IMG/VR virus record: IMGVR_UViG_3300006033_000063
Span: 1 to 36,985 of that record
Length of the DNA stretch: 36,985 nucleotides
Source of the DNA: a virus
Direction: 5' to 3' (one strand)
Shown: positions 1 to 36,985 of the stretch, piece after piece
How positions within the stretch are numbered: the first letter of the stretch is position 1
Layout of the letters: each line of letters opens with the position of its first letter
Translations under genes and position numbers: made by a program
The notes under the pieces: generated by a model
Told to the model about the DNA's origin: nothing
What the model saw: the letters and a program-made list of their open reading frames with translations, nothing else
Database searches by the model: none

Positions 1-29
1 TTGCACACGGATCTTCGATTGGTTATAGT
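1..29 (+). promoter_or_regulatory. Probable sigma70 promoter of the host tRNA-fMet gene
   Basis: A TTGCAC -35-like hexamer at 1..6 and a TATAGT -10-like hexamer at 24..29 are separated by exactly 17 bases, placing a start site near 36, a few bases before the tRNA. The -10 is good and the -35 matches consensus only in TTG. The window begins at the -35 element, so upstream activating sequence cannot be seen. Confidence 0.55.
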
Positions 30-42
30 TCTGTTTCTCCGA

Positions 43-1650
<1,608 letters not shown>

Positions 1651-1662
1651 GATTCAGGGAGC

Positions 1663-1806
1663 TTACTGCGCGACGGGCGCGCTTTGAACGGGTCGATTTG
1701 AACGCTCGGCCTGAGCGCCTTGTCTGGCGGTGGTTTGCTGCTGCAAATGCCGCCGCACGGCTTGGCGAGCGAGCAGGCGAGCGAGCAGGATGTGAGCGGG
1801 GGTCAT
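1663..1806 (-). CDS. Small phage protein, 47 aa, unknown function
   Basis: The ATG (1806..1804) overlaps the TGA of the upstream 67-aa gene in an ATGA junction, and a GGAGG sequence lies 8 bases before it, so it is probably translated. The N-terminal half (MTPAHILLARLLARQAVRRHL) looks like one amphipathic helix rich in Leu and Arg; the rest is Gln/Ala-rich and probably disordered. A longer frame starting at 1848 is less likely because of the coupled start. No function can be assigned. Confidence 0.6.
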   Translation of the reverse strand: MTPAHILLARLLARQAVRRHLQQQTTARQGAQAERSNRPVQSAPVAQ

Positions 1807-2006
1807 TTCGACCGCCTCCCCGGCGCCCTGGTTGGCAGGGGCGCCCATCCTTCATAGAGCGTGTCGCGGCCGTTCCACTGGCCATAGATCGCGCAACCGT
1901 GACGGGTCAGCAGCTGCACCTTCGTGCCGCGCGGGCAGCTGGCCATCGGCTGCCAGTGGTAGCCGTGGTCGACGGCTGCAGCGCGGGTGCTGTCGATTTG
2001 CGTCAT
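1803..2006 (-). CDS. Conserved small phage protein, 67 aa
   Basis: The gene overlaps its upstream neighbour by ATGA at 2003..2006. The protein contains a central HWQPMASCPRGTKVQLLTR segment and a C-terminal GWAPLPTR motif; small proteins with this PMxxxPxGxKVQLL...GWAPLP pattern recur in phage early operons as far as I recall. It is predicted cytoplasmic, with no membrane segment. Function unknown. Confidence 0.7.
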   Translation of the reverse strand: MTQIDSTRAAAVDHGYHWQPMASCPRGTKVQLLTRHGCAIYGQWNGRDTLYEGWAPLPTRAPGRRSK

Positions 2007-2443
2007 GCAATCACCTCGATCTGAGCCTTTCTGATGGCGGTGAGCTGCCGATAGGACGTTGCAAACAGCGCGCCGCTGCGTCGGTTCCAGTAATCCATGC
2101 TGGTCTCTGCCAGCAGCTCGAGCGCCTTCAGTTCCTCGCCTGTCGTGCCGAACCTGCCGCGGCTTGCGTGGCGGTCGCGGATGTTCTGCAGGGCCACCAG
2201 GGCCAGCTCACACACTGCCGCTGCGCCGGCGTCGGTGCGCTGGCCGGTGTAGGCCCCGATGCCGATCTGCATCAGATCGAGGGTGTCGACCAAGTCGTTG
2301 AAGTGCGCGGCCTCTGCGAAGCCAAGCCTGAAGGCCTCGACCGCCATGCGAAGGCGAACTTCGTATGCGCTGTCGATCGACTGTGCGACCAGCCCGGGTG
2401 CGCAGGCCGCGCGGTACCGGATGCGTGCGCCACGTTTTCTCAT
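2003..2443 (-). CDS. Conserved phage protein, 146 aa, unknown function
   Basis: The start ATG at 2443..2441 overlaps the helicase stop (ATGA). An upstream in-frame extension would run far into the helicase gene and is rejected. The N-terminus is basic (MRKRGARIRYR); the rest is predicted mostly alpha-helical and contains HFNDLVDTLDLMQIGIGAYTG. The arrangement resembles helical accessory proteins of phage replication operons, but I recognise no catalytic motif. Confidence 0.75.
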   Translation of the reverse strand: MRKRGARIRYRAACAPGLVAQSIDSAYEVRLRMAVEAFRLGFAEAAHFNDLVDTLDLMQIGIGAYTGQRTDAGAAAVCELALVALQNIRDRHASRGRFGTTGEELKALELLAETSMDYWNRRSGALFATSYRQLTAIRKAQIEVIA

Positions 2444-4065
2444 GCCTGCACCTCTTCGAAGTGGTACTGCACAATCTCGGGGTATTTGCCGCCCGTGTTC
2501 AGGCGCAGGCCCGCAGGCTGGCGCAGGTCGCGGGCCGCTTGCCGCGCGGTGGCTACGTCGTTCGGTACCGGCGTGCCGTTGCTGCGCTGGTCCCACCAGG
2601 TGATGGCCTTCTGCCTGGCATAGCCCGCGTGTTCGATGCACACCCATTCGCGCGCAACGCGTGTGATGCCGTTCCAGTACTCGACCAGCAGGCTGTCGGG
2701 CTGACCGGGTTTGCTCCATTTGCGATAGCGCACGTCGGTGACCGGAACGTCTTCGATGGCGCTTGCTGCTGGCGCAGACAGCGGGCTGATGGCGCTGGCG
2801 GTGGCGTTGTGGTTGATGCGCTCGGGCTCTGGGAATGGGGTGCCGCAGCTCTCGCAGTGCGAGGCCGTGATCTGCGCGGGGTTGCCGCAGTGGTCGCAGT
2901 GCTTGATCGGCGAGGCATTGCCGCCGCTGCTGGTGCGGGCGATCTTGCGGCGCCCCTTGATGGCGTCGACCGGCCCCAGCGTCGCGGTGGTGTCGGTGAA
3001 GTCGAGCCACAAGCAGTCGCGCTTGCCGTCGGCGATGCGCAGACCGCGCCCGGCGATCTGGACATACAGCACCGGGCTGCGGGTGTTGCGCAGCAGCGCA
3101 ATGCAATCAACGTCGGGCACATCGAACCCCGTGGTGAGCACGGCCACATTCACCAGGGCGCGCAGCCGTCCCGCGCGAAAGTCGCGGATGTGTGCATCGC
3201 GCTCTCCGGTCGGCGTCTCGGCACTGACCACGGCGCAGGCAATTCCGCGCGCCTGCAGTGCCTCGGCGATGTGGCGGGCGTGCTCGACGGTGACGCCATA
3301 CACCAGCCAGCGGCGGCGATTGGCGGCCAGCGTCACCAGTTCATCGGCGCAGGCCTGCACGAGCTCGTCACGGTCGAGCTTTTCAGCAAGCGCGGACACC
3401 AAGAAGTCTCCGCCGCTCATGCGCACGCCGTCAGCCTCGAGGCTCTGCGTGGCCGCACCCAGCACCAGCGGCGACAGAAAGCCACGATCGAGCAGTTCGC
3501 GCATCGTCACCCGTGCGGCGACGTGGGTGAAGATCGGCTCATCAGCTGCCGTCAGCCACACGCCGTCACCGCGGTATGCGGTGCCCGTCCAGCCAATCAC
3601 GCGCAGCGCCGGGTTGTAGCGCGTCAGCTCGGCGATCAGCTGGCGGTACATGCCGGCGTTTTTCGGACTGACGTTGTGGCACTCGTCGATCAGCAGCAGA
3701 TCCACGCGGCCGAGCAGGTGCGCTTTCTTCGCGACGCTGCCGATGGTGGCGTAGAGTACGTCCCGGTTCAGATCCTTGCGGCCAAGGCCTGCCGAATGCA
3801 CCCCGGCGGGGGCCTCGGGCCAGACGGCCTTGAGCTTTTCAAGGTTCTGCGCGCACAGTTCGCGGCTGGCCACCACCATCAGGATGCGCGTGCCCGGCCA
3901 CTGGGTGAGCGCCTCGCGCGCCAGGGCGGCGATCATCACCGACTTGCCCGCACCCACACAGGCCTCGACGATGGGGTTGCCTTCCGGGTGCGCGCGAAAC
4001 CAGTCCCACAGGGCGTCGATGACGCGGCGCTGGTAGTCGCGGAGGATCACACTTGCGCCCTCCAT
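2440..4065 (-). CDS. SF2 DEAD/DEAH-type helicase with zinc ribbon
   Basis: This 541-aa protein is a superfamily 2 helicase related to the SSL2/type III restriction group. It has Q-motif-like LRDYQ (8-12), Walker A GAGKS (38-42), Walker B DECH (127-130), a TGT motif III (160-162) and motif VI QIAGRGLR (336-343). A four-Cys zinc ribbon follows (C390, C393, C404, C407). The last 130 residues are a separate domain without a known motif. It probably unwinds or translocates on phage DNA during replication or recombination. It overlaps the upstream winged-helix gene by 19 bases and the downstream gene by ATGA. Confidence 0.92.
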   Translation of the reverse strand: MEGASVILRDYQRRVIDALWDWFRAHPEGNPIVEACVGAGKSVMIAALAREALTQWPGTRILMVVASRELCAQNLEKLKAVWPEAPAGVHSAGLGRKDLNRDVLYATIGSVAKKAHLLGRVDLLLIDECHNVSPKNAGMYRQLIAELTRYNPALRVIGWTGTAYRGDGVWLTAADEPIFTHVAARVTMRELLDRGFLSPLVLGAATQSLEADGVRMSGGDFLVSALAEKLDRDELVQACADELVTLAANRRRWLVYGVTVEHARHIAEALQARGIACAVVSAETPTGERDAHIRDFRAGRLRALVNVAVLTTGFDVPDVDCIALLRNTRSPVLYVQIAGRGLRIADGKRDCLWLDFTDTTATLGPVDAIKGRRKIARTSSGGNASPIKHCDHCGNPAQITASHCESCGTPFPEPERINHNATASAISPLSAPAASAIEDVPVTDVRYRKWSKPGQPDSLLVEYWNGITRVAREWVCIEHAGYARQKAITWWDQRSNGTPVPNDVATARQAARDLRQPAGLRLNTGGKYPEIVQYHFEEVQA

Positions 4066-4826
4066 TCCGCACCGCGCACCGCGCGGCCGGCGGGCACCAG
4101 CGCGAACACTTCACCGCGTCCGCTGCCGTTACGCGCGGCAGCCATTGCAGCCGCTTGGGCCGCTTCAGCCTTGCTGAAGATGCGCATCGGGCGCTTGGGC
4201 GCGCGCACCAGGTAGCAAGCTGCGGTGTAGCGATCGTCGCCCGACAGGAGCGAGGCGCCGCGCATGGCGTCGCGCTGCAGTTCTTCGACCTGCTCTTGGA
4301 GGGCGGCGCGCGCAATGCGCTCGTGGGCGAGCTCGGCTTCGGCTACATCCAACTGTTGGCGCAGATCTGAGACGGCCTGCGTCAGATCCATGATCATCAC
4401 ACCCTGCTCAAGCAGCTTGTGATCCGTTTCGGTCGGCTCGTCCACCGCAACCGGCGCCGCCGTGGAGACGTCGGCAGGCACTTCCGGTGCGGGTTCAGGT
4501 TGGACGGCAGCGCCCTCGGCGGAAAGCGAAGGGAGAGCCGATGCGCTGCTGCCGGTGTTTTTCGTCACCGGCTGGACGTTCTTCAGGTTGTTGCCCTGCT
4601 TGGTCGCTGCACCTTCGGCAAGACGGGCTTTGCCGGCTTCGGTCAGGTGATACCCCGGCTGGCCGGTCACGTCGTCACGCGCCATTTCCAGCAGGCCGGA
4701 CTTCTTGCAGTCGATCACGGACCATTTCACCTTCTGGCTGTCGTGATCGATGGCGTCGCAGATTTCGGTCATGGGCGCGCCCGGGTTCTTCGACACGGCG
4801 CGCAGGATTTCAAAACGGAGGTTCAT
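4047..4826 (-). CDS. Winged-helix DNA-binding protein with coiled coil
   Basis: The chosen start (4826) gives 259 aa and overlaps the upstream stop by ATGA, with an AGGGA sequence 6 bases before it; a longer frame from 4997 lies wholly inside the upstream gene. Residues 1-70 look like a winged-helix domain of the MarR/replication-regulator type (MTEICDAIDHDSQKVKWSVI, then GYHLTEAGKARL). A Pro/Ala-rich linker follows, then a coiled coil (about 135-185), then an Ala-rich C-terminal region. It may be a replication regulator or helicase-loading partner; that role is inferred from position next to the helicase only. Confidence 0.75.
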   Translation of the reverse strand: MNLRFEILRAVSKNPGAPMTEICDAIDHDSQKVKWSVIDCKKSGLLEMARDDVTGQPGYHLTEAGKARLAEGAATKQGNNLKNVQPVTKNTGSSASALPSLSAEGAAVQPEPAPEVPADVSTAAPVAVDEPTETDHKLLEQGVMIMDLTQAVSDLRQQLDVAEAELAHERIARAALQEQVEELQRDAMRGASLLSGDDRYTAACYLVRAPKRPMRIFSKAEAAQAAAMAAARNGSGRGEVFALVPAGRAVRGAEWRAQV

Positions 4827-5089
4827 TTCGGTCCCTTTTGGGTTGCAGTTTTCTTTCTGGCCAGCAGCTGGCGCGCGTCTTCGACTTCGAGCACCTCTGC
4901 TTCGCCTTTCTTGGGCTTGTGCTCTGCACGGATTCGCACTTTCACCACCTCGAGGCGCTTGATGAAATTGCGCAGCTCGAAGCAGGCTTTTCGACACGCG
5001 ATGCGGGCGTCACCTGCCATCACGTTCATGTGGTGACTGACCCCCCCCTCTGTCGAGATGAGCACGCTGAATTCGCGACGCCGGCTCAT
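4823..5089 (-). CDS. Conserved small phage protein, 88 aa
   Basis: Both ends are coupled by ATGA overlaps to the nuclease gene upstream and the winged-helix gene downstream. The sequence starts with a beta-like segment (REFSVLISTEGGVSHHMNV), continues with a helix and ends in a Lys-rich tail, so nucleic-acid contact is possible. There is no recognised motif. Confidence 0.7.
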   Translation of the reverse strand: MSRRREFSVLISTEGGVSHHMNVMAGDARIACRKACFELRNFIKRLEVVKVRIRAEHKPKKGEAEVLEVEDARQLLARKKTATQKGPK

Positions 5090-6291
5090 GCCGCCACCTT
5101 TGCGCCGAAGGCCTGGCGGAAGGCCTCGATGTCGGGGTGGCCAATGGCGCGCTTGTCCTCACATGCGTGAATCTCGATGCTGCTGTAGTCCTGGGCGCCG
5201 CCTTCGGCGTTCTGGAACTGCGCGCCCGTGGCGCGGTTGCGGTACGTCACCACGTTGGCCGCGTCGTCGCCGCCGATGGGCTCGGCCCAGTTTTCGAGCA
5301 GGATCGGAATGAACCGGTGCGCCTGGCAGCCCTGCAGCTGGTGCTCGAACGCAAGCGGGCGGATGCTGTGACGCTCGCACGACCAGGTGCCGTCGCGCTC
5401 GGGGGTGATGTGCGCGCAGCTGCGGCAGGTGGGCGCGGGCGCCGCGGTGCCGTGGCAGAGCGCGTGCATATGGCAGAACTTGCACTCGAACCACGCCGGG
5501 TCGTTGCTGATGGGCGGCGGCGGCTCGGCAGCGAAGATGATCTGCTCGGCGCGGTGCAGGATGGCTTGTGCGGCCTTGTGGTCGAGCTCGAGGCGCTCGG
5601 TGTAGATCGCGTCGTTGTCCTTGTTCACCGCCATGTACATGGCGCGCTCCATGCCGGTCAGCGCCATGTAGACCTGCATCTGCGCCCAGTGCATGTACTT
5701 GGCCTTCTCGACGCCTTCGCGCTCGAGCTTGGCAAAGCTCTTGGCGTTGTGGGTCTTGAACTCCAGCACGTGCCACGTTTTGGGGGCTTCGGGCAGGCCG
5801 ATGCAGGCGCCGTCCATGTGGCCGCGGAAGTGGCCGCCGTGGGCGCTGACGGCGAACTGGCGGCCATCCGGCGCCACCTCATGTACCGTGACGCCGATCG
5901 CGCGCAGGTCCTCGATGAAGAAGGCCTCTTCGTTGTGGCCGCGCTTGAAGAGCCGCAGCAGCCGGCCGCCGAACTGCTCGCGCCGCGCCAGGCGAAACGA
6001 CAGCCACAGGTAGCGGGCGCAGTGGTGGCCAATGGCGGAAGCGCCCAGGTAAGGGCGAGGCGGCTGCGCGGCTTCGCGCGCCTCGTAGGCGGCAAAGATC
6101 GCCGCGGCGGTCTGGTATTGGGGTTCGGGCAGTGCGGGCATGTCGGCCTCGAATGCAGGGCAACGGCTGCGGGTGTCTGAGGGATAGGTGAGCGTCGGGC
6201 GGTCAGTCAGACCCGCCTCGACGGGTTTGCGGCAGTGCAGACGGGTGTCAATGCGCCTGCACCCCGCGTGCTTGCAGGCGCGACAGATCAC
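5086..6291 (-). CDS. PD-(D/E)XK nuclease with Fe-S-type cysteines and duplicated Cys-rich modules
   Basis: The central domain is a RecB/Cas4-like exonuclease: HMDG Asp160, EFK (E177, K179) and a QxxxY motif (Q204-Y208). Cys91 plus C270-x2-C273-x5-C279 reproduces the Cas4/AddB iron-sulfur pattern. I place the start at GTG 6291 because it overlaps the upstream TGA (GTGA) like most junctions in this operon, giving 401 aa. The added N-terminal 50 residues form a Cys-rich module (CRACKH, then C20 and C44). A similar module, CRSCAH with C305 and C322, follows the Fe-S cysteines, which supports the long form. A start at ATG 6141 (351 aa) with a nearby GAGG remains possible. Likely role: 5' end resection for the Sak4 recombination module. 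Confidence 0.85.
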   Translation of the reverse strand: MICRACKHAGCRRIDTRLHCRKPVEAGLTDRPTLTYPSDTRSRCPAFEADMPALPEPQYQTAAAIFAAYEAREAAQPPRPYLGASAIGHHCARYLWLSFRLARREQFGGRLLRLFKRGHNEEAFFIEDLRAIGVTVHEVAPDGRQFAVSAHGGHFRGHMDGACIGLPEAPKTWHVLEFKTHNAKSFAKLEREGVEKAKYMHWAQMQVYMALTGMERAMYMAVNKDNDAIYTERLELDHKAAQAILHRAEQIIFAAEPPPPISNDPAWFECKFCHMHALCHGTAAPAPTCRSCAHITPERDGTWSCERHSIRPLAFEHQLQGCQAHRFIPILLENWAEPIGGDDAANVVTYRNRATGAQFQNAEGGAQDYSSIEIHACEDKRAIGHPDIEAFRQAFGAKVAA

Positions 6292-6875
6292 GCGTTTTGC
6301 TGCCAGGGCATGGCCGACTGCTGCTGCGCCGGCGCCTGACCCGCCCACGGTGCAGGCTGCTGGACAAACGGCGCAGGCTGCGCGGGCTGGTGAAACGCGG
6401 GTGCAGGCTGCTGCGCCGGCTGAGCGAACGCCGGCTGCGGGGCGAAGGGGGCAGGCTGAGGTGCCGCAGCCGGCATGCCTTGAACGCCGGCAGGCTCGTA
6501 GCCCTTTACCTCGTTGTCGTCGCCGTACTGCTCGTCCTTGCGAACAACAACGCGCACGCGCGCTGGGCGGTTGTGCAGCTGGGTGCTGTCCTGCAGGCGC
6601 AGCACACTCACCGCGTGGCACAGGGCCGACAGTTGCTTTTGCCCGATCTGCTCGGCGGCCTGGCTGGCGTTCTTGACGTTGATGCGGTCGAAAATCAGCC
6701 GGCCTTTGTACTGGCCGTCCAGCACCTTCCAGGTGGCCTGTAGATAGTGGCCGGTGCCGTTCTTGGTGGGCTTGATGTCGCTCTCGATGATCTGAGCGAG
6801 ATAGGTTCCGGCCGGGATCGGCGACATTCCGGCATCGGGTTCAACGGTGGTGGCGTCAAAGCTGAAGGCAGCCAT
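6288..6875 (-). CDS. DUF669-family, ssDNA-binding-like protein
   Basis: This 195-aa protein has an N-terminal beta-rich domain with the family features IPAGTYLAQIIESDIKPTKNGTGHYL and ATWKVLDGQYKGRLIFDRINVKN, typical of DUF669 proteins that accompany phage recombinases. The last 75 residues are a Pro/Ala/Gln/Phe repeat-rich disordered tail, resembling the flexible tail of SSB proteins, ending in MPWQQNA. A strong AAGGAGC ribosome site lies 9 bases upstream. It follows the Sak4-like gene by 26 bases, and the pair probably coats and anneals phage ssDNA. Binding itself is inferred from family and context. Confidence 0.82.
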   Translation of the reverse strand: MAAFSFDATTVEPDAGMSPIPAGTYLAQIIESDIKPTKNGTGHYLQATWKVLDGQYKGRLIFDRINVKNASQAAEQIGQKQLSALCHAVSVLRLQDSTQLHNRPARVRVVVRKDEQYGDDNEVKGYEPAGVQGMPAAAPQPAPFAPQPAFAQPAQQPAPAFHQPAQPAPFVQQPAPWAGQAPAQQQSAMPWQQNA

Positions 6876-6901
6876 GGTGGTTTGCTCCTTGGGTGGGTGG
6901 C

Positions 6902-7591
6902 TCAGAAAGGGGTGCCGGTGATCTTGGCGTGGATGTGCGCGAGGTCAGGCGGCTCGAACATGTCGAGCGCGCCAGAGCGGTCCTTGGCCTCGTAATTGAA
7001 GTCGCGCGCGGTTTGCAGCACGCGGTAGGGGTTGCCTTCGGGGTCGCGTTCGATGCGCAGGCTGAACACTTCGTCGAAGAAGTAACCGATGCCTTGCTTG
7101 AGGGTGTTGCCCGGCAGGCTGGGGTAATAGAGCATTGCCCCGGTCTGCTCGTCCTTGGCGCGCTCTTGCTTGCAGCTGAAGTACACGTTGCGGCCTGGCA
7201 GGTCGCGGAAGGCGCGCACCAGCTCGCCCATGCGCTCGGCCAGTGCGCCGTAGGCCTGGCGCGGGTCCTTGGCGCCTTTCTTCTCTGCGGCCAGGCACAC
7301 TTCGCCGATCTCGCTGATCGAGTCCAGGCACACCCACTTGAACTGCTGGCCCTCGCCCGATTCGGTGACGAACTTGTAGGCCTCGTGCACGTCATCGATG
7401 CTCTTGACCTCGATGACGGGGATGTCCTTGTCGCGCAGGGACAGCAGACCGGCCTCGGCACTGATGATGACCGTGGGTGCCGCCGTGGTCCCGCACAGCA
7501 CCGTTTTGCCAGCGCCTGCCGGGCCATGCACCAGGATCTTGATGCCGTTGTCGCGCACCGACTGCTTGGTGCTCGTGAGCTTGATTGCCAT
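6902..7591 (-). CDS. Sak4-like RecA-fold ATPase (phage recombination)
   Basis: The 229-aa product has Walker A GPAGAGKT (about 23-30) and Walker B WVCLDSISEI, and the short single-domain RecA core of phage AAA_24/Sak4 proteins, which act as single-strand annealing or strand-exchange recombinases with a partner SSB. The DUF669 and nuclease genes directly downstream complete a recombination set. The ATG overlaps the previous stop as TGATG, with GAGGTG 5 bases before it. A longer frame reaching 7720 is rejected because it overlaps the upstream gene. Confidence 0.88.
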   Translation of the reverse strand: MAIKLTSTKQSVRDNGIKILVHGPAGAGKTVLCGTTAAPTVIISAEAGLLSLRDKDIPVIEVKSIDDVHEAYKFVTESGEGQQFKWVCLDSISEIGEVCLAAEKKGAKDPRQAYGALAERMGELVRAFRDLPGRNVYFSCKQERAKDEQTGAMLYYPSLPGNTLKQGIGYFFDEVFSLRIERDPEGNPYRVLQTARDFNYEAKDRSGALDMFEPPDLAHIHAKITGTPF

Positions 7592-7980
7592 CACAGCACC
7601 TCGACCTTGACACCCGGTTTGCTGGGCTTGGCGGTGATGAACTGCGCGGCGGCGGCATAGGCGTCGGGCGCCATGTCTTGCGCGGCGCGCAGCTTGCGCG
7701 TGTCGATATCGGCGCTCCACTTGAAGACGGCTTGCGCCTGTGCGGGCAGAAAGGACCAGTGCTCTTGCAGGGCCGCGGTGTCGACGCTGCGGGTCAGCTT
7801 GCGTGTGACCGACACCTTCACGGTGTCGAGCTTGTTGGTGGTGGTGCCTTCGTCTGCGCCGGGCAGCATCGCGACGATCTGCGCCTCGATTTCGTAGCGG
7901 CGCGTGCGGGCGGCGTCCTCGTCGGCCTTGGCGGCAAGCCAGGCGGCAGACAGCGTATCCAGTGAGGTGGGGGCGTTCAT
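7591..7980 (-). CDS. Conserved phage protein of recombination operons, 129 aa
   Basis: The start at 7980 overlaps the upstream 50-aa gene by ATGA and has AAGGA 9 bases before it. The protein begins with an Ala-rich helical segment (SAAWLAAKADEDAARTRRYEIEAQI) and then KVSVTRKLTRSVD and FITAKPSKPGVKVEVL. This layout matches a conserved phage family commonly found beside recombination genes, but its biochemical function is not known to me. Confidence 0.8.
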   Translation of the reverse strand: MNAPTSLDTLSAAWLAAKADEDAARTRRYEIEAQIVAMLPGADEGTTTNKLDTVKVSVTRKLTRSVDTAALQEHWSFLPAQAQAVFKWSADIDTRKLRAAQDMAPDAYAAAAQFITAKPSKPGVKVEVL

Positions 7981-8129
7981 TTGCGGTTTCCTTCGGTCGA
8001 TTGGTGAATGGCCTGCTCGGTGTAGTGGTCCTGAAGCTCGAGGGCGCCGTAGCCGAGAAAGATCAGCGCAGCAGCGAGCCAGCGCGCCCACGTCGGTAGC
8101 GGATTGGAATCGGTCGGTCGGTGGTTCAT
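7977..8129 (-). CDS. Small single-span membrane protein, 50 aa
   Basis: This short gene fills the space between the Gly-X repeat gene and the 129-aa gene. It ends in an ATGA overlap with the latter. The product has one hydrophobic segment (WARWLAAALIFLGYGAL, about 14-30) followed by a charged C-terminus (ELQDHYTEQAIHQSTEGNRK). The upstream ribosome site is weak. Function unknown; a membrane anchor or superinfection factor are only possibilities. Confidence 0.6.
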   Translation of the reverse strand: MNHRPTDSNPLPTWARWLAAALIFLGYGALELQDHYTEQAIHQSTEGNRK

Positions 8130-8151
8130 GGCGCGTGGCTCTTTGTGCAGT

Positions 8152-8415
8152 TCAGCCGGAGCCGTCGCCGGAGCCGTAGCCGTCGCCGGAGCCGTCGCCG
8201 TCGCCGGAGCCGTAGCCGTCGCCGGAGCCGGAGCCGTCGCCGTCGCCGGAGCCGTAGCCGTCGCCGGAGCCGTCGCCGTAGCCGGAGCCGGAGCCGTAGC
8301 CGGAGCCGGAGCCGTAGCCGGAGCCGGAGCCGTAGCCGGAGCCGGAGCCGTAGCCGGAGCCGTAGCCGTCGCCGGAGCCGTCGCCGGAGCCGGAGCCGTA
8401 GCCGGAGCCGTAGCC
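8152..8415. repeat. Hexanucleotide tandem repeat array
   Basis: About 43 tandem 6-bp units on the plus strand, each GTAGCC, GGAGCC or GTCGCC, run without interruption for roughly 260 bp. Units differ mainly in the second and third bases. Because the unit is 6 bp, gain or loss of units keeps the reading frame of the repeat gene. The array is a likely site of slippage and of assembly error. Confidence 0.9.
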
Positions 8416-8430
8416 GGTTACTTCCGCCAT
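8152..8430 (-). CDS. (Gly-X)43 repeat protein, X = Tyr, Ser or Asp
   Basis: After a MAEVT leader the 92-aa protein consists of 43 Gly-X dipeptides plus a final Gly. X is Ser 21 times, Tyr 11 times and Asp 11 times. All repeat Gly codons are GGC and X codons are TAC, TCC or GAC, so the DNA is an array of near-identical hexamers. It overlaps the upstream DUF6948-like gene by 13 bases. I recall similar Gly-Tyr-Ser-Asp proteins beside such genes in other phages, which suggests selection rather than chance. It is low-complexity and could phase-separate or bind nucleic acid; that is speculation. It could instead be a non-translated repeat. Confidence 0.6.
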   Translation of the reverse strand: MAEVTGYGSGYGSGSGDGSGDGYGSGYGSGSGYGSGSGYGSGSGYGSGSGYGDGSGDGYGSGDGDGSGSGDGYGSGDGDGSGDGYGSGDGSG

Positions 8431-8711
8431 GCCTTCACGCTCGCGATCGACTCTCGCGCCTTGTCGGTGATGGGGATGATCTCGATCGCCTCGGTCAGCA
8501 GCACTTCATCAACCGGTGCGGGGAACTTGCAGTTATCCGGGGCGCTGGTGCCGTCGGTGGCCAGCTGCGACAGGCTTGCGGCGCCGTCCCAGTACCAGAT
8601 GCGGCGCGCGTCCTTGAGCACCACTTCCTTGCCTTCGCGGCTTGCGACCGTGCCGGCGAAAACGCCCGCCGAGTACGTGCGCACCATGCAGTAACGTCCG
8701 ATCAGTTCCAT
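8418..8711 (-). CDS. DUF6948-like phage protein, 97 aa
   Basis: First gene of the left operon, about 115 bases below the PL start. The product has the recognisable N-terminus MELIGRYCMVRTYSAGVFAGTV, then REGKEVVLKDARRIWYWDGAASL and a C-terminal TEAIEIIPI segment. This matches a small phage family that I associate with DUF6948. It is probably a beta-rich protein. A GGAG ribosome site lies about 9 bases before the ATG. Function is unknown; being first in the operon means it would be made earliest after induction. Confidence 0.78.
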   Translation of the reverse strand: MELIGRYCMVRTYSAGVFAGTVASREGKEVVLKDARRIWYWDGAASLSQLATDGTSAPDNCKFPAPVDEVLLTEAIEIIPITDKARESIASVKAWRK

Positions 8712-8833
8712 TTCTTGCTTCTCCAGGTGGTGGGTTTGTCTTCATCGGTATCGCCCATCCCGCTGCCGGTGATACCGGCCTTCCGAGTCTCCCGGTGCTG
8801 CTGGGCTGTACTGGCGGGGTGGCGATGGGGTGA

Positions 8834-8863
8834 ATTCTACGACTGTAGATTTTTACGTGTCAA
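8834..8863 (-). promoter_or_regulatory. Leftward early promoter PL
   Basis: Read leftward, a perfect TTGACA -35 (8863..8858), an 18-bp spacer (8857..8840) and a TAGAAT -10 (8839..8834) form a strong sigma70 promoter. Predicted start near 8827. The spacing and -10 are identical to the rightward promoter PR. The operator at 8836..8849 covers the -10, so the CI-like repressor should block it. Confidence 0.85.
8836..8849. promoter_or_regulatory. Operator OL for the CI-like repressor
   Basis: The dyad TCTACGACTGTAGA has two half-sites separated by 2 bp. On the minus strand it reads TCTACAGTCGTAGAAT, differing by one base from the PR operator TCTACAGTTGTAGAAT. A further partial dyad (CGTAGA/ACTACA) lies at 8868..8879, just upstream of the -35. 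Confidence 0.8.
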
Positions 8864-8884
8864 CAACCGTAGAACTACAGGCGC

Positions 8885-8907
8885 AAAAAAACCGCCTCGT
8901 GGGCGGC
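8885..8907 (-). terminator. Leftward intrinsic terminator, distal of a tandem pair
   Basis: On the minus strand CCGCC and GGCGG arms close an 8-nt loop and are followed by seven T residues. It is the second stop signal for transcription coming from the repressor/restriction-modification operon, just before PL. Confidence 0.85.
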
Positions 8908-8913
8908 GGCCGT

Positions 8914-8937
8914 AAAAAAGCCCGCGCGCGGCGGGCT
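8914..8937 (-). terminator. Leftward intrinsic terminator, proximal of a tandem pair
   Basis: On the minus strand the sequence AAGCCCGC pairs with GCGGGCTT around a short CGCGC loop, followed by a T-run. It starts about 25 bases after the methyltransferase stop. With the second hairpin at 8885..8907 it insulates PL from repressor-operon readthrough. Confidence 0.88.
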
Positions 8938-8961
8938 TGGTATGGAATGAAGCTGGGCCGG

Positions 8962-9597
8962 CTAGGCGGTCACTTCAGCCGCTGATTGCGAATGGTTGCT
9001 GTAGGTCGGCCAGTCGGGCATGTAGTCGTCGGCTTGGTTCCCCCAGGTCGCCCATCCTTCGCGGCTGCCGCGCGCGAATAGCTCGAGGTAATCACCTGGG
9101 CTGCACGACTCGATCAGCTCATATTGCTCGTCTGGCTTGCGCGAGTGCTCGCGCTTCATCGTCTTGATGATGTTCACCTGCCGGCGCCCAGGCGCAAGCG
9201 TGCGCGCATTCTTGCCGCGCACACCGAAGAGCAGCAGCTCAGTGGTGTTGCGGAAGTAGAATCCGACGCCACGCCCGTCCGGCCCGCCGTCCTTCCTGAT
9301 CTTGTGCCAGACGATGTTGCTCTTGTACTGGAAGCCCCAAGCCTGCATGACCTGCAGCCCCTCGGGCAGTAGCGCATTAGGCACCCACAGGTAAAGGTGC
9401 GCGGGGTCGTCGGCAAGCTGCGCGACGGGCAGGGCAAGGATGTCTGGCAGCATCATTGTGCCGTAGCGGTTCAGGCGCTTGTGCTCGGGCGCCATCTTGC
9501 CGGTGCGGTTCTGGAACTGCCACGGCGGGTCAGCCAGGATTGTGCGGAATTTGCGCCCGCCGACGCGGTCGAGCAGGTCTTGCGAGGCGTCATTCAT
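8962..9597 (-). CDS. MT-A70 family N6-adenine DNA methyltransferase
   Basis: The 211-aa protein carries the catalytic DPPW motif (23-26) of the MT-A70 family after a short N-terminus, then LYLWVPNALLPEGLQVMQAWGFQYKSNIVWHK and a C-terminal SAM-binding segment (PGDYLELFARG). It would transfer a methyl group from SAM to N6 of adenine in phage and host DNA. Its start overlaps the restriction endonuclease stop by 8 bases, the usual R-M pairing. It is last in the repressor operon, before two terminators. The target sequence cannot be read from the gene. Confidence 0.9.
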   Translation of the reverse strand: MNDASQDLLDRVGGRKFRTILADPPWQFQNRTGKMAPEHKRLNRYGTMMLPDILALPVAQLADDPAHLYLWVPNALLPEGLQVMQAWGFQYKSNIVWHKIRKDGGPDGRGVGFYFRNTTELLLFGVRGKNARTLAPGRRQVNIIKTMKREHSRKPDEQYELIESCSPGDYLELFARGSREGWATWGNQADDYMPDWPTYSNHSQSAAEVTA

Positions 9598-10249
9598 GTT
9601 GGTCGTCCTTGATCAGCTTCGGAGTGATGCCCAGCACCAGCACCGGGCAGCCGCCGCTGCGGCCAGCGTTGATCCGGTAGAGCAGCTTGCCCATCCAGGT
9701 GGTGCTGGCGCCGTACTTCGGCATGATACCGAGTTGGCGGAACACTTCGTTCATTGATTCGCTTCGCGTGAGCAGCACGGCCGCGCTGATGATGCCTGCC
9801 TCGTGGAACGCGCGGAAAGCGTACAGGTCGCGGTCGAAGGTCTGGTCCTTACTGTTCCACTCCATGTCGAACGCGACGGCGTTCTTCACGAAGTCGATCT
9901 TGTGACCATCCATGAAGCGCTCGAGCCGCCGCTCGTGACGCACGATTCCGGTGTCGGCGCGCGTCTCCATCGTGACCAGCAGGTCGCCATAGATGCGCGA
10001 CTCGAACCAGCCGGACGGGCGCAGCAAACCTGCCATTCGGCGCGGTATCGCTGACTCGTTTCCTCCTGGCGCAAGCAGGTCGGCGCGCGTGATGTGGAAG
10101 GCTTCGAGCGCATGAACCAGCTCGGCCATCTCGTCCGGGCAGCCCGCCGCAAGCACCTCGGCTGCATGGCGGAAATTGTGAACCTCGTAGCGCTGCAGCA
10201 CCGGCTCGGGCAGGTACCGCTCAATCACTTCTTGCCATCCTTTCTCCAT
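9590..10249 (-). CDS. BglII/BstYI-type restriction endonuclease
   Basis: The 219-aa product matches the RE_BglII family. The catalytic region KIDFVKNAVAFDMEWNSKDQ has Asp119 and an Asp128-x-Glu130 pair aligned to the Asp-Glu-x-Gln active site of BglII/BstYI, followed by TFDRDLYAFRAFHEAG and the conserved TTWMGKL...GGCPVLVLGITPKL end. It should cut unmethylated DNA. It starts 7 bases after the CI stop and overlaps the methyltransferase gene, so it is probably expressed from the repressor promoter. No strong ribosome site precedes it, which fits low expression of a toxic nuclease. Specificity is unknown; an AGATCT-like target is only a guess from the family. Confidence 0.85.
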   Translation of the reverse strand: MEKGWQEVIERYLPEPVLQRYEVHNFRHAAEVLAAGCPDEMAELVHALEAFHITRADLLAPGGNESAIPRRMAGLLRPSGWFESRIYGDLLVTMETRADTGIVRHERRLERFMDGHKIDFVKNAVAFDMEWNSKDQTFDRDLYAFRAFHEAGIISAAVLLTRSESMNEVFRQLGIMPKYGASTTWMGKLLYRINAGRSGGCPVLVLGITPKLIKDDQHE

Positions 10250-10256
10250 GTACGGT

Positions 10257-10889
10257 TCATCGATACCGTTTCACTGCCTCGCGCACCACGCCCACGATGC
10301 GGCTGTGCCCGAGCGGCTTGATCGGGTAGCGCGGGTTGAGCGGCTTCAGGTACAGGTCGGCACCGTCCCTCACGAGCTGCTTGAACGTGGCCTCGTCATC
10401 GCCATTCTTGGCGATCACGTAGTCGCCAGGGTGGGCGTCCATCTCGGGCTCGACGACCAGGATGGTGCCGGGCGCAAACTCGGGCTCCATCGAATCGCCC
10501 TCGACGCGCAGCGCAAAGGTATGTGCCTGCACCGACACGCTGGTGTCGATCCACTCGAAGCCTTCGCCCGGATGCAGCAGATCGGCCGCGTGCGACCAGT
10601 CTCCAGCCTGCACCCATGAGATCAGCGGCACGCGGTGGCGTCGCTCGGGCGCCGCGCTCACGTTCGAGGGCTCGTGCAGGGGTGGGGTGGCGGCAGCCGC
10701 TCCCGACTCCAACTCTTCAACGGATAGCCCGAATGCGCGCGCCAACGCAGTCGCGTACTGCGAGCGTTTGCTGTCGCGCTTTTCAAGCGCGTTGATCGTG
10801 CCGACTTCGACGCCAGACCTTACGGAAAGGTCTTCCATCGTCCAGCCGTTTCGCTTGCGCAGCGCCTCGACGTTTTTTCCCAGTGCCAT
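10257..10889 (-). CDS. cI: LexA-like CI phage repressor
   Basis: This 210-aa protein maintains lysogeny. Residues 1-60 form an XRE helix-turn-helix (MEDLSVRSGVEVGTINALEKRD). Residues 85-210 are an S24 peptidase domain with an Ala95-Gly96 cleavage site (SWVQAGDW), nucleophile Ser133 in EGDSMEP and Lys170 in EATFK. It should self-cleave on RecA filaments, making the prophage SOS-inducible. It is divergent from the cro-like gene and is followed by the restriction-modification genes. The start codon sits 6 bases after a -10-like element, so the mRNA may be leaderless, as for lambda cI. Confidence 0.93.
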   Translation of the reverse strand: MALGKNVEALRKRNGWTMEDLSVRSGVEVGTINALEKRDSKRSQYATALARAFGLSVEELESGAAAATPPLHEPSNVSAAPERRHRVPLISWVQAGDWSHAADLLHPGEGFEWIDTSVSVQAHTFALRVEGDSMEPEFAPGTILVVEPEMDAHPGDYVIAKNGDDEATFKQLVRDGADLYLKPLNPRYPIKPLGHSRIVGVVREAVKRYR

Positions 10890-10895
10890 AGCCGA

Positions 10896-10924
10896 AAACT
10901 AAACAGTTGTAGAGCAGCAGGCAA
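10896..10924 (-). promoter_or_regulatory. Possible repressor promoter PRM
   Basis: Read leftward, TTGCCT (10924..10919), a 17-bp spacer and TAGTTT (10901..10896) form a weak promoter whose start would fall at or next to the CI ATG. It overlaps the degenerate operator at 10900..10913, so repressor binding could tune it. The hexamers are poor, as is common for activated PRM promoters. Confidence 0.5.
10900..10913. promoter_or_regulatory. Degenerate operator OR near the CI start
   Basis: TAAACAGTTGTAGA matches the 14-bp operator TCTACAGTTGTAGA at 12 of 14 positions, with the right half-site perfect. It lies in the CI promoter region. Confidence 0.65.
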
Positions 10925-10933
10925 ACACAGACG

Positions 10934-10963
10934 TTGAAATTCCAACATCTACAGTTGTAGAAT
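10934..10963 (+). promoter_or_regulatory. Rightward early promoter PR
   Basis: TTGAAA (10934..10939), an 18-bp spacer and TAGAAT (10958..10963) match PL in spacing and -10. The predicted start, about 7 bases after the -10, falls on the A of the cro-like ATG at 10970, so the transcript is predicted leaderless. No Shine-Dalgarno is present. Confidence 0.8.
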
Positions 10964-10970
10964 CTCTACA
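10948..10970. promoter_or_regulatory. Operator OR1 with a third half-site
   Basis: TCTACA (10948..10953) and TGTAGA (10956..10961) form a dyad with a 2-bp spacer over the PR spacer and -10. A third half-site TCTACA at 10965..10970 makes an overlapping dyad with a 3-bp spacer and ends at the start codon. The alternative pairing could let CI and Cro-like proteins use the half-sites differently. Confidence 0.8.
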
Positions 10971-11212
10971 TGGATCAGCTCATTAAAGCCCTCTCTGTAG
11001 TTGGCGGCCCGGCAAAGCTGGCGGCAACCCTTGGCGTGTCCGTTCAGGCGGTTTGCTTCTGGCGCGATGGGGCTCGCCGCATTCCGGCTGAACACTGCCC
11101 CGCCATCGAACGCGCTACCGCCGGCTCCGTGCGCTGCGAAGACCTGCGCCCGGACGTGGATTGGGGTTACCTCCGCGGCACCGCGCCCGCCCACCACCAC
11201 GAGGCGGCGTGA
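10970..11212 (+). CDS. Cro/YdaS-like transcriptional regulator
   Basis: The 80-aa product has a helix-turn-helix typical of Cro/YdaS regulators (GGPAKLAATLGVSVQAVCFWRDGARRIPAEHCPAIERAT, about 12-50). It is transcribed divergently from CI and would repress the repressor promoter to favour lytic growth. The ATG is at the predicted PR start and lacks a ribosome site, so leaderless translation is likely. Confidence 0.88.
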   Translation: MDQLIKALSVVGGPAKLAATLGVSVQAVCFWRDGARRIPAEHCPAIERATAGSVRCEDLRPDVDWGYLRGTAPAHHHEAA

Positions 11213-11213
11213 G

Positions 11214-11405
11214 ATGAGCGTGATCTGCGTGACGTTGTCCGATGCCCAGCTGGCGCGCCTGGCTGAACTGGTCGTGCAGCGGCTTACGGTGCAGCTGCGC
11301 TCGCAAAGCCCATTTGCCGCACCCCCTCTCCAGACAGCACCGCTGCAATGCCGTGGGTCGGAAGCTCCAGGCGCAGATGCGCGTCCGGCAGGGATAACGT
11401 GGTGA
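11214..11405 (+). CDS. Small early protein, 63 aa, unknown
   Basis: It starts 1 base after the cro-like stop. The first 30 residues (VTLSDAQLARLAELVVQRLTVQL) look like an amphipathic helix as in other small phage early proteins; the last half is low complexity. Its 3' 122 bases overlap the convergent gene at 11284..11541, so its C-terminal part may simply reflect antisense coding. It could be a CII-position protein but shows no CII motif. Confidence 0.5.
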   Translation: MSVICVTLSDAQLARLAELVVQRLTVQLRSQSPFAAPPLQTAPLQCRGSEAPGADARPAGITW

Positions 11406-11541
11406 AAGGCACGCCGACCTCGATGGATTCGACGAGCAGGTATTGCACCGGCTCGTTCTGGAATACGGCCGTTCGGGTGTGCGCCGCGAGCAGCGCGCGG
11501 ACACAGGGCTCCAGCGCCGCCGACAAGACGACTGACTTCAT
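11284..11541 (-). CDS. Convergent small gene, 85 aa, unknown
   Basis: This ORF runs against the PR operon. It has a good AAGGGGA-type ribosome site about 5 bases before the ATG, coding-like use of G/C third positions and a plausible protein composition (MKSVVLSAALEPCVRALLAAH; VQYLLVESIEVGVPFTTLSLPDAHLRLELP), so I regard it as real. It overlaps the 63-aa gene on the other strand by 122 bases, so the two transcripts would be complementary there. No domain recognised. Confidence 0.55.
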   Translation of the reverse strand: MKSVVLSAALEPCVRALLAAHTRTAVFQNEPVQYLLVESIEVGVPFTTLSLPDAHLRLELPTHGIAAVLSGEGVRQMGFASAAAP

Positions 11542-11723
11542 GGCTTCCCCTTTGTGAAGGATGGTGATGTGAGAACCAACATCCTACCTGCATTGGGGAA
11601 GCCGCCCGTTTCCATGGCGACATCATCGTCGTCCCCGCTCGCGAGTCGGTATAGCCCGCGTGTTGCGCCTTCGCCGATGGCCAGTAATCGGCGACCCACC
11701 CTCTGACAACCTTTGACGCTGCC
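11542..11723. other. Intergenic region, no gene seen
   Basis: These 182 bases separate the convergent 85-aa gene from the ribbon-helix-helix gene. They should contain the promoter of the leftward gene, and a TAGGAT -10-like element occurs on the minus strand, but I see no convincing -35. No hairpin terminator or repeat was found. Confidence 0.4.
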
Positions 11724-11921
11724 ATGGACAAGATGACCGACAACCTGAACATCAAGATGCCCCCCGAGCTGGTCGCGCGCATCAGCCTTGCCGCCGGGTT
11801 CTATGGCGAAGGGCGCTGCGACTACATCCGCCGGCTGATCGAAGAGGATCTGGCGCGCCTGGAGGCCAAGCGCGAAATCCTCAATGCCATGTTCGGGTGC
11901 GGCGATGGGCTTCCCAAGTAA
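11724..11921 (+). CDS. Ribbon-helix-helix-like small DNA-binding protein
   Basis: The 65-aa protein has the pattern of an Arc/CopG-type fold: a short strand (LNIKMPPEL), a helix (VARISLAAGFYGEGRCDYIRRLIEEDLARLEAKREIL) and a short tail. Such proteins regulate copy number or early transcription. It lies directly before the replication gene. No ribosome site is obvious; ATG 11733 is an alternative start. Confidence 0.7.
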   Translation: MDKMTDNLNIKMPPELVARISLAAGFYGEGRCDYIRRLIEEDLARLEAKREILNAMFGCGDGLPK

Positions 11922-11934
11922 AACCGGGTTCGAT

Positions 11935-14505
11935 ATGGCACGCCCCGCACAGCCCGCAGCGCACGCCCCCATGGCCGAGTGGGCCTGCGCCTATGTGCGC
12001 ATGGGCTTTCACCTGTGCTTGCTGCGCCCGAAGCAGAAGATTCCGATGCTGGCGGCCTGGAACGATCCGCACCGCGTGCTCGACACCGAAGACAAGGTGC
12101 GGGCGGCGCTGCTGGCCAACCCTGCCTGCGGCATTGGCCTGGTGCATGCGACCAGCCGCACGGCGACGCTCGACGTGGATCACGTGGACTTCACCCGGCT
12201 GGCGTTCGCGCAGTTCGGGATCGAGTTCGATGCGCTGCTGGCGGCGTTCCCGCGCCTCAAGAGCCGCGAGGGGCGCGACAAGATTCTGATGCGCCTGCCC
12301 GAGGGCTTTGTGCCGGGTGCCGAGGGTGTGCCGACGAAAACCGTGCTGCGCTGGCCAGACCCGGCCACCGGCGAGATGGTGACGGTGCTCGAGCTGCGCG
12401 GCGGCATCAACCAGGACGTGCTGGCGCCGTCGATCCACCCGGACACGCAGCAGCCCTATGCGTGGGCAGAGGGGCAATCGCCCTGGGACTTCGAGGCGGT
12501 GCCCGAGATCGATGCGCGCTTGCTGACGATCTGGCGGGAGTGGCCGCGCTTTGGCAAGCAGCTGGAGCAGGCGTGCCCCTGGCGCCCCAAGATGGAGGAC
12601 GCGCCGCCGCCGGTGATGCGGGCAACCAGCCGCCGCAACGACAGCCTGATCGAGCGCTTCAACGCTGACCACGACGTGGCGCAGTTGCTGACCGGCTACG
12701 GCTACAAGCGCATCGGTGCGCGTTGGCTGGCACCCAGCTCGAAAACGAAGCTGCCCGGCGTGGTGGTGCTCGAGGGCAAGGTGTATTCGCACCACGGATC
12801 GGACGTGCTCAACAACGGGCACGCGAACGATGCGTTCGATGTGTTCATGCTGCTCGAGCACGGCGGGGACTTTACTCGGGCGATTCGGGCGATTGCGAAG
12901 GAGTACCGCGAGCAGGATGCGCCGCCGACACCGGCCGACGTGTCGGGCTTCATGCAAAAGCTGGGCAGCACGAAGGATGAGCAGGTCGAGCGCCTGAAGG
13001 AGCTGGCCGCGCAGCCTGAGCTGTCGCGCGTGGACGATGCGGGCCTGCGCGTGGTGCCTTTCCCGGTGGCGGGCCTCGAGGCGCTGGCGCGCTGGTTTGA
13101 TGTGGCCTTCGATGAGACGCACCCGCTGGTGAGCCAAGCGGCCGTGCTGGCGCTGATTGGGACCGCCGCAGGCCGGCACTACGCCAGCCAGTACGGTGAC
13201 GGCACCGGCCTTTACCTGGGCCTGATGACGCCCCCCGGCGGCATGGCGCGCTACACCACGATCGGCTGCAACCAGGTGCTGATGGCGGCTGGCTTGCGCC
13301 ACATGGTGCGTGGTACGCGCCTGGGGAGCCCGCAGCAGCTCTACAGCCTGCTGTGGAACCGGCCGGCGGCGCTGTACCTGGCCGAAGACTACGGCGACCA
13401 GGTGCGCATTGCGCGGCGCCAGCCCTCGGGGCTGCTGGAGCAGACGCTGTCGCTGGTGACCGGGGCGGTGGCCAGTGGGGCCGATCTGCTGCTCGACAAC
13501 TGGCAGGAGATCGGACTCAAGCACAGCGACGGCGACGGCAACCCGCAGCCGACCATCCGCATGCCGGCGCTTTGCATGCTGGCGACGATCGCGGGCAACC
13601 AGGTGGGCAAGGTGTTTGGCCCGCTGGAGGTGTCACGCGGGTCTATCGACGGCATGCTGTTTGTGCCGGCGAGCAACCCGGACCACTGGCACGCCCGCCC
13701 GGCATTGCATGCGCCACCTGCGCCACCGGTTGAGGCCGTCGAGCGCCTGCGGGCGATGCGCGGCTTTGAGCCGGGGCAGACCTCGATGACCGCGGCGCAG
13801 ATGGACGCGGAGATCGGCGGCAGCCAGGCGACGCCGGTCACAGTGCGCTTCACGGGCGACGTGCAGGCGGTCGAGGCGGCCTGGATCACCAAATACAAGG
13901 GGCAGGGGCCCGCCATCCGCGCGATGGTGGCCGCGGCGCGCTCGCGCCTGCGCCGGATCTGTACCGCAATGGCGGCTTTCGCCAACCCGAAGGCACCGGT
14001 GGCGGACATGGCCATCGTGGCGTGGGCGGCCGGCTGGGTGGGGTACGGCCTGGAGCAGACGATTGTGGAGGCGGAGCTGCGCGCGACCGCGGACGACGAC
14101 CGGCCCGACGTGTATCAGCAGGTGCTTGAGTTTATCGGCGAGGCGGGCAGCGACGGGCGCGCAAAGCGCAGTCTGATCAGCGGCTGCAGGGCGTTCCGCT
14201 CGCTGTCGGACGACAAGCGCGCCGAGCTCATCACCCAGCTGCACGGCGACGAGCAGATCCACACGCTGCCCACCAAATCCGGGCGCGGGAAGGTCTATGT
14301 GCATGCCCGCTTCGTCAAGGTGCTGACGGAAAACGCAACTGCTGACGATGTGCTGACAAACGCTGTCAGCACTTCAAACACGCGCCAGCAAAGCGATGCA
14401 GCCCAAGTGCTGACAGCTGACAGCGGAAGTCCCTCCCTATTAGAGGATAGACATTCGGTATACGTCAGCACGTCAGCACGTCAGCACTTCGATGAAACCC
14501 AGTAG
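11935..14505 (+). CDS. Prim-pol type phage replication protein
   Basis: About 856 aa. The N-terminal 200 residues are a bifunctional primase-polymerase domain (AEP): MAEWACAYVRMGFHLCLLRP, catalytic Asp80-Val-Asp82 in LDVDH, and the APSIHPD motif near residue 165. A second domain (about 370-600) resembles DUF3987 primase-associated helicase-like proteins but shows no intact Walker A (LMTPPGGMARYTT in its place). The C-terminal 60 residues are low complexity because the DNA carries the GTCAGCAC repeat cluster. The start could also be at 11884 or 11905; 11935 puts it 13 bases after the upstream stop. It probably primes replication at the adjacent repeats. Confidence 0.85.
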   Translation: MARPAQPAAHAPMAEWACAYVRMGFHLCLLRPKQKIPMLAAWNDPHRVLDTEDKVRAALLANPACGIGLVHATSRTATLDVDHVDFTRLAFAQFGIEFDALLAAFPRLKSREGRDKILMRLPEGFVPGAEGVPTKTVLRWPDPATGEMVTVLELRGGINQDVLAPSIHPDTQQPYAWAEGQSPWDFEAVPEIDARLLTIWREWPRFGKQLEQACPWRPKMEDAPPPVMRATSRRNDSLIERFNADHDVAQLLTGYGYKRIGARWLAPSSKTKLPGVVVLEGKVYSHHGSDVLNNGHANDAFDVFMLLEHGGDFTRAIRAIAKEYREQDAPPTPADVSGFMQKLGSTKDEQVERLKELAAQPELSRVDDAGLRVVPFPVAGLEALARWFDVAFDETHPLVSQAAVLALIGTAAGRHYASQYGDGTGLYLGLMTPPGGMARYTTIGCNQVLMAAGLRHMVRGTRLGSPQQLYSLLWNRPAALYLAEDYGDQVRIARRQPSGLLEQTLSLVTGAVASGADLLLDNWQEIGLKHSDGDGNPQPTIRMPALCMLATIAGNQVGKVFGPLEVSRGSIDGMLFVPASNPDHWHARPALHAPPAPPVEAVERLRAMRGFEPGQTSMTAAQMDAEIGGSQATPVTVRFTGDVQAVEAAWITKYKGQGPAIRAMVAAARSRLRRICTAMAAFANPKAPVADMAIVAWAAGWVGYGLEQTIVEAELRATADDDRPDVYQQVLEFIGEAGSDGRAKRSLISGCRAFRSLSDDKRAELITQLHGDEQIHTLPTKSGRGKVYVHARFVKVLTENATADDVLTNAVSTSNTRQQSDAAQVLTADSGSPSLLEDRHSVYVSTSARQHFDETQ

Positions 14506-14574
14506 CAGCAAGGGATTGAACCGCTGACACGGCTTCAAAAAACCTGTCAGCACTTGTCAGCACTTTGTCAGCAC
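14320..14574. repeat. Iteron-like cluster of GTCAGCAC repeats, probable replication origin
   Basis: Ten exact copies of the octamer GTCAGCAC occur in 255 bp. Plus-strand copies start at 14365, 14464, 14472, 14480, 14546, 14556 and 14567; minus-strand copies at 14320, 14350 and 14407. Three (14464..14487) are perfectly head-to-tail and three (14546..14574) are spaced by 2-3 bases. The copies at 14350 and 14365 form a 9-bp hairpin. An AT-richer stretch lies between (14430..14462). The cluster spans the replication-gene 3' end and the 88-bp gap before the helicase. Lambda-type phages place the origin inside the replication gene, so this is a likely ori. Confidence 0.75.
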
Positions 14575-14593
14575 TTCGAACAGGACGAGAACC

Positions 14594-15925
14594 ATGGAAT
14601 TGACGACCGCACAACGCGCCGCCCTAGATCTGCTTGCCGACTTCGCCATGGGGCGAACACCGCATGGCATCGCAACGCTGTCCGGCTATGCCGGCGTGGG
14701 GAAAACCACCGTCGTGGCAGCGCTGCTCGATGAGGTGAGCACGGCGCTTCGCGTTCTGGTGACCGCGCCCACCCACAAGGCCCTGGCGGTGCTGGGCAGC
14801 AAGCTCGATGACACCCAGTGCGAGCTGATGACGACGCACGCTGCCCTGGGGATGAAACTGACCGAGCTCGAGAGCGGAGAGCATCGACTGCAGCGCGAGG
14901 GATCGGCCTGCATTGCTGACTACGATCTGGCCGTGGTCGATGAGGCTTCGATGATCCATCCGGATCTGTTCGCAACCATGCTCTCCGCCCGTCGGCGCTG
15001 TCGCATCCTGTTCGTGGGCGACCCCGCCCAACTGGCACCGGTGGGAAGCGACGAGATCAGCCAGGCGTTCGGCGACGTGGTGCCCCTGCATGTGCGCCTG
15101 GATGAAGTGGTGCGGCAGGCGGCAGAGCACCCTTCCATTCGCTTTTCGATTGCGCTGCGTGAGGATGTGGCCGCCGGTCGTGCCCCGTCCCTGCTGAAGC
15201 TGGCCAGCTTGATGCAGGCCGGCGATGAACGGCACATGGCCATCACGCCAGGCGGAGAGGCTGCACTGCAGACCTATGCGCTTGACGCCATCCGCAACGG
15301 GCTCGATACCCGCATCCTGGCTTTCACGAACCGGGCGTGCATCCGCCACAACGAGGCGATCCACGCGACCCTGTACCCAGGCGTGCATGGCTTTGCAGTC
15401 GGCGAGCAGGTGATCGCGCAAGAGGGCTTCCAGATGCGCGGCAAGCACGGCGACACGGTGCAGGTTCGGACCAGCGAGCTGCTGACCGTTGAAGAGGTTT
15501 CGACCGCTTTGCACGAGCTCTCGCCCGACATCCCGGCCTGGCAGATTCGATTGGTGGGCGAGGGCGGCAAATGTGGCACGGCGTGGGTGGCGCAGAACCG
15601 CCAGCTGCTCGAGCAAGAGATCGGCGAGCAGTTCGGGCTGTGGCGTCGCTACAAGGCCGAAGCCAAGTCCGCAGACCCCCGCAGCCGCGGCGCACTGGAA
15701 GCGCAGGCCAAGAAGGCCAGCGGCGCCGCGTGGGCCCTGCGTAGCCGCTACGCGAACATCCGCCACGCCTATGCGCTGACGATCCACAAGAGCCAGGGCA
15801 GCACCTTCGAGACGGTGCTGATCGACTGGTCTTCCGTGCCCAATGACGCGGGCGCGGATGCTGCGCGCCTGGCCTACGTGGCCATCACCCGGCCGTCGAA
15901 ATTCGCCGTGATCGTGACGCAGTGA
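14594..15925 (+). CDS. Dda/RecD2-like SF1B DNA helicase
   Basis: The 443-aa protein contains Walker A GYAGVGKT (31-38), DEAS Walker B (117-120), GDPAQLAPV motif III, an HKSQGST motif near 397 and a C-terminal YVAITRP motif VI. This matches Dda-type 5'-3' helicases of phages. It follows the iteron cluster and replication protein and likely opens or remodels the fork. A weak AGGA ribosome site lies upstream. Confidence 0.9.
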   Translation: MELTTAQRAALDLLADFAMGRTPHGIATLSGYAGVGKTTVVAALLDEVSTALRVLVTAPTHKALAVLGSKLDDTQCELMTTHAALGMKLTELESGEHRLQREGSACIADYDLAVVDEASMIHPDLFATMLSARRRCRILFVGDPAQLAPVGSDEISQAFGDVVPLHVRLDEVVRQAAEHPSIRFSIALREDVAAGRAPSLLKLASLMQAGDERHMAITPGGEAALQTYALDAIRNGLDTRILAFTNRACIRHNEAIHATLYPGVHGFAVGEQVIAQEGFQMRGKHGDTVQVRTSELLTVEEVSTALHELSPDIPAWQIRLVGEGGKCGTAWVAQNRQLLEQEIGEQFGLWRRYKAEAKSADPRSRGALEAQAKKASGAAWALRSRYANIRHAYALTIHKSQGSTFETVLIDWSSVPNDAGADAARLAYVAITRPSKFAVIVTQ

Positions 15926-15935
15926 AGAGGCCCGC

Positions 15936-16364
15936 ATGATTTCGTTTGTGATTCCCGGTGCGCCCGTCGGCAAGGGCCGCCCGCGAGCATTTCGCATGGG
16001 CAACAGCGTGAGGATGCACACCCCGGAGAAGACCGCGATCTACGAGAACCTGGTCAGGGTGAAGGCCGAGGAGGCCATGGCCGGACGGCCCCTCATCGAG
16101 GGGGCTGTATCGGTGGAGATTGGCCTCTTCGTCACCCCGCCGGCGAGCTGGAGTCAGAAGAAACAGCGCGCGGCCATTGCGGGTGAGATCTTCCCGACCT
16201 CGAAGCCCGACGTCGACAACGTCGTGAAGGGCATCTTCGACGCCTGCAACGACATCGTGTGGCGCGACGACAAGCAGGCCTGTGACGTGACTGTCACCAA
16301 GCGCTACGCCACGGCGGCGATGGCGTATGTCCGGGTAAAGCCGCTGGCCTTGGCCGCATCGTGA
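15936..16364 (+). CDS. rusA: RusA-like Holliday junction resolvase
   Basis: The 142-aa product matches the RusA family: N-terminal GAPVGKGRPRAF, then KPDVDNVVKGIFDACNDIVWRDDKQ (about 90-114) with Asp92, Asp94 and Asp111 as likely Mg-binding residues, and Lys75/76. It resolves branched DNA from replication or recombination before packaging. AGAGG lies upstream of the ATG; the gene is 10 bases after the helicase. Confidence 0.93.
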   Translation: MISFVIPGAPVGKGRPRAFRMGNSVRMHTPEKTAIYENLVRVKAEEAMAGRPLIEGAVSVEIGLFVTPPASWSQKKQRAAIAGEIFPTSKPDVDNVVKGIFDACNDIVWRDDKQACDVTVTKRYATAAMAYVRVKPLALAAS

Positions 16365-16389
16365 ATTCGTGAAAATGGAGATCTCCCAC

Positions 16390-17016
16390 ATGGGTAAAAG
16401 CGCAACTGCAGAGGGACTGCAGCCGCTGTTCGAGAGCGCACACAGCGCGCTGGTGTTCGCCTTCAACTTCTCGGGTCAGTGCTATGACCGGCCGATGATG
16501 AATCGGCTGGCTGCGCCCGCGCTGGGCAGCGGGAAGGGGCTCGCCTCGCTCGACGGTGCGGGGCAGTCGGGGATGATCCGGGCCGAGCTGGCTGCGATCG
16601 GAAAGCTCGGCGAAGCGGTGCTGACCGCACGCGTCGCCCCGAGATCGATCCCGTGCCAGTGCCGTTCGTCGTGCTGCTCGGGACAGCGAGCGAACAGGGA
16701 CTGGGCGGACGCGATCGCTTACTTGTCCGAGCAGGCCAGAACGACGGCGCTGGCTGGCTGCACATCGAACGGCTTGCTCAGGCGCGAGTACGTCGTGCGC
16801 TACTTCACCCGGAAAGCGGACCGTGTAAGCCTCGAGGCGATCGCGGAGCGGCACGGCATCGCCCGCAACACGGTCAGCGCTCATGCTGCGAAGGTGGCCG
16901 CATGGCTTGGCGGCAAGACTGCAACCAAAGGCGAAGTGGTCGCGCCGGGCCTGGAAGCGATCGCTTTCGATGTGATCGACGAGCGCTTGCGCGCTGTCGG
17001 CATGGTGGGTGGATAG
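16390..17016 (+). CDS. Q-like late gene regulator / antiterminator
   Basis: The 208-aa product has a Cys-rich segment (CQCRSSCCSG, a probable metal site) and a C-terminal helix-turn-helix (VSLEAIAERHGIARNTVSAHAAKVAAWL, about 155-180). Position between the replication genes and a promoter/terminator pair just before the terminase is that of a Q antiterminator. The N-terminus fits a conserved family of phage regulators (MGKSATAEGLQPLFESAHSA). I chose ATG 16390 with GGAG 9 bases before it; in-frame GTG 16369 and ATG 16375 are alternatives. Confidence 0.72.
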   Translation: MGKSATAEGLQPLFESAHSALVFAFNFSGQCYDRPMMNRLAAPALGSGKGLASLDGAGQSGMIRAELAAIGKLGEAVLTARVAPRSIPCQCRSSCCSGQRANRDWADAIAYLSEQARTTALAGCTSNGLLRREYVVRYFTRKADRVSLEAIAERHGIARNTVSAHAAKVAAWLGGKTATKGEVVAPGLEAIAFDVIDERLRAVGMVGG

Positions 17017-17023
17017 GCGCCAG

Positions 17024-17052
17024 TTGCAGAGTGGTCGAAAAGCGCCCAAAAT
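17024..17052 (+). promoter_or_regulatory. Candidate late promoter (PR'-like)
   Basis: TTGCAG (17024..17029) and CAAAAT (17047..17052) are separated by 17 bp. It lies directly after the Q-like gene and before the terminator at 17087..17119, the lambda PR'-tR' geometry. The hexamers are weak and I cannot identify a Q-binding site. Confidence 0.4.
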
Positions 17053-17086
17053 AGCGCGCATTACCGTAGTCCTAGAACTGCGTCCA

Positions 17087-17119
17087 AAACCCGCTCAGCC
17101 CACGCTCGGCGGGTTTTTT
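17087..17119 (+). terminator. Intrinsic terminator before the late operon
   Basis: AAACCCGC (17087..17094) pairs with GCGGGTTT (17109..17116), with T residues to 17119. A smaller AGC/GCT pair lies in the loop. It stands between the late regulator and the terminase genes, so late expression should need readthrough. Confidence 0.85.
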
Positions 17120-17141
17120 GTTGCCCGCACCCTGTGAAGCC

Positions 17142-17600
17142 ATGGCCCGAACACGCTACCGACAAGAGTTCTCGGAGCAGGCGCTGAAGTTGTGCCGATT
17201 GGGCGCGACGGACAAGGAGCTGGCCGATATTTTCGGGGTGTCAGCCCAGACCCTGAACGCCTGGAAAAAGGCGCATCCCGACTTCCTTGAGTCCCTAAAA
17301 GCGGGCAAGGCAATCGCCGATGCCGAAGTCGCCGACAAGCTGTTCAGGCGTGCGACCGGCTACGAACACAAGGCGGTGAAGATCGTCGCAGACGCCAAGA
17401 CCGGCGCAGAGCACCAGGTCGAGTACATCGAGCGCTACCCGCCGGACACGACCGCCTGCATTTTCTGGCTGAAGAACCGGCGCCCGGACCTGTGGCGCGA
17501 CAAGGTGCAGCAGGAGGTGACCGGCGCCGATGGTGGCCCTGTGGTGCATGAGATCGTCCGGCGCATCATCGATCCTGGTCATGGCGGCGCTGGTCATTGA
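17142..17600 (+). CDS. terS: Terminase small subunit
   Basis: The 152-aa protein has an N-terminal helix-turn-helix (FSEQALKLCRLGATDKELADIFGVSAQTLNAWKKAHPDF, about 9-45), then a helical oligomerisation region and the ERYPPDTTACIFWLKNRRPDLWRDK segment typical of phage small terminases. It recognises the packaging site and recruits the large subunit. It starts 23 bases after the terminator and overlaps terL by 20 bases. The alternative upstream start at 17118 is inside the terminator. Confidence 0.9.
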   Translation: MARTRYRQEFSEQALKLCRLGATDKELADIFGVSAQTLNAWKKAHPDFLESLKAGKAIADAEVADKLFRRATGYEHKAVKIVADAKTGAEHQVEYIERYPPDTTACIFWLKNRRPDLWRDKVQQEVTGADGGPVVHEIVRRIIDPGHGGAGH

Positions 17601-18906
17601 GACGCCGCGCGTCTTCGTTCCGCTGCTTCAGCCGGCACGGTACAAGGGCGCGTGGGGTGGGCGCGGCTCGGGCAAGTCGCACTTCTTCGCCGAGCTGCTG
17701 ATCGAGGATTGCCTGGCCGAGCCGGGCAACTCGGGCGGGATGGGGATGCGCGCGGTGAGCATCCGCGAGGTGCAAAAGACCCTGAAGGAGTCGAGCAAGC
17801 GGCTGCTGGAGGACAAGCTGCGGGCGTTTGGCCTGACAGAGGCGAGCGGCTTCAAGGTGTTCAACGAGGTGATCCAGACGCCCGGCGATGGGGTCATCAC
17901 GTTTCAGGGGATGCAGGACCACAACGCGGAGTCGATCAAGTCGCTGGAGGGCTATCGGCGGGCCTGGGTGGAAGAGGCGCAGACGCTGTCGGCGCGTTCG
18001 CTTTCGCTGCTGCGCCCGACGATCCGGATGGAGGGCTCGGAGCTGTGGTTCTCGTGGAACCCGCGGCGCAAGACAGACCCGGTGGATTTGATGCTGCGCG
18101 GCGCAGAGCTGCCGACAGGCGCAAGCGTCGTGCGGGCGAATTGGTCGGACAACCCGAAGTTTCCGAGCGTGCTCGAGATGGAGCGACAGGATTGCCTGCG
18201 CACCAGCCCTGAGCAGTACGGGCACATCTGGGAGGGCGACTACGCCACGGTGAATGCCGGGGCTTACTTCGCCAGGGCGCTGGCCGATGCGCGGGCACAG
18301 GGGCGGATTGGGCGCGTGGCTGCCGATCCGTTGATGACCATCCGGCTGTTCTGTGACATCGGCGGTACGGGGGCACGAGCCGACGCGTTCGCGATCTGGG
18401 CGGTGCAGGTGATCGGGCGCGAGATCCGGGTGCTGGACTACTACGAGGCGGTTGGCCAGCCGCTGGCGACGCACCTGGAGTGGATGCGCCGCAAGGGCTA
18501 CACGCCGGAGCGGGCGCAGATCTGGCTGCCGCACGATGGCGCGGCCGGCGACAAGGTGTTCGCGGTCAGCTACGAGTCGGAGCTGAGGAAAGCGGGCTAC
18601 TTCGTTACGGTGATTCCGAACCAGGGGCGCGGTGCTGCCGCTGCGCGTATCGAGGCGACGCGGCGCTGGCTGCCGTCGTGCTGGTTCAACGAGGCGACAA
18701 CGTCGCCCGGGCTGGATGCGCTGGGCTGGTACCACGAGCGCAAGGACGAGGCGCGGGGCGTTGGGCTGGGTCCCGAACACGATTGGGCAAGCCACGGCGC
18801 TGACGCCTTCGGCCTGATGGCGATTTCGGTGGAGCAGCTGTTCCCGGTGGTGAGACAAAACGAAAACGCAGGCAGCTACGGCGGTGGCGGCGGCTGGATG
18901 GGGTAA
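17581..18906 (+). CDS. terL: Terminase large subunit
   Basis: This 441-aa packaging motor and nuclease has Walker A GGRGSGKS (26-33), Walker B WVEEA (129-133) and a C-terminal RNase H-like nuclease with Asp259 in LFCDIGGTG and a final GADAFGL motif. ATG 17581 is chosen because the upstream extension lacks homology and lies inside terS. It drives DNA translocation into the procapsid through the portal. Confidence 0.95.
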   Translation: MAALVIETPRVFVPLLQPARYKGAWGGRGSGKSHFFAELLIEDCLAEPGNSGGMGMRAVSIREVQKTLKESSKRLLEDKLRAFGLTEASGFKVFNEVIQTPGDGVITFQGMQDHNAESIKSLEGYRRAWVEEAQTLSARSLSLLRPTIRMEGSELWFSWNPRRKTDPVDLMLRGAELPTGASVVRANWSDNPKFPSVLEMERQDCLRTSPEQYGHIWEGDYATVNAGAYFARALADARAQGRIGRVAADPLMTIRLFCDIGGTGARADAFAIWAVQVIGREIRVLDYYEAVGQPLATHLEWMRRKGYTPERAQIWLPHDGAAGDKVFAVSYESELRKAGYFVTVIPNQGRGAAAARIEATRRWLPSCWFNEATTSPGLDALGWYHERKDEARGVGLGPEHDWASHGADAFGLMAISVEQLFPVVRQNENAGSYGGGGGWMG

Positions 18907-18908
18907 CG

Positions 18909-20972
18909 ATGGCAACTGACAAGGACATTCTGGACGAGGCGCGGCAGGCCTTCGACCAGGCGGCGGATGCCGAGCAGCACAACCGCGAAGAGGCGCTGGC
19001 CGACCTGAAATTCGCGCGCCTGGGCGAGCAGTGGCCCGAGGCCATCAGGAAGCAGCGCGAGCTCGACCAGCGCCCCTGCCTGACGATCAACCGGCTGCCC
19101 TCCTTCGTGCGCCAGGTGGTCAATGACGCGCGGCAGAACAAGCCGGCGATCAAGGTGCTGCCGGCGGATGACACGGCAGACCCGCAGACGGCCGAGATCA
19201 TCAACGGGCTGATCCGCAACATCGAATACACCTCGAACGCGGATGTGGCTTACGACACGGCACTGGAGTCGGCGGTGACGGGTGGTTTCGGGTACTTCCG
19301 CATCTCGGCGGACTATGCCCATGACGATTCCTTCGATCTGGATCTGTCCATCCAGCGCATCGTCAATCCCTTCACGGTGTATGGCGACCCGCACTCGACG
19401 GCGGCTGACTCCAGCGACTGGAACACCGCCTTCGTGACGGAGCTGATGCGCCGCGCCGACTTCGAGCGCCGCTACAAGGGCGCCGAGCCGGTGGACTGGG
19501 ACACAGGCGCCTATTCCGAGCTGGATCAGCCGTGGGCCGAAGGCAAGCGGGTGATGGTGGCCGAGTACTGGCAGCGCGACGCCGTGCGCAAGGCAGTTGT
19601 TCGGCTGTCGGACGGTTCGATCATGGAGGCCGAGCGCTACATGGCCGGCAAGGACATGTTCGATGTGCTGGGCGTGAGTGTGGTCGGCGAGCGCGACGTG
19701 AAGTCGTGGAAGGTGGTGCAGCGCCTGATGACCGGCGCCGAGGTGCTGGAAACCAACGAGTGGGCGGGTAGGTTCATCCCGATCATTCCGGTGTATGGCG
19801 ATGAGATCAACATCGAGGGCAAGCGCTACTTCCGCAGCCTGATCCGCGACGCGAAGGACCCGCAGCGGATGTTCAACTACTGGCGCACGACCAGCACCGA
19901 GCTGGTGGCGCTGGCGCCGCGAGTGCCCTACATCGGGCCGCGTGGTGCATTCACGACCGACGCGCACAAGTGGGCATCGGCCAACACGAAGAACTGGCCC
20001 TACATCGAATTCGATGGACCGATTCCGCCTCAGCGCCAGCCGCTGGACTCCGGGGGTGCGATCGGGGCCATGCAGGAGGCCATGGCAGCCAGTGACGACA
20101 TGAAGTCGATCATGGGGCTGTATGACGCAAGCCTGGGCGCCAAGAGCAACGAGACGAGCGGACGGGCCATTCTGGCGCGACAGCGGGAGGGGGATGTCAG
20201 CACCTTCCACTTCATCGACAACCTGTCGCGTGCGATTCGGCACGCTGGGCGGGTGCTGATCGACCTGATTCCGTCCTTCTACACCGGCGAGCGCATCGTG
20301 CGCGTGCTGGGACAGGACGGCGCGCCGCAGACCGTGCCACTAGGTCAGCCGGTGCCGCTGCCCGATGGCACCTCGCGGGTGTTCGACCTGTCGGCAGGCA
20401 AGTACGACCTGACCGTGACGACCGGCCCGAGCTTCACGACGAAGCGCGAGGAGGCGGCGGTGCAGATGACCGAGTTCGTGCGCGCCTATCCGCAGGCTGC
20501 GCCGCTGGTGGGCGATCTGATCGCGAAAAACCAGGACTGGCCAGGGGCCGAGGAGTTTGCCAAGCGCTTCCAGGCGATGTTGCCGGCGGCGATCCGCGGC
20601 GAGGATCCGGCCATGCAGCAAGCGCAGCAGCAGATGCAACAGCTGCAGGGCCAGCTGCAGCAGCTTCAGCAGCAACTGGCCGAGGCGAACGACGACAAGG
20701 CCATCGAGGCGCGCAAGCTCGATATCGACGCCTTCAACGCGGAGACGAACCGGCTGAAGGCGATCGGTGCGGGCATGGCGCCCGAGCAGGTGCAGGCCTT
20801 GGTGGTGCAAACGATGCAGCAGCTGCTGGCCTCGCCCGATGTGCTGCCAGGGGCGCCCCCCATGGCGCAGGGGCCGATGCCGCCACAAGGCATGCAGATT
20901 CCCAACCAACCGCCTCCGGGCGGTTTTTTTACGCCTCCGTTCAACGACGGCGGGCAAATCACCAACCCGTGA
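18909..20972 (+). CDS. P22-like portal protein
   Basis: The 687-aa protein starts 2 bases after terL. Typical features of P22-like portals are the acidic helical N-terminus, DLKFARLGEQWPEAIRKQRE, then RPCLTINRLPSFVRQVVNDARQNKPAIKV, VTGGFGYFRIS and a tunnel-region ISG.../SGRAILARQREGD segment. A Gln-rich coiled coil (about 560-600) follows, then a Pro-rich tail. The dodecamer is the DNA channel and packaging vertex. An intrinsic-terminator-like hairpin lies inside its last 20 codons. Confidence 0.93.
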   Translation: MATDKDILDEARQAFDQAADAEQHNREEALADLKFARLGEQWPEAIRKQRELDQRPCLTINRLPSFVRQVVNDARQNKPAIKVLPADDTADPQTAEIINGLIRNIEYTSNADVAYDTALESAVTGGFGYFRISADYAHDDSFDLDLSIQRIVNPFTVYGDPHSTAADSSDWNTAFVTELMRRADFERRYKGAEPVDWDTGAYSELDQPWAEGKRVMVAEYWQRDAVRKAVVRLSDGSIMEAERYMAGKDMFDVLGVSVVGERDVKSWKVVQRLMTGAEVLETNEWAGRFIPIIPVYGDEINIEGKRYFRSLIRDAKDPQRMFNYWRTTSTELVALAPRVPYIGPRGAFTTDAHKWASANTKNWPYIEFDGPIPPQRQPLDSGGAIGAMQEAMAASDDMKSIMGLYDASLGAKSNETSGRAILARQREGDVSTFHFIDNLSRAIRHAGRVLIDLIPSFYTGERIVRVLGQDGAPQTVPLGQPVPLPDGTSRVFDLSAGKYDLTVTTGPSFTTKREEAAVQMTEFVRAYPQAAPLVGDLIAKNQDWPGAEEFAKRFQAMLPAAIRGEDPAMQQAQQQMQQLQGQLQQLQQQLAEANDDKAIEARKLDIDAFNAETNRLKAIGAGMAPEQVQALVVQTMQQLLASPDVLPGAPPMAQGPMPPQGMQIPNQPPPGGFFTPPFNDGGQITNP
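20908..20930 (+). terminator. Intrinsic-terminator-like hairpin inside the portal 3' end
   Basis: AACCGCC pairs with GGCGGTT around a 4-nt TCCG loop, followed by seven T residues (20924..20930). It lies about 40 bases before the portal stop and codes part of the Pro/Gly-rich C-terminus. Confidence 0.75.
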
Positions 20973-20982
20973 GGAGTGATCC

Positions 20983-21861
20983 ATGGACGAAGAAACGACC
21001 AACCTGCCCGACAACGAAATTCCGGATGACGCTGCCGGCGCGGGAGTCGAAAACACCAACGTGCCCGATGACGACGGCGCCGGCCTGCTGGGCGATCCGC
21101 AGCCGCAAGACGACGGCCAAGCCCAGTCGCAGCAGGATGACGACACCGAAGAAGTCGAGCACGACGGAAAGAAGTTCCGCATTCCGAAGGAGCTGAAGTC
21201 GGCCCTGATGATGCAGGCCGACTACACGCGCAAGACTCAGGAGCTGGCAGAGCAACGCCGGACGGCTGAGGCCGAGCGTACCCGCTTCGCCCAGGCCAAT
21301 CAGGAGCACATCCAGGGGGTGGCGCGACTGGTGGCGATGGACGAGCAGATCGAGGCGTTCAACAAGGTCGATTGGAAGACCCTGAGCGACAACGATCCGG
21401 TCCAGGCGCAGCAGGCCTGGATGCAGTTTTCTCAACTCAAGGACGCGCGCCAGCAGATGGCCGTCCAGTTGCAGCAGCAGGAACAGCAGCGCGCTCTCGA
21501 GATGCAGCAGGTCACCGCCAAGCAGATCGAGGAAAGCCAGGCGGTTCTCGCGCGCGACATCAAGGGCTGGTCCCCACAAATGGCCCAGCAGCTGACCCAG
21601 TTCGCGGCCAAGGAGTACGGCTTCCAGCCGCAGGAGCTGGCGCAGGTCTATGACCCGCGCGTGGTGAAGCTGTTGCACTCGGCCTGGATGGGTTCCGAGC
21701 TCATGAAGAAGCAGATGGCGGCGACGCAAAAGCCCGCCGGCAACCCCGCAAAGCCCGTGCCGCAGGTCGGCAGCGGCGCCGCACCGGCCGGGAAGGACCC
21801 GGCCCGGATGTCGGACGCGGAGTGGCTGGAGAGCCGCATGAAGAGCCGCGCCAAGCGATAA
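20983..21861 (+). CDS. Scaffolding protein
   Basis: The 292-aa protein lies between portal and coat, the usual scaffold position. It is strongly acidic at the N-terminus (about 1-58), then mostly coiled-coil and Gln-rich (about 80-185), ending in a basic tail (WLESRMKSRAKR) that could bind coat, as in P22. It has a GAGGAG ribosome site. It would be an internal scaffold removed before packaging. Confidence 0.82.
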   Translation: MDEETTNLPDNEIPDDAAGAGVENTNVPDDDGAGLLGDPQPQDDGQAQSQQDDDTEEVEHDGKKFRIPKELKSALMMQADYTRKTQELAEQRRTAEAERTRFAQANQEHIQGVARLVAMDEQIEAFNKVDWKTLSDNDPVQAQQAWMQFSQLKDARQQMAVQLQQQEQQRALEMQQVTAKQIEESQAVLARDIKGWSPQMAQQLTQFAAKEYGFQPQELAQVYDPRVVKLLHSAWMGSELMKKQMAATQKPAGNPAKPVPQVGSGAAPAGKDPARMSDAEWLESRMKSRAKR

Positions 21862-21890
21862 CCCTGAACTTTCCGTAGGAGCATCGAACG

Positions 21891-23099
21891 ATGCCTAACA
21901 CCATCCTGACTCACCAGATGATCGCCCGCGAAGCCGCGGCGATGCTGATGGAAGAAACCCCGTTCCTTACCACCATCAACCGTGCTCGCGAGAGCGAGTT
22001 CCAGTCGTCTGTTTCGGGCTACAAGAAGGGCGACACGGTCACGATCAAGCTGCCGCCAGACAGCAAGGTCTATGACGGCGCGGTTTTCGCCGGCGGCGGC
22101 GCAGCTGACGACCAGACCGAGGGGAATGTGTCCCTCAAGGTCGACACCCAGAAGCACGTCCCGCTGCAATTCACCGCGATCGAGAAGACGCTGCACATCG
22201 ACGACTTCAAGGAGCGCTTCCTGCGCCCGGCGATCAACACCCTGGGCGCGGTCGTGCACGCCGACCTGCTGGCCAAGGCAATGCGCCTCACCCCGAACGT
22301 CATCGGTTCGGCCGGCACGCTGCCGACCACCATGAAGACCTGGGGCCTGGCGCGCGCGCGTATGGGCGACTGCCTGGCGCCCGAGGGCGATCGCTCGGCG
22401 ATCATCTCCCACGACATCAACACCGAGATGGTCGACGCCTCCAAGGCGCTGTTCCACTCGTCGAAGGAGATCAGCCGCCAGTACCTGAAGGGCAACCTCG
22501 GCGAGGCGCAGGGCTTCGACTTCTACGAGTCGTCGGCCGTGCCGAGCATCACCAACGGCAACAAGGTGGCCGGCGTGACGGTGTCCGGCGCAAACCAGAC
22601 CGGCAGCACGCTGACGGTTGGTGGCGTGGCGGCAGCCGACACCTTCAAGAAGGGTCAGGTCTTCACGATCACCGGCGTCTATGCGGTGCATCCGCTGACC
22701 GGCACCGCGCTGCCTTGGCTGCGTCAGTTCGTCGTTACGGCTGATGTGACCTCGGCCGGCACCACCGTCGCCATCCCGGTGTTCCCGGCGATCAAGGCCG
22801 CGGCCCCGGGCGCGACGGTCAATGCCCTGCCAAGCAACGGCGTGGCCCTGACCTTCGTCGGCGCGGCGAACACCGCGTATCGCCAGAACCTGACCTACCA
22901 CCGCGACGCCTTTACGGCCGCGTTCGTGCCGCTGCCGGTGCTCGCCTCGTGCGAGGGCTACACCTTCCGCGGAAAGGGTATCTCGGTGCGCGTGATGACC
23001 TTCGGCGACGGCAACAACGACCTGGAGAAGACCCGTATCGACGTGCTGTACGGCTTCGCAGGCGTGCGCCCGCTCCACGCGGCGCGGGTAACCGAGTAA
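21891..23099 (+). CDS. P22-like major capsid (coat) protein
   Basis: The 402-aa protein matches the P22 coat family: an N-terminal helix (IAREAAAMLMEETPFLTTINRA), a KKGDTVTIKLP segment, a DFKERFLRPAINTLGAVVHADL spine helix, and a beta-rich insert (VSGANQTGSTLTVGG...FKKGQVFTITGVYAV). It forms the icosahedral shell with an HK97 fold plus the family's insertion domain. Confidence 0.9.
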   Translation: MPNTILTHQMIAREAAAMLMEETPFLTTINRARESEFQSSVSGYKKGDTVTIKLPPDSKVYDGAVFAGGGAADDQTEGNVSLKVDTQKHVPLQFTAIEKTLHIDDFKERFLRPAINTLGAVVHADLLAKAMRLTPNVIGSAGTLPTTMKTWGLARARMGDCLAPEGDRSAIISHDINTEMVDASKALFHSSKEISRQYLKGNLGEAQGFDFYESSAVPSITNGNKVAGVTVSGANQTGSTLTVGGVAAADTFKKGQVFTITGVYAVHPLTGTALPWLRQFVVTADVTSAGTTVAIPVFPAIKAAAPGATVNALPSNGVALTFVGAANTAYRQNLTYHRDAFTAAFVPLPVLASCEGYTFRGKGISVRVMTFGDGNNDLEKTRIDVLYGFAGVRPLHAARVTE

Positions 23100-23107
23100 C
23101 CCACCAG

Positions 23108-23131
23108 GCCAAGGGGCTGCGGCCCCTTGGC
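23108..23131 (+). other. Strong hairpin after the coat gene
   Basis: GCCAAGGGGC (23108..23117) pairs perfectly with GCCCCTTGGC (23122..23131) around a TGCG loop. No T-run follows, so it is not a classical terminator. It could stabilise the upstream coat mRNA or pause polymerase. Confidence 0.7.
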
Positions 23132-23150
23132 TCTCCATCTGGAGCCTCAA

Positions 23151-23339
23151 ATGAACGGACACCAGGAATACCCCAAGATGCTCTACCGCTCGGAAACCGA
23201 GCACCGAGTCGTGCAGGACGAGCACGAGGAAGAGCGCGCCCGCAGTGAAGGCTTTGGCGACTATGCGGAGCTGATGGCCGAACCGCAGGCGACGGACGAC
23301 CCCGCGCTGGCCACTGAAGCACCTAAGAAGCGGCGCTGA
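23151..23339 (+). CDS. Small acidic protein, 62 aa, unknown
   Basis: It lies between coat and adaptor, with GGAG upstream of the ATG. The protein is charged (YPKMLYRSETEHRVVQDEHEEERARSEGFGDYAELM) and ends in a basic tail; such small proteins beside the coat gene are common in P22-like and SU10-like phages but I know no assigned function. Possibly a head-completion or decoration factor. Confidence 0.7.
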   Translation: MNGHQEYPKMLYRSETEHRVVQDEHEEERARSEGFGDYAELMAEPQATDDPALATEAPKKRR

Positions 23340-23341
23340 CC

Positions 23342-23980
23342 ATGGGCATCGGCAACTACACCGAGCTGCAGGCAGCGGTTACCGGCTGGCTGCATCGCTC
23401 GGACCTTACCACCCGGGCGAAGGAGTTCATCGCGCTGGCAGAGTCGCGCCTGAACCGGCTGCTGCGGCTGCGGGCAATGGAGTCCAGCGAGCCGATGACA
23501 GCGACTGTGGGCAGCCGGCTCATCGCGCTGCCTGCGGGCTTTGTTGAGCCGTTGGCCCTGTGGCTTGAGCAGGCAAGTGGGCGGTCTGAGCTGCGCTTCT
23601 TCGAAGCCTCGGCGTTGCCGGTGACCCAATCCGCCGGAGAGCCGGATTTCTGGACGATCGACGGTACAAACATCGCCTTCGAACGTCCGGCAGATCAGGC
23701 CTACAGCGTGACGCTACGCATGCTCAAGGCGTTCGCGCTCTCCGATGCTCAGCCAGCCAACTGGCTGCTGACGAACCATCCGGACCTGTACCTGTACGGG
23801 GCGCTGATCGAGTCGGCGCCGTACATCCGCGACGACAACCGCACCGCCTTCTGGCAGGAGCGATTCGACCGCGCATTGGCAGAGGTGCAGGCGAAGGAGT
23901 CTCGCTCCCGATCGCTGGCAACGCTATCGACCGACGCGGCGATGACCGGCCGGATCCCCAACACCTTTCTGACGGGCTGA
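23342..23980 (+). CDS. Head-tail adaptor (SU10-like)
   Basis: The 212-aa protein has the adaptor signature: YTELQAAVTGWLHRSDLTTRAKEFIALAESRLNRLLRLR (1-45), then a PAGFVEPLALWLE segment and an HPDLYLYGALIESAPYIRDD helix. It joins portal and nozzle in podoviruses. It starts 2 bases after the 62-aa gene. Confidence 0.85.
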   Translation: MGIGNYTELQAAVTGWLHRSDLTTRAKEFIALAESRLNRLLRLRAMESSEPMTATVGSRLIALPAGFVEPLALWLEQASGRSELRFFEASALPVTQSAGEPDFWTIDGTNIAFERPADQAYSVTLRMLKAFALSDAQPANWLLTNHPDLYLYGALIESAPYIRDDNRTAFWQERFDRALAEVQAKESRSRSLATLSTDAAMTGRIPNTFLTG

Positions 23981-23984
23981 AGAC

Positions 23985-24806
23985 ATGGCGCTCGAATCCG
24001 GAACCTACGTCGCCGACCTCAACACGGCGAACCCCAGCAGCACCGACCCGAAGAGCCAGGGCGACGATCACCTGCGCCTCATCAAGACGGTGCTGCAGAA
24101 CACCTTCGCGGGCTTTCCCGGCCTGGTGGTGATCACCGGCGTCGAGGCGCAAGGGGCGACAGCGAACGACTACGTCGTGACCGTCAGTCCGTCGCCAGCC
24201 GCCTACACCACGGGCTTTTTCGTGGCCTTCAAGGCTGCGCACGCGAACACCGGGGCGGCGACGGTGCAGGTCAATGCGCTGCCCCCCAAGGCCCTGAAGT
24301 CGGTGGATGGCTCAGCGCTGGAGGCCGGCGACATCGAGCTCGGCGCAGCGGTGGTGGCCTTCTACGATGGAGCGGACTTCTTCCTCGTGTCAGGGAACGA
24401 CCGGGCAGCCCGGGCGGGCGATACCTACAGCGGAACGCACGACTTCAGCGGCGCTGATCATGTTTCACTGCCAAGCGACACGAGTATCGGTGACGTGACT
24501 GGCGCCGAGCTGAGCGCCCTGAACGGCGTAACCGCCGGGATTCAGGGACAGCTTGACGGCAAGGTCGATGAGGTCGGGGGCACAGCGCAAGACCTGACCA
24601 TGACAGGCACCCCCGCGGCACCAACCGCCCCGGCCGGGACATCGACCGACCAAGTGGCAACGACAGCGTTTGTTACCGCAACAGCATTCAGTGCATTGCT
24701 TCCCGGCCAGGCCGGAAATGCTGGAAGGGTCATCTCGACAGACGGGGTGAACGCCTTTTGGAAAGCGGTACCGGATTTCCCGCTCACATCGCTGAGCGCC
24801 AGATAA
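23985..24806 (+). CDS. Tail fibre-type structural protein
   Basis: The 273-aa protein begins with the fibre-module sequence NTANPSSTDPKSQGDDHLRLIKTVLQNTF, typical of the N-terminus that attaches fibres to the phage tail. The rest is a Ser/Thr/Ala-rich beta region. It probably forms a base fibre on which the next genes sit. Confidence 0.8.
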   Translation: MALESGTYVADLNTANPSSTDPKSQGDDHLRLIKTVLQNTFAGFPGLVVITGVEAQGATANDYVVTVSPSPAAYTTGFFVAFKAAHANTGAATVQVNALPPKALKSVDGSALEAGDIELGAAVVAFYDGADFFLVSGNDRAARAGDTYSGTHDFSGADHVSLPSDTSIGDVTGAELSALNGVTAGIQGQLDGKVDEVGGTAQDLTMTGTPAAPTAPAGTSTDQVATTAFVTATAFSALLPGQAGNAGRVISTDGVNAFWKAVPDFPLTSLSAR

Positions 24807-24817
24807 GGAGACTTCGA

Positions 24818-25210
24818 ATGGCTCAAACTCCAAATTACGCGGCGTCGCCCTCCAATGGAGCGCTGGCGCAGATTTCCACGGCCAACACCAACCGAGACGG
24901 GACCGGCGCAGTTGGAACGGTCTTCGTCGCTGGTGCCCTGGGCGGGCGCATCGATAAGCTTTTGATCCAGGCAACGGGCGCCACGACAGCTGGCATGGTG
25001 CGCCTGTTCATCGATAACGGCGCAGGGGCGGTTCGCCTCATCAAGGAAGTGCCTGTACTCGCGATCACCCCAGGTGCAACCGTTCCGGCCTGGCAAGCAG
25101 AGATTGGTTTCGACATCGGCCTCGAGCTGCAGGCTGGCGCGATCCTGAAAGCCAGCACGCACAACGCCGAATCGTTCAATGTCATTGCTCTGAGCGCGGG
25201 GAACTACTGA
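24818..25210 (+). CDS. Phage structural protein, 130 aa
   Basis: The sequence is beta-rich (GTVFVAGALGGRIDKLLIQATGATTAGMVRLFID; VPAWQAEIGFDIGLELQAGAILKA), like small baseplate/fibre-associated virion proteins. AAGGAG precedes the ATG. The stop shares one base with the next start (TGATG). Exact role unknown; position suggests a fibre connector. Confidence 0.72.
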   Translation: MAQTPNYAASPSNGALAQISTANTNRDGTGAVGTVFVAGALGGRIDKLLIQATGATTAGMVRLFIDNGAGAVRLIKEVPVLAITPGATVPAWQAEIGFDIGLELQAGAILKASTHNAESFNVIALSAGNY

Positions 25211-26511
25211 TGAACAAGGGCAATTACGGGTTTCCTCTGCCGCCCAGTGGGCCGACGCGGGTTGCGCCTCCGGAGTGGCGGAACTTCAAGCCATATACCG
25301 CGCCCGGGACCTATGAAGATTTCGTGGTTCCACACAATGTGCATCAGATCCTCGCGGTTGTTGTGGGTGCTGGCGGCAGTGGTGCAATCCAGTCGTCAAA
25401 CGGGAGCAGCACTGGCGGCGGTGGTGGCGGCTTCGCGATGGGCATCATCGATGTCGTGCCGGGACAGAAGCTGCCTACGATTACCGTTGGCGCGGGAGGG
25501 GCGGCGCAGCCAAATAGCGGCGGAGGTAGCGCCGGAGGGGCGTCTTCAGTCGGAGCCCTGCTGTCTGCGACCGGTGGCGCGGGTGGCATTAACGCCATCA
25601 GCTCCGCGACTGGGATGCTTGCCGGGGGCGCGGGCGGAGAAGGATTCGTAGGGAATCTTCGCGGAGCATTCAAGGCCAGCGGTGGGCAAGGTGGTGGGAG
25701 AAAAGTTACCAATGCGACGACAACCTGCGGTCTCGGTGGCGGCGGCGCGGGTTCTGTTTTTGGTACGGGCGGAGAAGGCGGGGCGCTAACCGGCGCGGCC
25801 GGTCACTCGCGTAACGGCACAGGAGGCGGCGGCCTTGGCGGCAATGGCGGCAACGTCACGTCAACCGCAGCGTCGACGACGTCCGCGACGGGCGGCGGTG
25901 GCGTAGGCGGCGGCTACACCGCTGGCGGCGACATCGTTGTGGCTTCAGCTGGGTCTGCAACCGGTGGAGGCGGAACCGCGGGACAAGGGGGGAGCGTCGG
26001 GGCCAATAGCTTAGGCTCCAGCGGGGGCGCCGGCGTCGTGGCTCAGGGCGGCGCGGGAGGCGCGGCACCCGAGAGCGGCGGGTCTTCAGAGGTGTCCATC
26101 GCACAAGTCCTGTTCAACGCGTTCGTCAATCAAGGCATTTACAAGGGTGGCGGCGGTGGGGGCGGCGTTGGCGCCAACCTGTCTGGCGCAAGCGGCGGCA
26201 TTGGCGGAGGTGGGGGCGGAAGCACCGTTGCGGCTGCAGCGGGCGCCACGTCGAATGGTGGGCGCGGTGGTGTCGGTGGGGGCGGCGGCGGAACGAGCAT
26301 CTCTGCGACAACGGCGCCATTTGGCAAGGGCGGAGATGGCGGCATCGGTGGTGGTGGTGGCGGCGCAGGCGGGAGCGGACCGGCTTCTGGCGGGAATGGC
26401 GGGATTGGCGGCGGCGGTGGGGGCGTTGGTTGCGGCTCGGCAACTGGGACGCCCTACTCGGGCGCAGGAGGGAGCGGAATGGTGTTGCTCGCGTGGACTG
26501 AGGGCTACTGA
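25210..26511 (+). CDS. Glycine-rich tail fibre tip protein
   Basis: The 433-aa protein starts with a beta domain (TAPGTYEDFVVPHNVHQILAVVVGAGGSG) typical of Gly-rich-domain phage proteins. From about residue 50 onward it is dominated by GGGGGG and GGAGG tracts separated by short Ser/Thr/Ala stretches. Such Gly tracts form polyglycine-II bundles in phage adhesins (T-even Gp38 type). It is probably the receptor-binding tip and thus a host-range determinant; that role is inferred. Confidence 0.8.
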   Translation: MNKGNYGFPLPPSGPTRVAPPEWRNFKPYTAPGTYEDFVVPHNVHQILAVVVGAGGSGAIQSSNGSSTGGGGGGFAMGIIDVVPGQKLPTITVGAGGAAQPNSGGGSAGGASSVGALLSATGGAGGINAISSATGMLAGGAGGEGFVGNLRGAFKASGGQGGGRKVTNATTTCGLGGGGAGSVFGTGGEGGALTGAAGHSRNGTGGGGLGGNGGNVTSTAASTTSATGGGGVGGGYTAGGDIVVASAGSATGGGGTAGQGGSVGANSLGSSGGAGVVAQGGAGGAAPESGGSSEVSIAQVLFNAFVNQGIYKGGGGGGGVGANLSGASGGIGGGGGGSTVAAAAGATSNGGRGGVGGGGGGTSISATTAPFGKGGDGGIGGGGGGAGGSGPASGGNGGIGGGGGGVGCGSATGTPYSGAGGSGMVLLAWTEGY

Positions 26512-26513
26512 TC

Positions 26514-26957
26514 ATGAAATATGCGTGGATTGAGAACGGCCGCATTCGCGATCTTGTGAGTGGAGACCCGCATGAACGGCTTCATCCGGAGGTCGCGGTG
26601 CTTTACATGACGCCGGTGCCAGACGACGCTCAGCGGGGTGACGGATGGGTGGACGGCGCGCTAGTGAAGCCCCAGGCGCCTGTTGATCTTGAACCCGTCG
26701 AGCAAGCGCCGGTGTACCTGAAGGTGAGTCCGGTCGAGTTCAAGCTGTTATTTGCGGCGCCGGAGCGGGTCGCAATCAAAGGGGCGCGCTTGACCGATCC
26801 GGTGATCGACGACTTCTACGACATCGTTGAAGACCCTCGGCTCACGCATGTGGATCTCGGTCTGCAGTCGACTCAGGATGCGCTGTACTACCTGGTGGCG
26901 CAGGGGCTGCTGACAGAGGTTCGCCGGTCGGAGATCTTGTCAGGGAAAGTCCTGTGA
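26514..26957 (+). CDS. Fibre-associated or fibre assembly-like protein
   Basis: The 147-aa protein starts 2 bases after the Gly-rich gene. The N-terminal 55 residues (MKYAWIENGRIRDLVSGDP...YMTPVPDDAQRGDGWVDGALVKP) resemble the start of tail fibre assembly or fibre-linked proteins; the remainder is predicted alpha-helical (LKVSPVEFKLLFAAPERVAIKGARLTD). It may be a chaperone for the fibre. It overlaps the next gene by GTGA. Confidence 0.65.
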   Translation: MKYAWIENGRIRDLVSGDPHERLHPEVAVLYMTPVPDDAQRGDGWVDGALVKPQAPVDLEPVEQAPVYLKVSPVEFKLLFAAPERVAIKGARLTDPVIDDFYDIVEDPRLTHVDLGLQSTQDALYYLVAQGLLTEVRRSEILSGKVL

Positions 26958-27175
26958 AACAGGTGCTGATCGCCGTCGATCAGCTCGGCAATGCGCTGCT
27001 GGGCGGCTGGGCCGACGAGACGCTGTCTAGCCGATGCTGGCGGCTTCGACATCGCCAGCCTTACACCGCACTCCGGGCCGTCATCGACGGCCTTTTCTTT
27101 TGGCAGCAGGACCATTGCCGCCAGAGCTTCGAGGCTGAGCGATTGCGTCTGCAGGCTCCGCCCGAAGCACGCTGA
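26954..27175 (+). CDS. Conserved small phage protein, 73 aa
   Basis: The GTG start overlaps the upstream stop (GTGA). The sequence IAVDQLGNALLGGWADETLSSRCWRLR...VIDGLFFWQQDHCRQSFEAE matches a small family found at the end of phage fibre operons, sometimes labelled helicase by databases. I see no helicase motif. Function unknown. Its coding sequence contains a terminator-like hairpin. Confidence 0.78.
   Translation: MKQVLIAVDQLGNALLGGWADETLSSRCWRLRHRQPYTALRAVIDGLFFWQQDHCRQSFEAERLRLQAPPEAR
27076..27100 (+). terminator. Terminator-like hairpin inside the 73-aa gene
   Basis: GGCCGT pairs with ACGGCC around a CATCG loop, followed by TTTTCTTT. It is within coding sequence (VIDGLFF). Confidence 0.65.
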
Positions 27176-27191
27176 TCCCGCCCCGAAAAGC

Positions 27192-27230
27192 GAAAGCCCC
27201 GGCACTGTGCAGGTGACCGGGGCTTTCTGT
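27192..27230 (+). terminator. Intrinsic terminator after the fibre cassette
   Basis: GAAAGCCCCGG (27192..27202) pairs with CCGGGGCTTTC (27217..27227) around a 14-nt loop, followed by TGTTT. It lies between the 73-aa gene and the next small gene. The GCCCCGG stem resembles the one at 128..158. Confidence 0.75.
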
Positions 27231-27264
27231 TTCCACCCGCTGACGGACCAGCAGGAGAACCTTC

Positions 27265-27417
27265 TTGAAGATTACCAAGATGACCGTGACCGGACAACTC
27301 GACAAACAGGGAGCTGACCGCTTTGCACAGCGGGTTGGTCTCTCCTACGTCATTGCCTCGATTGCCGCGCTTCTGGCTGGCATCGCTGCGTTGATCGCCG
27401 CTGTGCGCTGGTGGTGA
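27265..27417 (+). CDS. Small single-span membrane protein with TTG start, 50 aa
   Basis: Too short for ordinary gene finding. TTG at 27265 has AGGAG 7 bases before it and gives an N-terminus of MKITKMTVTGQLDKQGADRF; ATG 27280 is an alternative. The C-terminal half is hydrophobic (VGLSYVIASIAALLAGIAALIAAV) and ends in RWW. It stops 1 base before the nozzle gene. A holin-like or superinfection role is possible but unproven. Confidence 0.6.
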   Translation: MKITKMTVTGQLDKQGADRFAQRVGLSYVIASIAALLAGIAALIAAVRWW

Positions 27418-27418
27418 C

Positions 27419-28981
27419 ATGCCACTGATCAGAGTCCCCAATGCCGGCCTGGTGGGGGTCAATAAGGACCTTTCCCAGCACGAGCTGCCGCCGGCCGCCT
27501 GGACAGATGCGCGCAACGTCCGCTTTCTGGACGGCTACGCCTACCAGTTCTACGGTCATGGCGAGGTCTACAACAGCCCGAGCATTGTCCCGCACCATCT
27601 GATTCCGATGGTGGTCGGCACGCAGCGCTACTGGATCTACGCCGGGCTGGCCAAGGCCTATGCGGTGACGATTGCCGGCGGTGTGGCGGTACATACGAAC
27701 CTCACCCGCCAGTCGGGCGGCGTCGACCAGGACTACAGTGCCCAGCCCAACAGCTGGACGAGCACCCTGCTGGGCGGCATCCCGATCCTGAACAACGGCA
27801 TCGATCCGCCCCAGCAGTGGGACCTGAACCTGGCCAACCGGATGACGGCGCTGGCGAACTGGCCGGCGAACACTACCTGCAAGGTGCTGCGCGGGTACAA
27901 AAACTTCCTGGTCGCGCTCAACGTCACCAAGGCGGGAGCGAACTTCCCGTTCATGGTGAAGTGGTCCCACCCGGCCGAGCCCGGCGGCGTGCCGCTGACC
28001 TGGGATCCGGCAGACGCAACCAAGGATGCCGGAGAGGCTGATTTGGCCGAGGGCTACGACCCCATCGTCGACGGGCTGCAGCTGCGCGACGCGTTCATGA
28101 TCTACAAGGAGGCCAGCGTCTGGCGGATGGACTACGTGGGCGGCCCCTATGTGTTCCGCTTCTCGAAGGTGCTGGGCACCTCGGGCGCAATGAACCGGAA
28201 CTGTGTGGTCGAGGTGGATGGCTGGCACTTCGTGCTGACCGGCTCTGACGTGATCATCCATGACGGCCAGAGCGCGCAATCGGTGCTCGACAAGCAGACC
28301 CGGCGCTGGCTGTTCCAGAACATCGATGTGGATGGCGCTGACCGCTGCTTCGTGTTCAAGAACCCGTTCTTCAACGAGGTCTTCGTCTGCTTCCCATCGG
28401 TCGGGCACGAGGTGCCGAATCTGGCCGTCGTCTGGAACTACAAGGACCGGACGATCAGCGTTCGCGAAGTGCCGAACATCCACCACGCTGCGTTCGGCCC
28501 GGTCGACAACGGCCTGATCGGCAACTGGGCGCAAGACTCAGCGCCTTGGGCGTCGGACCTCACTCTGTGGGACGGCCCTGACTTCGTGCCTTCGACAGCA
28601 CGTTGCCTCATGGGCAGCGAGGCCAACAAGCTCTACATGCTGGATTCGTCGGCGTCCTTCGACGGGGTAATTCCGCAGGCCTATCTGGAGCGGCGCGGCC
28701 TGTCCTACGACGCGCCCGAGGCGATGAAGCTGGTGCGTGGCATCCGTCCGCGCATCGTGGGCAACACCGGCGACACGGTGAAGATCCGGATTGGCGGCCA
28801 GACGGACCCGTGGGCCGAGCCGCAGTGGGGGCCAACCATGGATCACGTCATCGGCCAGACGGTGGCCAACGACTGCTTCGTGTCCGGCCGCTACATCGCG
28901 GTGCGCTTCGAGACAGGCAGCGCCTACCAGTGGCGGCTCGACAGCTACGACTTGGACATTGAGACAGCGGGGATGTGGTGA
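27419..28981 (+). CDS. Nozzle / tail hub protein (P22 gp10-like)
   Basis: The 520-aa protein is beta-rich, beginning MPLIRVPNAGLVGVNKDLSQHELPPAAWTDARNVRFLDG and ending in FRWRLDSYDLDI-type WRLDSYDLDIETAGMW, which matches the podoviral nozzle/packaged-DNA stabilisation family with a beta-propeller. It forms the tail tube below the adaptor and closes the channel after packaging. Confidence 0.85.
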   Translation: MPLIRVPNAGLVGVNKDLSQHELPPAAWTDARNVRFLDGYAYQFYGHGEVYNSPSIVPHHLIPMVVGTQRYWIYAGLAKAYAVTIAGGVAVHTNLTRQSGGVDQDYSAQPNSWTSTLLGGIPILNNGIDPPQQWDLNLANRMTALANWPANTTCKVLRGYKNFLVALNVTKAGANFPFMVKWSHPAEPGGVPLTWDPADATKDAGEADLAEGYDPIVDGLQLRDAFMIYKEASVWRMDYVGGPYVFRFSKVLGTSGAMNRNCVVEVDGWHFVLTGSDVIIHDGQSAQSVLDKQTRRWLFQNIDVDGADRCFVFKNPFFNEVFVCFPSVGHEVPNLAVVWNYKDRTISVREVPNIHHAAFGPVDNGLIGNWAQDSAPWASDLTLWDGPDFVPSTARCLMGSEANKLYMLDSSASFDGVIPQAYLERRGLSYDAPEAMKLVRGIRPRIVGNTGDTVKIRIGGQTDPWAEPQWGPTMDHVIGQTVANDCFVSGRYIAVRFETGSAYQWRLDSYDLDIETAGMW

Positions 28982-29244
28982 GAGCGCCGAACCTATCGAC
29001 CGTGGCCTATGTGCCCGGCACGCCCCCAGCCGACGCCGCAGAGATGCGGCGTTTTCTTTTCGATGAGCTGGGCAAGGTCGCCGCGGCGCTCGATGCCCTG
29101 GCGGCCGGGCATCTGGACAAGACGACCGTCGCCCCCACCAAGCCGCGTGACGGGGACATTCGCTACGCAGACGGTACCCACTGGAACCCCGGCAGCGGCG
29201 CGGGCATTTACTGGTTCAATGGAACGACATGGACAAAGCTGTGA
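28978..29244 (+). CDS. Small virion-associated protein, 88 aa
   Basis: GTG 28978 overlaps the nozzle stop as GTGA; GTG 28975 is also possible. The protein has an N-terminal helical part (TPPADAAEMRRFLFDELGKVAAALDAL) and a C-terminal beta motif (KPRDGDIRYADGTHWNPGSGAGIYWFNG) found in phage structural proteins. Role unknown, perhaps a tail accessory. Confidence 0.75.
   Translation: MRAPNLSTVAYVPGTPPADAAEMRRFLFDELGKVAAALDALAAGHLDKTTVAPTKPRDGDIRYADGTHWNPGSGAGIYWFNGTTWTKL
29033..29060 (+). terminator. Terminator-like hairpin inside the 88-aa gene
   Basis: ACGCCGC (29033..29039) pairs with GCGGCGT (29046..29052) around AGAGAT, followed by TTTTCTTTT. It is coding (DAAEMRRFLF). Confidence 0.7.
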
Positions 29245-29675
29245 GACGCATCACCGTGACCGGCGTCGTTGCGGACGAGGCCCGCAGCTGGTGGCCCCGG
29301 GTGTCGCGCTGGTGCGAGGCGGCGCTCGAGCATGGCGGGGGGCTGCTGTCGCTCGACGACATCAAGCAAGGCGTGGCCGAGCGCGACATGCAGCTGTGGG
29401 TGATCCACGAGTGGCGCACGCTCAAGGCTGTGTGCGTCACCACGATCCAGATCTGGCCGCAAGCCAAAGTGCTGACGGCGATCGTTGTGAGCGGGCATGA
29501 CATGCCGGACTGGGTAGAGGCGCTTGACGACGTGCTGATGCGCTACGCGGCGGCCCAGGGCTGCAAGGTGGTCGATGCGCACGGCCGGCGCGGATGGACA
29601 AAGACCCTTCGCGGCCTTGGCTGGCGCGATGCGATGGTGACATTTTCGAAGGAGGTGAATGATGGGCGGCGGTAA
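29229..29675 (+). CDS. GNAT-like phage protein, 148 aa
   Basis: The protein has a fold pattern like a GNAT acetyltransferase: a helix (ADEARSWWPRVSRWCEAALE), then VTTIQIWPQAKVLTAIVVSGHDM and a C-terminal GCKVVDAHGRRGWTKTLRGLGWRD segment. Such GNAT-like genes sit between nozzle and ejection genes in related podoviruses. Clear catalytic residues are not evident. It overlaps the next gene by 14 bases. Confidence 0.65.
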   Translation: MDKAVRRITVTGVVADEARSWWPRVSRWCEAALEHGGGLLSLDDIKQGVAERDMQLWVIHEWRTLKAVCVTTIQIWPQAKVLTAIVVSGHDMPDWVEALDDVLMRYAAAQGCKVVDAHGRRGWTKTLRGLGWRDAMVTFSKEVNDGRR

Positions 29676-31089
29676 AGGCGGAGGCAGCACGACAGTCCAG
29701 AAGGCCGACCCGTGGAGCGGCGCGCAGCCGTTCCTGCTCGGGTCGCAAACCACGCGGCTCAAGCAAGGCGTACAGCCGATCTACAAGCAAGAGCAGAGCT
29801 GGGACTCGAACATCGGCGAGAACGGCGGATTGGTGACGAAGAACGTCATGTCCAACCCGTCGTCTGACTACGAGACGGTCGGCTCGCCCGGCATCTTCCC
29901 TGAGGCGCAGCGGCTCTACCAGCAACAGGGCTGGAGCCAGGGCATGCAGGACCTGACCGACGCCCAGTCGCAAAACATCGCGAACCGCGCGGGGCAGACG
30001 CAGCAGGCCTATGACTTGGGCAACGCGGCACTGGGGGGTGCGTTCGATCCGAATGTGCAGAGAGTGGGGGCGATTGAAGGCACATCGGAAATTGTCCCTG
30101 AGCGCGTCGCCGCGCAGACGGTCGACCCGCTGAAGGCGTTCGGATCGCTTGGCGCGGCTGACCCCACCGGCTCGATCAAGCAAATGCTGGGCGGACAGGT
30201 CAACACGTCCGCGCTGAATCCGGTGGTTGATACCGCGCTGCGCCGCATGGGTGAGAGCTTCTCGGAGTCAGTCCTCCCGAATCTCCGCGGCGGCGCGATT
30301 GCATCCGGACAGTACGGCAGTAGCCGGCAAGGGATCGCCGAGGGGCTCGCGGCCAAGGGGCTCGGCTACGCGATGGGCGACACGTCAGCCAACATGTACA
30401 ACAACGCCTTCAATCAGGCGCAACAGCAGATGTACGGCACGGCCAACAACATGGCCGGACTGGGGGTGAACAACGCACAGAGCAACGCGAACCGGGATCT
30501 GACCGCGCAGAGCACGAACGCGAGCAACAGCCTGCAGGCGGGCGTCGCCAATGCTGCAAATAAACTCGCCTCCCAACAGTTCAACGCCAACCTCGGCCTG
30601 CAGAACAACTCCCAGGCCATGCAGCTCGCCCAGCAGCAACTGGCCAACCGCGCGCAGGGGCTGAACATCCTGGGCACGGGCAACGCGCTGCAGGACCAGA
30701 GCTACCAGCAGCAGATGGGCCTGCTCGGTGCGCCGAACGACTACAACTGGAACAACCTCAACCGCTACGCCTCGATCATCACCCCGGGCGCAGGGCTGGG
30801 CAGCACGAGCAGCTCAAGCAGCAAGGAGAATCCAGGAGCCTTGCAGACGATCGGGACGCTCGGAAATCTCGCCATGACGGGAATGATGCTGTTCTCGGAC
30901 GAGCGCCTGAAGACGGACATCCGGAAAGTAGGCGAGACGCAAGGCGGACTCGGCATCTACACCTTCCGCTACAAGGCGGGCGGCCCGGTGCAGATGGGCG
31001 TCATCGCGCAAGAGGTCGAGAAGGTGATTCCGGAAGCCGTCTCCGAGGTGGACGGCTTCAAGGTGGTCGATTACAGCAAGGTGAGGTGA
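29662..31089 (+). CDS. Internal/ejection protein with S74-like C-terminus
   Basis: About 475 aa. ATG 29662 is chosen because AAGGAGG is 6 bases upstream; ATG 29659 is 3 bases away. The N-terminus is Gly-rich (MGGGKGGG), the middle is Gln/Asn-rich and helical (NNAQSNANRDLTAQSTNAS), and the end contains FSDERLKTDIRKVG (residues 411-424) then MGVIAQEVEKVIPEAVSEVDG, as in S74 intramolecular chaperone domains. Position with two further ejection proteins suggests an internal virion protein (P22 gp7/gp20/gp16 analogue). Confidence 0.78.
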   Translation: MGGGKGGGSTTVQKADPWSGAQPFLLGSQTTRLKQGVQPIYKQEQSWDSNIGENGGLVTKNVMSNPSSDYETVGSPGIFPEAQRLYQQQGWSQGMQDLTDAQSQNIANRAGQTQQAYDLGNAALGGAFDPNVQRVGAIEGTSEIVPERVAAQTVDPLKAFGSLGAADPTGSIKQMLGGQVNTSALNPVVDTALRRMGESFSESVLPNLRGGAIASGQYGSSRQGIAEGLAAKGLGYAMGDTSANMYNNAFNQAQQQMYGTANNMAGLGVNNAQSNANRDLTAQSTNASNSLQAGVANAANKLASQQFNANLGLQNNSQAMQLAQQQLANRAQGLNILGTGNALQDQSYQQQMGLLGAPNDYNWNNLNRYASIITPGAGLGSTSSSSSKENPGALQTIGTLGNLAMTGMMLFSDERLKTDIRKVGETQGGLGIYTFRYKAGGPVQMGVIAQEVEKVIPEAVSEVDGFKVVDYSKVR

Positions 31090-31093
31090 GACG

Positions 31094-32332
31094 ATGGGAA
31101 TTCTTGACTATGCCGCCCAAGAGGACCGGAAGTTGCTTGGGATGATGCTGATGAGGGATGCGTTTCAGGGAATGGCGAACCCGAATGCACAGCGCAGCCC
31201 GATGGAAACGCTGATGGGTTATCGCCAGATGAAGCAGGCGCAAGGCGAGGAAGAGGACCGCAAGTTCCTGCGCGATACCGCAGCGCGGCACTATCAGTCC
31301 CCGGCGCAGCAAGCGCTGGCGGCAGGCGGCCAGGGGCCCACGAACGAGGCTGCAGCGCAGATGCAGAACTTCAAGCCCCAGTTCGACACGGAAGGGTTCA
31401 TCGGTGCGGTGATGGCGCGTGACCCGCTGCTGGGGATGAACATGCGCAAGACCCTGGCGGGAGAGCAGCCGAAAATGCACCTCGTCGACGTCGAGGACCC
31501 TGCCCGCCCCGGCCGCACCGTGAAACGCTGGGTGCGCGAGGGCGAGGCCAACGGCGTCGATGTGGGCACCGTGCCGCAAAAGCTGCCCGACGGCATGCGC
31601 ATTGGCCCGGATGGGCTGCCGCAGATCGATCCGGTCTATCTGCAGATGAAAACCCAGATCGCGGCGGCGGGACGCGCGCCGGCCCAAGCGCCACAGCCGT
31701 ACTTTCAGTTCCTGCCGACCGCGAACGGCTACGCGGTTGGCAACGCGCGGACCGGCCAGGTGGCCCCCGTGTCGATTGGCGGCGCGCCGGTCATGCGGGC
31801 AACTGATAGCCCGCAGCTGCAAGGCAATATCGCGCAGGCCAAGGCGGCCGGGCAGACCCTCGGCGAGTCGAACGCCACCGCCCAGATTGATGCCCCGCGC
31901 GTCATTCAGAACGCCGAGACCGCGCTGCGCCTGTCCGACGAGCTGCTGGCGCATAAGGGGTTCGAACAGGCGGTCGGTGCGAGTTCGATGCTGGGGGTCC
32001 AGAACATCCCCGGCACGGCCGCCAGGGACTTCGTGAACCGACTCGACCAGGTCAAGGGCAGCGCCTTTCTTGAAGCGTTTCAGATGCTCAAGGGCGGCGG
32101 TGCCATCACCGAAACGGAAGGCAAGAAAGCGAGCGACGCGATCGCGCGCATGAACATCTCCACATCCGAATCCGAGTTCAGGGCCGCGGCGCGCGACTAT
32201 CAAGCGGTGATCCGGATCGGCATGGAGCGGGCAAGGAAACGTGCTCAGGCTGGGGGCGGATCGGCTCCGGTGCCAACGCCCGCGACCGCTGGCCAAGCCC
32301 CCCGCCCGGCTCTCGACTCCTTCTTCAGGTGA
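31094..32332 (+). CDS. Internal virion / DNA ejection protein
   Basis: The 412-aa protein is helix-rich. It contains FVNRLDQVKGSAFLEAFQMLKGGGAITETEGKKASDAIARM (about 310-355), a signature of podoviral ejection proteins. It probably leaves the capsid with DNA and forms part of the trans-envelope conduit. It starts 4 bases after the previous gene. Confidence 0.8.
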   Translation: MGILDYAAQEDRKLLGMMLMRDAFQGMANPNAQRSPMETLMGYRQMKQAQGEEEDRKFLRDTAARHYQSPAQQALAAGGQGPTNEAAAQMQNFKPQFDTEGFIGAVMARDPLLGMNMRKTLAGEQPKMHLVDVEDPARPGRTVKRWVREGEANGVDVGTVPQKLPDGMRIGPDGLPQIDPVYLQMKTQIAAAGRAPAQAPQPYFQFLPTANGYAVGNARTGQVAPVSIGGAPVMRATDSPQLQGNIAQAKAAGQTLGESNATAQIDAPRVIQNAETALRLSDELLAHKGFEQAVGASSMLGVQNIPGTAARDFVNRLDQVKGSAFLEAFQMLKGGGAITETEGKKASDAIARMNISTSESEFRAAARDYQAVIRIGMERARKRAQAGGGSAPVPTPATAGQAPRPALDSFFR

Positions 32333-32336
32333 GCAC

Positions 32337-34514
32337 ATGAAATTCGACGTTGATGGCGCCCGCTCTGCCGGGTACTCGGATGCCGAGATTGCAGACGTGC
32401 TGGCGTCTCGTGCCAAGTTCGACGCGTCTGGCGCACGGGCGGCGGGTTACACCGACGAGCAAATCATCGGCCGACTGACGGCTGCCGATGCAATGCCATC
32501 CCCGCCCAAGCCGCAGGGGATCGGCGCCCAAGTCTCGGCGGCGATCCGTGACGTTCCTCGGCAAGTGGGGCTCACGGCCCGTTATGGCCTCGAAGGGGTG
32601 GCAGGCGGCTTGGGCACCTTTGTCGATCCGCTTCTCTCGACGGTCGGGCTGCCGACCGTGGCGGGCGGCGGCGTGCAGCTGGCCGACCTGGCCCGGCTGC
32701 CCAAGCCGCAAACCGCGCAGGAGCGCATCGTCGGCGACGCCTCGCGCATGCTGGCGGGCACGGCCGGCATCGTGACCGGTGCGCGCAAAGCTGCCGAGGT
32801 CACAACAGGCGTTGGGAGGCGCGTTCTCGACGCGATGTCGGCCAACCCCGTCGTGCAGCTCAGCGGGGGCGCAGGCGCAGGCGCCGGAGCTGGAGCAATG
32901 CGCGAAACGGGCGGCGACACCACGGCGCAGCTCGTTGGCGCTGTCGGCGGCGGGCTGGCCGGGGGTGGGCTGGCGAGCATCGCGCAGGCATTGCCGAAGG
33001 TGGCGGGCGCGGCAGGTCGGGCAATGTTCGGCAGCCAGCTGCCGCCAAACATTGATCTAAGGATCGAGCAGATCCTAAGCCCCACGCTGAAACAAGCGGG
33101 GACGAAGTGGGGCGATCTGCCCGCCAGCGTCAAGGCGGGACTGCGCCGTGACGTAGCCGAAGTGATCAGCGCCGGCGGCCAGCTTGACGATGCGGCGGTG
33201 CGGCGCTTGGCCGATTACCGCCTTCTCGGGCTGACGCCCACGCGTGGGGCGATTACCCAGAGCCCGGTGGACATCACTGCGCAGAAGAACCTGGCCAAGA
33301 TCGGCGCGAACAGCGCAGATCCGTCTCTGCAGGCGCTGCCGCAAATCGAGCACGCCAATATGCGCCGGCTCGCTGGCGTGCTCGATGACCTTGGGGCCTC
33401 GCCTGCTCCGGATCATCTCGGCGCCGGCACGCGGATTCAGGAGGCGCTGCGCGCGAAAGACGTGCGCGCCCAGGCCCACGAGCGCGCCCTCTACCAGCAG
33501 GCGCGGGATGCGACAGGCCGGGCGGCGCCCTTGGACCGCGCAGGCTTCGTCACCCGAGTGGACGAGCTCTTGGCGCAGGAAGGCAAGCATGCATTTTTGC
33601 CCACGGAATTTCGCAACAAGCTCAACACGATCTCGCTGGGGCAGGTGTCCGCAGGGGGGAAGGCCTACGACGTTCCCTTCAACGTCGACGTGATCAACGC
33701 CATGAAGACCGAGCTTGCCACCGCCCAGCGTTCCACACAGGACGGCAACGTGAAGCGCGCCATCAGCCTGGTGCGACAGGCGCTCGATGAGACGCCAATC
33801 GAGCAAGGCGGCATGGCCGATGACGTGGCGGCCAATGCGATGAAGGCATTCGAGAAAGCGCGCGCGTTCGCACGGGCTCGCCGCAACTGGCAGGAGTCGG
33901 CCAGCTCGATTCGCGACACCCTGGATGGCGTGCCGCCTGATCAGTTCGTGCAGCGTTACATCCTCGGTGCGGGCGACAAGGCAAGCACCGGCGAAGTGAT
34001 GCGGCTCGCCGCCGAAGTCAGGAAAGCCGGGGCGACCGACACCGTGCGCGAGTACCTGCTGAGCCATCTGCGCGCCGCGGCAGTGAAGGAGGGGACGGGC
34101 GCGGATGACGTTGCGCGCTTCTCGGCGGACGGGTTTGCGAAGGCGCTCGACAAGATCGGCGAGCCGAAACTGAAGATCTTCTTCAACAAGGATGAGCTGG
34201 CGACCCTGCAGGCGCTCAAGCGGGCAGCGCGCTACGAGACGGCGCAGCCGACCGGGTCGGCGGTGAATAACTCCAACACGGCGGCGATGGGCTTCGCCAA
34301 CCTGCTGGAGAAGGTCGCGCAGAACCGCCTGATCTCACGCCTGCCCTTCGGCGACATCGCGGCCCGTCAGCCCGCTCAGAACTGGGCCGCGCAAATTCGC
34401 ATCAACCAGGCTCAGAACGTCCCCGCGGCGATCACCGCCCAGTCGGCCAAGCCGCCCATGACGATGCCGCTGGCGCCGCTACTCGTCGCGCCTGGGCTGC
34501 TGGAGACTCGCTAG
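32337..34514 (+). CDS. Large internal virion / ejection protein
   Basis: ATG 32337 gives 725 aa; a longer in-frame start lies inside the upstream gene. The N-terminus carries two copies of a short repeat (DVDGARSAGYSDAEIADVLASR and DASGARAAGYTDEQIIGRL) that recur in phage ejection proteins, then a Gly/Ala-rich hydrophobic region (about 60-210) that may insert in membrane, and a long helical C-terminal half. Function as part of the ejection conduit is inferred. Confidence 0.78.
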   Translation: MKFDVDGARSAGYSDAEIADVLASRAKFDASGARAAGYTDEQIIGRLTAADAMPSPPKPQGIGAQVSAAIRDVPRQVGLTARYGLEGVAGGLGTFVDPLLSTVGLPTVAGGGVQLADLARLPKPQTAQERIVGDASRMLAGTAGIVTGARKAAEVTTGVGRRVLDAMSANPVVQLSGGAGAGAGAGAMRETGGDTTAQLVGAVGGGLAGGGLASIAQALPKVAGAAGRAMFGSQLPPNIDLRIEQILSPTLKQAGTKWGDLPASVKAGLRRDVAEVISAGGQLDDAAVRRLADYRLLGLTPTRGAITQSPVDITAQKNLAKIGANSADPSLQALPQIEHANMRRLAGVLDDLGASPAPDHLGAGTRIQEALRAKDVRAQAHERALYQQARDATGRAAPLDRAGFVTRVDELLAQEGKHAFLPTEFRNKLNTISLGQVSAGGKAYDVPFNVDVINAMKTELATAQRSTQDGNVKRAISLVRQALDETPIEQGGMADDVAANAMKAFEKARAFARARRNWQESASSIRDTLDGVPPDQFVQRYILGAGDKASTGEVMRLAAEVRKAGATDTVREYLLSHLRAAAVKEGTGADDVARFSADGFAKALDKIGEPKLKIFFNKDELATLQALKRAARYETAQPTGSAVNNSNTAAMGFANLLEKVAQNRLISRLPFGDIAARQPAQNWAAQIRINQAQNVPAAITAQSAKPPMTMPLAPLLVAPGLLETR

Positions 34515-34613
34515 CCAATGCTCAAAGCGCGCCCACCAGAGCGGAACCACTTGATGGAGCCAGTTCAGGATTGCGACGGCAATCAACCAACCGAGCATTG
34601 CAGGCCACTCCAT
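34479..34613 (-). CDS. Possible antisense small membrane protein, 44 aa
   Basis: On the minus strand an ATG at 34613 follows an AAAGGGGG ribosome-like site. The product MEWPAMLGWLIAVAILNWLH, then QVVPLWWARFEHWL, has one membrane-like segment rich in Trp and a basic end (RRDE). It overlaps the end of the 725-aa gene on the opposite strand and sits before the lysis genes. It may be chance; the gap of 220 bases with no clear sense gene is why I list it. Confidence 0.35.
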   Translation of the reverse strand: MEWPAMLGWLIAVAILNWLHQVVPLWWARFEHWLASLQQPRRDE

Positions 34614-34668
34614 GGCGCCCCCTTTGCCCGGCCAGAGCGGGCGAGTTTGTACGAACCAGGAGACTAGC

Positions 34669-34734
34669 ATGACCCTAATTTTCGCCATGCAACAGCCCCG
34701 CCCTCGAGCGGAGCTCATCATTTTGGAGGTGTGA
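34669..34734 (+). CDS. Possible 21-aa leader peptide before the holin genes
   Basis: AGGAG precedes this ATG by 9-10 bases and the reading frame (MTLIFAMQQPRPRAELIILEV) ends directly before the holin-like ATG at 34735, whose GGAGG site lies inside this frame. Such coupled short ORFs may tune lysis-gene translation. It is too short to judge by composition. Confidence 0.35.
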   Translation: MTLIFAMQQPRPRAELIILEV

Positions 34735-35109
34735 ATGGCTGAACCCACCAGCAGCGCAGTCGTAGCCGTTGCGACCGCGACGGGGCTGACCGTGTTCGGC
34801 GTCGCGACCGGGCTGCATCCGGCGATTCTGCTCGCGGGGCTGGCGGGCGGCCTGTGGGCGCTGTCGTATCAATCCCCGACCAGCGCCGGCAAGCGTGCGG
34901 CCGTCACGATCATGGCGGCGGTCATTGCGGGCTATCTGACGCCCGCCGTCGCTGCCGGTGTGAGTTCGACCGGTGTATTGCCGCAAGCCCTGACCCGTGA
35001 CGTCGTGCAGCTGCCGATTGCCGTCTTCATCGGCCTGCTCTCACACCGTGTGCTGGGGCCGGCGCTGCTGCGCTTTGCTTCGCGCAAGGTCGAGGAGGTG
35101 ACCAAATGA
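34735..35109 (+). CDS. Holin-like membrane protein
   Basis: The 124-aa protein has three hydrophobic segments (about 10-45, 57-75 and 92-110) and a short basic end. GGAGG lies directly upstream. It stands first in the lysis cassette and overlaps the next membrane gene by ATGA, so a holin that permeabilises the inner membrane is the best reading. No family name assigned. Confidence 0.75.
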   Translation: MAEPTSSAVVAVATATGLTVFGVATGLHPAILLAGLAGGLWALSYQSPTSAGKRAAVTIMAAVIAGYLTPAVAAGVSSTGVLPQALTRDVVQLPIAVFIGLLSHRVLGPALLRFASRKVEEVTK

Positions 35110-35387
35110 CCGCCTATCTGCTCCAAGCCGTCGTGTTGCTCGCGGCGGTGGTGATCGTGGCGCGCGCCGAGCCGGCGCTGAACCGGATGAGCGAAGGCAC
35201 GCCCTTCATCATCCGAATTTCGTTCCTGCTGCTGGCGCTGGGGGCGATCGCCGAGATCGTTTTCATATTCGGCGGCGGGGTGCCGAGTTGGTCGACGGCC
35301 ATCGTCATCACCGGTGCCGCAGCGCTGTTGATCTGCGAGCGGCGGATCCGAATATTGTGCCATACCCCACGGAGAACATCGCAATGA
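35106..35387 (+). CDS. Second small membrane protein of the lysis cassette
   Basis: The 93-aa protein has three membrane segments (YLLQAVVLLAAVVIVARA; FIIRISFLLLALGAIAEIVFIFG; STAIVITGAAALLIC). It is coupled by ATGA both to the holin-like gene and to the endolysin. It may be a second holin or antiholin. Similar membrane pairs occur in beta-proteobacterial phages. Confidence 0.75.
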   Translation: MTAYLLQAVVLLAAVVIVARAEPALNRMSEGTPFIIRISFLLLALGAIAEIVFIFGGGVPSWSTAIVITGAAALLICERRIRILCHTPRRTSQ

Positions 35388-35935
35388 TCAGCCTCGAGCA
35401 GCTGAAAAAGATCATGCCCCACGCCGGCCCTCGAGCCGGCGTTTTCTTGGGCCCGCTGAACGACGCCATGGCCGAGTTCGGCATCGACACCCCCGCGCGC
35501 CAAGCGGCGTTCCTCGCCCAGGTCGCGCACGAATCCGGGAGCCTGCGCTATGTCCGCGAAATTGCGTCTGGTCTGGCCTACAACGGCCGCAAGGACCTCG
35601 GCAACACCCGCCCCGAAGCCCTCCGCATCGCCGCCGAGCACGGCAGCACCCCCGGACCCTGGTGGAAGGGTCACGGTCTCATTCAGGTCACCGGCTACGA
35701 CAATCATTTGGCCTGTGGTGTGGCTCTCGGCCTGGACCTGCTGCATCAGCCTCGCCTGCTGGAACAACCTGTTCATGCCGCCCGATCGGCCGCATGGTTC
35801 TGGGTCAGCCGAAACCTGAACGAGCAGGCCGACGCCGGCCGGTTCCGCCGCATCACGCTGGTGATCAACGGCGGGCTGAACGGCTACGAGGATCGGATCG
35901 CCTACTACGAGCGCGCGAAGGAGGTGCTGGCGTGA
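35384..35935 (+). CDS. GH19 chitinase-like endolysin
   Basis: The 183-aa protein degrades peptidoglycan. It has HESGSLRYVREI with Glu50 and Glu59 spaced as the catalytic pair of family 19 enzymes, then YNGRKDLGNT, WKGHGLIQVTGYDN and LVINGGLNGYEDR. The start at 35384 is coupled to the upstream stop; a longer frame from 35288 lies within the upstream gene. No signal peptide is seen, so it should need the holin. A hairpin with T-run lies in its first codons (35421..35448). Confidence 0.92.
   Translation: MISLEQLKKIMPHAGPRAGVFLGPLNDAMAEFGIDTPARQAAFLAQVAHESGSLRYVREIASGLAYNGRKDLGNTRPEALRIAAEHGSTPGPWWKGHGLIQVTGYDNHLACGVALGLDLLHQPRLLEQPVHAARSAAWFWVSRNLNEQADAGRFRRITLVINGGLNGYEDRIAYYERAKEVLA
35421..35448 (+). 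terminator. Terminator-like hairpin inside the endolysin 5' end
   Basis: ACGCCGGC (35421..35428) pairs with GCCGGCGT (35435..35442) around CCTCGA, followed by TTTTCTT. It encodes HAGPRAGVF. Confidence 0.65.
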
Positions 35936-36339
35936 TCCTGAATTTGATTCCAGCCACGTACCGATGGGCGGCCGGGCTAGGGGTCGCGTTCATCATCGCC
36001 GCGATCGGCGCATGGGCAGGCCACGCTGCCACGGCGGCGTACTACCTGCCGAAGCTGGAGAAGGCCCAGGCCCGCGCCGAAGAGCTCGAAGCGGCCTATC
36101 TTCACCTGGCGCAGGCCAGCCAGCACCAGAACGAAGCGATCGACCAGTTGCAGCGCGATGCCAAGGTCCGCGAGGCGCGCGCCGTGCAAGCAGTCGCCCA
36201 GGCGCGTCTGGCGGCCTCTGCGACTCGCGACCAAGCGGCGGCCATCATGGGACTCAAATTGCCGGCCGGCGCCGATGAATGCAGCGCGGCGCGCGATGCC
36301 TTCGACTCCGAGCTGCAGGGCGAGCGGGGGAAGCGATGA
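35932..36339 (+). CDS. Rz: Rz-like inner-membrane spanin
   Basis: The 135-aa product starts with GTG 35932, overlapping the endolysin stop (GTGA). It has one N-terminal membrane segment (AAGLGVAFIIAAIGAWAG, about 12-30) and a long periplasmic coiled coil (KLEKAQARAEELEAAYLHLAQASQHQNEAID) ending in a disordered tail. It links inner and outer membranes with Rz1 in the last lysis step. Confidence 0.85.
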   Translation: MILNLIPATYRWAAGLGVAFIIAAIGAWAGHAATAAYYLPKLEKAQARAEELEAAYLHLAQASQHQNEAIDQLQRDAKVREARAVQAVAQARLAASATRDQAAAIMGLKLPAGADECSAARDAFDSELQGERGKR

Positions 36340-36605
36340 GGCGACTTTCGTTTATCGGGATTCTGAGCGCGATTTGTTGCGCGTCCCTCGTAGGGTGCGC
36401 GAGCTCTGCCCCGAGGGTTCAGGAGGTGAAAGTGCCGGTACCGGTGCCGTGCAAGGTCGATGCACCGATGCGCCCTGCCTTCGCGGTCGATGGCCTTCCG
36501 ATCGGGGCCGGGATCTGGGAGCAGATGAAAGCCTTGCGGGCCGAGCGACGGCAGCGCCAGGGCTACGAAGCCGAGCTGGAGGCCGCCGTCAGGGCGTGTC
36601 AGTAG
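36336..36605 (+). CDS. Rz1: Rz1-like outer-membrane spanin lipoprotein
   Basis: ATG 36336 overlaps the Rz stop (ATGA). The 89-aa protein has a short signal and a lipobox ending SLVGC with Cys21, then a Pro-rich segment VKVPVPVPCKV, and a C-terminal helix. The pair is arranged end to end rather than nested. Likely tethered to the outer membrane and binding Rz. Confidence 0.85.
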   Translation: MRRLSFIGILSAICCASLVGCASSAPRVQEVKVPVPVPCKVDAPMRPAFAVDGLPIGAGIWEQMKALRAERRQRQGYEAELEAAVRACQ

Positions 36606-36671
36606 CCCAGTCCGGCTTGCTAGGTCAGCCCGGGGAATCTGAGTGCAGGCCTAAAGTAGCGTTCTGAGCGC
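36606..36671. other. Right-end phage sequence
   Basis: These 66 bases follow Rz1 and precede attR. In the excised circle they would become the 3' extension of the integrase frame, with a TAG at 36622..36620, and contain the left arm of the attP dyad (TAGCGTT at 36657..36663). No gene is seen on the plus strand. Confidence 0.6.
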
Positions 36672-36685
36672 GCCCCCGCAACCAA
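36672..36685. other. attR core (right attachment repeat)
   Basis: Exact copy of the 14-bp attL core. Phage sequence lies to the left, host sequence with the tRNA terminator to the right. Confidence 0.9.
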
Positions 36686-36686
36686 A

Positions 36687-36736
36687 CAAAGCAAAAGGCC
36701 AATCATCGCAAGATGGTTGGCCTTTTGCTTTGTGGC
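36687..36736 (+). terminator. Original host tRNA-fMet terminator, displaced
   Basis: CAAAGCAAAAGGCCAATCATC pairs with the downstream GATGGTTGGCCTTTTGCTTTG, with one G-T pair, around a GCAA loop. In the uninterrupted chromosome it would follow the tRNA CCA by a few bases. It is now separated from it by the prophage. Confidence 0.85.
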
Positions 36737-36857
36737 GTTAATCGGGGCTGCTTCTTGGCGGCAGATGCCGGCTTTTGTGGCTGCTGGGTGTTCAGCCTTG
36801 CTGGCGTGGGTAGGCGCTTGCCCTTAACATCCTGGCCAATACTCAGGGAGAAACACC

Positions 36858-36985
36858 ATGGCGTCTTCCGCCGACAGCATCAGCATGGCGCTTTTTTGCG
36901 ACTTCGAAAACGTGGCGCTCGGTGTGCGCGATGCCAATTATGAGAAGTTCGATATCAAGCGCGTCCTCGAGCGTCTGTTGCTCAA
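36858..36985 (+). CDS. NYN-domain protein, 5' part (runs off the window)
   Basis: Only the first 42 residues are visible. MASSADSISMALFCDFENVALGVRDANYEKFDIKRVLERLLL contains the CDFENVA start of a PIN-like NYN (LabA/DUF88) domain, with the catalytic Asp. AGGGAG lies 7 bases before the ATG. These host proteins are putative RNA nucleases. The true C-terminus lies beyond the window. Confidence 0.8.
   Translation, partial: MASSADSISMALFCDFENVALGVRDANYEKFDIKRVLERLLL

Follow-up and report, generated by a model that had tools for sequence, protein, structure and literature searches.

A BglII/BstYI-type restriction endonuclease and an MT-A70 family adenine methyltransferase are encoded directly behind the CI-type repressor of a temperate phage, and together they probably constitute a Type II restriction-modification (R-M) system that is co-expressed with the repressor during lysogeny, restricts unmodified phage, and sits as a promoterless cassette in an accessory slot of this lambda/P22-like phage. 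The DNA analysed, hereafter the window, comprises the 36,985 bp of IMG/VR virus record IMGVR_UViG_3300006033_000063.

Architecture of the immunity region

The phage is judged to be temperate because it carries a large serine integrase, and the P22-like genes for the portal, the terminase and the major head protein that are also present in the window, taken together with this integrase, indicate a temperate podovirus-like phage. As an initial annotation had described, the repressor, nuclease and methyltransferase genes are co-directional, lying consecutively and head to tail on the minus strand and followed by two terminators. The features on which the analysis draws are as follows.

76 to 1650, minus strand: large serine integrase (phrog_95 integrase, 1.1e-86)
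8834 to 8848, minus strand: putative operator CTACAGTCGTAGAAT over the -10 box of the leftward promoter (15-mer repeat)
8834 to 8863, minus strand: PL-like promoter TTGACA-18-TAGAAT, leftward, beyond the terminators (11 of 12)
8861 to 8872: further operator-like site overlapping the -35 of the PL-like promoter (by operator similarity)
8890 to 8911, minus strand: second terminator, 7-bp stem, U7 tail (-12.3 kcal/mol)
8918 to 8938, minus strand: first terminator, 8-bp stem, U6 tail (fold -14.3 kcal/mol, z -2.58)
8962 to 9597, minus strand: MT-A70 family adenine methyltransferase, 211 aa, catalytic Asp-Pro-Pro-Trp at residues 23-26
9590 to 10249, minus strand: BglII/BstYI-type restriction endonuclease, 219 aa from ATG 10249, probably 212 aa from GTG 10228
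10257 to 10889, minus strand: CI-type repressor, 210 aa, HTH and S24 autoprotease domain (Pfam, phrog_4)
10901 to 10912, minus strand: weaker operator-like site CTACAACTGTTT adjoining the CI start (2 mismatches)
10934 to 10963, plus strand: PR-like promoter TTGAAA-18-TAGAAT, rightward, on the cro side (consensus scan, 10 of 12)
10949 to 10963, plus strand: putative operator CTACAGTTGTAGAAT over the -10 box of the rightward promoter (15-mer repeat)
10970 to 11212, plus strand: Cro/YdaS-type regulator, divergent from CI (Pfam, phrog_35)

Read from its sequence, the region appears to follow the plan of the lambda immunity region. The repressor matches Peptidase_S24 (2.6e-26), HTH_3 (2.2e-07) and the phrog_4 transcriptional repressor (1.7e-42), with about 35% identity to the CI of phage 434, and the divergent regulator matches YdaS_toxin (8.1e-26), P22_Cro (5.1e-08) and the phrog_35 transcriptional repressor. 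An identical 15-mer, CTACAGTYGTAGAAT, lies at equal offset over the -10 box of both early promoters and is found in the window in these two copies only (10949-10963 and 8834-8848), with 0.01 expected by chance; CI would bind at these shared, putative operators. Upstream of the CI ATG there is no Shine-Dalgarno, and no clear consensus marks a CI promoter. The two terminators proposed earlier for the end of the operon were recovered as stem-loop structures with U-runs, the first of them (8918 to 8938) by folding, although a pattern scan had missed it.

Between positions 7000 and 12500 the only sigma70-like promoters are two of early type, and both are directed away from the R-M pair, the PL-like promoter reading into recombination genes (DUF6948, a Sak4-like annealing protein and a Cas4-like exonuclease). 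Leftward transcription through CI is thus the only evident route for expression of the pair. The leftward early operon also encodes, at 8152-8430 on the minus strand, a 92-aa protein that consists almost entirely of Gly/Ser/Tyr/Asp repeats (GSGYGSGDG), its gene being a run of short DNA repeats.

The nuclease and the methyltransferase

The family assignments made for the two enzymes in the initial annotation are upheld by matches to full-length profiles. The nuclease matches Endonuc-BglII (PF09195, 3.3e-49, profile positions 1-163 of 163), with no match to any model in PHROGs, NCBIfam or PADLOC, and the methyltransferase matches MT-A70 (PF05063, 5.7e-32, positions 1-172 of 172) as well as phrog_359 (3.5e-62) and PADLOC MTase_II (4.8e-91). 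The nuclease more likely starts at GTG 10228 than at the listed ATG 10249, because the GTG has the better Shine-Dalgarno (-7.8 versus -3.0 kcal/mol) and because similarity to the related copy in L002, part of a 14.5-kb phage contig, begins there; in L002 the corresponding start codon is a TTG, shortly preceded by an in-frame stop. The 7 bases reported to separate CI from the nuclease therefore hold for the listed ATG, but the distance from the CI stop becomes 28 bases with the likelier start.

A profile built from the nuclease alignment matches BstYI (4.1e-05), whereas a phmmer search of PDB sequences with the nuclease sequence alone returned no match. An AlphaFold2 model computed from a 54-sequence alignment (pLDDT 94.1) is predicted to have a BstYI/BamHI-like fold, with Foldseek matches to BstYI (1vrr, E 7.1e-09, TM 0.57/0.61) and BamHI (1bhm, 5.0e-05) at TM-scores that are moderate. 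The nuclease thus shares the whole Pfam domain of the BstYI/BglII family, and BstYI is its best match of solved structure, but the two are only 17-20% identical and the nuclease described here is partnered with an MT-A70 methyltransferase. Alignment to BstYI pairs Asp119 with Asp, Asp/Glu128 with Glu, and Glu130 with Gln; BamHI, unlike BstYI, likewise has Glu at the last of these positions. Together with His116, Asn132, Lys134, Arg140, Arg162 and Thr184, these three positions are kept in 128 of 128 relatives, an invariance that is partly a selection effect, the relatives having been collected with peptide patterns that span nuclease residues 130-142 and 179-186; His116, Asp119, residue 128 and Arg162 lie outside this bias, and Arg140 is in part freer of it. 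The recognition site was also sought through site avoidance, but GATC, RGATCY, AGATCT and other candidates all occur near Markov expectation and gave no signal (for RGATCY, 33 sites in the window versus 34.8 expected).

The methyltransferase gene overlaps that of the nuclease by 8 bases (ATGAATGA), in agreement with the earlier description, and a consensus scan, which is a weak test in GC-rich DNA, found no internal promoter for it. In the 128 relatives Asp23, Pro24 and Trp26 are invariant, and the Asp-Pro-Pro-Trp motif is complete except for one residue of one sequence. A translational bias putting the methyltransferase first was considered but finds no support in the Shine-Dalgarno energies, as its AAGGA (-5.1) is weaker than the site of the nuclease (-7.8). 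With the nuclease first in order and behind the stronger Shine-Dalgarno, methylation before cutting would not obviously be favoured in a newly lysogenised cell, and the non-ATG start of the nuclease would compensate only weakly.

Conservation of the pair

Among approximately 139 distinct loci in viral contigs, genomes, phages and plasmids, 129 have an MT-A70 gene within 1 kb of the nuclease. The order of the two genes varies, being mostly nuclease-first tandem, often convergent, and sometimes methyltransferase first, and the two proteins co-diverge (Mantel r 0.39 versus a shuffled maximum of 0.14, 128 pairs). Retention of the pairing through rearranged gene order, together with correlated divergence, argues for a functional R-M pair, and the lasting linkage of two enzymes with separate genes fits a Type II system. 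Seven of the 10 nuclease loci that lack an adjacent MT-A70 gene are from Azospirillum (L117, L128, L134, L138, L142, L143 and L144), and these nucleases may use another kind of methyltransferase. Carriage of the nuclease is about 2% of the sampled genomes of one class, with 7 matches besides the centre genome in 369, the two class-level surveys having sampled identical genomes. Two loci deserve separate mention: in Nitratiruptor phage NrS-3 (L011, 4486-5073) the product of NrS3_08, labelled 'methyltransferase' in GenBank, is a BglII-type nuclease and the next gene is the methyltransferase, and in L027 (5016-5687) a nuclease gene split into two frames lies in a phage lysogeny module with a repressor, an M78 peptidase and an integrase.

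Solitary methyltransferases are far commoner in phages than solitary nucleases or complete systems (PMC4176335), and it could be supposed that the pair serves mainly for anti-restriction, the methyltransferase guarding phage DNA from host R-M systems while the nuclease is inactive or vestigial. This is very unlikely, given that the nuclease has a dN/dS of 0.042 between the window and L002, keeps its active-site residues, and stays beside the methyltransferase across rearrangements. The methyltransferase has a dN/dS of 0.031 in the same comparison, and the reading of the two genes as a working R-M pair is favoured because catalytic residues are conserved, purifying selection on both genes is strong, and the pairing itself is conserved.

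A probable promoterless cassette

Members of the family also occur on plasmids, on chromosomes and in phages away from repressor operons, so a location behind CI is atypical. The pair recurs in L002, with 95% and 98% protein identity, directly behind a different repressor. This repressor is a HTH_26/HTH_3 protein lacking an S24 domain, and its gene diverges from a Cro-like gene that has a perfect TTGACA-16-TATAAT promoter, with a CII-like gene lying beyond. In the other relatives, no repressor-like gene was found on the same strand in the 100 bp upstream. DNA similarity between the window and L002 in this region (88.8%) extends from 10227 to 8981 only and ends at both gene ends. Because similarity is limited to the two coding sequences, the shared unit includes neither promoter nor terminator, and the nuclease and methyltransferase thus appear to form a promoterless cassette. 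The correspondence may reflect two insertions, or one acquisition after which the repressor was exchanged, and whichever the origin, the pair would depend on whichever repressor transcript precedes it.

Over the consensus promoter of the Cro-like gene, L002 has a palindrome, TTATACGATCGCGTATAA (4650-4667), that differs from the window operator, so the two phages are probably of different immunity type. Both phages have a conserved element, GGTTCTCACRTCACSMTCCTTCRCAAAGGGG, in front of small genes (window 11537-11606; L002 2990-3057 and 3339-3386), and in an exact scan of viral contigs it was found elsewhere only in L002's own contig, a distribution that may point to a common host or gene pool.

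A broader generalization, that a promoterless Type II R-M cassette plugs in behind different repressors and that the immunity repressor takes over its control, is possible but still somewhat doubtful. If true, the repressor would replace the dedicated promoters or controller (C) proteins of ordinary R-M systems, and restriction would be tied to lysogeny and SOS induction.

Proposed expression and function in the lysogen

Expression of the pair together with the repressor, as the initial annotation had proposed, is supported by sequence evidence all of which fits: the operon is co-directional, no promoter was found between the genes, and the early promoters are directed away. In the lysogen, CI would shut the two early promoters through the shared operators and drive its own operon, such that nuclease and methyltransferase are made together with it. 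The methyltransferase would then protect host and prophage DNA, the nuclease would cut unmethylated incoming DNA, and the prophage, being already methylated at induction, would carry its own self-immunity with the pair. Restriction in the lysogen, stabilisation of the prophage and pre-methylated progeny, all suggested previously, can reasonably be inferred, with stabilisation by post-segregational killing the least supported of the three. The model predicts that restriction sets in once lysogeny is established and declines after induction, and dependence on the repressor operon would illustrate how a potentially lethal nuclease can be tolerated by the phage that encodes it.

The occurrence of related pairs in phages outside repressor operons would also suit a weapon of lytic growth, in which the nuclease degrades host or competitor DNA while the methyltransferase protects phage DNA, a model already put forward for the EcoRII module of phage KL3 (PMC3091744). 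Placement of the pair in the CI operon, with both early promoters pointing elsewhere, makes such a role improbable here, and the host chromosome of a lysogen would already be methylated. A different emphasis is that the pair is mainly an addiction module that stabilises the prophage by post-segregational killing, with restriction of other phages incidental. Type II R-M systems can indeed stabilise their carrier elements (discussed in PMC4176335), and linkage to the repressor means that loss of the prophage stops both proteins, but prophages that are integrated are already rather stable, and nothing in the sequence indicates addiction; a mainly addictive role is unlikely, and since addiction is compatible with restriction it is not strictly an alternative to a lysogen-expressed R-M system.

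Comparison with known systems

The putative R-M pair is placed where lambda has rexAB, on the same strand, directly after cI and before the leftward early promoter. An accessory hotspot has been described between the repressor and N, and this slot holds rexAB or bstA, the latter read from the cI promoter with a terminator at its end (PMC7067206, PMC8585504). Many of approximately 47 related CI genes with room downstream carry other small genes in the slot, and in none of them is it occupied by an R-M system. The pair shares with lambda rexAB and Salmonella BTP1 bstA its position directly after the repressor, from which it would likewise defend the lysogen, but the proteins are unrelated: RexAB and BstA are abortive-infection systems, whereas here a DNA cutter is combined with a methylase, and whereas bstA self-immunity acts via the DNA element aba, here it would come from methylation. 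The pair would thus extend the known defences of the rex slot to DNA restriction. Pseudomonas putida prophage P1 has a RexAB-type operon together with a Cro/CI-family repressor (PMC12894663), similar in that defence genes share one operon with the repressor, but different in that they are not R-M genes. Conversely, the EcoRII/Vsr module of Burkholderia phage KL3 is an endonuclease/methylase pair in a temperate phage, but it belongs to other enzyme families, has a lytic-cycle role according to its authors' prediction, and is not described as repressor-linked (PMC3091744). The open-licence literature yielded no description of a Type II R-M pair that shares an operon with a repressor. Each part of the arrangement is of a known kind; the R-M pair would be a new occupant of the accessory slot known from rexAB and bstA.

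What the first reader, a model, noticed from the sequence alone, without database searches (positions are those of the whole stretch)
14320..14574. Ten-copy GTCAGCAC cluster marks a likely phage origin
Ten exact octamers on both strands lie in 255 bp, including one head-to-tail triplet and one inverted pair. By chance a given octamer would appear on either strand about 0.01 times in this span. It sits at the 3' end of the prim-pol gene and before the helicase.
Basis: partly seen in the sequence, partly recalled or inferred. Interest (0 to 1): 0.7.

Follow-up and report, generated by a model that had tools for sequence, protein, structure and literature searches.

The report
Phage replication origin with octamer iterons
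The ten short repeats are very probably the start site for copying this temperate phage's DNA, lying where the primase gene ends, and comparison of nine related phages suggests that a few residues in the primase's DNA-binding tail change together with the repeat sequence.

Summary
Ten GTCAGCAC octamers (7 plus, 3 minus) lie at 14320-14574; in 200 simulations of the window no octamer exceeded 4 copies in 255 bp. Three extra GTCAGC cores and an AT-rich spacer (14422-14463) complete a mirrored layout. Eight relatives, seven found by primase protein similarity without using the repeats, all carry a repeat cluster at the primase 3' end before an SF1 helicase gene, mostly with another sequence (GTCTACAC, GTCGACAC, GTCTCCCA, CTCTCCAC, TCTACC, GTCAGAAA). 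[quoted passage not shown] I conclude it is an iteron origin, most likely bound by the winged-helix tail of the primase. Phages of different clades that share an octamer share the same residues 765-767 there (ISG with GTCAGCAC, HKY with GTCTCCCA); these columns rank 27, 2 and 1 of 371 for covariation with the repeat. The primase lacks a Walker A motif, so the neighbouring RecD2/Dda-like helicase probably opens the DNA. No origin activity or binding was tested. New variant of a known kind.

The parts
11884..14505 (+). prim-pol gene (873 aa): N-terminal archaeo-eukaryotic primase domain, a middle domain without a Walker A motif, and a C-terminal winged helix
   Evidence: Pfam Prim-Pol E 8.5e-14; no [AG]xxxxGK[ST]; AF2 C-terminal model mean pLDDT 82 with winged-helix topology
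14101..14313 (+). coding region of the C-terminal winged helix (residues about 740-810), proposed iteron-binding domain
   Evidence: AF2 H-H-H-E-E; best folds RPC34 and MarR-type winged helices, Z up to 9.5
14176..14184 (+). codons of residues 765-767 (Ile-Ser-Gly), which covary with the iteron sequence across nine family members
14320..14372 (.). left iteron block: octamers 14320(-), 14350(-), 14365(+) and core GTCAGC 14341(-), inside the primase reading frame
14320..14505 (+). iteron-encoded, poorly conserved and disordered tail of the primase (residues 813-873 and stop)
   Evidence: no counterpart in most relatives; pLDDT under 50
14407..14421 (-). core, left arm: octamer 14407(-) and GTCAGC core 14416(-)
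14422..14463 (.). AT-rich spacer, proposed DNA unwinding element: 52% AT against 34% mean; 1.4% of same-length windows are as AT-rich
14464..14487 (+). core, right arm: three head-to-tail octamers with 8-bp period
14523..14574 (.). right iteron block: GTCAGC core 14523(-), octamers 14546(+), 14556(+), 14567(+) spaced 10 and 11 bp
14594..15925 (+). SF1 helicase (RecD2/Dda-like), Walker A GYAGVGKT at residue 31; proposed helicase partner at the origin
   Evidence: PHROG Dda-like helicase E 6.5e-77; AAA_30 and UvrD_C_2
15936..16364 (+). RusA Holliday junction resolvase, next gene downstream
   Evidence: Pfam RusA E 5.2e-32

Best explanation
The region 14320-14574 is the phage's replication origin and its octamers are iterons. 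The C-terminal winged helix of the prim-pol protein, whose gene ends inside the cluster, binds them; binding on both sides of the AT-rich spacer 14422-14463 strains and opens it; the SF1 RecD2/Dda-like helicase encoded immediately downstream acts there; and the prim-pol domain primes synthesis. The octamers inside the primase reading frame encode a dispensable disordered tail. SHOWN here: the cluster, its mirrored layout and AT-rich spacer, conservation of position with turnover of sequence in relatives, the winged-helix model, the missing Walker A motif, and covariation of residues 765-767 with the octamer. INFERRED: binding by the primase, melting, helicase loading, priming, and origin activity itself.
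For: (1) Eight relatives carry a repeat cluster at the primase 3' end before an SF1 helicase gene. Seven were found by protein alone: L056 9x GTCTACAC, L058 8x GTCTCCCA, L059 4x GTCAGAAA plus GTCAGAGA; L062 (= L063) GTCGACAC and L064 9x GTCTCCCA plus near copies; L075 and L076. L018 was found through the octamer. The cluster is the densest octamer cluster of the locus in L056, L058, L059, L062 and L064, second in L018, tied first in L075; in L076 it is degenerate and seen only as hexamers TCTACC. (2) Mirrored repeats flank an AT-rich spacer: window 52% AT vs 34% mean, L018 70 vs 40, L056 66 vs 41, L058 72 vs 35. (3) More distant prim-pol phages with another helicase domain (Pseudomonas LPPA56, Meadow, Turba, Lodos, Presto, SC_9: 9-12x CCCAACAC; KT1: ACCCTAAC) have their densest cluster just past the primase stop. 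(4) P4 record NC_001609: annotated 'ori type 1' octamers TGTTCACC in crr 4291-4590, beside the 3' end (4636) of the alpha primase gene, and in ori. (5) PMC6092414 Fig. [quoted passage not shown] coli PICI origins, with replicon function tested. (6) Across two clades supported 100/100, window and L018 share GTCAGCAC and ISG at 765-767; L064 and L058 share GTCTCCCA and HKY; partial Mantel ranks columns 767 and 766 first and second of 371; label permutation 9/2000 for the triple. (7) In viral contigs, GTCAGCAC clusters of 4 or more copies lie by replication genes in four of six loci (L018 prim-pol, L020 prim-pol/VapE, L022 AAA_25, L008 DnaT-like); the reversed octamer gave one such cluster in 14 loci, a simple tandem array.
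Against: No experiment. The covarying residues sit in the first helix of the HTH and not in the canonical recognition helix of a MarR-type fold, and the pattern was noticed by eye in seven sequences before being scored in nine, so 9/2000 is optimistic. Different-iteron pairs are nearly as similar over the whole HTH. The window's spacer is less AT-rich than those of its relatives. Six other prim-pol phages (L035-L040) show no strong cluster at this place. GC skew does not mark this spot.
Confidence: 0.8

Rival explanations
1. The octamers are an origin, but the binding protein is not the primase: the SF1 helicase, an unknown ORF (10949-11782 or 16369-17016) or a host protein reads them.
For: GTCAGCAC clusters also occur beside unrelated replication proteins (AAA_25, DnaT-like, prim-pol/VapE) in L022, L008, L020, which could mean a shared factor.
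Against: Within the family the octamer changes from phage to phage, which a host factor would not easily allow; the winged helix is part of the primase and its residues 765-767 covary with the octamer. No DnaA box with up to one mismatch in the window.
Confidence: 0.2
2. The repeats are operators for a transcription regulator (repressor, or autoregulation of the primase-helicase operon).
For: Short repeats on both strands between genes are typical of operators; the window has a CI/LexA-like repressor gene at 10257-10889.
Against: No promoter-like site in 13900-15100; the cluster is internal to co-directional genes, partly inside a coding sequence, and not at the divergent region near 10.9-11.9 kb; only four scattered copies elsewhere.
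Confidence: 0.1
3. The repeats are priming sites for the prim-pol enzyme and not binding sites for an initiator domain; the complement GTGCTGAC begins with GTG, the start site of the pRN1 prim-pol.
For: PMC4234260 reports primase activity of ORF904 starting at GTG and an origin just 3' of its gene; GTG ends also occur in the octamers of L056, L062, L075.
Against: GTCTCCCA (L058, L064) and GTCAGAAA (L059) have no GTG/CAC; clustering, mirrored order and 8-11 bp phasing are not needed for priming.
Confidence: 0.07
4. A partition centromere, a packaging site, or a chance or low-complexity array.
For: L012 has five tandem GTCAGCAC upstream of a terminase small subunit gene.
Against: No partition gene was recognised among the neighbours that were scanned; the terminase large subunit gene is 3 kb away in the window; the position follows the primase gene in all relatives; simulations exclude chance.
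Confidence: 0.05

Closest known systems
Satellite phage P4 crr and ori (alpha protein, type 1 octamers TGTTCACC; NC_001609)
   Same: Octamer repeats on both strands in small groups; crr adjoins the 3' end of the primase gene; groups flank an AT-rich stretch; alpha has a winged-helix origin-binding domain (Yeo et al. 2002, title cited in PMC4234260).
   Different: Different octamer; P4 has separate ori and crr; alpha fuses primase, helicase and origin-binding domain (own knowledge), while here the primase has no Walker A motif and an SF1 helicase is a separate gene.
PICI / SaPI Pri-Rep-ori replicons (PMC6092414)
   Different: Satellites, not a full temperate phage with integrase, repressor, terminase, capsid and tail genes; iteron sequences and initiators not compared here.
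pRN1-type prim-pol replicon (PMC4234260)
   Same: Prim-pol protein with winged helix; essential cis region directly 3' of its gene.
   Different: pRN1 uses a 100-nt stem-loop, not iterons.
Lambda-type ori inside the initiator gene O (own knowledge)
   Same: Iterons inside the initiator's own gene plus an AT-rich element.
   Different: Initiator is not a primase; iterons are longer; host DnaB helicase is recruited.

Membership tests
Iteron replication origin (general) | Several short specific repeats clustered beyond chance | tested here: met
   10 octamers in 255 bp; simulations at most 4
Iteron replication origin (general) | AT-rich unwinding element next to or between the repeats | tested here: met
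   14422-14463, 52% AT, 1.4% of windows as AT-rich; stronger in relatives
Iteron replication origin (general) | Initiator encoded nearby that binds the repeats | tested here: inconclusive
   Winged helix in the adjoining primase and covariation; binding itself not testable
Iteron replication origin (general) | Drives autonomous replication | not testable with these tools
   needs a mini-replicon assay
P4-type crr/ori | Octamers in both orientations at the 3' end of the primase gene | tested here: met
P4-type crr/ori | Type 1 octamer TGTTCACC | tested here: not met
   octamer is GTCAGCAC
P4-type crr/ori | Initiator with a fused active helicase (Walker A) | tested here: not met
   no Walker A in the primase; it is in the separate SF1 helicase
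P4-type crr/ori | C-terminal domain has the fold of the P4 origin-binding domain | tested here: inconclusive
   winged-helix matches; the P4 domain is not among the rows listed
[quoted passage not shown]
PICI Pri-Rep-ori | Lies in a satellite island without a full set of structural genes | tested here: not met
   terminase, portal, scaffold, major head and tail genes present

The most novel reading that the evidence does not exclude
Residues 765-767 of the primase winged helix form a compact specificity code for the variable bases of the octamer (ISG with GTCAGCAC, HKY with GTCTCCCA, HKV with CTCTCCAC, VNK with GTCTACAC, TRG with GTCGACAC), reached twice independently in separate clades, so that phages of this family become separate replicons by changing three residues and the iterons together.
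Probability: 0.4. Interest if true: 0.7.

Novelty: new variant of a known kind. Interest (0 to 1): 0.5.

Why it matters
It gives likely replication origins to a set of uncultivated temperate phages and a simple way to find them: look for mirrored octamers at the primase 3' end. If the covariation holds, the set is a natural series for reading how an origin-binding winged helix changes specificity. It also describes an initiator that seems to have lost its own ATPase and to work with a separate SF1 helicase.

Tried and rejected
GC skew to mark the origin: no clear switch at 14.4 kb. DnaA boxes: none in the window with up to one mismatch. Promoter/terminator reading: nothing found. Recombination of a whole winged-helix/iteron cassette between clades: not supported, because the HTH is the best conserved stretch in most cross-clade pairs and same-octamer pairs are only slightly above. 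Recurrence of GTCAGCAC beside unrelated replication genes as evidence for one shared binding protein: left open, since that scan selected for the octamer. Full-length AF2 model: mean pLDDT 40.6, used only for the C-terminal secondary structure. Genome-contig scans found no relative. A match to the P4 origin-binding domain was hoped for in the fold search but is not among the listed rows. Divergence of L075 and L076 peaks elsewhere too, so the helix is only among the more variable stretches.

Full report
WHAT IS THERE. The window is a 36,985-bp virus record of a temperate phage: serine integrase, CI/LexA-like repressor, terminase, portal, scaffold and major head genes. GTCAGCAC occurs 14 times, ten of them at 14320-14574, seven on the plus and three on the minus strand. 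No octamer exceeded 4 copies in 255 bp in 200 simulations. The cluster starts 61 codons before the prim-pol stop (14503-14505) and ends 19 bp before the ATG of an SF1 RecD2/Dda-like helicase. Counting the 6-bp core GTCAGC there are three more sites, 14341(-), 14416(-), 14523(-).

LAYOUT. The sites fall in three blocks: left (14320-14372, inside the primase frame), core (14407-14487) and right (14523-14574). In the core, minus-strand sites lie to the left and plus-strand sites to the right of a 42-bp spacer that is 52% AT in a 34% AT genome; 1.4% of same-length windows are as AT-rich. The same core (two or more sites in minus orientation, a spacer, two or more in plus orientation) is seen in L018, L056, L058, L064, the Pseudomonas phages and KT1, with spacers of 66-72% AT in L018, L056 and L058.

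RELATIVES FOUND WITHOUT USING THE REPEATS. Protein searches with the primase C-terminal half gave L056, L058, L059, L062/L063 and L064, L075 and L076. All have repeats at the primase 3' end, before an SF1 helicase, but with other sequences: GTCTACAC, GTCTCCCA, GTCAGAAA, GTCGACAC, GTCTCCCA, CTCTCCAC, and hexamers TCTACC. In five loci this is the densest octamer cluster; L018 is second to a GC-rich array, L075 is tied, and L076 is too degenerate for the octamer count. L018, found through the octamer itself, has the same gene order with only 33% identity over 473 aa of the primase. Position is kept while sequence turns over, as expected of a binding site that evolves with its protein. More distant prim-pol phages of Pseudomonas, with another helicase domain, have 9-12 copies of CCCAACAC just past the primase stop. 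Six other prim-pol phages did not (L035-L040), so this is not universal.

POSITIVE CONTROL AND LITERATURE. In P4 the annotated ori type 1 octamers (TGTTCACC) form crr beside the 3' end of the alpha primase gene, and ori, in small groups of both orientations around AT-rich DNA. PMC6092414 states for E. [quoted passage not shown] PMC4234260 places the pRN1 origin directly 3' of its prim-pol gene. These make origin the natural reading.

WHO BINDS. The C-terminus of the primase is predicted as a winged helix (mean pLDDT 82; best matches RPC34 and MarR-type winged helices, Z up to 9.5, which shows a fold and not a function). The family falls in two clades with 100/100 support, about 29-38% identical between clades. 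Across this divide window and L018 share GTCAGCAC and Ile-Ser-Gly at 765-767, and L064 and L058 share GTCTCCCA and His-Lys-Tyr; of 36 possible cross-clade pairings only this one gives three consecutive matching columns. In a partial Mantel test over 371 columns, controlling for overall identity, columns 767 and 766 rank first and second and 765 ranks 27th; the triple is reached in 9 of 2000 label permutations. L075, added afterwards, has HKV with CTCTCCAC, sharing TCTCC with the HKY octamer; its sister L076 (83% identical in the middle domain) has PKL with TCTACC. Cautions: nine sequences, noticed by eye first, and the residues lie in the first HTH helix, not the canonical recognition helix. 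Whole-HTH identity does not separate same-octamer from different-octamer pairs.

HELICASE. No Walker A motif is found in the primase of the window or its relatives (the one regular-expression hit, in L058, is not shared by the others), while the downstream SF1 helicase has GYAGVGKT. The initiator therefore probably relies on the neighbouring helicase; this is inference.

VERDICT. An iteron origin of the P4/PICI type in a full temperate phage, with a divided primase and helicase. Origin reading 0.8; binding by the primase winged helix about 0.6; three-residue code about 0.4.

Noticed in passing
8154-8416: In-frame 18/12-bp tandem repeat with about 21 copies of GCCGGAGC, encoding a Gly-Tyr-Ser-Asp-rich stretch on the minus strand (ORF 8152-8430).
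   Followed up: partly
8962-10249 (-): BglII-family restriction endonuclease next to an MT-A70 family adenine methyltransferase, beside the repressor gene: possibly a phage-borne restriction-modification pair.
   Followed up: no
5086-6621 (-) and 7591-8091 (-): Cas4-domain exonuclease and a protein with a weak RecE-like match: a likely recombination module.
   Followed up: no
L058 3440-3790: A perfect DnaA box TTATCCACA lies inside the iteron cluster of L058; the window has none.
   Followed up: partly
L012 407-454: Five GTCAGCAC in perfect 10-bp tandem upstream of a terminase small subunit gene, not beside a recognised replication gene.
   Followed up: no
L062 4549-4773: Eleven TGTCGACA palindromes; the end of the primase there (STCVDSVDNSVST) is encoded by the iterons themselves.
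   Followed up: partly
L058 and L059 primase N-termini: The N-terminal domain has no Pfam Prim-Pol hit while the C-terminal half, iterons and helicase are kept, suggesting exchange of the primase domain.
   Followed up: partly
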